This document shows, one piece after another, positions 1 through 64,000 of a DNA stretch of 64,000 nucleotides (its first letter is position 1; each line of letters opens with the position of its first letter). The notes under the pieces were generated by a model, which was not told the origin of the DNA, did no database searches, and saw only the letters and a list, made by a program, of their open reading frames with translations. This stretch comes from Opitutales bacterium (lineage in GTDB: Bacteria > Verrucomicrobiota > Verrucomicrobiia > Opitutales > UBA953). The stretch is from contig JANRFG010000032.1 of the NCBI GenBank assembly GCA_030725715.1, forward strand, positions 62,001-126,000. The letters are read 5' to 3'. Position numbers and translations under genes: made by a program.

Positions 1-453
1 AGCAATTTCAGCCCCTCGCAGTTCTCGCTTCTCCAGAACGCGCTGTCCTTCCCGCTGGTCACGAACCAGGTCGAAGTCAGCCTCCTCCAGCTCTACGCCC
101 TGCACGACGGCACGCTCGATCAGTGTCAGGAGAAGAAGGTCACCCCGCTGGCCTGGAGTCCGCTCGGCGCCGGCCTGCTCGGTTCGGGCGGCGTGGATCT
201 CCTGCCTGGACAGCGCCATTATGACCCGACCGCCGTGTTGGCCGTCCTCGATCGTATCGCCCAGGAGCGTGGCGTCGCCCGCGAACTCATCGCCCTATCT
301 TGGATCCTGAAGCATCCGGCCAAGATCGTCCCCATCGTGGGCAGCACCCGGCCGGAGCGCATCAAACAGCTGGCCACCGCCGCGGACCTCGAACTGACCC
401 GCGAAGAGTGGTATCACCTCGTCACCGCGGCCCGCGGCGCGGAGATGCCCTGA
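1..453 (+). CDS. Aldo/keto reductase, C-terminal part (5' truncated by window edge)
   Basis: Frame +1 is open from base 1 (SNFSPSQFSLLQNAL...VTPLAWSPLGAGLL...PIVGSTRPERIKQLATAADLELTREEWY), the typical AKR C-terminal half. Confidence 0.9.
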   Translation, partial: SNFSPSQFSLLQNALSFPLVTNQVEVSLLQLYALHDGTLDQCQEKKVTPLAWSPLGAGLLGSGGVDLLPGQRHYDPTAVLAVLDRIAQERGVARELIALSWILKHPAKIVPIVGSTRPERIKQLATAADLELTREEWYHLVTAARGAEMP

Positions 454-456
454 CCC

Positions 457-505
457 CTAGGGGACATGGGGACACGGGGAGGGTTGGGGTTGCGGGGGAG
501 TGTGG
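457..505. repeat. Degenerate GGGGACAY octamer-like G-rich array
   Basis: GGGGACAT GGGGACAC GGGGAGGG TTGGGGTT ... between the AKR and sialidase-like genes. Confidence 0.6.
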
Positions 506-523
506 ATGGCTTAAAAAACAGGA

Positions 524-1690
524 ATGAATCCCGCCCCTGGTTCGTGCCTCCGTCATTTCTGGCCTTTGCTCATGGTCGCCGCGCTCGGCGCCCAGACCGC
601 GCAGGTCCTTGAGACGAAGACCATCACCCCGCCGGAAGAACCCTATGCCGGCTGGTCGACGCTCGTGCGTCGCGCCAACGGCGAACTCTGGGTCACCTGG
701 TCGGGCGGTCGCGACGGCCATGTCTGTCCGATGGGGCAGGTGCGCGCGATGACCTCGAAGGATGACGGAGCCACCTGGACCTATCCGCGCGTGCTGCTCG
801 ACAGCCCGATCGACGACCGGGACAGCGGCGTGATGGAGACCGCCAAAGGCACTCTGCTCGTCACGACGTTCACGTCGCTGGCCTATGAGGCCGATCTGGC
901 CAAGTCCCTGATGTACCTGCCTGACGGCAAGGGGCCCTCCATGCGGCCCATGAAGCCGGAGGTCGTCGCCCGTTGGCAGGCGGCGCAGAATCGCCTGACG
1001 GCAGAGGGGCGGAAGGCGGAACTGGGCGAGTGGGTCCTCCGCTCGACGGACGGCGGCCTGAATTTCTCCGCGCGTATCCCCACGATCGTCAACAGTCCCC
1101 ACGGTCCGCTCCAATTAAAGGACGGCCGCCTGCTTTACGTGGGCAAGCAGCTCTGGACTAAGGAGGGTAAGATCGGCGCCGCCGAATCAAAGGACGACGG
1201 CCTCACCTGGACCTGGCTGAGCGAGATCCCGACCCGCCCCGGCGACGAGGTGAAGAAGGGCTATCACGAGCTCTTCGCGATCGAGACCGATGACGGGCGC
1301 ATCGTCGCCCAGATCCGAAACCACAATAAGCCCGACAATGGCTCGACCCTGCAGTGCGAATCAACCGATGGCGGCCGGACCTGGACCGTGCCGAAGTCGA
1401 TCGGCGTCTGGGGCCTGCCTTCGCATCTGCTCAAGCTCAAGGATGGCCGGCTGCTCATGACTTACGGCCATCGTCGCAAGCCTTTCGGCAATCAGGCCCG
1501 CCTGAGCACGGATCACGGGCGCACGTGGAGCGAACCCATGGTCGTCTCCGGGGACGGCACCACCGGCGACCTCGGCTATCCCTCGACCGTCGAGCTGGCC
1601 GACGGCAAGCTGCTCACCGTATGGTATGAGAACGTGAAAGACCTCGGCAAAGCCGTCCTCCGCCAGGCGAAGTGGAAGATCGGTCAATGA
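524..1690 (+). CDS. Secreted sialidase/BNR-repeat (exo-alpha-sialidase-like) protein
   Basis: Several Asp-box motifs: SKDDGATWTYP, STDGGLNFS, SKDDGLTWTW, STDGGRTWTV, STDHGRTWSEP. Hydrophobic N-terminus. Confidence 0.88.
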   Translation: MNPAPGSCLRHFWPLLMVAALGAQTAQVLETKTITPPEEPYAGWSTLVRRANGELWVTWSGGRDGHVCPMGQVRAMTSKDDGATWTYPRVLLDSPIDDRDSGVMETAKGTLLVTTFTSLAYEADLAKSLMYLPDGKGPSMRPMKPEVVARWQAAQNRLTAEGRKAELGEWVLRSTDGGLNFSARIPTIVNSPHGPLQLKDGRLLYVGKQLWTKEGKIGAAESKDDGLTWTWLSEIPTRPGDEVKKGYHELFAIETDDGRIVAQIRNHNKPDNGSTLQCESTDGGRTWTVPKSIGVWGLPSHLLKLKDGRLLMTYGHRRKPFGNQARLSTDHGRTWSEPMVVSGDGTTGDLGYPSTVELADGKLLTVWYENVKDLGKAVLRQAKWKIGQ

Positions 1691-1699
1691 GCGAGGGCC

Positions 1700-1800
1700 G
1701 GTTGACCCGTTGACCGGAGGGCCGGAGGGATGCCCATCATGACTGGCTTGCATGGGCCTTCTTCAGGCCAACGGGCCAACCGTTCAACCGATCAACTATC
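1700..1800. repeat. Inverted pair of degenerate octamer arrays (GGTTGACC-type left, CAACCGTT-type right)
   Basis: Left 1700-1731: GGTTGACC CGTTGACC GGAGGGCC GGAGGGAT. Right 1769-1800: CAACGGGC CAACCGTT CAACCGAT CAACTATC. CGGTTGACCCGTTG pairs with CAACGGGCCAACCG at 13 of 14 positions. Lies between convergent genes. Confidence 0.8.
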
Positions 1801-2046
1801 TCAGAGCCCGAAGCCTTGGGACTTACGGACGTCGCCGACATACCAGTTCTCGAGCTTCTCGCGGGCCCAAGGGGTCTTACGCAGGAAGGTGAGGGACGAC
1901 TTGATCGTCGGGTCGAACATGAAGCAGCGGATCGGGATGCGGTAGGCCATTTCCTGCCAGCCGTATTTGGCGACCATGGTCTCAAGCAGCTTCTGCAGGG
2001 TCACGCCGTGCAGCGGGTCGCGGTGAGGACGGCGTTCTTCGTTCAT
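1801..2046 (-). CDS. VF530-family (DUF2132) small DNA-binding protein
   Basis: Internal start in the 162-aa track ORF gives [78 protein letters not shown]...[11 protein letters not shown] is the VF530 signature. Confidence 0.88.
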
Positions 2047-2051
2047 GGCGT

Positions 2052-2474
2052 TCAGACGGCGCAGCGCTTCAGGAAGACCAGGCGGTCGATCGCCACGATC
2101 TTCGGAGGCAGCAGGCGCGGGCGGATGACATTCGGGTCGGTCGTGTGGCTGGTCACTTCGTAGAGGCCGTTGTAGAACCACTTGCCGCCTTCGGTGCGAC
2201 GGACATAGACCGGCAGCGGGCCGCGGGTCTCGGCGAGCTTGATGCCCCACTTGGGTTGGTCGCCTTTGCGGCCGACCCAGACTTCGCACGGTTCGCCGTC
2301 GGCGCGCGGATTCCAGCCGAGTCCGAGGCAGACGCCGATGACCGCTCCGGCCTGGTGGATGACGAAGTTCGGCGGCTTCGGGTCGCCACCGAGGAAGGCG
2401 CGCACCTCGTCGAACTCATAGCCCTGGCCCACGACGTGGGGAGCGGGTTCAGGAGAGGGCGAAGCGTCGGACAT
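2052..2474 (-). CDS. Conserved hypothetical protein (~140 aa)
   Basis: Clean ORF immediately upstream of the VF530 gene (5 nt gap); family not recognised. Confidence 0.65.
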
Positions 2475-2527
2475 GGCTGAAGGGAATAGGCCGACCCACC
2501 TTGCGGGGGAAGGCTAAATCCCCGCCA

Positions 2528-2556
2528 AAGAAAAAGGCGCGCTTGCGCGTGCCTTT
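2528..2556 (-). terminator. Intrinsic terminator downstream of aspS
   Basis: Arms AAAGGCGCGC (2533-2542) and GCGTGCCTTT (2547-2556). On the minus strand the hairpin is followed by TTTTTCTTT. Confidence 0.8.
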
Positions 2557-2577
2557 CGTCGGAGAGCCGGGAGGGCC

Positions 2578-4380
2578 TTAGGCCTTCGGCTTCGGCTCGT
2601 CTTCCACGAGGCGGATGCGCAGGTCGCGCAGCTGCTTCGGGGCGACCGGGCTCGGGCAGTCGGCCATCAGGTCGCGGCCGTTCTGGTTCTTCGGGAAGGC
2701 GAGGATATCGCGGATCGAAGAGCGGCCGGCGAGCATGGCGACCACGCGGTCGAAGCCGAGCGCGATGCCGCCGTGGGGCGGGGCGCCGTAGGAGAAGGCC
2801 TTGAGCATGTAGCCGAAGCGGCTGTCGACGAGGTCCTGCGGGATCTTGAGGATGTCCTCGAAGACGCGCTTCTGGACGGCCGGGTTATGGATGCGGATCG
2901 AGCCGCCGCCGAGTTCGACGCCGTTGAGGACGATGTCGTAGTGCTGGCCGCGCACCTTGGCGGGGTCGGTGGCGAGCAGGGGCTCGTCTTCGACGACCGG
3001 GGCGGTGAACGGGTGGTGGGCCGAGAGGTAGCGCTTCTCTTCTTCGTCCCAGAGCATCAGCGGGAATTCGATGACCCAGAGGAAGTTATACTGGTCGGCC
3101 GGGAGGGTCAGGCGACCACGTGCCTTGAGGAGGTAGGAGGACTCGAGGCGGATGCGGCCGAGGATGGTCGAGGCCTGCTCCCACGGGGCGGCGGCGAAGA
3201 AGACGATGTCGCCGTCCTCGATGTTGAGCTGCTGCTTGAGGGCGGCCTTCTCTTCGTCGGAGAAGAACTTCACGATCGGGGACTTCCATTCGCCCGCTTC
3301 GCACTTGATGAACGCGAGGCCCTTGGCGCCGGCGCTCTTGGCGATGTTCTCGAAGTTGGTCAGCTCGCCCTGGGTGATGTCGGCGAGGCCCTTGGCGTTG
3401 ATCGCGCGGACCACGGAGCCCGGGGTGTTGGCGGCGCCGTTGAAGACCTTGAAGGAGGAGTTCTTGAACAGGGCCGTCAGGTCCTGGATCTCCATGCCGA
3501 AGCGGGTGTCCGGCTTGTCGATGCCGAAGCGGTCCATCGCTTCCTGGTAGGCCATGCGGGGGAAGGGCGTCGGGATGTCGATGCCGAGGGTCTCCTTCCA
3601 GGTGCGCTTCAGGATGCCTTCGATCAGCTTGTACATGTCCTCGCGGTCGATGAAGGACATCTCCAGGTCGACCTGCGTGAACTCCGGCTGGCGGTCGGCG
3701 CGGAGGTCTTCGTCGCGGTAGCAACGGGCCATCTGATAGTAGCGTTCGACGCCGGCCACCATGAGCATCTGCTTGTACTGCTGCGGGGACTGCGTGAGCG
3801 CGTAGAATTCGCCGGGGTTGGTGCGGCTCGGCACGAGGAACTCGCGGGCGCCTTCCGGGGTGCTCTTGAAGAGGGTCGGGGTCTCGATCTCGAGGAAGTC
3901 CTGGCTGTCGAGTTCGGCGCGGATGGCGCGGGCGGCCTTGGCGCGGAGCTTGAGGAGGCCGATGTTACGCGGGCGACGGAGGTCGAGGAAGCGGTATTCG
4001 AGGCGGAGGTCTTCGTTCACCTTGTCGGCCTTGTCGTCGTCCATCGGGAACGGCAGGTCGGCGCAGACGTTGTGGACGACGAGGGTCCCGGCGGAGATCT
4101 CGATGCTGCCGGTGGCGAGCTTGGCGTTGACCGTGTCGGCCGAGCGGGCGCGGACCTTGCCGGTGATCTCGATGACGGATTCCGTCTTCAGGCGCTGGGC
4201 GATCTCCTGGATGCCGTTGGCGCCCGGATTGAAGACCACCTGGGTCATGCCTTCGCGGTCGCGGAGGTCGACGAAGGTCACGCCGCCGAGGTCGCGCTTG
4301 GTGTCGACCCAACCCACGAGGGTCACGGTCTGGCCGGCGTCGGCGGGGCGGAGGGCGTTGCAGGTATGGGTGCGTTTCAT
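2578..4380 (-). CDS. aspS: Aspartyl-tRNA synthetase
   Basis: 600 aa; MKRTHTCNALRPADAGQTVTLVGWVDTKRDLGGVTFVDLRDREGMTQVVF..., ARCYRDEDLRADRQPEFTQVDLEMSF, GIALGFDRVVAMLAGRSSIRDILAFPK. Confidence 0.98.
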   Translation of the reverse strand: MKRTHTCNALRPADAGQTVTLVGWVDTKRDLGGVTFVDLRDREGMTQVVFNPGANGIQEIAQRLKTESVIEITGKVRARSADTVNAKLATGSIEISAGTLVVHNVCADLPFPMDDDKADKVNEDLRLEYRFLDLRRPRNIGLLKLRAKAARAIRAELDSQDFLEIETPTLFKSTPEGAREFLVPSRTNPGEFYALTQSPQQYKQMLMVAGVERYYQMARCYRDEDLRADRQPEFTQVDLEMSFIDREDMYKLIEGILKRTWKETLGIDIPTPFPRMAYQEAMDRFGIDKPDTRFGMEIQDLTALFKNSSFKVFNGAANTPGSVVRAINAKGLADITQGELTNFENIAKSAGAKGLAFIKCEAGEWKSPIVKFFSDEEKAALKQQLNIEDGDIVFFAAAPWEQASTILGRIRLESSYLLKARGRLTLPADQYNFLWVIEFPLMLWDEEEKRYLSAHHPFTAPVVEDEPLLATDPAKVRGQHYDIVLNGVELGGGSIRIHNPAVQKRVFEDILKIPQDLVDSRFGYMLKAFSYGAPPHGGIALGFDRVVAMLAGRSSIRDILAFPKNQNGRDLMADCPSPVAPKQLRDLRIRLVEDEPKPKA

Positions 4381-4451
4381 GAGGTCGGGACGGACGGAAT
4401 CGAGGGGTATGGTTAACGGACGGGGAAAACCCTAGTCAAAGCCCAATTGGC

Positions 4452-4480
4452 AGGGGTCGGGTTAGGGGTAGGGATAGGGC
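4452..4480. repeat. GGGGTA-type hexamer array
   Basis: AGGGGT CGGGTT AGGGGT AGGGAT AGGG in the aspS / secreted-protein intergenic region. Confidence 0.65.
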
Positions 4481-4527
4481 CATCGTTTCGGGTGGGCAGG
4501 GGGCCGTCTCGAGGCTTAAGTCTCCGC

Positions 4528-6135
4528 ATGCGCACCCCCGCACTCCTGACCGCCTGCCTGCTCGCGGCCGTCGCTTCCGCCGCCCCGCAGAAGGTCGAGA
4601 TGGCCGGCTACCTCATCGTCCCGACCGAGCGCGTGACGGAGCCCTACGATGCCGGCTTCTCGATCTACGCCGCCGCCTGGCCGCTGCTGAGCGAATATCC
4701 GGGCCATCGTTTCCAGACCGGCCTCTTCGGCACCTGGATGCATCCGCAGTATCCTAAGGACGAGAAACCCAAGGACCTCTATAACGACATCGAAGGCGGC
4801 CTCGGCTGGTGGCGGGACACGCGCTTCCCGTCCGTGACCCCGAAGTTCATCATGGGCGGCGTCGGCGTGAATTTCTACGACATCGCCAACGGCCCGGGCT
4901 ACGGACGCGGCACCTGGGAAGATCCGCGCGGACTCTACGGCGTCGCCCAGCTCACGCCGTGGCTGCTGTTCCCGCTCGACGGCCTGAACCTCAAGCAGGG
5001 CGTCAACGGCGAGCTCTTCGGTTACGGTTACCTGCCGATGCCGTTCGCCGAGGCCAAGACGAAGACCGAAGGCAAGGACGTCCCCACGGGCGCCAACTGC
5101 TGGACGCTCTTCCTGAACGCTTCGAACTTCAAGGGCCCGGTCTGTTTCTTCACGCCGAACTTCTGGTCGCGCGCGGCGCTCCGTAATCCGGCCGTCGCCG
5201 GACAGATGCTGGATTCGCGTGGTTCCGACCCGAACAAGCATTTCCAGATGGAGACCCAGTATGTCCCCGCGGCGATGGCCAAGGACGAGAAGGGCGACGC
5301 CTACGCGCGCGTGGCTCCGACCTCCTTCCCGGTCGGCGCCGACGGCACGACGGTCGTCCTGCATCGCCTGACCTGCTACGACCGTCGCGCCCTCTATGAC
5401 GGCGTGAAGGCCTGGTTCGACGGCGGCCCCGTCGCCTCCGGCGCGATCAATCCCGCCGGCGAGCTGGTCCAGAGTTTCCGGACGGGCGGTGGTTCGACCT
5501 GGAGCATCTACCCGCAGGGCACGAAGCGCGAAGCGAAGCCCGGCCTCGATTGGAAGGCCTTCGCGACGCCCCATTCGCCCGACCCGCATACCTATGGCTA
5601 TAAATGGAACGCCGACCTGGTGACCCGCACCCGTCCGGGGCTCGTGACCTTGCCGGAATATTACCGTCTTGGTTCTTTCGGGAAGAACGGTCGCTGGAGC
5701 GCGGTGACGGCGAAGGACGTCCCGGCCGCCACCGGCCTGACGCAGATGACCTTCGATCCGCCGAAGGAAAAGCCGCAGGCGCCGCGCGAGACCCAGCCCG
5801 GTGAAAAGACGACCTGGAAGATTCCTGGCCCCAAGGCCGGTCCGTTCCAGGCCTTCCTCGGAGACGGGAGCGTCGTCACCTACTACTGGTACCGCTTCGC
5901 CGATCAGCCGGCCATCCTCAACGCCGACCTGACCCCGGCCGAGCGCGAGGCCCTGCAGGTCAAGGTCGAGAAGCTGCATCGCACCTGGACCAAGGATCGC
6001 GAGTATCTCGCGCCGCCCACCGTCGGCAAGCTCGCCGCGCTCGACCCCGCGCAGGTCCTCACGCCGCCGAAGGGGCTGGAGATCGGCTACGTGCCCATCG
6101 CCACGCGGCAGGAACTCGCCCCGGCGAAGAAGTAA
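4528..6135 (+). CDS. Secreted protein of unknown function
   Basis: ORF 4447..6135; the start at 4528 gives signal peptide MRTPALLTACLLAAVASAAPQ. No family recognised. C-terminus ELAPAKK. Confidence 0.75.
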   Translation: MRTPALLTACLLAAVASAAPQKVEMAGYLIVPTERVTEPYDAGFSIYAAAWPLLSEYPGHRFQTGLFGTWMHPQYPKDEKPKDLYNDIEGGLGWWRDTRFPSVTPKFIMGGVGVNFYDIANGPGYGRGTWEDPRGLYGVAQLTPWLLFPLDGLNLKQGVNGELFGYGYLPMPFAEAKTKTEGKDVPTGANCWTLFLNASNFKGPVCFFTPNFWSRAALRNPAVAGQMLDSRGSDPNKHFQMETQYVPAAMAKDEKGDAYARVAPTSFPVGADGTTVVLHRLTCYDRRALYDGVKAWFDGGPVASGAINPAGELVQSFRTGGGSTWSIYPQGTKREAKPGLDWKAFATPHSPDPHTYGYKWNADLVTRTRPGLVTLPEYYRLGSFGKNGRWSAVTAKDVPAATGLTQMTFDPPKEKPQAPRETQPGEKTTWKIPGPKAGPFQAFLGDGSVVTYYWYRFADQPAILNADLTPAEREALQVKVEKLHRTWTKDREYLAPPTVGKLAALDPAQVLTPPKGLEIGYVPIATRQELAPAKK

Positions 6136-6141
6136 GCCGGC

Positions 6142-6297
6142 TCAGCGGCGATCCGGATCCTTGGCCTCGACCGGCTCGACGTGGGCGAGGTGATCGGGGT
6201 TCTTCTTGCCCGTGAGCACCTTGACGAGGCACCAGGTGAGAAGCGAGGCGACCGCGCCCACCGAGATGAGCATGAAGAGGAGTCCGGCGGTAGTCAT
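6142..6297 (-). CDS. MetS-like small accessory subunit of an NSS-family transporter (51 aa)
   Basis: Absent from the ORF track. Translation MTTAGLLFMLISVGAVASLLTWCLVKVLTGKKNPDHLAHVEPVEAKDPDRR: single TM helix plus polar tail, directly downstream of the NSS transporter. Confidence 0.8.
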   Translation of the reverse strand: MTTAGLLFMLISVGAVASLLTWCLVKVLTGKKNPDHLAHVEPVEAKDPDRR

Positions 6298-6315
6298 GGT
6301 CGTAAAGTCGGAGGC

Positions 6316-7914
6316 TTAGCGGGCGTCCCAGCGTTTGCCCGCTCGTTGGATCATCAGCGCCGAGAAGCCGGCGAAGAGGAGCAGGAAGAAGGCCGTCAGG
6401 CGGGCGACGCCGCTGGCGGGGTGGCCCGGCCCGCCGACGATGTCGAGGATCGGATCGGTCGGCGTGAAGGCGGCCGCGGTGAACGAGAGATTCCAGCCGG
6501 CGACGTTCTTCAGGACGAACATCGCGAAGATCGCGGTCAGGTAGGCCGGCGAGACCCAGCGGAGGATGAACTTGAAGACCCGGGGGATGCGGATCTCCGC
6601 GCCTTGATGCGCTTCGGTCCAGCCGCGTTCGGTGCCGAAGGCGAAGTTGAAGATGTAGATCAGCAACGTGCCCTGCAGGAAGATGCCGATGTCGCCGATC
6701 CAGAAGTCGACCGTCGAGAGCGCCTTCAGGCCTTCGCTGAACCAGACGACGAGCGTGCAGCCGACCGCGGTGATCAGGCCGAGCAGCGTGACCGAGCCGC
6801 GGCGGTCGAGGCCGAGCCCTTCCTCGAGGAAGGCGATGCCGGGCTGCAGCATCGAGAGCGAGGACGTCACCGCGGCGATGAAGAGCAGGGTGAAGAACAG
6901 GCCGCCGAAGAGATGGCCGTAGGGCATGCCGGCGAAGACCTGCGGCAGGACGTTGAAGCCGAGGGCGAAGGTGCCGCCCGCGACGGCCGAGGCGCCGAGG
7001 AAGGCGAAGGCCGCGGGTACGGTGATCATCCCGCCCAGGCCGACTTCGCAGAACTCGTTGGCGGCGGTGGCGGTGAGGCCGCTCAGGACCACGTCATCGT
7101 TCTTCTTGAGGTAGCTGGCGTAGGTGATGATCACGCCGAAGCCGACGGAGAGCGTGAAGAACACCTGGGAGGCCGCCTTGAGCCAGACGGCCGGATTAGA
7201 AAGGCCTTGGCCGATGTCGTGGGGATTCCACATGTAGCCGAGGCCGTTCCACACGCTGAGCTCCGGCTTCGTCGGATCGGGCGTGCCGAGGGTCATGACG
7301 CGCACGAGCAGGATGAGCGCGATGAGGATGAGCACGGGCATGCCCCATTTGCAGATGAACTCGATGCCCCGGGAGATGCCGCGGTAGATGATGACGAAGT
7401 TCAGGACGAACACGCCGACGAAGAAGAGGAAGGGCCCGCCGAAGCCGAGGATCGCGCCGTCGGCCTTGAGGCCGGTGAACGCGGCGAAGGCGGTGGCGTA
7501 GGCGGCCGGGTCCTTGCCGAGGTCTAGTCCCCCGCTGAAACTGTTCCAAGCGTAGCCGAGGCACCAGGACTCGATGACGACGTAATAGAAGTAGACGCCG
7601 ACCGGGATGATGAAGCCGAGGAGGCCGACGTATTTGCCCCACGGCTTGCGGACGATGGCATGGAAGATGCCGGGCGAGGAGTTGTAGCCCTGCGTGCCGC
7701 CGAAACGTCCGAGCGTCCACTCGACCCAGCAGATCGGGAGGCCGACGATCAGGAGGGAGATGAAGTAGGCGATGAGGAAGGCGCCGCCGCCGGTCTCCTT
7801 GTCGGCCGCGAGGCCGGGGAAGCGGAGGAAGTTGCCCAGGCCGACGGCGCTGCCGGCGACGGCCATGATCACGCCCAGTTTGGAGCTCCAGCCGTCAGGT
7901 TGCTTGGTCGTCAT
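6316..7914 (-). CDS. Sodium-dependent transporter, NSS/SNF family
   Basis: WSSKLGVIMAVAGSAVGLGNFLRFPGLAADKETGGGAFLIAYFISLLIVGLPICWVEWTLGRFGG; multiple TM segments. Confidence 0.95.
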   Translation of the reverse strand: MTTKQPDGWSSKLGVIMAVAGSAVGLGNFLRFPGLAADKETGGGAFLIAYFISLLIVGLPICWVEWTLGRFGGTQGYNSSPGIFHAIVRKPWGKYVGLLGFIIPVGVYFYYVVIESWCLGYAWNSFSGGLDLGKDPAAYATAFAAFTGLKADGAILGFGGPFLFFVGVFVLNFVIIYRGISRGIEFICKWGMPVLILIALILLVRVMTLGTPDPTKPELSVWNGLGYMWNPHDIGQGLSNPAVWLKAASQVFFTLSVGFGVIITYASYLKKNDDVVLSGLTATAANEFCEVGLGGMITVPAAFAFLGASAVAGGTFALGFNVLPQVFAGMPYGHLFGGLFFTLLFIAAVTSSLSMLQPGIAFLEEGLGLDRRGSVTLLGLITAVGCTLVVWFSEGLKALSTVDFWIGDIGIFLQGTLLIYIFNFAFGTERGWTEAHQGAEIRIPRVFKFILRWVSPAYLTAIFAMFVLKNVAGWNLSFTAAAFTPTDPILDIVGGPGHPASGVARLTAFFLLLFAGFSALMIQRAGKRWDAR

Positions 7915-7989
7915 CGTCAGGGGTTACCGAGTTGTCTAGGAAAGGGCAGGGGGAGTGCAATGCTGGGACGCAGTCCCAGTGAAGGTGGA

Positions 7990-8108
7990 GGCGGTTGGCG
8001 GATGGCGGTTAGCGGTTAGATGAGCTACGAAGTCGTGCTTTGACTGAATCGATAGCCTTTTGGCGGGTGGTGTGTGGCCCAACCGCCAACCGCTAACCGC
8101 CAACCCCT
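7990..8108. repeat. Inverted pair of GGCGGTT heptamer arrays in a divergent promoter region
   Basis: Left 7990-8019: GGCGGTT GGCGGAT GGCGGTT AGCGGTT. Right 8081-8108: AACCGCC AACCGCT AACCGCC AACCCCT. Confidence 0.85.
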
Positions 8109-8169
8109 TATGCCCGTTATCCCCCCTATTCTTCTCGCCCTTTCCATTTCCTCTACTCACTTTGCCTCA

Positions 8170-9486
8170 ATGTCGTTTGATTCCCTAGGCCTCGATGCCT
8201 CCATTCTCAAAGCCGTGGCCGACCAGGGCTACACCGAGCCGACGCCCATCCAGAAGGCCTCGATCCCGGTGATCATCGAGGGGCATGACGTCATCGGCGT
8301 CGCCCAGACCGGTACCGGCAAGACCGCCGCGTTCACCCTCCCGCTGCTGACCAAGCTGGTCCAGACCAAGTCCGGCGCCCACCAGGGCCGCGTCCGCTGC
8401 CTGATCCTGGCCCCGACCCGCGAACTGGTCGTCCAGATCGCCGAGAACGTCGCCGCCTATTCCCGTTACTCCGGCGCCACCGTCGCCACCTGCTACGGCG
8501 GCGTCTCCGAACGCCCCCAGATCGCCGCCCTCCGTCGCGGCTGTGACTTCCTCATCGCCACCCCGGGCCGTCTCCTCGACCTCGGCGGCCAGGGCCACGG
8601 CGACTTCTCCGCCGTCGAATACCTCGTCCTCGACGAAGCCGACCGCATGCTGGACATGGGCTTCCTGCCCGCGATCAACACCATCGTCCGCGCCCTCCCG
8701 AAGGAACGCCAGACCCTGATGTTCTCCGCCACGCTCTCCCGCGAGATCGAGACCCTCACGAAGCAGTATCAGCGCGAGCCGAAGCTGATCGAGGTCGGCC
8801 GCCGCTCCAACCCTGCCGAGACCGTCACCCAGCTCCTCTATGAGTGCCCGGGCGCGCTCAAGCAGGTCATGCTGCACCACCTCCTCAAGGACGAGTCCCT
8901 GAAGATGGTCCTCGTCTTCGCGCGCACCAAGCACGGCGCCGACCGCATCTGCCGCAAGCTCCAGGGCGAAGACATCAGCTGCGCCGCCATCCACGCCAAC
9001 CGTTCGCAGAGCCAGCGTCAGCGCGCCCTGCAGGCCTTCAAGAACAACGAGATCCGCGTGCTCGTCGCGACCGACATCGCCTCGCGCGGCATCGACGTCG
9101 ACGGCATCTCCCACGTCTTCAACTTCGACTTCCCTGACCAGCTCGAAGACTACGTCCACCGCATCGGCCGTACCGGCCGCGCGCTCGCGACCGGCACCGC
9201 CATCACCTTCGTCACGCGCGAGGACCTCGGCGAACTCCGCCGCCTCGAGCGCATCGTCGGCAAGCACCTCCATTGCGGTAAGCTGCAGGGCTTCGATTAC
9301 ACCCAGCAGGCTCCGCCCCGCACCCCGGAAGATTTCCAGCGTCACCAGGATCCCCGCGCCGGCGCGCACAATAGCGAACGCGAAGGCCGCCCTCAGGGGG
9401 GTCGTCACGGCGGCTACCGCGCTTCCCAGGGCAACTACCGCCCCTTCGGTCGTCCGGGCACCCGTCGCCAGGGCGGACCTAAGTAA
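8170..9486 (+). CDS. DEAD-box ATP-dependent RNA helicase (RhlE-like)
   Basis: Track ORF 8074..9486; likely start at 8170 (MSFDSLGLDASILKAVADQGYTEPTPIQ). Motifs AQTGTGKT, PTREL, LDEADRMLDMGF, SAT, HRIGRTGR. Confidence 0.96.
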   Translation: MSFDSLGLDASILKAVADQGYTEPTPIQKASIPVIIEGHDVIGVAQTGTGKTAAFTLPLLTKLVQTKSGAHQGRVRCLILAPTRELVVQIAENVAAYSRYSGATVATCYGGVSERPQIAALRRGCDFLIATPGRLLDLGGQGHGDFSAVEYLVLDEADRMLDMGFLPAINTIVRALPKERQTLMFSATLSREIETLTKQYQREPKLIEVGRRSNPAETVTQLLYECPGALKQVMLHHLLKDESLKMVLVFARTKHGADRICRKLQGEDISCAAIHANRSQSQRQRALQAFKNNEIRVLVATDIASRGIDVDGISHVFNFDFPDQLEDYVHRIGRTGRALATGTAITFVTREDLGELRRLERIVGKHLHCGKLQGFDYTQQAPPRTPEDFQRHQDPRAGAHNSEREGRPQGGRHGGYRASQGNYRPFGRPGTRRQGGPK

Positions 9487-9706
9487 GCGAGGACACGAGG
9501 ACTTGAGGGCCGGTGGGCCCGAGGTTTCGATCAGCCCGGAGACCCGGGCTTTTTTGTGCCTTCCCGCGCGGGGTCCCCTTGCGGCAGGCGTCGCTGCAGA
9601 AGCGGACCTCATCCCAGCAGCGGGCCCACTTCTTCCGCCAGAGGAAGGGGCGTCGGCAGGTCGGACAGGTCTTGACCGGGAGGTTCTCTTTTTTGACGCC
9701 GCGCAT
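9479..9706 (-). CDS. DUF2256 domain protein
   Basis: MRGVKKENLPVKTCPTCRRPFLWRKKWARCWDEVRFCSDACRK: Cys-rich DUF2256 pattern. Confidence 0.85.
   Translation of the reverse strand: MRGVKKENLPVKTCPTCRRPFLWRKKWARCWDEVRFCSDACRKGTPRGKAQKSPGLRADRNLGPTGPQVLVSSLT
9533..9555 (+). terminator. Intrinsic terminator of the helicase gene
   Basis: AGCCCGG (9533-9539), loop AGAC, CCGGGCT (9544-9550), then a T run. Confidence 0.85.
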
Positions 9707-9796
9707 GCCGACTTTGTGTGCGGATTCGTCAATCCCGCAAACGGGCAAGCGGAATCCGGCTTCCGGGGTTGGAATCAGACCGTTGGCCCCTTAGTC

Positions 9797-10576
9797 ATGG
9801 GCATGCGTCGCATCCTGCCCCTGGTCGGTTCCTGTCTCGTCACGTTGGCCTCCGCGGAGGAGCCTAAGTGGCACTCCTTGTTCAACGGCAAGGACCTGTC
9901 GGGGTGGACGCCCAAGATCGCCAAGCATCCCCTCGGCGAGAATTACGCCGACACCTTCCGGGTCGAGGACGGCATGATCAAGGTGGCCTATGACCGCTAT
10001 GCGAAGTTCGACCAGCAGTATGGGCATCTCTTCACCAACCTCGCGTATTCGCGTTATGTCCTGCGGATGGAGTATCGCTTCGCCGGGAAGATGATGGCCG
10101 ACGCCCCGAAGTACGTGAACCTCAACAGCGGCGTCATGCTCCACGCCCAGCCCCCGCAGAGCATGGGGGTGGAACAGGGTTTTCCTTCCAGCCTGGAGTT
10201 CCAATTCCTGGCCGACGAAGGGAAGGGGGCCCGCCCGACCGGCAACGTCTGCACCCCCGGCACCAATCTCGAGATGGACGGCAGGCTGGTCACCCAGCAC
10301 ATCGTCACCTCGAAGGCGCCGACCTTTCCGCCCGAGCAATGGGTGGCCATCGAGGTCGAAGTGCGCGGGGACGAAGAAATCGTCCATCGCGTGAACGGCG
10401 CGGAGGTGCTCCGCTACCAACGTCCGCAGCTCGACCCGCGTAACCATGTCTCCCCGGCGACCGACCAGCTGGACGCCGGCGCCGAACTGCTGCTCTCCCA
10501 CGGCCACATCGCCCTCCAGGCGGAAGGTCAGCCGGTCTGGTTCCGCCGCATCGAACTCCGCCGACTGGCGCGATAA
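9797..10576 (+). CDS. Secreted DUF1080 (3-keto-disaccharide hydrolase-like) protein
   Basis: Start at 9797 gives MGMRRILPLVGSCLVTLASAEEPKWHSLFNGKDLSGWTPK; LFNGKDLSGW is the DUF1080 hallmark. Confidence 0.85.
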   Translation: MGMRRILPLVGSCLVTLASAEEPKWHSLFNGKDLSGWTPKIAKHPLGENYADTFRVEDGMIKVAYDRYAKFDQQYGHLFTNLAYSRYVLRMEYRFAGKMMADAPKYVNLNSGVMLHAQPPQSMGVEQGFPSSLEFQFLADEGKGARPTGNVCTPGTNLEMDGRLVTQHIVTSKAPTFPPEQWVAIEVEVRGDEEIVHRVNGAEVLRYQRPQLDPRNHVSPATDQLDAGAELLLSHGHIALQAEGQPVWFRRIELRRLAR

Positions 10577-10623
10577 CGGCGGCGACGGTTTGCGTCGGGC
10601 GGGGTTCGTCCTTCTTTGCGGGC

Positions 10624-12165
10624 GTGCCCTCCACCGTCCGTCTCATCCTCGGCGACCAGCTGAACCCGGAGCATTCTTGGTTCGGCAAGAAGGACCCGTC
10701 CGTGACGTATGTCTTCATGGAGATCCGCTCCGAGACGGACTATGTCGTGCATCACGCCCAGAAGGTCATCGCGATCTTTGCCGGGATGCGTCGCATGGCG
10801 GAGCTCCTGACCAAGCAAGGCCATCAGGTCCGTTACTTCCGGTTGGGCGATAAGGATAATCAGCAGTCTTTCGCGGAAAACCTGCGACGAGTCTTCAAGG
10901 CGACCAAGGCCGCGCGTTTCGAATACCAGGAGCCGGATGAGTGGCGACTCGACCAGGACCTGCGGGCCTTCGCTGCCGGTTGCGGTCTCGTCACGGCCTG
11001 CGTCAGCTCCGAGCACTTCCTTGACGGCCGCGGCGGCGTCGCGGCGCATTTCCAGAAGGACGCCAAGCGCTGGTTGATGGAGTCTTATTATCGCAAGATG
11101 CGCGTCCGGACGCGCCTGCTGATGGAGGAGGACGGCACGCCGGCCGGCGGCGAATGGAATTACGACAAGGAGAACCGCAAGCCCTGGAAGGGCACGCCGC
11201 CTCCGCCCAAGACCTGGGACCTCTCCCACGACCACTCCGCCATCTGGGCGGAGATCCAGGCCGCCGGGGTGAAGACCATGGGCAAGCCTTCGGAGAAGGA
11301 CTTCCCTTGGCCTGCCGACCGTAAGGAGGCGCTCAAGCAGTTGGATGCCTTCATCGAGCGAGGGCTGCCTGATTTCGGTGACTACGAGGACGCGATGCAT
11401 ACGTCCTCGGACCGGCTCTTCCATTCGAGGCTGTCCTTCGCCCTGAACGTGAAGCTGCTGGCGCCGGCCGAAGTCGCCGCCGCCGCGGCCGACGCCCATG
11501 CGCGCGATCCGAAGCGGTATCCTTTGGCAGCCACGGAAGGCTTCGTCCGGCAGATCATCGGCTGGCGCGAATACATCCGTGGGGTCTATTGGGCCAAGAT
11601 GCCCGGCTACGCCGAAGCCAACGGACTCGGCCACACGCTCTCGCTGCCGTCCTGGTTCTGGACCGGCAAGGTGAAGATGAACTGCATGCGCCACTCCGTG
11701 GGCCAGTCGCTCGACACCGCTTATGCCCATCACATCCAGCGCCTGATGGTCATCGGATCCTTCTGTCTGACCGCGGGCGTCGATCCCGCGGAAGTCGAGC
11801 GCTGGTATCTCGGCGTCTACATCGACGCCTTCCAGTGGGTCGAGCTCCCGAACGTCGTCGGCATGAGTCAGCACGCCGACGGCGGCTTCCTCGCCAGCAA
11901 GCCGTATTGCTGCGCCGCGAGCTACGTCTCCAAGATGTCGAATTATTGCGGCGGTTGTCCGTATGATCCCAAGGATCGCACCGGGCCGCTGGCCTGTCCG
12001 CTGAACGCGCTCTACTGGGATTTCTGGCTGCGCCATCAGGACCGCTTCCTCAATAACCCGCGCATCGGCATGGCCGTACGTCAGGCCGCGAACATGTCGC
12101 CGGCGGAGAAAGCCGCCGTGAAGAAGAAAGCGGCGGAGCTAAGGGCCGGGATCGAGGAGCTTTGA
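10624..12165 (+). CDS. Cryptochrome/photolyase family protein (FeS-BCP / PhrB-like deoxyribodipyrimidine photolyase-related)
   Basis: VRLILGDQLNPEHSWF N-terminus; C-terminal CAASYVSKMSNYCGGCPYDPKDRTGPLACPLNALYWDF with clustered Cys. Confidence 0.93.
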   Translation: MPSTVRLILGDQLNPEHSWFGKKDPSVTYVFMEIRSETDYVVHHAQKVIAIFAGMRRMAELLTKQGHQVRYFRLGDKDNQQSFAENLRRVFKATKAARFEYQEPDEWRLDQDLRAFAAGCGLVTACVSSEHFLDGRGGVAAHFQKDAKRWLMESYYRKMRVRTRLLMEEDGTPAGGEWNYDKENRKPWKGTPPPPKTWDLSHDHSAIWAEIQAAGVKTMGKPSEKDFPWPADRKEALKQLDAFIERGLPDFGDYEDAMHTSSDRLFHSRLSFALNVKLLAPAEVAAAAADAHARDPKRYPLAATEGFVRQIIGWREYIRGVYWAKMPGYAEANGLGHTLSLPSWFWTGKVKMNCMRHSVGQSLDTAYAHHIQRLMVIGSFCLTAGVDPAEVERWYLGVYIDAFQWVELPNVVGMSQHADGGFLASKPYCCAASYVSKMSNYCGGCPYDPKDRTGPLACPLNALYWDFWLRHQDRFLNNPRIGMAVRQAANMSPAEKAAVKKKAAELRAGIEEL

Positions 12166-12278
12166 AGACTAGAGGACTGAGTGGAGCGCTGCGTTAAGGA
12201 CTGAATGGAGGGCTGAATTGATTCGGGGCCCCAGCCAGCCATCCGGTCTCCGGTTTCCCTTTGAGTTTAAGTAATTCC

Positions 12279-12313
12279 GCCACCCGCCACCCGGGGCTGC
12301 CACCCGCCACCTG
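12279..12313. repeat. CGCCACC heptamer-type array
   Basis: CGCCACC CGCCACC CGGGGCT GCCACCC GCCACCT between the photolyase and sulfatase genes. Confidence 0.6.
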
Positions 12314-12332
12314 AAGTTGTCTCTCCGTCTCT

Positions 12333-13847
12333 TTACTTCTTCGCCGCCTTCTTTTTGCCTTTGCCGGCGGGCAGCGGGTCGACGCCGGGAAGCGGGAAGT
12401 CGGGATTAGGCACGCGGGCCGCGGCCATCTTGGCTTCGAGTCCTTTCACGATGTCCGGGAATTTCGCGGCGAGGTCAGTCGTCTCGTTGGGGTCGGCGTC
12501 GAGGTCGTAGAGCTGGGTGACGATCGGCTGGCCGGCCTTGGCCTTCTTCGCCATGTCCGTGCGGATCGCCTTCCACTTGCCTTCCCAGATCGCCTGCTGC
12601 GAGCCATAGCCCGGGAACTCGCGATAGAGCGGGGCGGCGCGCGGCGCGTCCGTGCCCTTGAGCGCCAGGACGAGGCTCTCGCTGGCGATGGCCGCGCTGC
12701 GTTCCGGTTTCACGCCGGCCAGTTCGGAGAAGGTGGCGAACCAGTCTTCGAAACCGGAGAGGCGGTGCGAGCGCGTGCCCGCCTTGATGCCGGCGGGCCA
12801 GCGGACGACCGTGGGTTCGCGGACGCCACCTTCATGGAGCGAGCCCTTGAGGCCTCTGAGGCCGCCCGCGGAGTCGAAGTATTTCGTATCGGCCCCGCCC
12901 ACGTCGTGCGTGGCGCCGTTGTCGCCGGAGAAGACGATGATCGTGTTATCCGCCACGCCGGCTTTCTCGAGGGCGGCGAGGATGCGGCCGACTTCCTTGT
13001 CCAGGCGCGAGATCATCGCGGCGTAAGTCGTGCGCGGGGTGCGGTTGGGACTGTAGCCGCCCTTCTTCGGGGCGTAGGGGCCGGCCTCGGTGATCACGCC
13101 TTCATACTGTTTCAGCTCTTCGGCGGGGACCTGCAGGGCCACATGCGGCAGCGGCGAGGCGTAGTAGAGGAAGAAGGGCTTGTCCTTATGGGCCGCGATG
13201 AAGGCTTCGGCGCCCACGATGGTACGCTCGCTCAGGAAGTCCTTGCCGATGAACGGCGCGTAGGCCTTGGGGTCCTGCGGGTCGGCGTCGGCCGGGAAGA
13301 CGCCGTGGCCGGGCGCGCCGTCGGGGCCGTTGTCGAGCGGCACTTTCTTGCCGTCATCCTGGATGAAGGGAGGGTAGTGGCTGTGCGCGACCCACTGGCT
13401 GGTCACGCCGAGGAAGCGGTCGAAGCCCTGCTTCAGCGGACTGCCGGTGGACTCGAAACTGCCCATGCCCCATTTGCCGAACGCGGCGGTCGCATAGCCG
13501 GCTTGCTTGAGCGTGCCCGGCAGCGTGGCGATGCCGGCGGGCAGGGGGAACTGCTCGCGGTCGCCGACGTCGCCGTTGTCGCGGGCCGTGGCGTGGCCGG
13601 GGTTGCGGCCGGTCATCAGCACCGTGCGCGAAGGGGCGCAGACCGCGTTGCCGCAGTAGTGCCGGGTGAGGATCATCCCTTCGCGGGCGAGGCGGTCGAC
13701 GTTCGGGGTGCGGATGATCTTCTGGCCGTTGAAGCCGACTTCGCCGTAGCCGAGGTCGTCCGCCAGGATGAAGACGATGTTCGGACGGGTCTCCGCGCCG
13801 AGGACGGCGGCCAACAGGGCTAGCAGGAGCAGGGGGGTGCGGCTCAT
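12333..13847 (-). CDS. Secreted type I sulfatase
   Basis: RPNIVFILADDLGYGEVGFNGQ; active-site motif CAPSRTVLMTGR; FSGDNGATHD; C-terminus KGKKKAAKK. Confidence 0.95.
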   Translation of the reverse strand: MSRTPLLLLALLAAVLGAETRPNIVFILADDLGYGEVGFNGQKIIRTPNVDRLAREGMILTRHYCGNAVCAPSRTVLMTGRNPGHATARDNGDVGDREQFPLPAGIATLPGTLKQAGYATAAFGKWGMGSFESTGSPLKQGFDRFLGVTSQWVAHSHYPPFIQDDGKKVPLDNGPDGAPGHGVFPADADPQDPKAYAPFIGKDFLSERTIVGAEAFIAAHKDKPFFLYYASPLPHVALQVPAEELKQYEGVITEAGPYAPKKGGYSPNRTPRTTYAAMISRLDKEVGRILAALEKAGVADNTIIVFSGDNGATHDVGGADTKYFDSAGGLRGLKGSLHEGGVREPTVVRWPAGIKAGTRSHRLSGFEDWFATFSELAGVKPERSAAIASESLVLALKGTDAPRAAPLYREFPGYGSQQAIWEGKWKAIRTDMAKKAKAGQPIVTQLYDLDADPNETTDLAAKFPDIVKGLEAKMAAARVPNPDFPLPGVDPLPAGKGKKKAAKK

Positions 13848-13908
13848 GCCTTATTCCTAGGGTTAGCCCTTGGTTCTGTCGAGAAACCACGGGGGTGGGT
13901 TTGTCGGA

Positions 13909-13938
13909 TTGACATCCCTGCCGGGCTGGGGCTTAACC
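13909..13938 (+). promoter_or_regulatory. Sigma70-like promoter for tRNA-Pro
   Basis: TTGACA (13909-13914), 18-nt spacer, TTAACC (13933-13938), 15 nt upstream of the tRNA. Confidence 0.6.
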
Positions 13939-13953
13939 CAATCTTTCCTCTCT

Positions 13954-14030
<77 letters not shown>

Positions 14031-14071
14031 GAGGAAAAGCCGCCGAAACCCAGCCAGATGGGGCTAAGGGC

Positions 14072-15424
14072 CTATTTCTTCGCCTTCTTGGCAGCGGGCT
14101 TGCCGCCCTTGGGGCTCTGGAAGAGCGGGGCGACCAGCTCCTTGTCCCAGTCCGACAGGTCGGCGGAAAGCTTGGCGACGACTTCGGGTCGGGCGGCCGC
14201 CAGATCCTTGGTTTCGCCGATGTCGGTCGAAAGGTCGTAGAGTTCGGCGGGCTGCTTGCCGTGGCGGACCAGCTTCCAGTCGCCGGAGCGGACGGCGTGG
14301 CTTTGCCCGCCGCCGGTGCGCCAGAAGAGGTTCGCATGCGGTGCGGCTTGGCTCTCGCCTCGCAGGAAGGGGATGAGGTTGACGCCGTCGAGTCTGCGCT
14401 CGGAGGGGAAGGTGACGCCGGCCAGCGACAACGCCGTGGCCGTGACGTCGAGGGACGACACCGGGCGGTCGTAGGTCGAGCCCGCCTTGAGCCGGGCCGG
14501 CCAGCTGACGACGAAAGGCACGCGGACGCCGCCTTCGTAGGTCGTGCCTTTGTGGCCGCGCAGCGGCGTGTTGTCGGCGCCGAGCGAGGGTGGCGTGCCG
14601 CCGTTGTCGCTGAAGAAGAAGATCAGCGTGTCCTGCGTCTGTCCGCTGGCCGCGAGCGCCCGGGTGACCTCGCCGACGGCGTCGTCCAGCAGGCTGATCT
14701 GCGCGAGACACTTGCGGCGGGTCGGGTCTTTCACGTCGGCGAACAGCTTCTCCCGCTCAGGCGTGGGCATGTGCGGGGTGTGCGGGGCGTTGAACGCCAG
14801 GTAAAGCATCCAAGGGGCGCCGGCGTGGCGCGTGACGAACGCGGCGGCTTCCTGGCCGAAGGCCGCGGTCAGGTGGGCGGGGACTTCCGTCGTGGCCTGG
14901 CCGTCGCGGGTCAGCGGGACGTTGTATTCTTTCTTCACGTCGATCGCCCAGCCGGAGAAGGAATGGCCGCCGCCGATGAAGCCATAGGTCTGTTGGAAAC
15001 CGCGGGCCCAGGGCGTGTGCGCCGGCGTCGCGCCGAGGTGCCACTTGCCGATCCAGCCCGTCCGGTAGCCGGCTTCCTGCAGGAACTGCGGCAGAAGCTT
15101 CTCGGTGAGCGGCAGGCCCGCCACGGCGTCGGCCGGATTATAGGCCGGATTATTCTCGTGCCCGAAGCGTTGTTGGTAGCGGCCCGTGAGCAGGCCGGCG
15201 CGCGTGGGCGAACAGAAGGGGTGGGAGACGTAGCCGCTGGTGCAGCGCACGCCGGAGGCGGCGAGCGCGTCCAGGTGGGGTGTCGGCACGGCTTTGCCGC
15301 CGTTGAAGCCGACGTCGGCGTAGCCTTGGTCGTCGCTGACGATGACGAGGATGTTGGGCTTGCGGTCGGCGGCGAAAGCCAATGCGCAGGCGCAGGTGGC
15401 GAGGAGCAGTCGGAGGGTGTTCAT
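14072..15424 (-). CDS. Secreted type I sulfatase
   Basis: Start at 15424 gives MNTLRLLLATCACALAFAADRKPNILVIVSDDQGYADVGFNG; CSPTRAGLLTGRY; C-terminus KPAAKKAKK. Confidence 0.95.
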   Translation of the reverse strand: MNTLRLLLATCACALAFAADRKPNILVIVSDDQGYADVGFNGGKAVPTPHLDALAASGVRCTSGYVSHPFCSPTRAGLLTGRYQQRFGHENNPAYNPADAVAGLPLTEKLLPQFLQEAGYRTGWIGKWHLGATPAHTPWARGFQQTYGFIGGGHSFSGWAIDVKKEYNVPLTRDGQATTEVPAHLTAAFGQEAAAFVTRHAGAPWMLYLAFNAPHTPHMPTPEREKLFADVKDPTRRKCLAQISLLDDAVGEVTRALAASGQTQDTLIFFFSDNGGTPPSLGADNTPLRGHKGTTYEGGVRVPFVVSWPARLKAGSTYDRPVSSLDVTATALSLAGVTFPSERRLDGVNLIPFLRGESQAAPHANLFWRTGGGQSHAVRSGDWKLVRHGKQPAELYDLSTDIGETKDLAAARPEVVAKLSADLSDWDKELVAPLFQSPKGGKPAAKKAKK

Positions 15425-15431
15425 GATAAGG

Positions 15432-16478
15432 CTATTTTGAGACCTCGGTCGCGGCGCCGGCTTGGCTGGGGTTGGCGCCGAGACTGAAGTCCGCGGGCTG
15501 GCCCTTGCGTTGACGCGAGAGCCACAGCACGCCGGCCGAGGATTCGGATTCGTGGCCACCTTCGAAGACCGTCACGCGGGCATTGCCGGACGAGCGACGG
15601 AAGAGCACGGCCTTCTGGCGTTCGGGGTCGGCTTGGGTCTCGGCAGCAAGTTTGGCGGGGACCTTCCGCTCCCGGACCATGGAGTCGATGTCACCGACAG
15701 GGATCTGCTTGTCCTGCGCAGCCAGGACATTGAAGGCGTGGAGCGAGTGGCTGACGGGCACGGAGCCGGTGTGGCCGTCGTGGATGCCGGTATTGATGTC
15801 GAGCGGCACGCCTTTGGCGGCGGCGAGGTGGAAGAGGGGGGAGCGGTAACGGTACTCGGCTTCGGTGGCGGGGCCGGGCGGGCCGCCACAGGACTGCTCG
15901 AGCATCTTGGCGTAGTTGTTCTTGCGGGTCTTGCTCTCGGCGTGCCACGCCGCGAGGTCGGAGATCGGCACCCAGGCGCTCACGCCGGCCCAAAGGTCGG
16001 GCGCTCGGGCGGCCATGACGAGGGACATATGGCCGCCGCCGGAGCCGCCGATGAGGTAGATGCGGGAAGCATCGATACGTGCGTCGCGACGGGCGTAGGC
16101 GACGGCGTCGAGGATGTCCTGCGAGGCCAGGTCCGAGGCGCAGGCTTCAGGCCGGCTGTTCGGGCCGCGGAAATCGGGAGCGACGAGCACCCAGCCCATC
16201 TTCTTGGCCTGGGCGATCCACGGCGGGCCCTGCTCGAAGCCGCCGCTCCAAGAGTGCAGGAAGACGATGAGCGGCACCGCGGGGCCGGAGGCGTCATGTG
16301 CCGCGGACTCCGGTCGCCAATAGATGACTTTCTGCAGGGTGCCATCCTTCGTGCTCGGGATATCGATGGCCAGCTTCATCGCGGCGGCACGGGTCTCCGC
16401 GGCGGACGGACGTTTCGCCGCGACCTTGGGTTCGGCGGCGAAGGCGACGACGGAGAGGAGGAGCGCGAGGAGTCTCAC
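15432..16478 (-). CDS. Secreted alpha/beta hydrolase (prolyl-oligopeptidase / dienelactone hydrolase-like)
   Basis: PLIVFLHSWSGGFEQ, YLIGGSGGGHMSLV nucleophile elbow. Confidence 0.8.
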   Translation of the reverse strand: MRLLALLLSVVAFAAEPKVAAKRPSAAETRAAAMKLAIDIPSTKDGTLQKVIYWRPESAAHDASGPAVPLIVFLHSWSGGFEQGPPWIAQAKKMGWVLVAPDFRGPNSRPEACASDLASQDILDAVAYARRDARIDASRIYLIGGSGGGHMSLVMAARAPDLWAGVSAWVPISDLAAWHAESKTRKNNYAKMLEQSCGGPPGPATEAEYRYRSPLFHLAAAKGVPLDINTGIHDGHTGSVPVSHSLHAFNVLAAQDKQIPVGDIDSMVRERKVPAKLAAETQADPERQKAVLFRRSSGNARVTVFEGGHESESSAGVLWLSRQRKGQPADFSLGANPSQAGAATEVSK

Positions 16479-17470
16479 TTCAGTTCGGGGCGCAGGGCGG
16501 CCTTGACGTAAGCGATGTCGGTCGCGTGGACGACGTTCGGGGCGCCGGGGTAGACGAATTCGCAGCGGACGCCGTTGGCGTCGCAGTGTTCCTTGAGCTT
16601 CACCCCGAAGTTGGCCGTGTGGGTCGGGTCCTTCTCGTCTTTGCCGAGATTCGGGGCCGCGGAGTAGAAGAGCCCGACGGGTGGATCGTCGCGGCTGACG
16701 AGTTCATAAGGCGAGTACTGCTTGATCCAGGGCAGGATGCGTTCGCGCTCGGCGTAGAACATGTCGAAGGAAGAGACCTTCTTTTTGGCATCCCAGCTGA
16801 TGCCGAAGGCGTGGGCGCCGTATTTGCTGTTGGGCGTCCAGGCGCGCATCTGATGCGGGTCGAGGGTCGTCTGGGCGCCGCTGACCGCGGCGCAGGTCAC
16901 GCGGGTGGATTCGCGGGCGATGGGGTCGGTGCTCTGCGGGTCGGCGAGGTCGTCATGGAAGGCCAGCCAGAGGCTCGTGCAGGCGCCGGCGGAACCGCCG
17001 GCCAGGGCGACCTTGGTCTTGTCGAGATTCCATTCCTTCGCCTTGCTGCGGGTGAACTGCAGGGCGCGCGCGCAGTCGAACATCGGGCCTTTGACCGGCG
17101 GGACGAGCCCGTCGGCGGTGGAGTCCTTGATGGTGCGGTATTCTACGGAGACCACGGAGATGCCGGCTTCGAGGGCTGGCTTGATCATGCTGCGGACCAC
17201 GGAGCGGTCCCCGCCGGACCAGCCGCCGCCGTGGATGTAAAAGAGCAGGGGCGTGGGCTGGTCGGACTTCGCGCGCCAGAAGTAGATCCGCTGCATGCGG
17301 TGCGGACCATAGGCGACGTTCTCGTCCGGCTCGACCGGCAAGGGATATTTACGGAACTCAGGGTCGCCGGCTTTTGGCGCCGCCGGCGTCTTGGTCGCCG
17401 GGTCGGCGGCGAAGAGCGATGCCGCGCCCAAGGTCAGGGCGACGACGGAAGCGAGCAGGGGTGTGCGCAT
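16475..17470 (-). CDS. Secreted alpha/beta hydrolase (esterase/lipase, BD-FAE-like)
   Basis: Start at 17470 gives MRTPLLASVVALTLGAASLFAADPA; LLFYIHGGGWSGGDRSV, VALAGGSAGACTS. ATGA overlap with the next gene. Confidence 0.85.
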   Translation of the reverse strand: MRTPLLASVVALTLGAASLFAADPATKTPAAPKAGDPEFRKYPLPVEPDENVAYGPHRMQRIYFWRAKSDQPTPLLFYIHGGGWSGGDRSVVRSMIKPALEAGISVVSVEYRTIKDSTADGLVPPVKGPMFDCARALQFTRSKAKEWNLDKTKVALAGGSAGACTSLWLAFHDDLADPQSTDPIARESTRVTCAAVSGAQTTLDPHQMRAWTPNSKYGAHAFGISWDAKKKVSSFDMFYAERERILPWIKQYSPYELVSRDDPPVGLFYSAAPNLGKDEKDPTHTANFGVKLKEHCDANGVRCEFVYPGAPNVVHATDIAYVKAALRPELK

Positions 17471-17478
17471 GAAGGTAA

Positions 17479-17635
17479 GATGGACGATGAAGGATGAAAG
17501 ATGAAGGATGAAACGGAGGCAGGACACCTGATGGACGATGTAAGATGGGTAATCGTCGTCTCAAGGGCCGGAAGAAAGGGCGCGGTTTATGGCCACTTAT
17601 CTTCCATCGCCCATCCTCCATCTTTCATCTTACTT
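17479..17635. repeat. Inverted GATGNNN heptamer arrays
   Basis: Left 17479-17513: GATGGAC GATGAAG GATGAAA GATGAAG GATGAAA, plus 17530-17550. Right 17601-17635: CTTCCAT CGCCCAT CCTCCAT CTTTCAT CTTACTT. Confidence 0.85.
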
Positions 17636-18064
17636 AGCCGCCGGCGGGATCTTGCAGGACTGCCAGGCGAGGAACTTCCATTCGCCCTTTTCGAGCCGCC
17701 AGACTGCCAGATATCCGATGGTGCTCTCCGCGGCGTTGCCCTTCACGACGGCCTTTACGTCGAAGCGGCCGGTCATCAGCGCAAGTCCCGGGGCCGGGAA
17801 CGTGAAGCTGCGGTCCTGGTAGGCGTATTTCGAATAGGTGGCGGAGCCGTCCGTCAGCGAGGCGATGAGCGCGTCCTTCGAGTCGACCTGGCCGTTGGAG
17901 TGCGCGTAGCGCAGCTCGGGCGACAGCACGGCGGCGAGCTTTTCGCGGGTCGGAGCCAGCATGGCCGCGACGCGGGCGTCGTCCGCGGCGGACACGCGGG
18001 CGAGCTCGGGATGTTCGGCGGCCGAGCAAGTGAGCGTGAAGAGGAAGGCGAGGAGGAGGCGCAT
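17630..18064 (-). CDS. Secreted NTF2-like / DUF4440 (SnoaL-like) protein
   Basis: MRLLLAFLFTLTCSAAEHPELARVSAADDARVAAMLAPTREKLAAVLSPELRYAHSNGQVDSKDALIASLTDG...; NTF2-like pattern. Confidence 0.75.
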   Translation of the reverse strand: MRLLLAFLFTLTCSAAEHPELARVSAADDARVAAMLAPTREKLAAVLSPELRYAHSNGQVDSKDALIASLTDGSATYSKYAYQDRSFTFPAPGLALMTGRFDVKAVVKGNAAESTIGYLAVWRLEKGEWKFLAWQSCKIPPAAK

Positions 18065-18071
18065 GGGAAGA

Positions 18072-18212
18072 GATGTGAGATGGAAGATGAACGATGGACG
18101 ATGGAGAGTCGAAGATTACGGAGGGCGGATGATGGATGAATGATGTTGGCGGCTGATATGGCCTGTTGGTCATCAAGCATCATCCATCATCCATCATTCA
18201 TCGTTCATCCGT
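18072..18212. repeat. Inverted GATGNNN / CATCNNN heptamer arrays (11 left units, 6 right units)
   Basis: Left 18072-18148 in strict 7-nt register: GATGTGA GATGGAA GATGAAC GATGGAC GATGGAG AGTCGAA GATTACG GAGGGCG GATGATG GATGAAT GATGTTG. Right 18171-18212: CATCAAG CATCATC CATCATC CATCATT CATCGTT CATCCGT. Confidence 0.9.
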
Positions 18213-19245
18213 TTCTCACCGCAGTGACAATGCTCCGATCGCACGCCGTGTCTTGGTGGCGGATGTCGCCGAAGCCGGCTTCGGTCAGGAGTTCGCGCAT
18301 CTCGCCGGTGCCGTAGCAACGCCCTTCGGTGACGCTCATCAGCAGGGCGGAGTAGGCCGCCACGGGCGCCGGGCCGGTCTTGTCGTCGTTGAGGTGGGCG
18401 TCGTGCACGATCAGCAGGCCGCCCTTGGGCAAGGCCTTGGCCGAGGCGGCGAGCAGGAAACGGACTTTGTCGGTATCCCAGTCGTGCAGCACGTTGGAGA
18501 ACAGGTGGACGTCATAGCCGGCCGGCAGGGCCTCGGTGAACATGTCGCCGGCCGTGACGTCGACCCGATCCTGGAAGCCGCGCTTGGCGATCATCTTGCG
18601 CGTGATGCCGTCGACCGGCGCCCGTTCGAAGACCGTGGCGGAGAGCTTAGGGTGATTGGCGACGAGCGCGCAGGCGTAGATGCCCGAACCGCCGGCGATA
18701 TCGAGCAGACGCGTGCGGGCTCCGATGGGGGAGGCCTTGGCCATCGCGGGTCCGAGGGTGAAGCCACGGGAATCCATCGCCGCGGTGAAGCTGGTGGCGA
18801 AAGCGTCGGTGAGCATCGCTTCGCTCCACGGCTTCTCGTCCTTGTAGCTGCCCCAATTGGCGGGCTTATCGGTCTTCAGGATGACGATGAAGTCTTTCAC
18901 GACCGGACGGTCCTTCAACGAGGCGTAGTAGGGGCCGAGGAAAGTGGCGGACGTGCTGACGAGGTGCTCCTGGCCAAGCGGGGTGACGGAGTAGGCTCCG
19001 TTCTTCAGCGCGAGGAAGCCGTTGGCCGCGAAGAGCGTCAGCATCACGTCGGTGGGCCGGCGGTGCGTGCCGAGGTCGCGGCAGACCGTGTCGAGGTCGG
19101 ACGGCTTGGTGGCGAGCTTGGTGAAGAGATCGAACTCCGTGATCGCGGCGGCGATCAGGTCGACGGCGTAAAGCCCGTCACGGAAGCGGTAGATTTCCAG
19201 CGGGTCGTGCGCGGGCGCACGGGTGAGGTCAAGCGGGGCGGACAT
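18205..19245 (-). CDS. SAM-dependent O-methyltransferase (class I, small-molecule type)
   Basis: Start at 19245; LLDIAGGSGIYACALV SAM motif, VHLFSNVLHDWDTDKVRFLLAASAKALPKGGLLIVHDAHL. Confidence 0.88.
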   Translation of the reverse strand: MSAPLDLTRAPAHDPLEIYRFRDGLYAVDLIAAAITEFDLFTKLATKPSDLDTVCRDLGTHRRPTDVMLTLFAANGFLALKNGAYSVTPLGQEHLVSTSATFLGPYYASLKDRPVVKDFIVILKTDKPANWGSYKDEKPWSEAMLTDAFATSFTAAMDSRGFTLGPAMAKASPIGARTRLLDIAGGSGIYACALVANHPKLSATVFERAPVDGITRKMIAKRGFQDRVDVTAGDMFTEALPAGYDVHLFSNVLHDWDTDKVRFLLAASAKALPKGGLLIVHDAHLNDDKTGPAPVAAYSALLMSVTEGRCYGTGEMRELLTEAGFGDIRHQDTACDRSIVTAVRNG

Positions 19246-19301
19246 GAGCAAGGGCTGCACGATGACAGCCCTTGCGGAGAAAACCACCCGTTTTCTTCGG
19301 C

Positions 19302-20738
19302 TTACTTGGCCTTTTTCTTTTTGCCGGGCTTCTTCTTGGGGCCTTCGTTCGCTTCACCAGGCTTGTCTGCGAAATCAGGGATCTTGAAGTCGATGGCCTT
19401 GGCCTGCTTGGCGTATTCCGCTTCCAGCTGCTTGCGCAGGTCGGCGTAGGCGGGGTCGGCGGCGAGGTTCTTCAGCTCATAGGGGTCGGCCTTGAGGTCG
19501 AAGACCTCGGTCCACTCGTCATGCCCCGGATACTTGATCAGTTTGGCGTCGGAGGTACGGACGGCGGTCGTGAGGGGCGCGTTGAAACCCTTCTCATGGA
19601 AGTAGCAGTAGAAGAAGCTCTCGCGCCAGTCGGCGGACTTCTCTTCCAGGAGGGGCTTCCAGCTGCGTCCGTGCATGGCGGCGGGCACCGGCTGTCCGGC
19701 GAGGTCGAGGAAGGTCGCGGCGGGGTCGATGTTGAGGACCATGCGATCATCGGTCCGTCCGGCCTTCACGGCGCGAGGGTAACGGACCAGCATCGGGATG
19801 CGGAGGGATTCTTCGTAGGCCGTCCGCTTGTCGCCGAGGTTATGTTCCCCGAGGTAGTAGCCGTTGTCGCTCGAGAAGACGAAGACCGTATCCTCGGTCA
19901 GTCCGAGTTCGTCCAGCGTCCGGAGCAATTTGCCGACGTTGTCATCGACCGCGTTGATGCCGCGGAACATGCCCAGTTTGGTCGGGACTTCCTTGGCGTC
20001 GGTCCGCTTGCCCCTCGCGCCGTTCGGGCCGACGGGCGCGTAGATCGCAGGCACGCCGAAGTTAGGCACATTGCGGGCCAGCGCGCCTTCGTAGGCCTTT
20101 TCGTGGCGGGGCGGCGGCGTGAACGGACCGTGGCAGGTCTTCAGGCCGAGGATCATCAGGAAGGGCTTGTCCTTGTTCGCCTTGATGAAGTTCGCCGCAT
20201 ACTCCGTGGTCACATCGTCGACGAAGCCTTGGCTCGGGGTCTTGACGCCGTCGACCTCGATGGGGCAGTCGAAGTAGATGCCTTGGCCGACGAAGCTGGC
20301 GGAAGTGTCGAAGCCCGGACGCTTGCCGGACTGGCTGCCATGGTGCCATTTGCCGAAGTAGCCTGAGACATAGCCGGCGGGACGGAGCAGGGCGGCGACG
20401 GAGAGGTTGCCTTCGGGGTGGGGCGTGTGGTTGTTGGTCACGCCGTTGACGTGGCCGTATTGGCCGGTGACGAGCGAGGCGCGCGACGGTGCGCAAAGCG
20501 AATTCACGACGAAGGCGTTGCGGAAACGGAGCCCCTCATTGGCGAGGCGGTCGAGGTGCGGCGTCTTGAGCCAGGGGAAGCGCCCTTTCTCTCCCTGTTC
20601 CTGCTGGACGACCCCGAGCGCGTCCCAGCGCTGGTCGTCGGTGTAGACGTAGACGAAGTTCGGCTTGCGATCGGCGGCGGCGAGCGACGCGAAGGCCAGG
20701 CAGAGCAGGGCGAGCAGGGGGATGCGCGGGGTAGGCAT
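19302..20738 (-). CDS. Secreted type I sulfatase
   Basis: KPNFVYVYTDDQRWDALG; CAPSRASLVTGQ; FSSDNGYYLGEH; C-terminus KKKPGKKKKAK. Confidence 0.95.
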   Translation of the reverse strand: MPTPRIPLLALLCLAFASLAAADRKPNFVYVYTDDQRWDALGVVQQEQGEKGRFPWLKTPHLDRLANEGLRFRNAFVVNSLCAPSRASLVTGQYGHVNGVTNNHTPHPEGNLSVAALLRPAGYVSGYFGKWHHGSQSGKRPGFDTSASFVGQGIYFDCPIEVDGVKTPSQGFVDDVTTEYAANFIKANKDKPFLMILGLKTCHGPFTPPPRHEKAYEGALARNVPNFGVPAIYAPVGPNGARGKRTDAKEVPTKLGMFRGINAVDDNVGKLLRTLDELGLTEDTVFVFSSDNGYYLGEHNLGDKRTAYEESLRIPMLVRYPRAVKAGRTDDRMVLNIDPAATFLDLAGQPVPAAMHGRSWKPLLEEKSADWRESFFYCYFHEKGFNAPLTTAVRTSDAKLIKYPGHDEWTEVFDLKADPYELKNLAADPAYADLRKQLEAEYAKQAKAIDFKIPDFADKPGEANEGPKKKPGKKKKAK

Positions 20739-20791
20739 GCTTATTTAACAACTCCAATGGGCGGGAGTTGCGAGCAATCTCCGCCGGAGGG

Positions 20792-23464
20792 TCACTTCAG
20801 CGTCCGGATGTAAAGGACCAGCGAGTCGACCTGGGCGTCGGTGAGGACACCGGCGAAGCTGGGCATGGCGAACTCGGACTTCACGAAGGAAGCGTGCTTC
20901 TTGGCGTTGGGTTCGAGGATCGATTCGCGCAGGTAAGCCGCGTCCACGGTCGTCGAACCTTTCTTGCCCTTGTCGGTGACGTAGTCGCGCTTCGATCCGA
21001 AGAGGCCCTTCCACTTCGGCCCGACATTGCTCATGGCGGTGTCGGTGACGGAGTGGCAGGCGACGCAGCCGAACATGGTGGCGAGGCGCTGGCCCTCCTT
21101 CGCAGAGACGACCTCGGCTTTCTTCGCGACCGCGGCGCGAGGGGTGAGGTCGACTTCGATCGGACCGAAGCCTTCGGCGACGGGGTCGAATTTCGTGAGC
21201 TCATAGGGCGTGGTGTAGGCGTTCTGGCGCATCTCGGCGCCGGCGGCGGACGCGAGGTCCCAGCCGAGGCGGAGCTGCTCGACCGGCTTGAGGCCGGGGA
21301 CGCCGATGAAGACGCTCTTGCCGTCCAAACTCACGTAGGCGCTGCTGGCGGTCAGCCAGTCATTGCCGGTCTTGCCGTCCGCCTTGTATTGGGCCGAACC
21401 ATAGGAAGGGGCGCGCTTGTAGCGCCAGGTCGCGAGCGAGTAGCTCTCGGGGTTGGCCGCCTTGGCCGGATCGAGCGCGACGTCGAAGCGCAGCAGGATG
21501 CCGCGGTCGGTCGGGATGATCTCGCGCGGGGTCAGCGACGGAGCGCCGGTGTAGCGGACGCGTTCAATGCCGGTGAGGGTGTCGAGGGTGTTGCCCCAGC
21601 CGGCGATCTGGAAGCCGGCGACATAGAGCTGACCGTCGACGGGATTGACGGAGCCGTTGAGCGGCGGGGTGGCGAAGCCTTTGGCGACGCTGACGACGCT
21701 GGCCTGGGGCTTGGCGCCACGGTGGTTCCAGAGCACGCGCAGGAGGTCCGGCTGGTTGAAACAGATCTGGACCATCTGGTCGTTGAGCGGCCCCATCTGC
21801 GCGTCGACCAGCCAGACCTGCGAGAGGGCGGAGGCGTTGACCGCATGCGGAATCCAGGTGAGCGGGGTGGCGATCGGCGCCGGGTAGCTTTCTTTCGGGA
21901 GTTTATCGCTGAGGAAGCCGTAGAACTGATCGCCCTCGATGATGTGCAGGGGCGTGCTCGGGATGTAGTGGCCCTGTTGGTCGCTCGAGACGACGAGACC
22001 GGTGCGCGGATGGACGGAGATATTCGGCTGGCGGAGGCCATAGCCGAGGCGGGTGGCGGTGTGGCCGTCGGCGGAAAGTCGCAGGACGCTGCCGTTGTGC
22101 TTGCCGATGGTCGTCGCTTCCTGGCCACCCTTGGCGATCACGAACTCGCCTTTGGGTCCGAGGCGGAGGGTGCTGGGGAACTCGCGCATGTCGGCCGTCT
22201 GCGCGAAGGCGTTGGAGAAGAGGTCATGGACGTCGGCCTCGCCGTCGCCGTCCGTATCGCGCAGGCGCCAGACGCCGTTGCGGTCGAAGACGAAGATCTC
22301 GTCATCGCGGACGGCGCAGGTCATCGGCTCATGCAGGCCGGAGGCGAAGCGTCGCCAGGTGACGTCGGTCCCGCCGACCTTCAGGCCGCGGGCCAGCCAG
22401 ACGTCGCCGTCGAGCGTGACGACGACCGCGGTGCCGTCCTTGCGGAACTGGATGTCGCCCGTGCGGACAGCGCGTTTCCAGGGATTATCGACCGGCAGGG
22501 CGACATGATCGATGGCGTAGGTTTCGGCGCTTTCGGTCACGCTGACCCGGGTCTTCACTTCCGCGTTCCAGCGACGGGCCGAAGGGCCGGTCGGGATGGG
22601 CTGCGCGGCCACCGCCGGCGCGGCTTGCTCGTCGGAGAGCGTGACGCAGAGGGCGGCGGGCGCGGTGTTGGCCGGCACCTTCACCACGAAGAAATCATCA
22701 TCGGCGGCGAGTTCAGCCGGTCCGGAGACGGCGACGCCGGTCTCGAGTTCCTGCGAAGGGCCTTGGCTCCGGGTGCCGACGATGAGCAGGAGGTCCTTCG
22801 CGTGGGCGGAGACGGCGAGGTGGCGCTCGACGACGATGTGGCCGTCGCGCTCGCTGGCTTTCCAGAGTTCGCGGATGGTGGCGTCGGCGACGCGATAGGT
22901 CAGGACGACGTCCGGGCCGACGAGTTCGACCGATTCAAATCGTCCGAGGGCTTCCGGCAGCGGTCCGCGGCCGACTTCCTGGGGCGACGGAGCCGGCGTG
23001 CGCGGATCGGTCAGGTCGACCTTCGTGCCGGTCTGCCAGCCGGGAATGATCGCGTGGCCCAGCCAGAGCTTGCCTTCCGGTTGCGGGGCGGGGAATTGGC
23101 CGCCGAGCGTCTTGCGGCCCGGATCATGGTAAGAGCCGGGCGCGAGGGCCTTATCGCTGACGCCCTTGCCGCGCCAGACCGCAGAGACACGGAGCAGGTC
23201 GGTGTCGAAGCAGGCCCAGGTATCGTGCGGGAGTTTGATGATCAGCCCGCGGGGCGTGAGGTTGTCCTTGCCGGTTCCTTCGCGACGGGCGTCGAGGATC
23301 GAAGAGAAGAACGGGAAATCGGCCTCGACCCAGCTGCCCCATGGCTGCGGGGCGAAGGTCTTCGTCTTCCGGCCTTCCCGTGTCGTCGGCTTCTTCACCG
23401 GCTCCGCCGCGAGGCAGGTCAGCGCTCCGCAAAGCAGGGCAAGGACAAGACGATCTGGACGCAT
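20792..23464 (-). CDS. Secreted DUF6797-like protein with C-terminal cytochrome c domain
   Basis: Signal peptide MRPDRLVLALLCGALTCLAAEP; C-terminal LATMFGCVACHSVTDTAMSNVGPKWKGLFG heme motif; internal beta-propeller-like region. Confidence 0.8.
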   Translation of the reverse strand: MRPDRLVLALLCGALTCLAAEPVKKPTTREGRKTKTFAPQPWGSWVEADFPFFSSILDARREGTGKDNLTPRGLIIKLPHDTWACFDTDLLRVSAVWRGKGVSDKALAPGSYHDPGRKTLGGQFPAPQPEGKLWLGHAIIPGWQTGTKVDLTDPRTPAPSPQEVGRGPLPEALGRFESVELVGPDVVLTYRVADATIRELWKASERDGHIVVERHLAVSAHAKDLLLIVGTRSQGPSQELETGVAVSGPAELAADDDFFVVKVPANTAPAALCVTLSDEQAAPAVAAQPIPTGPSARRWNAEVKTRVSVTESAETYAIDHVALPVDNPWKRAVRTGDIQFRKDGTAVVVTLDGDVWLARGLKVGGTDVTWRRFASGLHEPMTCAVRDDEIFVFDRNGVWRLRDTDGDGEADVHDLFSNAFAQTADMREFPSTLRLGPKGEFVIAKGGQEATTIGKHNGSVLRLSADGHTATRLGYGLRQPNISVHPRTGLVVSSDQQGHYIPSTPLHIIEGDQFYGFLSDKLPKESYPAPIATPLTWIPHAVNASALSQVWLVDAQMGPLNDQMVQICFNQPDLLRVLWNHRGAKPQASVVSVAKGFATPPLNGSVNPVDGQLYVAGFQIAGWGNTLDTLTGIERVRYTGAPSLTPREIIPTDRGILLRFDVALDPAKAANPESYSLATWRYKRAPSYGSAQYKADGKTGNDWLTASSAYVSLDGKSVFIGVPGLKPVEQLRLGWDLASAAGAEMRQNAYTTPYELTKFDPVAEGFGPIEVDLTPRAAVAKKAEVVSAKEGQRLATMFGCVACHSVTDTAMSNVGPKWKGLFGSKRDYVTDKGKKGSTTVDAAYLRESILEPNAKKHASFVKSEFAMPSFAGVLTDAQVDSLVLYIRTLK

Positions 23465-23521
23465 TAATTTAAGAGGTCGGGGCTTCTGACGGATACTGGG
23501 TCGGAGCTTTTCGGGCAATCA

Positions 23522-23549
23522 CATCCTCCATCTTCCATCGTCTATCCTT
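23522..23549. repeat. CATCNNN heptamer array
   Basis: CATCCTC CATCTTC CATCGTC TATCCTT between minus-strand genes. Confidence 0.7.
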
Positions 23550-23560
23550 GGTCTTTTCGA

Positions 23561-25651
23561 TCACAGCCCCTGCAGCCAGCGGAGGAAGCTGCCTTCCTGC
23601 GAGGACAGGATCGAGAGGAGGTCGCTCCGTTCGTCGGTCCAGTACATGATGCGGGCCGGGAATTCGACGGCCTCGGCGGTCACGTCCCGGATCAGCGGCT
23701 GCTGGAGCAGGACCTGGTTGCGGGTCATGATGATCCAGTCCGAGCCGTAGAAGCCGGCCTCCTCGTAGGCCGTGTCGTTGTCGTCGATGGTGATGGCGGG
23801 GAAGCCGATCTTGTCGGCGATACGGTAGACCACCGGGTGGAGGTCGAGGTAGCGGTTCGAGACGTGGACGACGATCGCGCCGTCAGGCTTGAGGTGGCGC
23901 TTGTAGTGGTCGAACGCCTCGAGGGTGAGGAGGTGCACCGGGATGGCGTCGCTGCTGAAGGCGTCGAGCACGATGACGTCGTATTGCTGGTCTGCTTCGC
24001 GTTCCATCGAGAGGCGCGCGTCGCCCATCACGAGCTCGGTCTTCGCCTTCGAATCCTTGAGGTAGGTGAAGGTGCTCGTCGCGAGGCGGGCCACGTCGTC
24101 GTTGATCTCGTAGAAGCGGAAGGTGTCGCCGGCGCGGCCCCAGGCGGCGAGCGTGCCGCAGCCGAGGCCGATCGCGCCGACGCGGCGTCCGCCACCCGGC
24201 TTGTGCGCGCGGAGGAGGCGGCCGATGCCGCTGGTCGAGGTGTAGTAGCTGCTCGGGTCGGTCCGCTTCTCCGGATCGACGTATTGCAGGCCGTGGATGG
24301 TCGCGCCGTGCTGCAGGGTCAGGTGGTGCGCGCCGGCGATGTCCGCGTCGTTGTCATTGACCTTGAGCACGCCGTAGAAACCGCGCGTGGTCGAGAGCGA
24401 GCCGCGGAGCGAGGTCGTCGCGACGTCGACGAGTCCATAACCCAGCGCCGCCAAGGCGACGAACGGAACGGCCCAGGCCCAGCGGGCCCGGCCTTCGCGG
24501 AGGGGGAGGGTCGGATCCTGGCGCAGCACGAGGAGCACGAGCGCGGCGGTGAGGAAGAGCGCGAGGTGCAGTTCGAAGTAGTCGGGGAAGACGAAGGGCG
24601 CGACGAGCGCGACGAACAGCCCGCCGGCGGCGCCGCCTGCGGAGAGCGAGAGGTAGAAGCCGGTCAGGCGGCTCGCGCCGGGCCGTAGGCGGTAGACTTC
24701 GCCGTGGCAGACCATGCAGGCGACGAACAACGTGCCGAGATAGAGCGTGGCGAGCGGGGTGATGTCGGGGTGGGATTCCGCCTGATAGAGGTTCCAGAGC
24801 GCCATGCCGAGCAGCGCGGCGAGCAGCGGGAGCCAGAAGGCCCGATGATACCAGCGGGGGCTGTCGAAGCTGATGATGAAGGAGAGCAGGTAGAGGCTCA
24901 GCGGCAGCACCCATAGGAAAGGCACCACGGCGATGTCCTGGCAGAGCTTGTTGGTGATCGCGAGCAGCAGCATCACCCCGCAGGCGGGCAGGGCGAACCA
25001 CAACAGCTTGCGCCAGGCCGAGGCGGGCGCTTCGACCTCCGCTGTCCTGGCCGTCTCATCGTCCGTCGCGGAGGATTTCCAGACCTTCAGCCCGCACCAG
25101 GCCGTGAGGCCGGCGTAGATCGCCAGGCCCCAGGACCAACCGTCGGCCTGCGCCTGGCGGCTCAGCTGGGGTTCGAGGTAGAAGGGGTAGATCAGCAGGG
25201 CGAGCAGTGAGCCGACGTTGGACAGGGCGTAGAGACGATACGGGGAGACGCCCGGATTGGCCTTGCTGAACCAAGCCTGCAGGAGCGGCCCGGTGGCGGA
25301 CAGGACGAGGTAGGGGAGGCCGAGGCAGCCGAGGAGCAGGAGCAGGATATGGCCGGCGGCGTGCGAGCCGTCGGTCGGCTTCCAGGCGTCGCCCGGCGTG
25401 ATCGGCAGCAGCGCCACGGCCAAGGCCAGCAGGACGAGGTGGGTGATGACCTGCCGGCGGGGCGTCAGCCGGCTGATGCTGAAGTGCGCGTAGGCGTAGC
25501 CGCCCAGGAGGAGCAGCTGGAAGAAGAGCATGCAGGTCGTCCAGACGGCCGGGCCGCCGCCGAACCAAGGCAAAATGAAGCGCGCGATCAGCGGCTGGAC
25601 GAGGAAGAGCAGGAAGGCTCCCCAGAAGATGGTCAGGCTGAAGGCGAACAT
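23561..25651 (-). CDS. Fused MFS-type membrane / spermidine synthase-like protein
   Basis: N-terminal TM helices (MFAFSLTIFWGAFLLFLVQPLIARFILPWFGG) and C-terminal IGLGCGTLAAWG...FYEINDDVARLA...VIVLDAFSSDAIPVHLLTLEAF. Confidence 0.92.
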   Translation of the reverse strand: MFAFSLTIFWGAFLLFLVQPLIARFILPWFGGGPAVWTTCMLFFQLLLLGGYAYAHFSISRLTPRRQVITHLVLLALAVALLPITPGDAWKPTDGSHAAGHILLLLLGCLGLPYLVLSATGPLLQAWFSKANPGVSPYRLYALSNVGSLLALLIYPFYLEPQLSRQAQADGWSWGLAIYAGLTAWCGLKVWKSSATDDETARTAEVEAPASAWRKLLWFALPACGVMLLLAITNKLCQDIAVVPFLWVLPLSLYLLSFIISFDSPRWYHRAFWLPLLAALLGMALWNLYQAESHPDITPLATLYLGTLFVACMVCHGEVYRLRPGASRLTGFYLSLSAGGAAGGLFVALVAPFVFPDYFELHLALFLTAALVLLVLRQDPTLPLREGRARWAWAVPFVALAALGYGLVDVATTSLRGSLSTTRGFYGVLKVNDNDADIAGAHHLTLQHGATIHGLQYVDPEKRTDPSSYYTSTSGIGRLLRAHKPGGGRRVGAIGLGCGTLAAWGRAGDTFRFYEINDDVARLATSTFTYLKDSKAKTELVMGDARLSMEREADQQYDVIVLDAFSSDAIPVHLLTLEAFDHYKRHLKPDGAIVVHVSNRYLDLHPVVYRIADKIGFPAITIDDNDTAYEEAGFYGSDWIIMTRNQVLLQQPLIRDVTAEAVEFPARIMYWTDERSDLLSILSSQEGSFLRWLQGL

Positions 25652-25738
25652 GGCGGGGTAGGCCTTTGTAACCCCGCCGGGAGGCGAAGGTTGGGGCCAG
25701 GGAGACGTAGCCCGACCGCCGGACGCTGGCAATCCCGT

Positions 25739-26905
25739 TCAGGCCCGGGGCCGGAACCTGAGCACCAGCGATTCATACCCTAGCTTACGCTCGTAGGAGT
25801 GCTCGGTCTCGGTGCGTTCCTCGGCCGAAACGACCTCCATGCCCTCCACGAGTTCGACGCACTTCTGGAGCAGCGTGCGCAGGAGCAGGCGGGCGTGCGG
25901 GGCGCCGAGGCAGAGGTGTTCGCCGAAGCCGAACGAGAGGTGCGGGTTCGGCTTGCGGTCGATCCTGAAGACGTCGGCTTCCGGGAAGACCGACTCGTCG
26001 CGATTGGCCGAAGCCCAGCCGAGCGAGACGCGGCCGCCGGCGGGGACCTGTTCGCCGTGCACGGACGTGGCGACGGGGCAGACGCGGCCGATGTGCGTCA
26101 ACGGCATGAAGAAGCGGAAGAACTCCTCGCTCGCATGGATGATGCGCTTCGGGTCTGCGCGCAGGTAGGCCAGGGCGTCCGGGTTGGCGGCGAGATGTCC
26201 GAGCGCGCAGGCGATGGTATGGATGACCGTGTCGCGGCCGCCGGCGAAGGTCAGGTTGGCGAAGCCCATCATCTCTTCGCGCGTGAGCGGGCGGCCTTGG
26301 AAGCGGGCCTGCGTGAGCGCGCTGAAGAAGCAGCGGCCGGGCGCCTGGCTGACGGCGTCGAACTTACGCGTGAGGTAGTCCTCGAGCTCCACGCCTTTCT
26401 TCAGGCCGCCGCGGACGCGGAAGACGTGGACGCCCCAGCCGATCCAGGTGTCGGCCTCGCGTTCGTCGGTGTCGAGCAGGTAGGTGAGGGCGCGGGCCTG
26501 GATGGGCAGGGCGAAGCCGTGCACGATCTCGGTCGTCTCGCGGGCGAGGGCCGCGCGCAGGAGCTCGTCGATCAGCGACTCGACCTTCGCGACCATCTCC
26601 GGAAGCTTCGGGCGCTGGAAGTAGGGCTCCGCGATGGCGCGGTATTCGCCGTGTACGGGCGGATCCGTCTCGATGGGCAGCTGACGCATCGAGCGGGCTT
26701 CCTCTTCCGAGGGGATCGGCACCCGGAAGGGCGCGTCCGAACTGTAAGTCTGCCAATCCTTGGCCGCTTGGCGGACTTCGGCGTGACGCAGGATCATCGG
26801 GATCTGCTCGCCTTGGAATTCAAAGCGCGCGACCGGTCCCGCCTCCCGCTTGTCCTTGAAGGGGTCGGACGGCTTGTGGCCGAAGGGGCATTTTCCGCCG
26901 AACAT
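25739..26905 (-). CDS. Cytochrome P450
   Basis: Start at 26905 (MFGGKCPFGHKP). Heme-binding FGFGEHLCLGAPHARLLLRTLL; FAGGRDTVIHTIACAL I-helix-like region. Confidence 0.92.
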   Translation of the reverse strand: MFGGKCPFGHKPSDPFKDKREAGPVARFEFQGEQIPMILRHAEVRQAAKDWQTYSSDAPFRVPIPSEEEARSMRQLPIETDPPVHGEYRAIAEPYFQRPKLPEMVAKVESLIDELLRAALARETTEIVHGFALPIQARALTYLLDTDEREADTWIGWGVHVFRVRGGLKKGVELEDYLTRKFDAVSQAPGRCFFSALTQARFQGRPLTREEMMGFANLTFAGGRDTVIHTIACALGHLAANPDALAYLRADPKRIIHASEEFFRFFMPLTHIGRVCPVATSVHGEQVPAGGRVSLGWASANRDESVFPEADVFRIDRKPNPHLSFGFGEHLCLGAPHARLLLRTLLQKCVELVEGMEVVSAEERTETEHSYERKLGYESLVLRFRPRA

Positions 26906-26909
26906 GGGC

Positions 26910-28034
26910 TTACTTTTGGCCGAGTTGTTGTCCGAGCCAAGGCGTAATCTTTTCGGCCCAGCCGGCGGCATGCCTGCGGAGGCCCGGGCCGCTGAAGTGC
27001 ACGCCCTTGCCGCCGCGTTCGCGGAGGTCGCCTTTGAGGGCGTCGCTATCCGGGCCGGCGAGCGCGAGGCCGGCTTTCCAGAGCGCGGCTTGGGCGGCGC
27101 GGATGTCTTCGGAGGCTTCGTCGCCGGGCACATGGTAACTGACCTGCGCGACGAACCATGGCGCCTCCCAGCCGGCGGCCTGGCGGGAGTCGCGGATGAT
27201 GCGACCGAGGTGGTCTTGGTAGAGCGAGCCGGGTAAGGTGCGGGTCGGATCCTTCTGATTGGCGTCGCTTTCGCCCTGATGCCAGAGCACCGCCCGGAAG
27301 CCGCGCGGGCCGAAGTGCTTCAGACGAGAGACGAGCGTGCCGAAGGCGGCGCCGTTGCTTTCCCAGCTGCCGTCAGGGCGTTTCGTCACCCGGGAAAGAA
27401 TCGTCGGCGGGGAAGGGAAGGTGACTCCGGCCGGCAGCCACTCGCGGACGCTGGTGGCGCCGATGCCGATCGGGATGAAGCCGATGGGCACGCCGAACTT
27501 CGAGGCCAAGGCGTCGCCCAGAGGAGGCAGGAAGCTTCCGCCTTTGCCGGAGGCGCCGCGTTGCGGATCGTGGGCGACCTGCCAGGCTTGCCCGTCGAAG
27601 GAGGCGACCAGGCCGGACTTCACGGTCTGCTTCTCTTCGCCGTGGTTGGCGGAGTTGGATTGGCCGGCGACGAGGAAGACCTCGCCGATGCCGACATGCG
27701 CGACCGAGGTCTCGGCCACGGCCTTGCCGTCCTGGGTCAGGCGGGCCTCGAGGCGATGCCATCCGCCGGAAGGGGCGGTGATTGCGCCGCTAAAAGCATC
27801 CTCGCTGCCCGTGTCGAGCTGACGCCATGCGCCTTGACCTTGCGCGTCGAGCAGGCGGAATTCGAGCTGAGTGCCGCGAGCGTCCTTCCGCACGCCTGAG
27901 ATCGTGAGCCGGCCTTCGGCTCGCGAATGACGTTGGACCACCTGATGGTCGGTCGGTGACATCAGCTTGATCTCCGGAATGCCCCAGAGGGAGGGCGGCG
28001 CGAGTGCGACGAGGGCGCAGAGAAAGCGCCTCAT
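26910..28034 (-). CDS. Secreted SASA-domain sialate O-acetylesterase-like protein
   Basis: Start at 28034; FLVAGQSNSANHGE, VLWHQGESDANQ, GVHFSGPGLRRHA. Confidence 0.87.
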   Translation of the reverse strand: MRRFLCALVALAPPSLWGIPEIKLMSPTDHQVVQRHSRAEGRLTISGVRKDARGTQLEFRLLDAQGQGAWRQLDTGSEDAFSGAITAPSGGWHRLEARLTQDGKAVAETSVAHVGIGEVFLVAGQSNSANHGEEKQTVKSGLVASFDGQAWQVAHDPQRGASGKGGSFLPPLGDALASKFGVPIGFIPIGIGATSVREWLPAGVTFPSPPTILSRVTKRPDGSWESNGAAFGTLVSRLKHFGPRGFRAVLWHQGESDANQKDPTRTLPGSLYQDHLGRIIRDSRQAAGWEAPWFVAQVSYHVPGDEASEDIRAAQAALWKAGLALAGPDSDALKGDLRERGGKGVHFSGPGLRRHAAGWAEKITPWLGQQLGQK

Positions 28035-29611
28035 TTCTTCTTCATCTTCTTCTTGCCGCCCTTGGCGCTTGGTGCGGGGAGGACTTGCGCCCGCTCGGCC
28101 CAAGCCTGCCACAGCGCGGCGAGTTCCTTGGCCTTCTCGGGCTGACTCTGGGCGAGGTCGTGCAGTTCGGTGCGGTCGACCTTGAGGTCGTAGAGTTCCC
28201 ACGGCCCACTACGTCCTTTGCGGACGAGTTTGAGGTCCCCTTGGCGGACGGCGGCGTTGCCCTCGTGTTCCCAATAGATCGCTTCGCGGGCGATGGGCTT
28301 GTCGGCGAAGGCCGGCACGAGGCTGCGTCCTTCCATCGGCCGGATCGCCTTACCGTTGAATTCCTGCGGATAGACGGCGCCGGCGACGTCGACCACCGTG
28401 GCCATCACGTCGATCACGTGCCCCGGCTGGCGGCGGAATTCATTCTTCGCCGCGATGCCTGCCGGCCAGTGGGCGATGAGCGGCGTGCTGATGCCTCCCT
28501 CGTGATTGAAGTGCTTGTAGAGTCGGAAGGGGGTGTTCTGGGCGTAGGCCCAGCTCTCGCCGCAGAACCACTGAGATGCGCTGTCACTGGGATCGCCTTC
28601 GGTCCTGCCTCGGGCGCTTCCCTCGGCATTGCCGCCGTTGTCGCTCATGAACAGGATGAGGGTATCGTCGAGCACGCCGCGCTTCCGGAGCCCGTCCACG
28701 AGGTCGCCGACGGCTTTGTCCATCCGGGACATCACGGCCGCGTAAGTGGCCATGAGGTGGTCGAAGCGTTTCTGCTCCTCGGCGGGAACCTCTTTCCAAG
28801 CCTTGATGGCGGAGGGCCTCGGCGCGTTGGTCCACTGCTTGTCGATCAGCCCCATTTCAAGCTGGCGGGCGTAACGACGGGCCCGGACCTCTTCCCAGCC
28901 GATACGGTATTGGCCGAGGAATTTGTCGATCTCGGCCTTGGGCGCCTGGAGCGGGAAGTGCGGGGCGTTATGGCAGAGGTGAAGGTAGAAAGGCTTCTTC
29001 GCGGCCAGCGCATCATCGACGAATTTCAAGCCGAAGGTCGTCCAAAGGTCGGTGGAATACCAGCCTTGGGGCAGGCGGGGGTCGTCCTTGGCGAGTTTCT
29101 CGCCGTCGAGGAAGAGTTCGGCTCGCGGGCTGTCGGCGAAGAAGAAACCGCCGGCAGCGGCGTTCAGGCTACGGTCGAAGCCGCGGGATTTCGGGGTGAC
29201 ACCGTGGTTCTGGCCGACGTGCCACTTGCCGGTCATCGCAGTGAGGTAGCCGGCGGGGCGCAGGACTTCGGCCATGGTGACGCAACGGTCGTTGAGGCGT
29301 CCTTCGTAACCGGGCAGCTTCTGGTCGTCGGTCATCCAGCCGACCCCGGTCTGGTGGGGGTAGAGTCCCGTCAGCAGCGCGGCGCGCGTCGGGCAGCACC
29401 GCGCGGTGTTGTAGAACTGGGTGAACCGCAGCCCGTTCTTCGCGAGGGCGTCGAGGTTCGGGGTGGGGATTTCGCCGCCATAGCAGCCGAGATCCGAGAA
29501 GCCCATGTCATCGACGAGGATGACGATGATGTTAGGCTTGGGCGCCGCGACGGCCGACGCACACAGGGCGAGCAGGGCGAGGAGCGAACGGAAAGCGCGC
29601 ACCGGAGTCAT
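28031..29611 (-). CDS. Secreted type I sulfatase
   Basis: KPNIIVILVDDMGFSDLGCYGGEI; CCPTRAALLTGLY; MSDNGGNAEG; C-terminus KGGKKKMKKK. Confidence 0.95.
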   Translation of the reverse strand: MTPVRAFRSLLALLALCASAVAAPKPNIIVILVDDMGFSDLGCYGGEIPTPNLDALAKNGLRFTQFYNTARCCPTRAALLTGLYPHQTGVGWMTDDQKLPGYEGRLNDRCVTMAEVLRPAGYLTAMTGKWHVGQNHGVTPKSRGFDRSLNAAAGGFFFADSPRAELFLDGEKLAKDDPRLPQGWYSTDLWTTFGLKFVDDALAAKKPFYLHLCHNAPHFPLQAPKAEIDKFLGQYRIGWEEVRARRYARQLEMGLIDKQWTNAPRPSAIKAWKEVPAEEQKRFDHLMATYAAVMSRMDKAVGDLVDGLRKRGVLDDTLILFMSDNGGNAEGSARGRTEGDPSDSASQWFCGESWAYAQNTPFRLYKHFNHEGGISTPLIAHWPAGIAAKNEFRRQPGHVIDVMATVVDVAGAVYPQEFNGKAIRPMEGRSLVPAFADKPIAREAIYWEHEGNAAVRQGDLKLVRKGRSGPWELYDLKVDRTELHDLAQSQPEKAKELAALWQAWAERAQVLPAPSAKGGKKKMKKK

Positions 29612-32163
29612 TTGGCGGCTTTCGCCTGCGCCGTCTTCTTGGACGGCGGGCGGAGTTCGTCGGCGGTCCAGGAATTGGGATGGTCGGCGCTCTGCTTGCG
29701 TACGCCGGCGACGAACTTGGCGTCGACGGGCGAGGCGTTATGCTCCCACTCGCGGCGGATGTAGGTGAGCACGCTGGCGACGTCTTCGTCGCTGAGCATG
29801 CCCATCGGCGGCATGGAAAGGTCCCAGGTGCGGTTGCCGACCTTGATCGGGCCGCCGAGTCCGTTGAGGACGATCTTGGCGGTGACGTCGGGCTTGCCGA
29901 GCACCCAGTCGCTGTCGACGAGGGGCGGGGCGAGGCCGTCGAGGCCGTAGCCGTGCGGCTGGTGGCAGGGGGCGCAGAGCGTGGTGAAGACGGCCTTGCC
30001 CTTTTCGAAGCGGGCGAGCTCGGCCTTGGTGAGGGCCGTGACCTTAGGCGCGGCCGGGGCGCCGGGCTTGCCCTTCCACGCAAGGCGGGAGGAGAGCGAA
30101 GTCAGGTTCGTGAGACCACCGGAGGACTTCACGGTGGCGCGCAGTTTGGCGAGCGACGCGGGTTCGGAGCCCAGCCAGATGGTCTTCAGAGGCGAGGTCT
30201 TCTTGGTCTTCGCGTCACGGATGGTCTGGTCGAGGCCGCGGAGCACCGCATCGCGGAGGTTGGTCCGGTCATCGAGCGTGACCGCGACGGCGAGCATTTG
30301 TTCGAACGGGCCGCCTTTGCCGGCCTGCGAGACGAGCGCGGCCAAGGCTTCGAGCACCGGACCGGTCTCGGCCAGGTTGGCGCGCGTGGCCACCGTGGCG
30401 ACGGCCTGCGCCAGGGCGACCTCACGGCCGCGTACGCCGGAGAGGGCGGCTTCGCGGATGAGTGGGTTCTTCCCGTGACGGGTGAGGAGTTCGGCGAGGG
30501 TGCGGTCCGCGGCCGGCTGGTTGACGGCCGAGAGGCGGATCGCGAGGTGGGCGAGCACGAGCGGGGCGGAGTCATCCTTCACCGCGAGCAGGTCGGGAAG
30601 GAGTTCCGCCGAGGCGAGGCGCACGGCCGCGGCGCGGACTTGCGCGTCGGCGTCCTTGAGGGCGGCGCGCGCGTCGGCCGGCGTGATGGCCCCGAGGCCG
30701 TCCAAGGTCCAGAGCGCATGCAGGCGCGTCACGGCGGGAGCGGCGGCGTCGGCCAGCAGGGCGCGCAAGGCGGGGGCTGCGGCGGCGTCGCCGCTTTCGA
30801 CGAGCAGGCGCTGGGCGGTGTCGCGGACCCAGCCGTTGGGATGGGACAGACGAGCCACGCGTTCGGCAACGCCGGTAGGTAAGGTCGTCTTGGTCGGAGC
30901 GGCCTTATCGTCGCGTACGATGCGCCAGATGCGGCCTTGGTTGACAGGCGTCTCGAGCTTGCGCGCCTTGATGTTGGCCAACAGGTAATGCGTCAGGAAG
31001 CCCGGGTGCTGGAGCATGCCGCGATACATGTCCACGACGTAGAGGGCGCCGTCCGGTCCGTTGGCCATCATCACCGGGCGGAAGCGCTCGTCGGTGGACG
31101 TCAGGAACTCCGTGCCGGGATGGGCGTCCTCGGCGGTGATCACGCCGTCCTTCTCCGTGAGCTTGAGGCGCTTCACGAGATTGGAGGACGGTTCGGGGAC
31201 GAACGCGTCGCCGCGGTACTCGGCCGGAAAGGCGTCGCCACGGTAGACCACGGCGCCACAGGTGGAGGTCGCGCGGGCCAAGGTGCCGTCTTCGCGCAGG
31301 GTCTTCGGGTCGTAGCCACGGTTGACGCCGGGCGTCGGGTGCGAGGGGAAGACCGCCTGGTCCTTCATCACCTGGAAGTTGACCGAGGAGGCCGTGCGCA
31401 GGAGCGGATTGCGCGAGAAGGCCGCGGCGGGCAGGAGGTCGGCGCGGAGGAGGTCGGAGTTGTAGTTGAAGAACAGTCGGCCGGCGTCGTCCTGGCAGAG
31501 GCCCCACTGGCCGCGACCGAGACCGGGGCCGCGCTGCCACGCGTCGCCCTGCGCGCGGAAGCTCACGCCATAGCCCGCGGAATAGATGCGGTTGTCCATC
31601 GCCCAGGTCGGCGTGTTGGCCATGTGTTCGGGCTGGCCGCCGAAGGTGCCGTAGTCGGAGGCCACGATCGAGCGGGTCTCGGCCTTGCCGTCGCCGTCGA
31701 GGTCACGGCAGAAGAAGAGGTTCGGCGGTTCGGCGATGAGCGCGCCGCCTTTGACCGGCATCACCCCGCGCGGCATGACCATATTATCAGCAAAGGCCGT
31801 CGCGCGGTCCATGCGGCCGTCGCCGTCCGTGTCGGTGAGCAGGGAGACCCGGCCGATCGGTTCTTTCTCCGTGGTGCCGTCGACGTCGCGCATGTAGCCC
31901 CGCATTTCGACCACGAACATCCGGCCCTGGTCGTCGAAGCTGATCGCGACGGGCGTCTCGATCATCGGTTCGGCGGCGACGAGTTCGATGCGGAAACCGG
32001 GCGGCAGGCGGAAGGACTTCACGGCTTCCTCCGGTGAGAGGGGCGCCGGGGCGGGCAGGTTGAATTTGAGGGTGACGTCCTTCGGGCCGGCATTGCCCTT
32101 GTTGAGGGCGAAAGCGGACGTGGCTCCGACGAGCAGAGCCAGGACGGCAAGCGGGGTCTTCAT
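29608..32163 (-). CDS. PVC-type heme-binding CxxCH protein (membrane-bound dehydrogenase-like, HEAT-like, cytochrome c)
   Basis: Start at 32163; SFRLPPGFRIELVAAEPMIETPVAISFDDQGRMFVVEMRGY; FTTLCAPCHQPHGYGLDGLAPPL; C-terminus KKTAQAKAAK. Confidence 0.9.
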   Translation of the reverse strand: MKTPLAVLALLVGATSAFALNKGNAGPKDVTLKFNLPAPAPLSPEEAVKSFRLPPGFRIELVAAEPMIETPVAISFDDQGRMFVVEMRGYMRDVDGTTEKEPIGRVSLLTDTDGDGRMDRATAFADNMVMPRGVMPVKGGALIAEPPNLFFCRDLDGDGKAETRSIVASDYGTFGGQPEHMANTPTWAMDNRIYSAGYGVSFRAQGDAWQRGPGLGRGQWGLCQDDAGRLFFNYNSDLLRADLLPAAAFSRNPLLRTASSVNFQVMKDQAVFPSHPTPGVNRGYDPKTLREDGTLARATSTCGAVVYRGDAFPAEYRGDAFVPEPSSNLVKRLKLTEKDGVITAEDAHPGTEFLTSTDERFRPVMMANGPDGALYVVDMYRGMLQHPGFLTHYLLANIKARKLETPVNQGRIWRIVRDDKAAPTKTTLPTGVAERVARLSHPNGWVRDTAQRLLVESGDAAAAPALRALLADAAAPAVTRLHALWTLDGLGAITPADARAALKDADAQVRAAAVRLASAELLPDLLAVKDDSAPLVLAHLAIRLSAVNQPAADRTLAELLTRHGKNPLIREAALSGVRGREVALAQAVATVATRANLAETGPVLEALAALVSQAGKGGPFEQMLAVAVTLDDRTNLRDAVLRGLDQTIRDAKTKKTSPLKTIWLGSEPASLAKLRATVKSSGGLTNLTSLSSRLAWKGKPGAPAAPKVTALTKAELARFEKGKAVFTTLCAPCHQPHGYGLDGLAPPLVDSDWVLGKPDVTAKIVLNGLGGPIKVGNRTWDLSMPPMGMLSDEDVASVLTYIRREWEHNASPVDAKFVAGVRKQSADHPNSWTADELRPPSKKTAQAKAAK

Positions 32164-32246
32164 GCTGGCTTTTAAGACAGGCCAAAAGGGTGGGGGTTGC
32201 AAGGCGAACCCCCTCTTTTCCCCTAGGGAAAGCCGAGGCCGAGGGC

Positions 32247-33809
32247 TTACTTCTTGCCCTTAGGCGCGGCGGCCGTCACGGCCGGCCAGTCGTCGGTCCG
32301 GAAGGGGGAGGCGGGCAGGCCGGCGCCGTTGGCGAGGCTGTATTCCGGCCAATCCTTCCAGGCATAGCGGACGGCGGCAGGCTTGGCGACTTCCGCGCTG
32401 CGGACGACGACGGTCTCGCCGACGATCTTCGCCTCAGCGGCCTTCCACTGCTTGTCTTCGCCGGCGATCTGGAAGCCCGTGAGGGCGCCGCCGTTCATGG
32501 ACTTAAGTCCGCCGTTCGCATGCTTGAAGGAGACCGTGATCGCGTCGCCGCCGATCGTGGAGCCGGCCGGGAGCGGACCGCTGATCGCGGCGACGTCCTT
32601 GCCGTAGACCGTTCCGAGGGCCCAGAAGGAGAGGCGCTTGCCGACGTCCTGCTTGTTCTTCGGGTGGATGTCCTTGGCGTCGCCGATGTCGATCGTGATG
32701 GCCATGCCGGTCTTCGGGAGTTCCAGCGTCTTCATCATCGATTCGCGGACACGGGGCCAGCCTTCGCCGCGCGAGGTGAAGTTCGGAAGCTGCACCCAGG
32801 CGAAGGGAACTTCATCGTTCCAGAGCGTGCGCCAGCTCGTGACGAGTTGGGAGAGCTGCTTGTGATAGAGGCCCGGGTTGCCGGCGTTGCCTTCGCCCTG
32901 ATACCAGAGCATGCCGCGGAGCGTGTAGGGCACGAGGTTGACGACCTTGCCGTTGAAGAGACCGGCGGGTCCGCCCTTGAGCTTGCGCATGGCCAGCGGA
33001 TTCCGCGGGGCCGGCGTCACGAAGGGGGTGCCGTTGGCCTTGGCTTTGGCGACGGCGGCTTTCCAAGTGGCCATCTGCCTGGCATGCAGTTCGCCGGACT
33101 TGCTTTCATCGAAGGCCAGGTAGTCCTTCATCTTGGCGTCGAAGTTAGCCTTCGTCTCGGGGTCGGAAGATTGGGCCTCGGCGGAGACCCAGGATTCGAT
33201 GGGCGTACCGCCGACGGAGGTGTTGATCAGGCCGACCGGGACGCCGACTTCGCGGTGGATCTCGCGGCCGAAGAAGTAGAGCACCGCGGAGAAGCGGCCG
33301 ACGGTATCCGGCGTGCAGGCGCTCCACGCGCCTTTGCCTTCGGCGGCAGGGGAGGCTGAGTGGGTCGAGGATTCCTGATAATGACGGATGAGCGGGAAGT
33401 TCGCGGCGGCCTTCTCGGCTTCGAAGCGGTTCGAGGACTGGACGGTCATCGCCATGTTCGACTGGCCGGAGCCGAGCCAGACTTCGCCGACAAGCACGTC
33501 CTGTACTTCGAGCTTATGGCCGTCCTTGCCCGTGACGGAAAGCGTGCGCGGTTCGGCGGAGGCCTTGAGGGCGTCGAGTTTCAGCATCCACTTGCCGTCG
33601 GCGTCCGCGGTGGCGGACTTGGACTGGCCGGCGAAGGCCACGGTCACCGTCTCGCCGGCGTCGGCCCAACCCCAGACGGCCACGGGCTTCTCGCGCTGGA
33701 GGACCATGTGGTCCGCGATCGGCGCGGCCAGGCGGAAGCCGGCGGCGAAGAGGGAGGTGGCTCCGGCCAGGATGGCCAGGAGGGTGCAGAGCAGGCGAGG
33801 GGCGCGCAT
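32247..33809 (-). CDS. Secreted sialate O-acetylesterase
   Basis: MVLQREKPVAVWGWADAGETVTV; GEVWLGSGQSNMAMTVQSS; MLWYQGEGNAGNPGLYHKQL; C-terminus APKGKK. Confidence 0.93.
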   Translation of the reverse strand: MRAPRLLCTLLAILAGATSLFAAGFRLAAPIADHMVLQREKPVAVWGWADAGETVTVAFAGQSKSATADADGKWMLKLDALKASAEPRTLSVTGKDGHKLEVQDVLVGEVWLGSGQSNMAMTVQSSNRFEAEKAAANFPLIRHYQESSTHSASPAAEGKGAWSACTPDTVGRFSAVLYFFGREIHREVGVPVGLINTSVGGTPIESWVSAEAQSSDPETKANFDAKMKDYLAFDESKSGELHARQMATWKAAVAKAKANGTPFVTPAPRNPLAMRKLKGGPAGLFNGKVVNLVPYTLRGMLWYQGEGNAGNPGLYHKQLSQLVTSWRTLWNDEVPFAWVQLPNFTSRGEGWPRVRESMMKTLELPKTGMAITIDIGDAKDIHPKNKQDVGKRLSFWALGTVYGKDVAAISGPLPAGSTIGGDAITVSFKHANGGLKSMNGGALTGFQIAGEDKQWKAAEAKIVGETVVVRSAEVAKPAAVRYAWKDWPEYSLANGAGLPASPFRTDDWPAVTAAAPKGKK

Positions 33810-33862
33810 GCTTATCTAACATCTGAAATCCGCCTAGGTTCCGAGAATAGACCCGAGAACAA

Positions 33863-33998
33863 GGGGTAGGGGCAGGGGTAGGGGTAGGGGTAGTAATTAC
33901 CCACCGCATAGCCTCAGCGATCTAGATAGGCGGGTCTGATATCCTGATGTGGACGTAATCTTTAGAACTACCCCAACCCCGACCCCTGCCCCTACCCC
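33863..33998. repeat. Inverted GGGGTA hexamer arrays
   Basis: Left 33863-33892: GGGGTA GGGGCA GGGGTA GGGGTA GGGGTA. Right 33969-33998: TACCCC AACCCC GACCCC TGCCCC TACCCC. 76-nt loop. Confidence 0.9.
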
Positions 33999-34011
33999 TA
34001 AGTCGTGTCCA

Positions 34012-35433
34012 CTACGCCAACAACTTCTTCACGACATGACAGGGCTCGACGCCGGTGAGGCGGAAGTCCAGGCCGGCGTTGCGGAAGGTGAGGCGCTCGT
34101 GGTCGACGCCCAAGCAGTGCAGGATGGTCGCCTGCAGGTCAGGCACGCGGACCTCGTCCTTGACGATATTGAAGCCCATCTCGTCGGTCTCGCCGATCGT
34201 CTGGCCGCCCTTGATGCCGCCGCCGGCCATCCACATGGAGAACGCCTGCGGGTGGTGGTCGCGGCCTTGGCTGCGGCCGAGCGAGACGCTGGATTCGACC
34301 ATCGGGGTGCGGCCGAATTCGCCGCCCCAGACGACGAGCGTGCTGTCGAGCAGGCCGCGACGCTTGAGGTCCTTGACGAGCGCGGCGGAGGCCTTGTCGG
34401 TCTTGGCGCAGTTGTTGCGCACGTTGCCGGCGACGTCGCTGTGCGCGTCCCAGCCTTCGTTGTAGATGTTGATGAAGCGGACCCCGCGCTCGACCATGCG
34501 GCGGGCGAGCAGGCAGGCGCGCGCGAAGGACGGCACCTTCGGATCGCAGCCGTAGAGCTCGAGGGTCTCCTTGGTCTCGGAGGAGAGGTCCATCAGGTCC
34601 GGCGCCGAGGTCTGCAGGCGGTAGGCCATCTCGTAGTTGGCGATGCGCGTGGCGATCTCGCTGTCGCCGTCGAGGCGGAGACGGCGGTCGTTCATCGCGT
34701 TGATGAGTCCGATGGTGTCCTTCTGCGTCGCCGGGTCGATGCCCGCGGGCGTGGCGGTATTGAGGATCGCATCGCCGGTATTGCGGAAGCGGGTGCCGGC
34801 GTAGGAGCTCGGCAGGAAACCGCTGCTCCAGCAGGCCGCGCCGCCGCTGATGCCGGCGCCGGTGCTCATGACGACGAACGAAGGGAGGTCCTTGGCTTCC
34901 GAACCGAGGCCGTAAGTGATCCAGGAGCCCATGCTCGGCCGGCCCGGCTGAGAGAAGCCGGTGTTCATGTAGATCTGGGCCGGAGCGTGGTTGAACTGCG
35001 TCGTGCGGCAGGACTTCACGATGGCGATGTCGTCCGCGATCGAAGCGATGTGCGGGATCATCTCGGAGAGCTCGGCGCCGGACTGGCCGTGGCGGGCGAA
35101 CTTGTAGCGCGGGCCGAGGACGGCGGCGTCGGGGCGGATGAACGCGTAGCGCTGGCCGTTGATGATCGAGGGCGGGAGCGGCTTGCCTTCCAGCTTGGCC
35201 AGCTCGGGCTTGTAGTCGAAGAGCTCGAGCTGCGACGGTGCGCCGGCCATGAAAAGGTGGATGACCGCCTTGGCTTTGGGCGGGTGGTGCGGCAGGCCGG
35301 ACATCTGGCCCGAACCGGCGGCGGCGAGGCGGCCCATGGCGCCGTCGGCCACGAGGGAGGCGAGGGCGATCTTACCGACGCCGAGGGCGCATTCCTGGAA
35401 GAAGTACCGGCGGGTGACGTTGGGGCGGGACAT
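34012..35433 (-). CDS. DUF1501 family protein
   Basis: MSRPNVTRRYFFQECALGVGKIALASLV; HPPKAKAVIHLFMAGAPSQLELFDYKPEL; VVWGGEFGRTPMVESS; GRDHHPQAFSMWMAGGGIKGG. Confidence 0.96.
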   Translation of the reverse strand: MSRPNVTRRYFFQECALGVGKIALASLVADGAMGRLAAAGSGQMSGLPHHPPKAKAVIHLFMAGAPSQLELFDYKPELAKLEGKPLPPSIINGQRYAFIRPDAAVLGPRYKFARHGQSGAELSEMIPHIASIADDIAIVKSCRTTQFNHAPAQIYMNTGFSQPGRPSMGSWITYGLGSEAKDLPSFVVMSTGAGISGGAACWSSGFLPSSYAGTRFRNTGDAILNTATPAGIDPATQKDTIGLINAMNDRRLRLDGDSEIATRIANYEMAYRLQTSAPDLMDLSSETKETLELYGCDPKVPSFARACLLARRMVERGVRFINIYNEGWDAHSDVAGNVRNNCAKTDKASAALVKDLKRRGLLDSTLVVWGGEFGRTPMVESSVSLGRSQGRDHHPQAFSMWMAGGGIKGGQTIGETDEMGFNIVKDEVRVPDLQATILHCLGVDHERLTFRNAGLDFRLTGVEPCHVVKKLLA

Positions 35434-35443
35434 GGAAGGGGGA

Positions 35444-35478
35444 GATGAACGATGAAGGATGAACGATGGAGGATGAAA
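35444..35478. repeat. GATGAAC heptamer array (left bracket of four-helix-bundle gene)
   Basis: GATGAAC GATGAAG GATGAAC GATGGAG GATGAAA. Confidence 0.9.
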
Positions 35479-35485
35479 CAGTGGC

Positions 35486-35941
35486 TCAGGATCTGTGGTG
35501 TAGTTCTACGCCGTGCATGAAGGTGCGTAGCTTGGCGATAAGTAGGCGAGTGTGATCCGCGAGTTCTGCGTGTCGTTGCTGTGAGACTAGGGACCCGGTC
35601 TCGCGAAGGGTGTCCAGATGATCCAGGGTTTCTTGGGCCGAGCCCAGCGCGTAGGTGAGATGGCGGAGGAACTCCATTTTGTAGCGGCGCTTACCGTATC
35701 CTTCGACGATGTTGGCGCGAATGGACTTGGAGGAGCGTCTGACTTGAGAGCCGACTTCATGCATCTCAAATCGCGGAAGCTCTTCCAGGGTCATCCGATG
35801 CACCTCCACGGAGAGATCGCGAGCCAGCTGCCATACCTCCAATCGCTGATAGCCGGATGCGGTTTCCTGGGGCTCCTCCATTACTGCTCCCATATCATTC
35901 ATCATCCATCCCTCATCGTTCATCGTGTTTCTCATCTGCAT
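35486..35941 (-). CDS. Four-helix-bundle protein (S23 / 23S rRNA intervening-sequence-protein family, avd-like)
   Basis: YQRLEVWQLARDLSVEVHRMT...EVGSQVRRSSKSIRANIVEGYGKRRYKMEFLRHLTYALGSAQETLDHLDTLRETG. The first ~20 aa are encoded by the flanking heptamer array, so the true start may be internal. Confidence 0.88.
   Translation of the reverse strand: MQMRNTMNDEGWMMNDMGAVMEEPQETASGYQRLEVWQLARDLSVEVHRMTLEELPRFEMHEVGSQVRRSSKSIRANIVEGYGKRRYKMEFLRHLTYALGSAQETLDHLDTLRETGSLVSQQRHAELADHTRLLIAKLRTFMHGVELHHRS
35894..35928. repeat. ATCNNNN heptamer array (right bracket, inverted)
   Basis: ATCATTC ATCATCC ATCCCTC ATCGTTC ATCGTGT. Confidence 0.85.
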
Positions 35942-38907
35942 TACGGATGCACGATGCTTTCGTCGAGGTTGAGCACGGCGCGGGCGAGGGCGGTCCAGAG
36001 GTCCTTGTCGGCGACCTTGCGGGCGCGCTGCGCGTCGACGAAGGCCTGCATGGTCTTCGTCTCATCGGGCGCCGGCGGACGCGTGACGCAACGGCGGAGG
36101 ATGAAGGCGATGCGGCCCGCGTCATCGGAGGCCGCCGTCATGGCCTTCGCGCCGAGGGCGCGGGCCGCTTCCATGAACATCTCGTCGTTGAGCAGGGTGA
36201 GGGCCTGGAGCGGGCTGTTCGAGACGTCGCGGCGGGCGATGCAGGCCTCGCCGGTGGGCGCGTCGAAGGTCGTGGCCATCGCGAACGGGGCGGTGCGCTT
36301 GATGAACGTGTAGAGCGAACGGCGGTAGCGGTCTTCGCCTTCGCTGGGCTTCCACTCGATCCGGCCGTACGTGCCTTCGCTGGTCACGCTCGCGGGCTGG
36401 GGCGGGAAGACGCCTGGTCCGCCCATCTTGAACGAGATCAGGCCGGCGGCCTGCAGCGCGCCGTCGCGGATGACTTCGGCGTCGAGGCGGAAGCGGCTGC
36501 CACGGGCGAGCAGCAGGTTCTCGCGGTCCTTTTCGGCGAGCTCGGGCGTGACGCGCGAGGACTGGCGGTAAGTGGCGCTGGTCACGATCAGCCGGTGCAG
36601 CTTCTTCATCGACCAGCCGGTGCGCTGGAATTCGACGGCGAGCCAGTCAAGCAGCTCAGGGTGCGTCGGGGCTTCGCTCTGGTAGCCGAAGTCCTCGAGC
36701 GAGGCGACGAAGCCGCGACCGAAGAAGGCCTGCCACTGGCGGTTCACGGCCACGCGGGCGGTCAGGGGATTCTCGGGCGCGAAGAGCCAGCGGGCGAAGG
36801 TCAGGCGGTTGGCCGGGGCGTCCTTGGGCAGGCCGGGCAGGAAGGCGGGCACGCCGGGCTTCACTTCTTCGCGCGGGTTCAGGTATTCGCCGCGGTGGTA
36901 ACGCACGGTCGTCCGAGGATTGGAGGCGGGGCGCTCGCGCATGACGAGCGTGGGCTGGCCGCGCGGGATGCGCTTGCGCAGGGCGGCGAGGGCCTTGGCG
37001 TGCACGGCGACTTCGGGCGCGGTCTCGAGGAAGCGCATGCGCAGGGCGTCGCGATCCTGCGGGGCGGCGCCGGCGAGCATGGCCTCGATCGCCGCGGGGT
37101 GACCGGTGGCGGTGGCCTGCTCGTCGGTGGTGACGGAGAGGCGGAAGTGGCCGAGCGAGCAGGAGAAGTGCTTTTCGAAGAGCATCTTCAGCGTCCAGCC
37201 GGCGGGGAGGTCGGTGGGCTTGGCGAAGCGGAAGACGGCCGTCTGACGCTGACCGTAGCCGCCCAGCACCTGCCAGCCGCTCGACATCTCGCCGTCGAGC
37301 GCGGCGGACGCGTTGTTCTTCTTCCGGGCGGCCTTGCCCTTGGCCTTGGCTTTGGCCTTCGGCGCGGCGGCGGCGTCACTGATACGGTCTTCCTCTTCGT
37401 CGTTGGTCGCGAAGGCTTCGCCGAATTCGAGACGCCGGCTGCCGTGCCAGGCTTGGAGTTCGCTGAGGAAGAAGCCGCCGAGCGGTCCTTCGTAGTTGGT
37501 CAGGCCGGGGCCGTCGTTGGGCAGGGAAGGGTGGTCGGCGACTTCGAGCCGGAGGGCGGTGACGCCTTTGTGGGCGCGATCGAAGGTGAGGTCATAGACG
37601 TCGCTCTTGCTGCTGTCGCCGCCGCCGAGGATGAAGCCGTCGGGCTGGACCTCGAGCTTCGGCATGGTGGTCTGGAGCTTGGCCGGGCGGAGCACTTCCC
37701 ACTTGGAGGCCTTGGGGGCTTCGGCGGCGATCCAGGCGTCGACCTTGGGGTCGAGGGCGGCGACGCCGCCGGGGAACTTGCCGGGCAGGGACTCTTCAGC
37801 GGCGGCGATCTTGCGCGCGTGCTCGGCGACCTGCGCGGCGAGGTCGGCGGGCGGGATGTGGTAGGTCGGTTCGTCGGCGTTGTTCAGCAACGCCATGACG
37901 CCGAAGTAATCCGTGTGCAGGATCGGGTCATACTTGTGGGTGTGGCACTGCGCGCAGTTCATCGTCAGGCCCATCCAGGCCGCGCCGGTGGCGCCGACGC
38001 GGTCGACCATCGCGTAGAAGCGGTATTCGTTAGGGTCGATGCCGCCTTCCTCGTTGAGCATCGTGTTGCGGTGGAAGCCGGTGGCGACATGGTCGTCGGG
38101 CGTGGCCCCGGGGAGGAGGTCGCCGGCGAGCTGCTTGATGCCGAACTGGTCGTAGGGCATGTCGGCGTTGAGCGCTTTCACGACCCAGTCGCGGTAAGCC
38201 CAGATCGTGCGCGGGCGGTCCTTCTCGAAGCCGTTGGTGTCGGCGTAGCGGGCGAGGTCGAGCCACCGGCGGGCCCAGCGTTCGCCATAGCGCGGTGAGG
38301 CGAGCAGGCGGTCGACGAGTTTCTCGTAGGCGTCGGGCGACTTATCTTGGACGAAGGCGTCGGCCTCCTCGGGCGTGGGCGGCACGCCAGTGAGATCCAG
38401 CGTCACGCGACGCACGAGGGCGTAGCGGTCGGCCTCGGGCGAAGGCTTCAGGCCGGCTTTCGCGAGGCGGTCGCGCACGAAGGCGTCGATCGGATGGACG
38501 CCGGCCTGCGGCACGGGCGCCTGCTTGGGGGCGGAGAAGGCCCAGTGAGGTTGATAGACGCCGCCTTCGGCGATCCAGGCGCGCAGGGTCGCCTTGTCTT
38601 TCGCGGACATCGGCTTCTTCGCCTCTGGCGGCGGCATGATGTCGTCCGGATCGTCGGAGAAGATGCGATGGATGACTTCGCTTTTGTCGGGCTGACCCGG
38701 GACGATCGCGACTTCGCCGGACTTCCCTTTGCCGTAGGCGGATTCGACGAGGTCGAGGCGGAGTTTTCCTTTGCGTGAATGCTCGTCCATGCCGTGGCAC
38801 GCGAAGCAGTGCTGGGCCAGGATCGGCCGGACCTCGCGGTTGAAGTCGACGGCGGACGCGGTGGCGGCGGACGCCAGAAGCAGGAATGCGGACGGAAAGC
38901 GCGGCAT
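35941..38907 (-). CDS. PSD1/DUF1549/DUF1553 planctomycete-type cytochrome protein
   Basis: True start at 38907 (MPRFPSAFLLLASAATASAVDFNREVRPILAQHCFACHGMDEHSRKGKLRLD). The 1510-aa track ORF is in-frame read-through into antisense of upstream genes. Confidence 0.93.
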   Translation of the reverse strand: MPRFPSAFLLLASAATASAVDFNREVRPILAQHCFACHGMDEHSRKGKLRLDLVESAYGKGKSGEVAIVPGQPDKSEVIHRIFSDDPDDIMPPPEAKKPMSAKDKATLRAWIAEGGVYQPHWAFSAPKQAPVPQAGVHPIDAFVRDRLAKAGLKPSPEADRYALVRRVTLDLTGVPPTPEEADAFVQDKSPDAYEKLVDRLLASPRYGERWARRWLDLARYADTNGFEKDRPRTIWAYRDWVVKALNADMPYDQFGIKQLAGDLLPGATPDDHVATGFHRNTMLNEEGGIDPNEYRFYAMVDRVGATGAAWMGLTMNCAQCHTHKYDPILHTDYFGVMALLNNADEPTYHIPPADLAAQVAEHARKIAAAEESLPGKFPGGVAALDPKVDAWIAAEAPKASKWEVLRPAKLQTTMPKLEVQPDGFILGGGDSSKSDVYDLTFDRAHKGVTALRLEVADHPSLPNDGPGLTNYEGPLGGFFLSELQAWHGSRRLEFGEAFATNDEEEDRISDAAAAPKAKAKAKGKAARKKNNASAALDGEMSSGWQVLGGYGQRQTAVFRFAKPTDLPAGWTLKMLFEKHFSCSLGHFRLSVTTDEQATATGHPAAIEAMLAGAAPQDRDALRMRFLETAPEVAVHAKALAALRKRIPRGQPTLVMRERPASNPRTTVRYHRGEYLNPREEVKPGVPAFLPGLPKDAPANRLTFARWLFAPENPLTARVAVNRQWQAFFGRGFVASLEDFGYQSEAPTHPELLDWLAVEFQRTGWSMKKLHRLIVTSATYRQSSRVTPELAEKDRENLLLARGSRFRLDAEVIRDGALQAAGLISFKMGGPGVFPPQPASVTSEGTYGRIEWKPSEGEDRYRRSLYTFIKRTAPFAMATTFDAPTGEACIARRDVSNSPLQALTLLNDEMFMEAARALGAKAMTAASDDAGRIAFILRRCVTRPPAPDETKTMQAFVDAQRARKVADKDLWTALARAVLNLDESIVHP

Positions 38908-39039
38908 GGGGGCGGGGGTGAACGGCCGGGGGTGTGACCGACCAAGATAAGACACTCTAGACCGTCCGGGGTTGCGAGCAATTAGCAGGCGGGGTTTGGC
39001 GGTTGCGGGCCCATGACAGGCGGCTAATCTCGCGATTTC

Positions 39040-40098
39040 GTGCCCCGCTTCTCCCTCATTTTCTGTCTTATCGCCATAGGGGTGTCCGGCGCCGACGGCC
39101 CGACGTCGGGCGATGGTTCGCAGCAGAAATGGCGGCTGGCGCTGGGCTCCCCGAGGTCGACTTTCGGTCAGGCTGGTCCGGCAGAGCGGGTCGAGTCCTT
39201 CGACACTCCGGATTTCCGGGCGCAGCTGTTTCGCCAGCGTACCGGTCCGGAGACCTGGCAGCGGATTCTCATCCTGAAGCCTCTGCGGCTCGAGGGCCGG
39301 ACCGCCGGAGTCGTCGTGCCGTTCTACGACCCCGATCGGATGTGCGGTTACGATCTGCGGACGAAGCAACGGCTCGGACCGGAGCGGAATACGGCTTTCT
39401 TCGGTCTGCATCTCGTGCGGCAGGGCTACGTCGTCGCCGCGGTCGAAGCTTATCCGTTCAACCTGCTGACGCCGGAGGAGCAGAAGGCGAGCAAGGGCGG
39501 GATGGGCGTCTGGCGTGACGCCGCGGCCAAACTCGCCCGACAGGAGCCCGGATGGACGGGCATGGGTAAGCTCACCCATGACACGCTCTTGGCGGCCGAT
39601 CTCCTGGCGGCGGATGCGCAGGTCGACTCGGCTCGTCTCGCGGTGATGGGGCATTCGCTCGGCGGCAAGATGGCCTTCTACGCCGGCTGCCTGGATCCGC
39701 GCTTCAAGGCGATCATCGCGAGTGATTTCGGCCTGGCGTGGGATTCTTCCAATTGGGGCGACGCTTGGTATTTCGGTGACAAGCTGAAGGCCATGCGCGC
39801 GGACGGTCTTTCCCAGGAACAGCTGCTCGCCTTCTATGCTCCGCCGTTCTTCCTGATTGCCGGACAATACGACAGCGAGGCGACGTGCGGCCCTTTGTTG
39901 GACGCGGCCCGCAAGACACGGGAGCTCACGGGTCGGGCGGGCGGTATCGAGATCTTCGACCACCATTCCGGACACCAGCCGACGTGGCCCTCGTTGAAGG
40001 CCGCCTATGTCTGGCTGGCTCGGCGGATGGACATGCCTGCTCCCGACTTCGGGCACCTCGACGCGCTCGCCCGCGACCAAGCGAAGGCCGCCAAGTAG
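39040..40098 (+). CDS. Secreted alpha/beta hydrolase (dienelactone hydrolase-like)
   Basis: RLAVMGHSLGGKMAFYAGCLDPRFKAIIASDFG; signal peptide; only plus-strand CDS after 12.2 kb. Confidence 0.85.
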   Translation: MPRFSLIFCLIAIGVSGADGPTSGDGSQQKWRLALGSPRSTFGQAGPAERVESFDTPDFRAQLFRQRTGPETWQRILILKPLRLEGRTAGVVVPFYDPDRMCGYDLRTKQRLGPERNTAFFGLHLVRQGYVVAAVEAYPFNLLTPEEQKASKGGMGVWRDAAAKLARQEPGWTGMGKLTHDTLLAADLLAADAQVDSARLAVMGHSLGGKMAFYAGCLDPRFKAIIASDFGLAWDSSNWGDAWYFGDKLKAMRADGLSQEQLLAFYAPPFFLIAGQYDSEATCGPLLDAARKTRELTGRAGGIEIFDHHSGHQPTWPSLKAAYVWLARRMDMPAPDFGHLDALARDQAKAAK

Positions 40099-40102
40099 GC
40101 GC

Positions 40103-41527
40103 TCACTTCTTTTTCTTCTTCGCGCCGGCTTTGCCGGATGCCGCGCCGAGCGCGGGGCCGTTGTCGGCCGGCAGGGAGCGATGCCAGGCGAGCACCGCGG
40201 ACGTGAGGCGCGCGACGACGGCCGGTTCGCGGGCCGCGAGGTCGGTCGTTTCGCCCTGATCCTTGGCCAGGTCGTACAGGAGCGGCTTCGAGCCATCGTA
40301 CTCACAGAGGAGTTTCCAATCGCCCTCGCGGATCGCGAGGTCGGGCTGAGGGGTCGCCAGCGCGGGCGCCCATGTCTTCCGGTCGGGTGGGCGCCGCCAG
40401 CAGAGCGACCTTGGGGGGACGGGGGAAGTGCCGCCCAGCAGGGTCGCCGATAGGTCGACGCCGTCGAGTCCATCGGGGGCAGGCAGCCCGGCCATTCGGG
40501 TCAGCGAGGGAGCCAGGTCCATGGCGGCGAAGACCGAGGCAGCGTCGGTGCCGCCGATCCGTTCCTTAGCCATGCGCCCAGGAGCCCAGACGATGAGCGA
40601 AGAACGGAGGCCGCCTTCGAAGATCTGCGTCTTGCTGCCGCGGAATGGCCCGGCGCTGCCGGCGCCGGGTTCGGGTCCGTTATCAGAGCAAATGATGAAG
40701 ACCGTGTTGGCACGGAGAGCGGGGTCGGCGCGGACGCGTTCGAAAAGTCGGCCGAGTTGGCGATCCATCTCCTCCAGCACGGCGAGGTAGATCCGGTGTT
40801 TTTCCGGCGACCATTTCTCCAGCGGAGGGAAGTAGGGGCTGTGGACGTCGTCGGGCCAGAGGTCGACGTAGAAGGGCTGACCTTTCGCCGCGGCGGCGTC
40901 GATGAACTTCAGGGCGGCATCCGCGTAGCCGGTCGTGATCTCGGTGCGGTTCATCCAGGTCACCGGGCCGCCGAGGCGTTCGGCGTCGGCCCAGATCTTC
41001 TTCGGCTCCTGGTCGCCGGGCTTGCGCGTGAGCGGGAGGAGTTTCGGCCCCATCCCTTCGAAGTTGGTGAGCGATGTATCGTAACCGTAGGCCGTGATCG
41101 CGGGGGCGTCGTCGACGTCGCGCTGGCCGCCGAGATGCCATTTGCCGAAGTGTCCGGTGGCGTAGCCGCCGGCCTGCAGGGTACGCGCGAGCGAAGGCGC
41201 CCGGGGGTCGAGCCACTGGGCGTTGCCTTTGGCTTCGTTGGCCGCCCGGAACTCGAGATAGGAGTTGATCCGCCAGCGCTGCGGATATTGTCCGGTGACG
41301 AAGGCGCACCGCGAAGGGGAGCAGATCGGTGAGTTGACGTAGAACTGCTCGAAGCGCAGGCCCTCGGCGGCCAGCCGGTCGATGTTCGGGGTCTTCGCCT
41401 CCGTATTCCCGAAGCAGGAGAAGTCGCCCCAGCCCATGTCGTCGATGAGCACGAAGACGAAGTTGGGCTTCTTCGGTTCCGCGGCGCCCAGGAGCAGGGC
41501 GGAGGCGAGCAGGCAGAGGAAGCGCAT
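40103..41527 (-). CDS. Secreted type I sulfatase
   Basis: KPNFVFVLIDDMGWGDFSCFGN; CSPSRCAFVTGQY; CSDNGPEPGA; C-terminus GAKKKKK. Confidence 0.95.
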   Translation of the reverse strand: MRFLCLLASALLLGAAEPKKPNFVFVLIDDMGWGDFSCFGNTEAKTPNIDRLAAEGLRFEQFYVNSPICSPSRCAFVTGQYPQRWRINSYLEFRAANEAKGNAQWLDPRAPSLARTLQAGGYATGHFGKWHLGGQRDVDDAPAITAYGYDTSLTNFEGMGPKLLPLTRKPGDQEPKKIWADAERLGGPVTWMNRTEITTGYADAALKFIDAAAAKGQPFYVDLWPDDVHSPYFPPLEKWSPEKHRIYLAVLEEMDRQLGRLFERVRADPALRANTVFIICSDNGPEPGAGSAGPFRGSKTQIFEGGLRSSLIVWAPGRMAKERIGGTDAASVFAAMDLAPSLTRMAGLPAPDGLDGVDLSATLLGGTSPVPPRSLCWRRPPDRKTWAPALATPQPDLAIREGDWKLLCEYDGSKPLLYDLAKDQGETTDLAAREPAVVARLTSAVLAWHRSLPADNGPALGAASGKAGAKKKKK

Positions 41528-41530
41528 GGC

Positions 41531-42874
41531 TTAGCGCACGCCCGAGGGTGCGGCGTCCCGGAGCAGTTCGGCGAGCCGGGCGCGCATGGCTTTGACGCGT
41601 TCGGGCTGAGCGTCGGCGAGGTTCTTGGCTTCGCCGGGGTCGGCGGAGAGGTCGTACAAGGCCACAGGCTCGTATTTGCCGACTGTCTTCTTCCCTTTCT
41701 TCTTCCCTGGTGGCGCGCCGTCGGCGGCACCGCCGTCGACGATCAGTTTCCAGTCGCCCATCCGGACCGCGGCGCGGGAGGGGCCTTGGGTCGATACCGA
41801 GAGGATGGCGTCGTGGGGCGAGGCGGCCTGCTTGGTCAGCATGGGCCAGACGTCGAGTCCGTCGACGGGCAGTTTCTGTTCGAGGGAGCCGCCGGCCTGC
41901 TTGATCAGGGTCGGATACCAGTCGACCATGTGCATCGGCTGGCGGATGCGCTGTCCGGCCGGGATGCGGCCCGGCCACGTGGCGAAGGCCGCGGCGCGGA
42001 CGCCGCCTTCGAAGATCGAGCCTTTGAAGTCACGGAGCGGGGTATTGTCGCCCGGGGGCGGCCCGCCGTTGTCGCTGGAGAAGACGATGAGCGTATTCTC
42101 CAGACGGCCGGCCTGCTTGAGCGCCGCTTCGATCTGGCCGATGGCTTCATCGACCGCGGCGAGCATGCCCGCGAGCTTCTGGCGATTACCTTTCAGGTGG
42201 GCGTAGGGCTTGAGATAGCTATCCGGGACCTGGAAGGGGCTGTGGACGCCGTTGAAGGGCACGTAGAGAAAGAGGGGTTTGGCTTGGTCTCCTGCCGCGA
42301 TGACCTTGCAGGCTTCCTTGGCGATCAGGTGCGTCGTGTAGCCCTCTTCCTTGAGCGGCTCGCCGTTGCGATACCAGTCGCGCTTGTTCATCCGTTCGTG
42401 GGTGAAGTAATCGAGCATCCCGAAGAAGTGGCCATACTGGTGATCGAACCCGCGGGCGTTGGGCTGGTAGGCTTTCTCGAATTCGCCGAGGTGCCACTTC
42501 CCCGTGAGCGCGGTGCGATACCCGGCCGAGCGCAGGGCATCGGCCAGCGTACGTTCGGCGAGAGGCAGGCCCCAGGGCGCTCCGGGTGAGACGATCGTAT
42601 AGACGCCGGTATGCGTCGGGTAGCGACCGGTCAGCAGGGTGGAGCGAGTCGGCGAGCAGACCGGCTGGACGTAATGGTTCTCGATGATCGTGCCGCCCTG
42701 GGCGAGCCGGTCGATATTCGGCGTCTTGATCTCCTTGCCGCCGTTGAAGCCGCAATCGGCATAGCCGAGGTCATCGATCAGGAAGAAGACGATGTCCGGC
42801 TGCTTCGTCGTCTGAGCCGAAGCGAGGCCGGCGCAGAGGCAGGCGAGTCCGGTCAGGAGGGCAGGGAGGCTCAT
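41531..42874 (-). CDS. Secreted type I sulfatase
   Basis: PDIVFFLIDDLGYADCGFNGGKEI; CSPTRSTLLTGRY; FSSDNGGPPPGDNTPLRDFKGSIFEGGVR. Confidence 0.95.
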   Translation of the reverse strand: MSLPALLTGLACLCAGLASAQTTKQPDIVFFLIDDLGYADCGFNGGKEIKTPNIDRLAQGGTIIENHYVQPVCSPTRSTLLTGRYPTHTGVYTIVSPGAPWGLPLAERTLADALRSAGYRTALTGKWHLGEFEKAYQPNARGFDHQYGHFFGMLDYFTHERMNKRDWYRNGEPLKEEGYTTHLIAKEACKVIAAGDQAKPLFLYVPFNGVHSPFQVPDSYLKPYAHLKGNRQKLAGMLAAVDEAIGQIEAALKQAGRLENTLIVFSSDNGGPPPGDNTPLRDFKGSIFEGGVRAAAFATWPGRIPAGQRIRQPMHMVDWYPTLIKQAGGSLEQKLPVDGLDVWPMLTKQAASPHDAILSVSTQGPSRAAVRMGDWKLIVDGGAADGAPPGKKKGKKTVGKYEPVALYDLSADPGEAKNLADAQPERVKAMRARLAELLRDAAPSGVR

Positions 42875-42932
42875 GGGGTATCCCTAGTGAACACCCCTCA
42901 TGCCCAAAGGTTGAGCCTAAAACGCCTTCAGC

Positions 42933-45002
42933 TCACTTCTTTGCCGGCAGCCACTGCACGGCGTCGACGATCACGTGGCCGTCGGTGCCGGCGTTGCCGA
43001 TCTCGACCCAGCCGGCCTGACCGGCGCTGAATTCGAAGGTGCCGACGACATGGAAGAGGCCGTCGATGGCGGGCTTGAGCTTCTGGTTGACGAGGACCTT
43101 GGCTTCGCCGTTGGCATGACGGATCGTCACGGGGACGTTCGTGGCGCGGTTGCCGTTGATGCTGTAGGAGATGGCGACGCGGTAGGAGCCGGCGGCGGGC
43201 AGGGCGGGGACGTAGCGGGCGGTCATCATGCCTTTCTCGGCGTTGCCGTCGTGACGATAGCCGTCGCCGACATAGCGAGGGCTGGTGTGTCCAGTGGCTT
43301 CGAAGCCCTTGAGCGCGGCGGCGGTGTCATCCACGACGACACCCGGAAGCTTTGCCTTGTCCACGCCATGGGCGCCGCCCGTCGCGGCGGCTGGAATGAA
43401 GTCGAGGACCTGGCCGGCGGCGAGGAGGCGTTCCTTGAGCGCACCGTAGTCAACGGCCTGGACGGTGGTGCCGCGTTCGATGGCGAGGCCGGCGGCGGTG
43501 GCGGCGGACTGGCCCATGACCATGAAGACCGGCTCCATGCGGATCGAGCCGTAGGCGATGTGGCTGGCGCTCAGGCAGACCGGCACGAGCAGGTTGGTGC
43601 ATTCGGAGGCGCGCGGGCGGATGCTGCGGTAGCTGACGGGGTAGGGCTTGCTGCCGACCTGGACGTCGCCTTCGTTGCGCACGAAGCCTTCCTTGGTCAC
43701 GAAGCGCTGGATGTGGTGCGAGTCCATCTGGTAGGCTCCCATGCCGACGGAATCCTCGATGGTCTCGACCCGGCGGCAGTTCTTCTCGGACATCACGTAA
43801 TCGGAGACCATGCGGCGGGCTTCGCGGACATAAAGCTGGCGGGGCCAGTTGCCGTTGTCCTTGAACTCATCCTTCGCGAGGCCGAGCTTCTGGAAGGCCA
43901 GGCGTATCTTCTCCGGCACGCGCGGGTGATGGGCGTAGGTCCACATCAGGCCTTTCTGCCAGTCTTCGTGGGCCTGCCAGATCTTGGCACGGGTGGCGTA
44001 GTCGGCCTCGGCGTAATCCCAGTTCTGGCCGATGAAGTCGGTGCTGATGGCGAAGTTGTTATTGGTGTCCGTCTTGCGGTTGGGCATCCCTACCGGATTC
44101 CAGGAGTTGCGGTCTTCGCCGGCCTCGACGTTGCGGAGCGCGAGCTCGTACCAGCGTTCATCGTAGTTGGCCGGCTTCTCCCAGTCGCGGCGGTTCTCCG
44201 GGACGTCCGTCGTGCACATGCGGAAGTTGTAGGCCTGCACCTTGCGGTCGCCGGAGCCGTCGGGGCCGGGGATTTCCTTCCCGATGCCGGGCAGCAGGCC
44301 GCTGGCGGGGTCGCCTTTCTTCACGTAAGGATCGACTTCGACCTTGAACTGATGGGAGCGCGCATGGCCGACCTGCACGCCGTTGAGCGTCTCGCCGTAG
44401 GTGACGTTGGCTTCGCGGCCGACATGAAAGCTGACGCCCGCCTTGGCCATCAGGTCGCCTTCATAGGTCGCGTCGATGAACATCTTGCCCGAGAACTCGC
44501 GGCCGCTCTCCATGACGATCTTCACGATGCGCGCGCCGTCCTTGATCACGCCCTTCTTGAGGTCGAGACGTTCGCCGAAGACCACGGTCACCTTGTCGCC
44601 GGCGGCCTTGAGCATCCGGTCATAGACCGCGGAGGCCACGTGGGGCTCGAACGTCCACATCGTGCCTTCGTCGGCGATGTTGCCGTTAGGACGCTTGGAG
44701 AAGTAAGCCTCGCGCGTCTGATGGACCCACTTGGAGGGGTCGGCGTAATACGTGCCGATGCCCGTGTAGAATTCGCGGGAGATGCCGCCGATGGCCTTCT
44801 TGTTGCCGATATCAGTGGCGCCGAGGCCGCCGGTGGTCAGGCCGCCGAGGAACTGCGTCGGCTCGATGAGCACGGCCGTCCGGCCTTCGCGGGCCGCCTG
44901 GATGGCCGCGGTGATGCCGCCGGAGGTGCCGCCGTAGATGACGATGTCCTGGGCGGGGAGGGCGGCGGTCAGGCCAAGCAGGGCGAGCAGCAGGGAGCGC
45001 AT
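42933..45002 (-). CDS. Secreted FAD-dependent oxidoreductase (FAD_oxidored / xanthan-lyase-associated type)
   Basis: Start at 45002; DIVIYGGTSGGITAAIQAAREGRTAVLIEPTQFLGGLTTGGLGATDIGN; FIDATYEGDLMAKAGVSFHVGREA. Confidence 0.93.
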   Translation of the reverse strand: MRSLLLALLGLTAALPAQDIVIYGGTSGGITAAIQAAREGRTAVLIEPTQFLGGLTTGGLGATDIGNKKAIGGISREFYTGIGTYYADPSKWVHQTREAYFSKRPNGNIADEGTMWTFEPHVASAVYDRMLKAAGDKVTVVFGERLDLKKGVIKDGARIVKIVMESGREFSGKMFIDATYEGDLMAKAGVSFHVGREANVTYGETLNGVQVGHARSHQFKVEVDPYVKKGDPASGLLPGIGKEIPGPDGSGDRKVQAYNFRMCTTDVPENRRDWEKPANYDERWYELALRNVEAGEDRNSWNPVGMPNRKTDTNNNFAISTDFIGQNWDYAEADYATRAKIWQAHEDWQKGLMWTYAHHPRVPEKIRLAFQKLGLAKDEFKDNGNWPRQLYVREARRMVSDYVMSEKNCRRVETIEDSVGMGAYQMDSHHIQRFVTKEGFVRNEGDVQVGSKPYPVSYRSIRPRASECTNLLVPVCLSASHIAYGSIRMEPVFMVMGQSAATAAGLAIERGTTVQAVDYGALKERLLAAGQVLDFIPAAATGGAHGVDKAKLPGVVVDDTAAALKGFEATGHTSPRYVGDGYRHDGNAEKGMMTARYVPALPAAGSYRVAISYSINGNRATNVPVTIRHANGEAKVLVNQKLKPAIDGLFHVVGTFEFSAGQAGWVEIGNAGTDGHVIVDAVQWLPAKK

Positions 45003-45057
45003 GGGGGTTGGGCTGATGTCAGCCGAATCCCTCGTGCCTGCAATCCCGTTCCGAGGC

Positions 45058-45915
45058 TTAGCGTGCGAGCGCAAGCTTGAGCAGGGGGGCTAGGCGCTGG
45101 GCATAGACATCGTAACCATCCAAGGACAGGTGAATCTTGTCCGGGGCATAGAGCGCGTTCTTGATCGTGCCGTCGGCGTTGAGGAAGTCCTTCGTCAGGT
45201 CGAGCACCTTGACCTTCGGGTCGGCGCCGAGGTTCAGTTTGTCGATCTCGGCATTGGTCCGCAGGATGTCCTCGTAGAAGCGGTTCTTGGGCCCGTGGCA
45301 GGGCAGAATCTTCGCGACGATGAGTTCGGCGTCCGGGAATTTCTCACGCAGATTGAGGGCGCACGTCTCGACGCCTTTCGCCGCGGCGGCGACGCCGGTC
45401 TCGGGCGTGAAGAACATGTTATTGTTACCGATCATCAGCACGATGGTCTTCGGCTGGAGTCCCGCGACGCCGCCGTGGTCGAGGCGCCAGAGCACGTTCT
45501 GGGATTTGTCGCCGCCGATGCCGATATTGATCGTCTTCGCCGTCGGGAAGGCCTTGAGCCAGGCGGCGTTCAGGACGCCCTTGTCGAGCGGGCTGCCCCA
45601 TTGTTGCGTGATCGAATCACCGACGAGCAGCACGTCGCAGGGGCCAGCGTTTTTCTGCACATAGGTGACCAGCCTCGCATGGGTGTCGACCCAGCTAGTG
45701 CCGCCCCAGGAGCCGGCGGACGGCACGGCGGGCCAGAGATGCGGGAGGTGCTTATTGATCTCGCGGCCGGGCCGCCGTTCGAACTCAGGCTTCGCGATGA
45801 AGGCTTTCTCTTCGGCCGTGAGAGGCCAGCCCGTCGGCTGAGGGTCCGCCGGCTTGTGGGCGTATTCAAGGGCCAGTAAAGGAGCGGCCACCAGCAAGCA
45901 GAGGGCGCGGCGCAT
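45058..45915 (-). CDS. Secreted SGNH/GDSL hydrolase (PAF-acetylhydrolase IB-like)
   Basis: VLLVGDSITQQWGS; INIGIGGDKSQNVLWRLDHG; IVLMIGNNNMF; DKIHLSLDGYDVYAQRL. Confidence 0.9.
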   Translation of the reverse strand: MRRALCLLVAAPLLALEYAHKPADPQPTGWPLTAEEKAFIAKPEFERRPGREINKHLPHLWPAVPSAGSWGGTSWVDTHARLVTYVQKNAGPCDVLLVGDSITQQWGSPLDKGVLNAAWLKAFPTAKTINIGIGGDKSQNVLWRLDHGGVAGLQPKTIVLMIGNNNMFFTPETGVAAAAKGVETCALNLREKFPDAELIVAKILPCHGPKNRFYEDILRTNAEIDKLNLGADPKVKVLDLTKDFLNADGTIKNALYAPDKIHLSLDGYDVYAQRLAPLLKLALAR

Positions 45916-45926
45916 GGCGAAAGGCC

Positions 45927-47057
45927 TCAGCGCGGCTGGTAGCCCTGCCAGAGCCACTCGAGGGCGGCGGGCAGGAGCTGGGCGCGGGCGTTGCCGATAC
46001 CGTGGCCGGAATCCTGGCAGAAATAATACTGATAGGGGTAGCCCTTGGCCTTGAGGACCTTGGCCATGCGGTGGTTGGCCTCGACCCAGTCATGCATGCC
46101 GTCGCGCATGACGTTGGGGTTGTAGTTGTCGCGATCGCCGACGGCCATGTAGAGGCGGATGGGCTTACGCTCGCTCTGCGGGATGAGGGTTTCGTGGAAA
46201 TCCCAGGCGCCGCCCGGGGTCTTGGGGTCGAAGGGCCACTGCTGATTCACGAAGGTTCCGGAGAGGGTGAGCACACGACGGAACCATTCCGGGTGATACC
46301 AGGCCATGATCAGCGCGGCGGAACCGCCGGAGCTCGTACCCATCGTGGCGCGGCCTTCGGGGTCGGTGGTGAACTTCACGCCGTAGTTCTTCTCCACGAG
46401 CGGGAGGACTTCGTGCTGGATATACTCGGCGTAGAGGCCGGACATCGTGTCGTATTCCTTACCGCGTTCGTGGCCTTGGGCGTCGCCGCCGCCGTTGGCG
46501 ATCTGCACCATGATGAGGGCGGGGATGCGCTTCTGGGCGATGAGGTTGTCGAGGATGCGCGCCGTGTTGAGGTCCGGTTTGCCGAGGCCGGGGCCGTCGT
46601 GCGTGACGAGGAGCGGGGCGGCGGTGCCGGGGACGTATTGGGCGGGGATGTAGACCGTGATGGTGCGCTTGTAGTCGATGGTATGCGTCTTGACGATGAG
46701 GGTCTTGGGGTTGTTCGGATCCGGCACGCCGAACTCTTCGCGGGCGATGCCGGGGTTGAAGCGCTGCGTGGTCTTGGAATCGATCTGGAACTGCTGGATC
46801 TTGCCCTGCGGAACGCCTTCGACGGCCTTGGTCTCCGGGGCGGCGACGTAGGTCGGGCCGACGAGGTAGTTGCCGTCGGCGAGCGAGGTCTTGGTGCCGA
46901 GCTTCACGAAGGCCGGCGCGCCCGGGGCGTCGAAGGCGCGCGTCGGCGGCGTGGGGCGAGCTTGTTTCTTCTGCGCCTGAGGGGCGGCCTTGGGCTTATC
47001 AGCCGCGGTGAGCGCCGCCAGCGGAGCTAGCAGCAGGAGGGCGAGGAGGGGGCGCAT
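45927..47057 (-). CDS. Secreted enterochelin-esterase-like alpha/beta hydrolase
   Basis: YKRTITVYIPAQYVPGTAAPLLVTHDGPG; RATMGTSSGGSAALIMAWYHPEWF; CQDSGHGIGNARAQLLPAALEWLW. Confidence 0.87.
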   Translation of the reverse strand: MRPLLALLLLAPLAALTAADKPKAAPQAQKKQARPTPPTRAFDAPGAPAFVKLGTKTSLADGNYLVGPTYVAAPETKAVEGVPQGKIQQFQIDSKTTQRFNPGIAREEFGVPDPNNPKTLIVKTHTIDYKRTITVYIPAQYVPGTAAPLLVTHDGPGLGKPDLNTARILDNLIAQKRIPALIMVQIANGGGDAQGHERGKEYDTMSGLYAEYIQHEVLPLVEKNYGVKFTTDPEGRATMGTSSGGSAALIMAWYHPEWFRRVLTLSGTFVNQQWPFDPKTPGGAWDFHETLIPQSERKPIRLYMAVGDRDNYNPNVMRDGMHDWVEANHRMAKVLKAKGYPYQYYFCQDSGHGIGNARAQLLPAALEWLWQGYQPR

Positions 47058-47068
47058 GATTATGAAAT

Positions 47069-47142
47069 AGGGGTAGGGGTGGGGGTAGGGGTGGGATTAT
47101 TACATCTGGCCAACCGTTCAACGGATCAACCGGTCAACTCCG
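47069..47142. repeat. Mixed array: AGGGGT hexamers followed by CAACCGTT octamers
   Basis: 47069-47098: AGGGGT AGGGGT GGGGGT AGGGGT GGGATT. 47111-47142: CAACCGTT CAACGGAT CAACCGGT CAACTCCG. Confidence 0.85.
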
Positions 47143-47150
47143 TCTCGGAC

Positions 47151-48779
<1,629 letters not shown>

Positions 48780-48828
48780 GGGAGTGAGGGCAAATTACGG
48801 GCTAAGGGAGGAGGAGGGCAAAGACGGA

Positions 48829-48868
48829 AATGGGGTCAGACCCCATTAATAGGGTCTGACCCCATTAT
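48829..48868. repeat. GGGGTC-N-GACCCC double palindrome
   Basis: aaTGGGGTCAGACCCCATTAATAGGGTCTGACCCCATTA: two 13-15 nt palindromes arranged as one larger near-palindrome. Confidence 0.85.
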
Positions 48869-48886
48869 GGCCGGAGAGTTCGACGC

Positions 48887-51064
48887 TTACTTCTTGGCCG
48901 GGTTGGGGGTCTTCTTCTTCCGGCCACCCTTGGCTTTGGCGTCTTCGGCGGCGAGTTGCTCCTTGCTCGGGGGCGTCCACTCCGCTGGAGCGGGGTTGGC
49001 CACGCTGAGCGGGAAGGCGTCGTCGTAGGCTTTCATTTCCGCGCCGAGCCGTGCCTGGAGGCGACGTAAGGTTTCGGCGTGCTCCGGAATTTCGGCTAGG
49101 TTGGTCAGTTCGCGCGGATCCTTCTCCAGGTCGAAGAGCTGGGTGCGGTCGACGAGCGGATAGCGGATGAGCTTCCAACGTCCGTCGCTGAAGGAGCGCA
49201 TGCAGTCACGGTAGGCCAGATATGCCCCGTCGCGGACCGCCGGCTTTTCGCCGCGGAGCACCGGCGTGAGGTCGAGGCCATCGACGCCGTCGGGCGATTT
49301 GGCGCCGGCCAGCGAGACGAAGGTCGGGAAGAGGTCCATGAGGTAGGTGAACGCGGCGGTGCGTCCGTGAGGGATGCCGGGTCCGGCGATGACGAGCGGC
49401 ACGTGCATGCCGCCGAACTCGTAGAGGTTCTGCTTGCCGAAGAGGCCATGCTCGCCGAGCGAGAGGCCATTGTCGCCGGAGAAGACGATGATGGTGTTCT
49501 CCCATTGGCCGGTTTCCCTGAGGGCGGCGAAGATCCGGCCGACATGGTGGTCCAGTCCGGTCACGCAGGCGTAGTAATCCGCGGTCTGTTGCCGGGTGTC
49601 TTTTTCCGTGCGTGGCCACGGAGCGAGGCGTTCGTCGCGGACGGTCATCTCTCCGTTGTTCCAAGGGTGCTGGGGTAGGAAGGCCGGCGAGAGCGCGATG
49701 CGTGCGGGGTCATACATCGCGTGGAAGCGGGGTTCGGCCGAGCGCGGGTCGTGCGGGACGGGCGGGGCGAGGTAGGCGTAGAAAGGCGCGGCGTCCTTGC
49801 GGGCGGCATGCTCCTTCAGGAAGCCGATCGTGCGGTCCGCGAGGCGCGCGCTGGCGTGCGCGCGATCGGTGACTGGATCGCCATTTTTCCTGGCATCGTC
49901 AATGATGCTGGTCTGGAAGGCGCGAAGTCCCTCGGTGAACGCGTTGCCCCCTTTGCCCATGTGCCAGGTGCGGTAGCCGGCCGCCGCCAGCACGCTGGGG
50001 AGGAAGGTGGCGGGGTTGTCGGCCTCAGGCCGGGCCGCCTTGGCGCCGGGGATGCGCTGCCAGGAACGTCCGGTCAGCATCATCGTGCGGCTCGGGGTGC
50101 AGACCGCGCCGATCATCGAGCCTTGCGTGTAGGCACGGGTGAACGTCAGGCCGCGGGCGACGAGGGCATCGAGATGCGGGGTGATCAGGCCCGGCGCGCC
50201 GAGCGCACCCAGGCCGTCGGCCCGGTGGTCGTCGGCGTGGATGTGCAGGATGTTCGGCCGGGCCGCCGAGAGCTGCGCGGCGAAGCAGGCCGGAGCCTTC
50301 TTCTTGGGCGGGTTCTTGCCCTGGGCGCTGACGACCTTGGGCTTGTCGATCTTCTTGGCGCCGGCGGGCAGGGCGGCCTGGTCGAAGGGCAGGATCGCAC
50401 CGTCTTCGAGCACCTTAAGCAGGACCTGCTTCACGTAGGTCTTATGGGGATTGCCGGCGTGGAGCTGGATGGCGATGAGGCCTTCGAGGGCGCGGCCCTT
50501 CTCGTCGTGGTCGATGAAGACCGAGGTCGTCTGGCCGTTGACCTTGTGCTCGAGGCGGTTGCCGCGGGCGATGACCGTGAACTCGTTATACTGGGAGATG
50601 TCGGCCTGCACGCGCGGGCGTTCGCCGACCTGCCAGCGCTGGCCGGTCGGGTCCATGACTACGTCGACGCCGTTGTAACCGAAGATGCCGCGGCCGCGTT
50701 CTTCGTAGGTCATCGCCGTATGGACGTCGGTCGGATGGACGTCGCACTGGTAGCCAAGGATCGTCCAAGGCGTCACTTCAGGCAGCCGGCGGCTGCGATA
50801 CTGCAAGCCGGAGTTGTTATCGCCGACGACCTTGACCGTGGCGCGGACCTCGAAGTCCTTCACCTTGCCGTTCCAGATCAGGAACGAATTCGTCTTCGGC
50901 TTACCGACTTCGCTCGTGCCGACGATCACGCCGTCCGCGACGGCCCAGAGGCCGGGTTCGCCGTCCCAGCCGGAGAGGTCCTTGCCGTTGAAGAGCGGCG
51001 TGAAGCCGTCCTGGGCGAAGACGGGCAGGGTCAGGGTGAGGAGGAGGAGTCTTAGGGTGTTCAT
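48887..51064 (-). CDS. DUF1080-sulfatase fusion protein (secreted)
   Basis: Start at 51064 (MNTLRLLLLTLTLPVFAQDGFTPLFNGKDLSGWDGEPG), then after ~280 aa RPNILHIHADDHRADGLG, CTPSRTMMLTGRS, FSGDNGLSLGEHGLFGKQNLYEFGGMHVP. Confidence 0.92.
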   Translation of the reverse strand: MNTLRLLLLTLTLPVFAQDGFTPLFNGKDLSGWDGEPGLWAVADGVIVGTSEVGKPKTNSFLIWNGKVKDFEVRATVKVVGDNNSGLQYRSRRLPEVTPWTILGYQCDVHPTDVHTAMTYEERGRGIFGYNGVDVVMDPTGQRWQVGERPRVQADISQYNEFTVIARGNRLEHKVNGQTTSVFIDHDEKGRALEGLIAIQLHAGNPHKTYVKQVLLKVLEDGAILPFDQAALPAGAKKIDKPKVVSAQGKNPPKKKAPACFAAQLSAARPNILHIHADDHRADGLGALGAPGLITPHLDALVARGLTFTRAYTQGSMIGAVCTPSRTMMLTGRSWQRIPGAKAARPEADNPATFLPSVLAAAGYRTWHMGKGGNAFTEGLRAFQTSIIDDARKNGDPVTDRAHASARLADRTIGFLKEHAARKDAAPFYAYLAPPVPHDPRSAEPRFHAMYDPARIALSPAFLPQHPWNNGEMTVRDERLAPWPRTEKDTRQQTADYYACVTGLDHHVGRIFAALRETGQWENTIIVFSGDNGLSLGEHGLFGKQNLYEFGGMHVPLVIAGPGIPHGRTAAFTYLMDLFPTFVSLAGAKSPDGVDGLDLTPVLRGEKPAVRDGAYLAYRDCMRSFSDGRWKLIRYPLVDRTQLFDLEKDPRELTNLAEIPEHAETLRRLQARLGAEMKAYDDAFPLSVANPAPAEWTPPSKEQLAAEDAKAKGGRKKKTPNPAKK

Positions 51065-51071
51065 GAGAGGG

Positions 51072-52358
51072 TCAGGCGGTGAGTTCCTTGACGACGCCAT
51101 TGCTGTCGCCGTGGCTGTCGACCTTCACGCCACTTCCTTGCAGCAGGGTGAGCCAGAGATTGCAGAGCGGGGTGCTCTTGCCTTGGAGGGCGATATGCTG
51201 GCCCAATCGGATGCCGGCCCCGCCCCCGGCGATCAGCGTGGGGCAGTTGTCGAGGTAGTGGATCGTGCGGATGTTGCTGCCGTAAGCGATCGTGGTGTGG
51301 TCGAAAAGGCTGGAGCCGTCGGCTTCCTTCGTGGCCTTGAGCTTGGCGAAGAGGCCGGCCAGCAGCCTGCTTTGCTCGAGGTCGCGCTTCTGGGAGGCTT
51401 CCATGCGTTCGCCGGGGGCGTAATGGCTCATGTCGTGCGAAGCGACCTTCACGCTGAGGCTGGCGAGGAGCGAGCTGACCGGCTGACGGTAGGTGAGCAC
51501 GCGGGTGCTGTCGGTCTGGAGCGCCGCGACGATGAGGTCGTACATCACCTTGATCTCGTCCTTGCCGGCGAGACCCGGCTTGGGCGGAGGGAAGGGCGCC
51601 TTGGCCTTCGGACGGTCCAGCCACTGTTCGTCCTTCGAGAGCCGCAGTTCGATGTCGCGGACGCTCTGGAAGTACTCGTCGAGCTTGTCGGTGTCGGCGC
51701 GCGAGAGGCCGCGACGGACGCGGGCGGCGTCTTCGAGCACGGCATCGAGCACGCTGCGTTGCTGGGCGAGCAGCGCCTGGCGCCGGGCGAGCGGCATGGT
51801 CTCGTCGGAGAAGAGACGATGGTAGGCGGCGACCGGGTTCTCGTGCCCGACCAGCGGCTTACCTCGCGCATCCCAGGCCATCGAGCCGGGGCCATGTCCG
51901 GAATCGCTGGCGTTGGCGCAGTCGAGCCGGATGGAGCCGTAACGCGTGTCCATGCCGAGCTTGGCGGCGGCGACCTGGTCGGCGGAGATGCCGTTGTGGA
52001 AGCTCTGCCCCGGCTGCGCGTAGCGGTTGGCCCCCGTGAGCCAGAAGGTGCTCCCCCAGTGGGCTTCATCGCTGAACTTGTTCGAGAGGCCTTGGACGAG
52101 CGTGAAGTCTTTCTTGTGTTCGGCGAGCGGGGCGAGTCCGGCCGGCAGCGCGTAGTCGGCTCCGGTGTCCTTGAGGGACGGGAACCAAGTCTCATTGGTC
52201 ACCCCGTAGCCGAAGCCCAGGAAGACCATCCGCTTCGGCTGCGTGGCAGGTTTCTCGGCGGCGAAGGCCTTGAAGCCCAGCGAGCTCAGCGCGGGCAGGG
52301 CGATCAGCGTGCCGGCGGCGCGGAGGAAGTGACGGCGGCTGAGGTCGGTTCGGCTCAT
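51072..52358 (-). CDS. DUF1552 family protein
   Basis: Start at 52358 (MSRTDLSRRHFLRAAGTLIALPALSSLGF); KRMVFLGFGYGVTNETWFP; FQSVRDIELRLSKDEQWL. Confidence 0.93.
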   Translation of the reverse strand: MSRTDLSRRHFLRAAGTLIALPALSSLGFKAFAAEKPATQPKRMVFLGFGYGVTNETWFPSLKDTGADYALPAGLAPLAEHKKDFTLVQGLSNKFSDEAHWGSTFWLTGANRYAQPGQSFHNGISADQVAAAKLGMDTRYGSIRLDCANASDSGHGPGSMAWDARGKPLVGHENPVAAYHRLFSDETMPLARRQALLAQQRSVLDAVLEDAARVRRGLSRADTDKLDEYFQSVRDIELRLSKDEQWLDRPKAKAPFPPPKPGLAGKDEIKVMYDLIVAALQTDSTRVLTYRQPVSSLLASLSVKVASHDMSHYAPGERMEASQKRDLEQSRLLAGLFAKLKATKEADGSSLFDHTTIAYGSNIRTIHYLDNCPTLIAGGGAGIRLGQHIALQGKSTPLCNLWLTLLQGSGVKVDSHGDSNGVVKELTA

Positions 52359-55300
52359 TTGGTTTGGAAAGTCTCGGAGCGGACGAGCGCGCGGAGGAAG
52401 GCGGCCATCTGATAGTCCTTGGCCTGCGCCTCCGTGAGGATGGCCGTGGCGAGCGGTTCGTCGAGGAAACCGAACGGACGTCCCAGGCCATACTCCACGA
52501 GGGCCTCGGTGAAGCCGCGGCCGAACTTCTCCGGATGGGCGGCGATCTGGTCGCGGAGTTCGAAGTAGTCCTTGAAACTCGACCCCTTGTGGAAGGCGCC
52601 GGCCGGGCTGATCGGCCAGGTCTTCCGACCGACCCCCCTCTTCTCGTAGGTCTCGGTCGTCCGCCATTTGCCGGTGGCGTCGAAGTTCTCCAGTCCGAAG
52701 CCGATGGGGTCGATCTTACGGTGGCACTGGGCGCACTGAGGTTGCTCCTGGTGGGCGGCGAGGCGTTCGCGGGTGGAGAGGAGCTTGTCTTCGAGGCGAT
52801 TCAGCTGCGGTACGTTCGGCGGGGCAGGGGGCGGTGGTTCGTGCAGCAGCTTGCGCAGGATCCAAGCACCTCGTTCGACCGGGCTGGTGTCGCGGCCGTT
52901 GCTGCCCATCGCCAGGATGGCGGCCATGCCGAGCAGGCCGCCGCGAGGCGAATCCTGGGGGAGCGTCACCTTGCGGAAGGCATCCCCGCTCACCTGGCTC
53001 AACCCGTAGTAATCGGCGAGCAGGCCGTTGATCACCACGTAGTCGCTCTTGAGCAGGCGGTTGAGGCTGTCGCCATGGCGCAGGATGTGGTCGATGGTCT
53101 GATAGACCTCGTTGCGGGCGGCGGCTTTGGTGCTGTAGTCGAAATCCTTGTGCTGCTTGGTGTCGAACTGGAAGAAATCGAGGCGATGCAGGCCGAGCCA
53201 CTGATGGGTGAATCCGGTCACGAAGGCGGACGACTTCGGGTCGGCGATGAGGCGGTCGACTTGCGCGCTCAGGATGGCGGGCTCGTGCAGGGTGTTTTTT
53301 TCGGCAAGGCGCAGGAGCTCGGCGTCGGGCGGGGCGCTCCAAAGGAAGTAGGATAGCCGGGAGGCGAGTTCGAGGTCGTCGAGCCGGCGCGATGCTTTCC
53401 CGGGATTGGGTTCGGAGAGATAGAGGAAGCCGGGGGAGGCGAGGACCACGCTGAGCGGTTCGCGCAGGGCGCGCTCGTGGTCGAGCCCGCTCTGACGGCC
53501 GGCGCGGTAGATGCCCATGAGCCGGTCGAGGAAAGGCTGCTCGGCGGAACGTCCGCGGAAGGCGCGTTGGGCGAAGTCGGCCAGGCAGGCGCGAGCCTGA
53601 GCTTCGTCGGTCGGGCCTTCGCCGCGGGTCAGGATCGGCTTGGTCATGGCGGCCTTCCCTTCGGGCGGCAAGGGGCCTTCCCACTCGACCCAGTCGATCC
53701 AGAGCGCCGGAGGCGGACCCATGCCGGTCTGCTTGCGAGCGGACTCATAGCGTTCCAAGTCCAATTTGACCTCACGCTTCTCGCGGAGGATGAATGTCCG
53801 CGGGCTGTCCGCCGTGACGTTCACGCGCAATTCCATCACCTGAGGGTCCGTGATGCTACCGGTCACCTCACGGGTCTCGAGGAGCGTGAAGTCCTCCTCG
53901 CCGGAAAGGCGCGTACCGACGGCCAGGTAGCGTCGTTCCTTCGGGGCGTCCGGGGTCGCGCCGATGCGGAGCCGTAGGAGGTATTCTCCTGGCGGGACCG
54001 CCGGGGTCACATGCTTGGTCTTGAGCCAGCCCGAAGGCTGATCAGGCGGGAGCGTGATGGCTTCCTCCTTGTGGACGTTGTGGATGGTCAGGTAGGCGCC
54101 CGTCTTCGTGAGCGGATCTTCCAGGTAGCGCCGGAAGCTCGGGCCGTTCTGCTCGAAGGCCTTGACCCGGAATTTCGCTTCCTGCGCGTCGGGGATGCCT
54201 TTCTGCGGTTTGCCCGTGGCGAGAAACGCCTGCGCCGCTTCGTGGCCTCCCTTGAAATAACCGTTGTAGGTCCCGCCGACCATCGCGTTGGCGTGGAGTT
54301 CGACTTCGCGCCTTTGCTGGTGGGTGACCCTCTGGCCGTCGACGTTGGTGATCTCAATCCAGTCGATCCAGAGGGCGAATTCCGGTCCGACGCCGTTACG
54401 ACGGAGGGCCTCGCCGAAGATCTGCAGGGCGCGCTCGTTCGAGTCGAAGGAGCCTCGTTCGCGCAGGAAGAAACCGCGGCTGCCCTTGCTCGTGATTTCC
54501 AGCGGGATATCCAGGAGCTGCGGCCGCTCCATCGTGCCCGTCACCTCATGCGTGCTCGCGACCGCGCCCTGCAACGGTCCGAACTCGACGAAATGCCGTG
54601 ACTTGGGGGTGTCGGCGGTGGCGGCTATCCGGACGCGGACGTTATAGCGGCCGGCGGGCCAGTTCCCGGGGACGTTGAAAGGCTGGTAGGGGTTGGCGAA
54701 GACGTCCGCGTAAGTGAGAAAGGAGCCCGTCTTCGTCGCGGGGTTGGCCAGGTAGGCTCGCTGCTGGGGGGCGGAGTGGACCCAATTGCGTCGGCCTTGC
54801 TCGTCCGCGTGGATCGCGTCGAGGTAGCCGAATTTCTCCGGGCTGGGTGCGCCCGGGATGCGCTGCCATTGGTAATAGCGGTAGGTAGCGTCACCTTTCT
54901 TTTCGGCCGTAAGGGTCGCGATGATGGTACTGTTTTCAGGGCGGGCCGCGGCCTCATCGACCGCCTTGGTCCAGGCGACATAGCGTTCATGGCAGTCGAC
55001 GCGCTTGGCGTAGGACTTGGTGATGCGCGGATTCGCGTAGGCCTCGGCTTCGGTCCGGATCTTCAGGGCCTTCGTCGGGGCGAAGCGGATGAAATGTTCG
55101 TCGATCGCCTGACGTCCGAGCGCCAGATAGCGTTCGAACTGGTCTGACGACATGAAGAGCGAGGCTCCCACGGTGTCGAAGGCCCCGGCGCCGCCGTCGG
55201 CGGGCAGTTCATTGACGGGCAGATCGATGCCGAGCAGGTCGCGGAGGGTGTTCTTGTATTCGCGTCGGTTGAGGCGACGCATCGTGATCTGACCGTGGGC

Positions 55301-55639
55301 GTCGCCGATGGTCTTCCGCGCGGTGACGAGCGTGCCGGAGAGCATCTCGAGGAAATCGGCCTTCGCGACCGGAGCCGGCTGCTTGGAGTCGTCGGGCGGC
55401 ATCTCCCCCGAGTTGACTTGATTCAGGATCTTCTGCCAACGGTCCGCGAGCTGCACCGTATCAAGCTTCAAGGCGATATCGTCGAGACGGAGCTTTCCTT
55501 TCTGCTTATCCGCGTTGTGGCACTCGACGCAGTATTCCTTGAGGAAGGCGCGATGTTTCTCGTCGATGCGCGCCTCCGGAGGCGCGCCGAAAGCCAGCGC
55601 GACGAGGAAGGGGAGAAGGGTGAGGCAACGCAGGGGCAT
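52355..55639 (-). CDS. DUF1587/DUF1592/DUF1588/DUF1585 planctomycete-type cytochrome protein
   Basis: AFLKEYCVECHNADKQKGKLRLDDI; MRRLNRREYKNTLRDLLGIDL; LASRLSYFLWSAPPDAELL; RRKIDPIGFGLENFDATGKWR. ATGA overlap with the DUF1552 gene. Confidence 0.95.
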   Translation of the reverse strand: MPLRCLTLLPFLVALAFGAPPEARIDEKHRAFLKEYCVECHNADKQKGKLRLDDIALKLDTVQLADRWQKILNQVNSGEMPPDDSKQPAPVAKADFLEMLSGTLVTARKTIGDAHGQITMRRLNRREYKNTLRDLLGIDLPVNELPADGGAGAFDTVGASLFMSSDQFERYLALGRQAIDEHFIRFAPTKALKIRTEAEAYANPRITKSYAKRVDCHERYVAWTKAVDEAAARPENSTIIATLTAEKKGDATYRYYQWQRIPGAPSPEKFGYLDAIHADEQGRRNWVHSAPQQRAYLANPATKTGSFLTYADVFANPYQPFNVPGNWPAGRYNVRVRIAATADTPKSRHFVEFGPLQGAVASTHEVTGTMERPQLLDIPLEITSKGSRGFFLRERGSFDSNERALQIFGEALRRNGVGPEFALWIDWIEITNVDGQRVTHQQRREVELHANAMVGGTYNGYFKGGHEAAQAFLATGKPQKGIPDAQEAKFRVKAFEQNGPSFRRYLEDPLTKTGAYLTIHNVHKEEAITLPPDQPSGWLKTKHVTPAVPPGEYLLRLRIGATPDAPKERRYLAVGTRLSGEEDFTLLETREVTGSITDPQVMELRVNVTADSPRTFILREKREVKLDLERYESARKQTGMGPPPALWIDWVEWEGPLPPEGKAAMTKPILTRGEGPTDEAQARACLADFAQRAFRGRSAEQPFLDRLMGIYRAGRQSGLDHERALREPLSVVLASPGFLYLSEPNPGKASRRLDDLELASRLSYFLWSAPPDAELLRLAEKNTLHEPAILSAQVDRLIADPKSSAFVTGFTHQWLGLHRLDFFQFDTKQHKDFDYSTKAAARNEVYQTIDHILRHGDSLNRLLKSDYVVINGLLADYYGLSQVSGDAFRKVTLPQDSPRGGLLGMAAILAMGSNGRDTSPVERGAWILRKLLHEPPPPAPPNVPQLNRLEDKLLSTRERLAAHQEQPQCAQCHRKIDPIGFGLENFDATGKWRTTETYEKRGVGRKTWPISPAGAFHKGSSFKDYFELRDQIAAHPEKFGRGFTEALVEYGLGRPFGFLDEPLATAILTEAQAKDYQMAAFLRALVRSETFQTK

Positions 55640-55783
55640 CGCTGAGACGCCCGATACTTATCGGGTTGCGGGATAACTCCAGCCCGCTGTACGTCGGGGA
55701 GCCCTTTATTTTCTGTCGATTAACCGCGCTGAGCAGGCTTCGCCAGGGCCAGTTGCTGACCCTGGCCCCAGCCCTGTCCTGCC

Positions 55784-56740
55784 TTAAAGCGCCAGGAAGA
55801 CCAGCTCGCCCGCTTTGCTGTCCGGGACGATCAGCACGCCGGCCTTCTCGTCGAGGAAGTGGTCGGCGGCGGCCTTGAGGCCCTGGCCGAGTTCCTTGGG
55901 AGCGGAGCCGTCGGCTTCGTAGCGGGTGACGCGACCGGTGAAGACTTCGGAGACGTAGAAACGGCCCTTGGAGTCGTGGACGATGCCGTCGCCGGAGCGG
56001 TGGCCCTTGGCGAGGGTCTTCCACTTGCCCTTGTTGTATTCGAGGACGTCGCCGGTGAAGAACTCGGCGATGCGGATGCGGCCGTTGGCCATGACGTCGA
56101 TGCCGTTCGGGTTGAGCATCTTCGGGGTCGGGGCGATGACTTCGGTGACCTTGCCTTCGAGCGTGACCTGGAAGACGCGGGCGATGACCGGAATGGCCTT
56201 GTGCTCAGGGCTGCCGATGGCGAAGAGCTTGCCGTCGGCGCCGCGCATCTTGGCGACCGCGCCCATGTCGGTGATGAGGACGCTCTTCTTGTCGGGCGAG
56301 ACGACGACGTCGTTGAGGAAGGCGGGGGCCGTCGGGAAGGCGGCCGGTCCGGCGAGCAGGGTCTTCTTGCCCTTGGCGTCGATGGACCAGACCTTGTCGA
56401 AGTCGGCGGTGATGAGACGTTTCGCGACGAAGACGATGCCCTTCGGGTCGTCGAGTCCTTCCGTGAGGACGGTGACCTTGTCGCCGTCGACCTTGACGAT
56501 CTTGCCGTCGCCGTCACCGGCCTTGCGGGACGTGCCCATGAGGGTGACGAAATACTTGCCGCCGAAGCCCTTGGTCACGCTCTCGGGCGTGGCGCCCACG
56601 GCGAGGTTACGCTGGACGGGCACGTCCTTGGCCGGCGGGGCGACAGGCGCGCTCTTGGCCGGGATGGCAGGGGCGGTTTCCGGGGTCTGGCAGCCGACGA
56701 GGGCGAAGCCGGCGAGGAGGGCGAGCAGCGGGGTCTTCAT
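55784..56740 (-). CDS. SMP-30/gluconolactonase-like lipoprotein
   Basis: Lipobox MKTPLLALLAGFALVGCQTPE; beta-propeller-like repeats (GKIVKVDGDKVTVLTEGLDDPKGIVFV; NPNGIDVMANGRIRIAEF). Confidence 0.8.
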   Translation of the reverse strand: MKTPLLALLAGFALVGCQTPETAPAIPAKSAPVAPPAKDVPVQRNLAVGATPESVTKGFGGKYFVTLMGTSRKAGDGDGKIVKVDGDKVTVLTEGLDDPKGIVFVAKRLITADFDKVWSIDAKGKKTLLAGPAAFPTAPAFLNDVVVSPDKKSVLITDMGAVAKMRGADGKLFAIGSPEHKAIPVIARVFQVTLEGKVTEVIAPTPKMLNPNGIDVMANGRIRIAEFFTGDVLEYNKGKWKTLAKGHRSGDGIVHDSKGRFYVSEVFTGRVTRYEADGSAPKELGQGLKAAADHFLDEKAGVLIVPDSKAGELVFLAL

Positions 56741-56782
56741 GAGACCCTTATTTCCGCTTTCCCGCCGGGCGGAGTCAAGCGG

Positions 56783-57553
56783 TCAGCCCACGATCAGCCA
56801 GACGGCGGCGAAGGCGGTCAGCCAGGCCAGCACGGACTCAAAGGCGTCCTGCTTGATACGCTTCAGGATCTGCCAGCCGAGCACGATACCCGCGATCACC
56901 CCGGGCAGGAGCACCAGATTGGTCATGAGTGACGGTCCGGTGACGAGTCCGAGGTTCCCGCTGAACGGGAGTTTGAAGAGGTTGATGAAAAGGAAGAAGC
57001 GGCAGAACACGCCGAGGTGCTCCTTTTTCTCCAGGCGCTGGGCGAGCAGGTAGACCGTCATCACCGGACCGGCGGCGTTGGCGAGCATCGTGGCGACGCC
57101 GGCGATGCCGCCCATGCCCCAGGTGAACGTACGGTGGCGGGTGAGGGCCAGGAGCTGCTCGCGGCGATGGTGCAGGACGACGTTGAAGGCGAGCAGGGCG
57201 AGGATGAGGACGCCGATGACGATGCGAGCGGAGCCGTTGTCGACCCGGTCGAGTAGGAACCAGCCGGCGAAGACGCCGACGACCGCCGCGGGAATCATCG
57301 GTACGATCTGCCGCCAGCTGCCGCCCTGGCGGTTGATCAGGTAGCCCATCAGGTCGGCGACGATGAGCATGGGCAGGACGATGCCCACGGAAGGCTTGGC
57401 GTCGAAGATCTTGGCCATGATGACGACGTTGAGCGTCGCGGTACCGGCCAAGCCCGACTTCGAGAGCCCGATGCAGAGGGCCCCGAAGAGCGCGAGCAGC
57501 AGGATCCACCCGTCGGCGGGCAGCAGGGTATGGCCTTGGATCCAGTCGAGCAT
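56783..57553 (-). CDS. Sulfite exporter TauE/SafE family membrane protein
   Basis: LLALFGALCIGLSKSGLAGTATLNVVIMAKIFDAKPSVGIVLPMLIVADLMGYLI; multiple TM segments. Confidence 0.88.
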   Translation of the reverse strand: MLDWIQGHTLLPADGWILLLALFGALCIGLSKSGLAGTATLNVVIMAKIFDAKPSVGIVLPMLIVADLMGYLINRQGGSWRQIVPMIPAAVVGVFAGWFLLDRVDNGSARIVIGVLILALLAFNVVLHHRREQLLALTRHRTFTWGMGGIAGVATMLANAAGPVMTVYLLAQRLEKKEHLGVFCRFFLFINLFKLPFSGNLGLVTGPSLMTNLVLLPGVIAGIVLGWQILKRIKQDAFESVLAWLTAFAAVWLIVG

Positions 57554-57612
57554 CGGCCGCAGTCAATCAGCGGACGACACGTCGCTCCAGCCTGGTTTTC
57601 CTTCCGCCTGGC

Positions 57613-58953
57613 TTATCGCGGTGTCGCCGAACAGGCGGGGTCCGCCTTGGTGGGCAGCGTCGCGTTCCATTCCAACGCGAGCTGGGTCAGGCGGGCGACG
57701 ACCTCGGGGTGTTCCTTCGCCTGATTTTTGGCCACATCTTCAGCGCGGTTTGCTGGTAGGTTGTAGAGTTCGGAACGCTTTCCGTCGAAGGTGGTGACCA
57801 GTTTCCAGTCTCCCTCGCGCACCGCCAGGTCAGGCCAGTAGTCCGCTTCTCTCTTGTTGCCGCTGATGCGCCAGAAGATGGGCCGCGTGCGCCGAGCCGC
57901 TTCGCCCTTCAGGGCCGGCAGCAGGTTATCGCCGTCGATTGCTTCGGGCGGGTTGATTCCGGCGATGGCGCAGAAGGTCGGGAGCAGGTCCACCGCCGTC
58001 AGCACGGTGGCGTCGTTTTTCAGACCGGCCGGCGCTCGGCCGGGCCACCGCACGATGAAGGGCACGCGGACGCCGCCTTCGAAGAGGCTGGTTTTCTGGC
58101 CACGCAATCCGCCGGTTTCGCCGACGTTATAGTGACCGCGATATTTCCCGGGGACGCCTTGGTCGCCCGCTTTGGGTTTCGCCGGGCCGTTATCGCTGGA
58201 AAAGACCACCAAGGTATCCTGGGCGATGCCGCACCGCTCCAGCGCATCGAGGATCAGGCCGACCTTATCGTCGCCATCGGTGATGACCGCGGCGTAGACC
58301 TGTTGCCGGGGTTCGAGGTGTTTCCATTGCGCCATGGCGTTGGCCGAAGGGCTGTGGGCCAGGTGGCTTTCGTGCAGCCACACGTTGACATAGAACGGGC
58401 GGTCTTTGTTCGCCTCGATGAACTTGATCGCCTGGTTCGGGATGTCATTTCCGTAGGGCCTGACTTTCGGCCCCGGCCCGTGATAGACGGCGGAGTCATC
58501 GAAACCATAGTCCGCCATGGTCGGGGTGCCTTCGCCCAGATGCCACTTGCCGAAGTGTCCGGTGCGATAACCCGCAGTCTTGAGCATGCGGGCAATCGTG
58601 GGCGCCCGGGGGTCCAGCCAGTCGGGCATCTCCGGCGGCTTGGTGACGCCGAAGACCGTGTTGATGCCGAAGCGACCAGGGAAACGCCCCGTCATGGCCG
58701 CCGCTCGGCTGGGGGAGCAGACCGGGCTCAGGACGTTGAACTGCTGGAAGTCGATGCCTTCGCTGGCCAGCTTGTCGAGGTGCGGGGTCTTCAGCCATGA
58801 GTTGCCATGACATGACAGGTCTCCCCAGCCCCAATCATCGGCGTAGATGAAGATGATGTTGGGTTTCGTGCGCTTCGTCGACGCGTCGGCCGCCGGCCAG
58901 GCGACCAGCGGGGCGAGCAGCAGGGCCGCGAGGAGGGTTAGGATAGGTCTCAT
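57613..58953 (-). CDS. Secreted type I sulfatase
   Basis: Start at 58953; KPNIIFIYADDWGWGDLSCHGNSW; CSPSRAAAMTGRF; FSSDNGPAKPKAGDQG. Confidence 0.95.
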   Translation of the reverse strand: MRPILTLLAALLLAPLVAWPAADASTKRTKPNIIFIYADDWGWGDLSCHGNSWLKTPHLDKLASEGIDFQQFNVLSPVCSPSRAAAMTGRFPGRFGINTVFGVTKPPEMPDWLDPRAPTIARMLKTAGYRTGHFGKWHLGEGTPTMADYGFDDSAVYHGPGPKVRPYGNDIPNQAIKFIEANKDRPFYVNVWLHESHLAHSPSANAMAQWKHLEPRQQVYAAVITDGDDKVGLILDALERCGIAQDTLVVFSSDNGPAKPKAGDQGVPGKYRGHYNVGETGGLRGQKTSLFEGGVRVPFIVRWPGRAPAGLKNDATVLTAVDLLPTFCAIAGINPPEAIDGDNLLPALKGEAARRTRPIFWRISGNKREADYWPDLAVREGDWKLVTTFDGKRSELYNLPANRAEDVAKNQAKEHPEVVARLTQLALEWNATLPTKADPACSATPR

Positions 58954-58969
58954 GGTCTGGTCCGAGGAT

Positions 58970-60469
58970 TTACTTCTGTTTTTTGGCTCGGCCTTTTCTG
59001 AGCGGTTCGGGCTCACCCTGGTCGCCGCCGAGTCGGATCATCGTGGGGTAGAGGGTGTCCCACCATTGGTCGTAAGACGCGGCGAGCTTGGCGGTCAGCT
59101 CCGGCCGTTCGGCCGCCAGGTCGTTCCGGCAGACCGGGTCTTTCTTCAGGTCGAACAGCGACCAGCGTCCGGGCGGCGTGACGCCCCAGTGGAACTGCGC
59201 GTCGGCTTTGGTGTAAGTCGCCGCGGTGGCGCCCGCTTCGACGGAACGCAGGGTGGTGCACTGGCTGGAGTATTGCTTGCAGGCTGGATCGTCGCACGGA
59301 CGGCTGCGCACGAGGAGGAGGTCGCCCGTCTGCACGGAGGCCATCGCATATTTATGCGCGGCCGCCAAGCCGCTGGGCCAGCGGCCGACATGATGGAACA
59401 GCAGGCGGTCGTCGTGCCAACTGACCGGCGACGCGGACTCAAGCAGCGGCCGGAGGGTGAAGCCTTCGAGTTTCGCGCCAAGTGCGGGCGGGAGGGCCGC
59501 GCCGGCGAGGTCGCAGAGCGTCGGGAGGACGTCCAGGTGGGCCGTCAGGTTCGACGACGTGTGTGGCTTCCATTTCCCGGCCCATTTCCAGAGGGAGATG
59601 GCGCGGGAGCCACCCTGCCAGATGGTGCATTTGCTGCCCCTCATGCCGGCGTTGAAGACATCCAGTCCGTGGGTCTGACCGTTGTCGTTCATGAAGACGA
59701 CGATCGTGTTGTCCTCCAGTTTACGCTCCCGGAGATGCTGCATCAGCCGTCCGAGGTTGTAGTCGAGGTTGGCGACCATGCCGAGATAGGCAGCCTCTTC
59801 ATCGTCCACCTTGCCGCGGAACGGCGCCGTGAATTCCTCGGGGGCGGCCAGGGGCGCATGGGGCGAATAGGTGGCGAGGTAGCAGAAGAAGGGGGCGTCC
59901 TTGCGCTCATCGATGAAGGCCATGGCCTCGTCGAAAAAGATGTCCTCCCGGTAGCCTTTCCGCGGCTCGCGCTTGCGGTTGCGGATCATGACCGGATCGA
60001 AGTGCACGTTCGGACCGCCGACATTGGTGGAGGACCATTCGAACCCGCGCTTCTCGGGAGCATAGTCGCCATCGCCGCCCAGATGCCACTTGCCGACGAA
60101 GCCCGTACGATAGCCTGCGGACCGCAGGAGCTGCGGCAGGAGGACGGCGTCCTTGTTCAGGTGTTCCCTCGGCAGGGTGGTGTGCGTGACGCCGTTGCGG
60201 AACTCGTGCATGCCCGTCAGGAGCGCCGCGCGCGTCGGCGAGCAGGACGGGCTCACGTAAAATTGATCGAAGCGCACGCTCTGGTCATGCAGCGCATCGA
60301 GGTGCGGGGTCTTGAGCAAGGGGTGCCCGTGGCGCCCCAGGTCGCCGTAGCCCTGATCGTCCGTCAGGATGAAGATGATATTGGGTTTCGGCGCGGTGCC
60401 TTCGGCGGCCCGGAGCACGGCCGACGGCGCGAGCAGCAGGGTGGAGAGGAAGAGGAAAATTAGCTTCAT
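58970..60469 (-). CDS. Secreted type I sulfatase
   Basis: KPNIIFILTDDQGYGDLGRHGHP; CSPTRAALLTGMH; MNDNGQTHGLDVFNAGMRGSK; C-terminus RKGRAKKQK. Confidence 0.95.
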   Translation of the reverse strand: MKLIFLFLSTLLLAPSAVLRAAEGTAPKPNIIFILTDDQGYGDLGRHGHPLLKTPHLDALHDQSVRFDQFYVSPSCSPTRAALLTGMHEFRNGVTHTTLPREHLNKDAVLLPQLLRSAGYRTGFVGKWHLGGDGDYAPEKRGFEWSSTNVGGPNVHFDPVMIRNRKREPRKGYREDIFFDEAMAFIDERKDAPFFCYLATYSPHAPLAAPEEFTAPFRGKVDDEEAAYLGMVANLDYNLGRLMQHLRERKLEDNTIVVFMNDNGQTHGLDVFNAGMRGSKCTIWQGGSRAISLWKWAGKWKPHTSSNLTAHLDVLPTLCDLAGAALPPALGAKLEGFTLRPLLESASPVSWHDDRLLFHHVGRWPSGLAAAHKYAMASVQTGDLLLVRSRPCDDPACKQYSSQCTTLRSVEAGATAATYTKADAQFHWGVTPPGRWSLFDLKKDPVCRNDLAAERPELTAKLAASYDQWWDTLYPTMIRLGGDQGEPEPLRKGRAKKQK

Positions 60470-60581
60470 GAGGAGAGGGTCGGGAAGATGGCGTGCTGGC
60501 TTGGGGGCGATGCGTATGCGCGGATCGCGGGTGCGGGGGTGGAGGCGGCCGGGGGACGTCCGCAGTCAGTCGGAAACCGAC

Positions 60582-61895
60582 TCAGCGGGCGAGCGTCTTC
60601 ACGCGCAGGCGGCGGTATTCCATCTGGCCGCGGTCGCCTTCGAGGCCGATCGGGCCCGTGGCGGGCAGCTTGAGGGCGGCTTCCAGGACTTCGCCGTTGC
60701 AGGTGGCGTGCGCGACGCCGCCCTTCACGACGACGACCAGTTCGTTCCAGTCCTGGGCCTTATACTGCTTCAGGTCCTTGTAAGGTCCGGCGACGAGGAA
60801 GTCGCGGCACTGGAGCTGCGGCTTGCGCAGGTAGACGCCGCTGTCGGCGTTAGGCGTGGCGCGGAATTCGAGACGCAGCTCGAAGTCCTCGGGGAATTCG
60901 CGGGTGGTCCAGAGCGCCTGGATGCGGCGTCCTTCGGCGGGCGTGGTGATCACGAGGCGTCCGTTGATGGCGCGGTAACGTCCGTCGGCGCTCTCGGTCC
61001 GGCCGTCGAAACATTGGTCGGCCTTCACTTCCACGAACAGCGGGGCGCCGGGCTTGGGCGCGCCCTTGCGGGGAGGCGTGGCGCGGTAGCCCCAACCGGT
61101 GAGGTCCTTGCCGTTGAAGAGGCTCACGAAGCCTTCCTCCGGCTTGAAGTCGTCGGCCTGGGTATCGAGGTGGCCGAGCGTGGCGAACACCGGACGGAGC
61201 GCCGAGGCCCACTTCGCATACCCGGCAGGGTTGAGGTGAAGCAGGTCGGGGAAGAGGGAGGGCAGGGCATCGCCTTCGGCGTTGGCGAAGAGGGCGTAGG
61301 TATCGAGCACCGTGAATTGCGGATCGCCCTTCACCGCGCCGGCGAAGTGTTCGTTGACGGCGAGGATGGTCTCCTTCGGGCGCTTCTTCGTGGCCGAGCT
61401 CGGGAAGATGCGGCAGACGATGACGGGCATCTTCGGGTCGTGGGCCTTGAGCGCGGCGACGATCTTCTGGAAATTCCGGCCGATGGCGTCGACCGGCACT
61501 TCGACCTCGATGTCATTGGTGCCCATCAGGAGCACGACGGCCTTCGGGTTGAGCGCGAGCACGTCCTCCTTGAGCCGGAGGAGCATGCCGCGGGTCGTGT
61601 CGCCGCCGATGCCGCGGTTGGCCAGTTTCATGCCTTCGAAGGCTTTCCGGAAATCCGTGCCCCAGCCTTGGGTGATCGAATCACCGAAGAAGACCACCGC
61701 GCCTTGGTCCTTGGGGACCTCCGTCGCCCATTGCGGGCGGATCATGTTCCACCGCTTCACATAGCCGTCATAGCGGCGCAGCGCGCCTTCGCCGGGCAGC
61801 GTGGCCTCGGCCGAGGGCGCGGGCAGGGCGAACGACGCGGGGTCGGCGGCGGTCAGCGAGAGGACCGAGAGCAGCAGGGCGAGGAGCGGGCGCAT
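60582..61895 (-). CDS. SGNH/GDSL hydrolase-DUF1080 fusion protein (secreted)
   Basis: MRPLLALLLSVLSLTAADPA; VVFFGDSITQGWGTDF; VVLLMGTNDIEVE; then FVSLFNGKDLTGWGYRATPPRKG...EDFELRLEFRATPNADSGVYLRKPQLQCRDF. Confidence 0.9.
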   Translation of the reverse strand: MRPLLALLLSVLSLTAADPASFALPAPSAEATLPGEGALRRYDGYVKRWNMIRPQWATEVPKDQGAVVFFGDSITQGWGTDFRKAFEGMKLANRGIGGDTTRGMLLRLKEDVLALNPKAVVLLMGTNDIEVEVPVDAIGRNFQKIVAALKAHDPKMPVIVCRIFPSSATKKRPKETILAVNEHFAGAVKGDPQFTVLDTYALFANAEGDALPSLFPDLLHLNPAGYAKWASALRPVFATLGHLDTQADDFKPEEGFVSLFNGKDLTGWGYRATPPRKGAPKPGAPLFVEVKADQCFDGRTESADGRYRAINGRLVITTPAEGRRIQALWTTREFPEDFELRLEFRATPNADSGVYLRKPQLQCRDFLVAGPYKDLKQYKAQDWNELVVVVKGGVAHATCNGEVLEAALKLPATGPIGLEGDRGQMEYRRLRVKTLAR

Positions 61896-61913
61896 GGGGA
61901 AGAGTTGGGCGGA

Positions 61914-63338
61914 TTATTTGGCGGCGGGTTTCCTGGCGGCGGGACTCAGGGGCTTAGGAAACTTGGGTTCGAGGCCGAGCCGACGGCAGTCGGCGTCCAT
62001 TTCATCGCTCCAAGCCGCATAGAGCTTCTTCAGCTCGGCCAGCTTGGCGGGCTCTTCGGTGGCGAGGTCGCGCTGTTCGCTGAGGTCGGTGGCGAGGTTG
62101 AAGAGCCGGTCTTGCGCGGGCTTTTGTCTGGGGCCGGGAGCGGCATCCCCTTCGGTGCTGTGGACGTATTTCCAGTCACCCTGACGCGCGGCGTAGTTGT
62201 TGCTCATCGTGCGGCTGCGCCAGAACAGGACGTCGTGCGGTGCGCCCGAGCGGACGCCTTTGATGAAGGGGAGCAGGTCCACGCCGTCGATGGCAGAGGC
62301 GTCGGCGCCGGCGGCCGCGAGCGCCGTGGCGCTGATGTCGAAGCTGATCGCAGGCTTCGCGTAGGTCGTGCCGGGCGCGATGACGCCGGGCCACTGCATG
62401 AGCATGGGCACGCGGATACCGCCTTCGAAAGTCTCGCACTTCGAGCCGCGCAGGGGCGTGTTGCGTGAGCCGTTGACGGCATTGCGCGTCGTCGGGCCGC
62501 CATTGTCATTGGTGAAGACGATGAGCGTGCGGTCGAACTCGCCCGTCTGCTCCAGTTTGGCGATCACCAGGCCCACGGCGTCATCCATCGCGCTGAGCAT
62601 GGCCGCATAGGTCTGGCGTTTGGGTTCGGTGATGCCGGGGAAGCGGGCCTTGTATTTCTCGGTCGCTTGCAAGGGCGTATGCACGGCGTTGAAGGCGAGG
62701 TAGAGGAAGAAGGGCTTTGCGTCCTTGGTTCGTGGTTCTTCGTTCTTGGTCGGGGAGCATCGCTCGACGAAGGCCGCCGCCTCTTCGCCGAAGGCGTCGG
62801 TCAGGTAGCGCTGTTCTTTCACTGGATCGCGATTGCGCAGGATGGGGGCGTTGTACTCGCCTTTTCCGTTCGGTTGGATGATGTATTGATGCCCGCCTCC
62901 GACGAAGCCGAAGAACTCATCGAAACCACGGTCCACCGGCGTGAAGCCCTGGGTCGAGCCGAGGTGCCACTTGCCGACCATGCCCGTCACGTAGCCCGCC
63001 GCTTTGAGCCGCTGCGGCAACGTATTGGCCTGCGCCGGCAGCGGCCCGCCGAGGTCTTCGATGCCGTAGCGATGCTGATACCGGCAGCTCAACAAAGCGG
63101 CGCGCGTCGGGGTGCAGAACGAACCGTTCGCATACGCATCGGTGAAGCGCACCCCTCGTGACGCCAGACGATCGATGTGCGGCGTCGGAATGTCTTTGCC
63201 GCCGTGGGCGCCGATGTCGGCATAGCCCATGTCGTCGGCGAGAATGACGATGATGTTGGGTTTCCGTAGGTCAGCGGCATGGAGCGCGGCCAGAGGCGCG
63301 AGGAGGAGAGTGGTGAGGACGACCAGGGGATTTTTCAT
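61914..63338 (-). CDS. Secreted type I sulfatase with atypical motif CTPTRAALLSCR and internal repeat-encoded insertion
   Basis: KPNIIVILADDMGYADIGAHGGKDI; CTPTRAALLSCRYQHRYG; VERCSPTKNEEPRTKDAKPFFLYLAFNAVHTP. Confidence 0.94.
   Translation of the reverse strand: MKNPLVVLTTLLLAPLAALHAADLRKPNIIVILADDMGYADIGAHGGKDIPTPHIDRLASRGVRFTDAYANGSFCTPTRAALLSCRYQHRYGIEDLGGPLPAQANTLPQRLKAAGYVTGMVGKWHLGSTQGFTPVDRGFDEFFGFVGGGHQYIIQPNGKGEYNAPILRNRDPVKEQRYLTDAFGEEAAAFVERCSPTKNEEPRTKDAKPFFLYLAFNAVHTPLQATEKYKARFPGITEPKRQTYAAMLSAMDDAVGLVIAKLEQTGEFDRTLIVFTNDNGGPTTRNAVNGSRNTPLRGSKCETFEGGIRVPMLMQWPGVIAPGTTYAKPAISFDISATALAAAGADASAIDGVDLLPFIKGVRSGAPHDVLFWRSRTMSNNYAARQGDWKYVHSTEGDAAPGPRQKPAQDRLFNLATDLSEQRDLATEEPAKLAELKKLYAAWSDEMDADCRRLGLEPKFPKPLSPAARKPAAK
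62723..62750. repeat. Intragenic heptamer array inside sulfatase gene
   Basis: CCTTGGT TCGTGGT TCTTCGT TCTTGGT in 7-nt register within the 61914..63338 CDS. Confidence 0.7.
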
Positions 63339-63346
63339 GGGGTGGC

Positions 63347-64000
63347 TTACTTCGATCCCTTGGCTTTTTGCTTCGATGCGGCAACGGGCTTTGCCGGAAA
63401 GCGTTTCACTTCCACGTCGTTCTTTTGCGGTTCGCCGGGGGTGGAGCGACCGTCGGTGATGAGTTTTTCGAGCAAGGTTTTCATCTCGGCGACCTTCTCC
63501 GGCATCGTGGCGGCGAGGTTCTTGGTCTCGCCGAGGTCATCCGCGAGGTCGTAGAGCTGCACGGGCTGCGATGGGTCGCCGCCTTTGCCCCAGCCGCCGG
63601 ACCCTGGGGCGGGGATGTATTTCCAGTTGCCGCTGCGCAGCGCAGGGACGCCCCCGATGGAGGCGCTCACCGCATTGCCGCGCACGGGTTGGTCGCCGCC
63701 CTTGAGCAGGGGCATGAGGCTCACGCTGTCTTCGCCGGCGTTGTCCGGTAGTCGGGTGCCGAGTAGCTCGGCGAAGGTGGCGAGGAAGTCGGACTGCTGC
63801 GCCAGTTGGCCGCAGACGCTGCCGGCTCGCACCTTGCCGGGCCAACGCACGATGAAGGGCACCCGATGTCCGCCTTCCCAGGCATCCGCCTTGGCGCCGC
63901 GCAGGGGGCCGCTCGGGTAATGACCCATCTTCTCCAGGTCCGAAATGCCGATGTAGGGTGCGCAGCCGTTGTCCGCGCTGAACAGGACGAGCGTATGGTC
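63347..64000 (-). CDS. Type I sulfatase, C-terminal part (5' truncated by window edge)
   Basis: Frame open to base 64000: DHTLVLFSADNGCAPYIGISDLEKMGHYPSGPLRGAKADAWEGGHRVPFIVRWPGKV; C-terminus ASKQKAKGSK. The catalytic Cys lies outside the window. Confidence 0.93.
   Translation of the reverse strand, partial: DHTLVLFSADNGCAPYIGISDLEKMGHYPSGPLRGAKADAWEGGHRVPFIVRWPGKVRAGSVCGQLAQQSDFLATFAELLGTRLPDNAGEDSVSLMPLLKGGDQPVRGNAVSASIGGVPALRSGNWKYIPAPGSGGWGKGGDPSQPVQLYDLADDLGETKNLAATMPEKVAEMKTLLEKLITDGRSTPGEPQKNDVEVKRFPAKPVAASKQKAKGSK

Follow-up and report, generated by a model that had tools for sequence, protein, structure and literature searches.

Hairpins of inverted heptanucleotide arrays between genes of an Opitutales bacterium and their resemblance to elements that carry four-helix-bundle genes

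A 64,000-nt stretch of an Opitutales bacterium genome (GCA_030725715.1, contig JANRFG010000032.1, positions 62,001 to 126,000; hereafter the window, with positions numbered from its first letter) contains two hairpins without a gene, each built from a seven-letter word that is repeated forwards and then as its inverted complement. What are such structures, and how do they relate to the cassette near 35.5 kb in the same window, in which similar arrays surround a four-helix-bundle (4HB) gene of the TIGR02436/PF05635 or "S23" family, known from insertions in ribosomal RNA genes? The original prediction was that the two hairpins could be non-autonomous, MITE-like derivatives of that cassette, or that the arrays may grow and move independently. 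The observation itself was confirmed, whereas the interpretation placed on it was only partly supported.

Structure of the two hairpins

The coordinates of the hairpins and neighboring features are collected in Table 1. All genes flanking the two hairpins are on the minus strand and the upstream stop codons lie in the arrays; as had been claimed, the TAA of the NTF2-like gene (17630-17632) and the TGA of the methyltransferase gene (18205-18207) fall inside or across repeat units. In hairpin 1, the 18-nt arm pair 17493-17510/17612-17629 is 94% complementary. The unbroken 7-nt register of eleven left units claimed for hairpin 2 is real, although three of the steps (18107 AGTCGAA, 18114 GATTACG, and 18121 GAGGGCG) are degenerate. 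The ends of both hairpins form a long complementary stem, and as RNA they are predicted to fold at -58.8 and -48.4 kcal/mol (z = -4.46 and -4.65, respectively), with no shuffled sequence as stable.

Table 1. Features of the window discussed in the text.
Coordinates	Strand	Feature	Details
7990-8105		Gene-less hairpin, GCGGTTN/AACCGCN	Same word as the 4HB cassette at position 156082 of contig C18 of this genome
16475-17470	-	Esterase-like gene	Start codon 8 nt from the left arm of hairpin 1
17479-17632		Hairpin 1, gene-less	Left array (GATGNNN)5 at 17479-17513; inner block (GATGNNN)3 at 17530-17550; right array (CATCNNN)4 at 17605-17632
17630-18064	-	Small NTF2-like gene	Name from the original prediction; no NCBIfam hit; orthologs in 35 of 55 genus genomes
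18072-18212		Hairpin 2, gene-less	Left array of 11 heptamer steps at 18072-18148 (8 exact GATG); right array (CATCNNN)6 at 18171-18212
18205-19287	-	Methyltransferase gene	TGA stop straddles the last right-arm unit of hairpin 2
23522-23545		Lone CATC x3 array	No exact GATG partner; possibly a decayed hairpin
33862-34000		Gene-less hairpin of 6-nt units, AGGGGT/ACCCCT	Word that flanks 4HB genes in relatives; near sulfatase/DUF1501-type genes
35444-35927		4HB cassette	Left array (GATGNNN)5 at 35444-35478; right array of CATC units to about 35927
35486-35941	-	Four-helix-bundle gene	TIGR02436, 84.9 bits; the ORF as called starts within the array
47068-47095		6-nt array, GGGGTA	Near sulfatase/DUF1501-type genes

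The arrays are not a product of chance. A motif-free scan of 349 kb, comprising the window and loci selected by protein, found 55 tandem segments of period 7, 20 of period 6, 7 of period 8, and none of periods 5, 9, 10, or 11 (the multiples 12 and 14 follow 6 and 7), whereas shuffled sequence gave none. The GATG hairpin pattern occurred in 10 of 55 genomes of the genus, its reversed control in none, and among named genomes the pattern returned at least 117 stretches from Acidobacteriota, Planctomycetota, Bacteroidota, Chloroflexota, Gemmatimonadota, and others. Attention to GATG alone proved too narrow, since the window also holds gene-less hairpins of other words (Table 1); the word GCGGTT forms gene-less hairpins in 19 of the 55 genus genomes, all with at least one 4HB gene. 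No promoter and no intrinsic terminator (a G+C-rich stem followed by a T run) was found, the latter at none of the positions from 17400 to 18300, and an Rfam search of 16000-20000 returned no family.

Orthologous junctions and the association with four-helix-bundle genes

Orthologs of the NTF2-like gene allowed the same junctions to be read in relatives. Hairpin 1 is present in four genomes (that of the window and the genus genomes G059, G033, and G061) and absent in nine, where a short conserved leader stands instead. On the NTF2 tree this distribution requires three changes, at least two of them on well supported branches. Hairpin 1 shows no target-site duplication and replaces about 45 nt of leader rather than inserting cleanly. 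G061 shares the hairpin at 94%, and over window positions 17420-17670 the hairpin and its immediate flanks are 90-100% identical, while identity drops to about 50-80% on either side, indicating a recombination tract. Hairpin 2 keeps its place but uses GATGAAN-type units in four genomes and GATGACA/CATCTGT units in five. At the PSD1|DUF1501 junction of the 35.5-kb cassette, 15 orthologs show a GATG cassette with a 4HB gene (three genomes), gene-less GATG hairpins (three), GTTCTTN/NAAGAAC hairpins (four), GAGTATN-type arrays (three), or little. Words switch on both arms at two junctions. There are no fixed terminal repeats, and arms change length and even word at one site; the second option of the original prediction therefore also holds, in that arrays grow and turn over on their own. 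Conservation of the arrays at fixed positions across species with compensatory changes, as expected of ordinary terminators or RNA elements, had been named in advance as what would refute the original prediction, and this condition was half fulfilled: arrays at the hairpin-2 and PSD1|DUF1501 junctions recur at fixed positions, but the word turns over and no terminator tail is present. Within the hairpin-2 site, an arm's own partner scored no better than partners of the same word, only better than those of another word (p 0.02), so that pairing is conserved at word level and not base by base.

When GATG alone was considered, 4HB genes appeared not to be flanked by arrays; this first conclusion was overturned by an unbiased scan, which revealed other words. 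Of 111 PF05635 loci in the genus, 107 have inverted flanking arms above the shuffled 99th percentile, against 1.9% of 1500 random positions. Their units are 6, 7, 8, 11, or 12 nt, mostly 7 nt, in about 18 words. At four 4HB loci, one of them at C18:152024-152339 of this genome, the gene is broken by a frameshift or in-frame stops, consistent with gene decay inside the hairpin. Word class follows the 4HB tree perfectly (17 changes, the minimum, versus 75.6 when shuffled), which at first suggested partner specificity; however, nearly all members of a class share one genomic site, so this congruence is mostly vertical inheritance and is not used here as proof. Stop codons in all three frames could not account for the period, being found in only 14 of 107 5' arms.

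The association extends beyond the genus. In a phylum-wide set not chosen for hairpins, 22 of 30 4HB loci have arms above 12.5 versus 1 of 89 control positions, with period 7 in 15 of 16 clearly periodic arms. Of 25 GATG-hairpin genomes from other phyla, 20 have PF05635 genes, although this is not a contrast with background, as 184 of 243 genomes of the phylum also have the family. Most of the 29 testable loci from these phyla have inverted arrays, mainly of period 7 and several with GATG arms. Among the open-licence papers searched, none was found to describe inverted heptamer arrays as the general setting of 4HB genes.

Polarity, position, and insertion on plasmids

GATG lies 5' of CATC in 29 non-redundant pairs and in 141 pairs from pattern-selected loci, with none in reverse; the 141 were obtained with a pattern of that polarity, and the 29 are the fairer count. 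The 5' arm is G-rich (G>C) in 103 of 105 genus loci and 36 of 39 others. Gene-less hairpins across phyla lie between convergent (32) or co-directional (32) genes and hardly ever between divergent genes (2), against a background of 146/394/90 adjacent ORF pairs, at a median distance of about 10 nt from their neighbors; 37 hairpins that fell inside called ORFs, probably spurious ones, were set aside.

On complete plasmids, sought with a family-like composite protein rather than a natural sequence as query, 12 of 12 examined 4HB genes are flanked by inverted arrays. In Nostoc sp. ATCC 53789, the same three-gene block carries a 4HB cassette in different junctions on pNsp_a and pNsp_c, with different words, and the pNsp_a cassette sits between copies of TTCTA at the stop codon. 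Comparison of Trichormus variabilis plasmid C with two 98%-identical empty alleles shows a 420-nt insertion between copies of GTAAT, again at the stop codon; at that site Nostoc C052 pC052_E holds a remnant comprising the left array and the first part of the 4HB gene. At a TraM-gene junction, C052 and N. edaphicum have the full cassette with GGGAACA words, C057 is empty, and ATCC 53789 pNsp_c has a gene-less hairpin of GGGAACT-type words with no 4HB similarity. These 4HB cassettes behave as insertions, but only two of those compared with empty alleles show clean direct repeats, the others being imprecise, and the 5-nt repeats could be microhomology. Other cassettes on cyanobacterial plasmids lie between nrdB and nrdA, between cas6 and cas4, and between cmr2 and cmr3. 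On a plasmid of Pseudanabaena sp. ABRG5-3, the cassette-free allele carries an AATTACG heptamer array at the same junction, another word switch.

Interpretation and comparison with known systems

We favor, with moderate confidence, the view that the two hairpins are gene-less members of a broad class of inverted tandem-array hairpin elements whose gene-bearing form carries a TIGR02436/S23 gene in the loop; they would be elements resembling the intervening sequences (IVS) of 23S rRNA that sit outside rRNA, mostly right after stop codons and rarely between divergent genes. In this view, the G-rich 5' array pairs in the transcript with the C-rich 3' array to form a long dsRNA stem, and because each arm is a tandem array, gain or loss of units on either side keeps the stem paired. 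RNase III may cut this stem, as shown for the Coxiella 23S IVS, so that insertion between co-transcribed genes would be tolerated. Elements would arrive rarely, as insertions or by recombination of the junction between species, and then turn over in place through 7-nt slippage, word replacement, and loss of the gene. The architecture, the association with 4HB genes, polarity, presence/absence, word switching, and cassette insertion on plasmids were demonstrated by the analysis, whereas RNase III processing, a selfish or near-neutral status, and any role of the 4HB protein in movement are inferred from sequence and by analogy. A bolder reading is possible but doubtful, namely that TIGR02436/S23 genes define a distinct, phylum-spanning class of mobile element, a hairpin of inverted heptamer arrays with the gene in the loop, inserted at stop codons with about 5-nt target duplication, whose protein acts on the G-rich array and also mobilizes or maintains gene-less hairpins in trans; the 23S rRNA IVS would then be one special case of it.

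Among the alternatives, in-place growth alone, in which 7-nt replication slippage and copying between the arms (quasi-palindrome correction) make hairpins de novo at intergenic sites and the 4HB gene merely tolerates or exploits them, survives best but remains unlikely. Heptamers are the most abundant long simple repeats in most prokaryotic genomes, for which a polymerase-footprint explanation was proposed (Mrazek 2007, cited in PMC4679880); loops are locus-specific, words switch at fixed junctions, and heptamers also occur in a cassette-free allele. In-place growth does not explain why nearly all 4HB genes, in many phyla, lie inside such hairpins, nor the cassettes inserted at different junctions of one gene block, nor the strict polarity of the G-rich 5' arm.

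A strict MITE model, in which internal-deletion derivatives of the 4HB cassette are moved in trans as DNA by the 4HB protein acting on the heptamer arms, is less likely still. The MITE idea in its broader form is partly supported, as hairpins with and without a 4HB gene are built the same way, presence is polymorphic at one junction, and one plasmid site occurs as full cassette, gene-less hairpin of a nearly identical word, and empty site. In favor of the strict model, truncated and gene-less alleles exist at cassette sites on plasmids. Gene-less GATG or GCGGTT hairpins occur in 24 of 44 genus genomes with a 4HB gene and 1 of 11 without (Fisher p 0.008; genomes of at least 1.5 Mb, 24/41 versus 0/5, p 0.019), and no array hairpin was found in the sampled stretches (791 kb) of three 4HB-free genomes. 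However, genome size and phylogeny confound this association, and neither a word-specific association with carriers of class-D 4HB genes (p 0.14) nor that of GATG alone (p 0.67) is significant. There are no fixed terminal repeats, and arm words, arm lengths, and loops are not shared between copies. Derivation of the loops of the window's hairpins from the 35.5-kb cassette was not supported: the hairpin-1 loop occurs only at its own orthologous site, with no dispersed copies of the hairpin found, and neither hairpin carries a 4HB remnant above shuffled scores. The 4HB family matches no transposase, its only PDB relative being 2gsc. Regulatory hairpins at mRNA ends, whether terminators or 3'-end stabilizers acting in both directions because the design reads the same on both strands, are the least likely alternative, since despite strong folds and the preference for convergent and co-directional junctions close to genes there is neither a T-tract nor an Rfam family, hairpin 1 is missing from nine orthologous junctions, and purifying selection against promoter disruption explains the position equally well.

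The closest known systems are the 23S rRNA IVS with an S23p/IVP ORF (Coxiella, Leptospira). The Coxiella IVS has an S23p ORF that is degenerating, a 28-bp terminal stem, excision by RNase III, and, next to the ORF, tandem GACAGAT heptamers whose copy number varies between strains (PMC4990558); GACAGAT is a rotation of GATGACA, the type-B word at the hairpin-2 site. Shorter ORF-less IVSs also exist. The present hairpins lie between protein-coding genes and not in a 23S rRNA helix, and their whole arms are tandem arrays of many different words; a 4HB ORF in the loop is found in the 35.5-kb cassette, and about 96% of 4HB loci of the genus have flanking arms. The function of S23/IVP proteins has been open since the IVS was described, and it was concluded for Coxiella that the protein may not even be made there (PMC4990558). 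A consistent DNA context, an inverted minisatellite hairpin of fixed polarity in many phyla together with gene-less copies and recent clean insertions on named plasmids, turns this into testable questions of whether the protein binds its array, whether RNase III cuts the stem, and whether the element moves. PF05635 also resembles the Avd four-helix-bundle protein of diversity-generating retroelements (PMC10053308). REP/REPIN elements and MITEs are likewise short, polymorphic intergenic palindromes without a gene that possibly depend on a partner gene elsewhere, but the GATGNNN arrays have no GTAG/CGTC tag (PMC3733652) and no fixed terminal sequence, their arms are minisatellites, and the candidate partner is a 4HB protein rather than a transposase.

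Heptamer stems are also found in the P6b helix of the Nostoc/Calothrix trnL intron, where degenerate units with complementary partners belong to two word classes that replace each other at a fixed site and length changes by 7-nt units (PMC4476775). The present hairpins share degenerate 7-nt units on both arms and interchangeable words, but are intergenic, whereas P6b lies inside a group I intron and carries no gene; Nostoc plasmids also carry 4HB cassettes of this design. The intergenic TAACTGA heptamers of Beggiatoaceae, Cyanobacteria, and Bacteroidetes are tandem repeats of one word (PMC4679880), but are direct repeats, nearly all without an inverted partner and without a 4HB gene. Arrays may also be composite, as at two loci that mix 7-nt GATGACA and 12-nt GAGGACTGAGTT or GATGGTAGAATC words.
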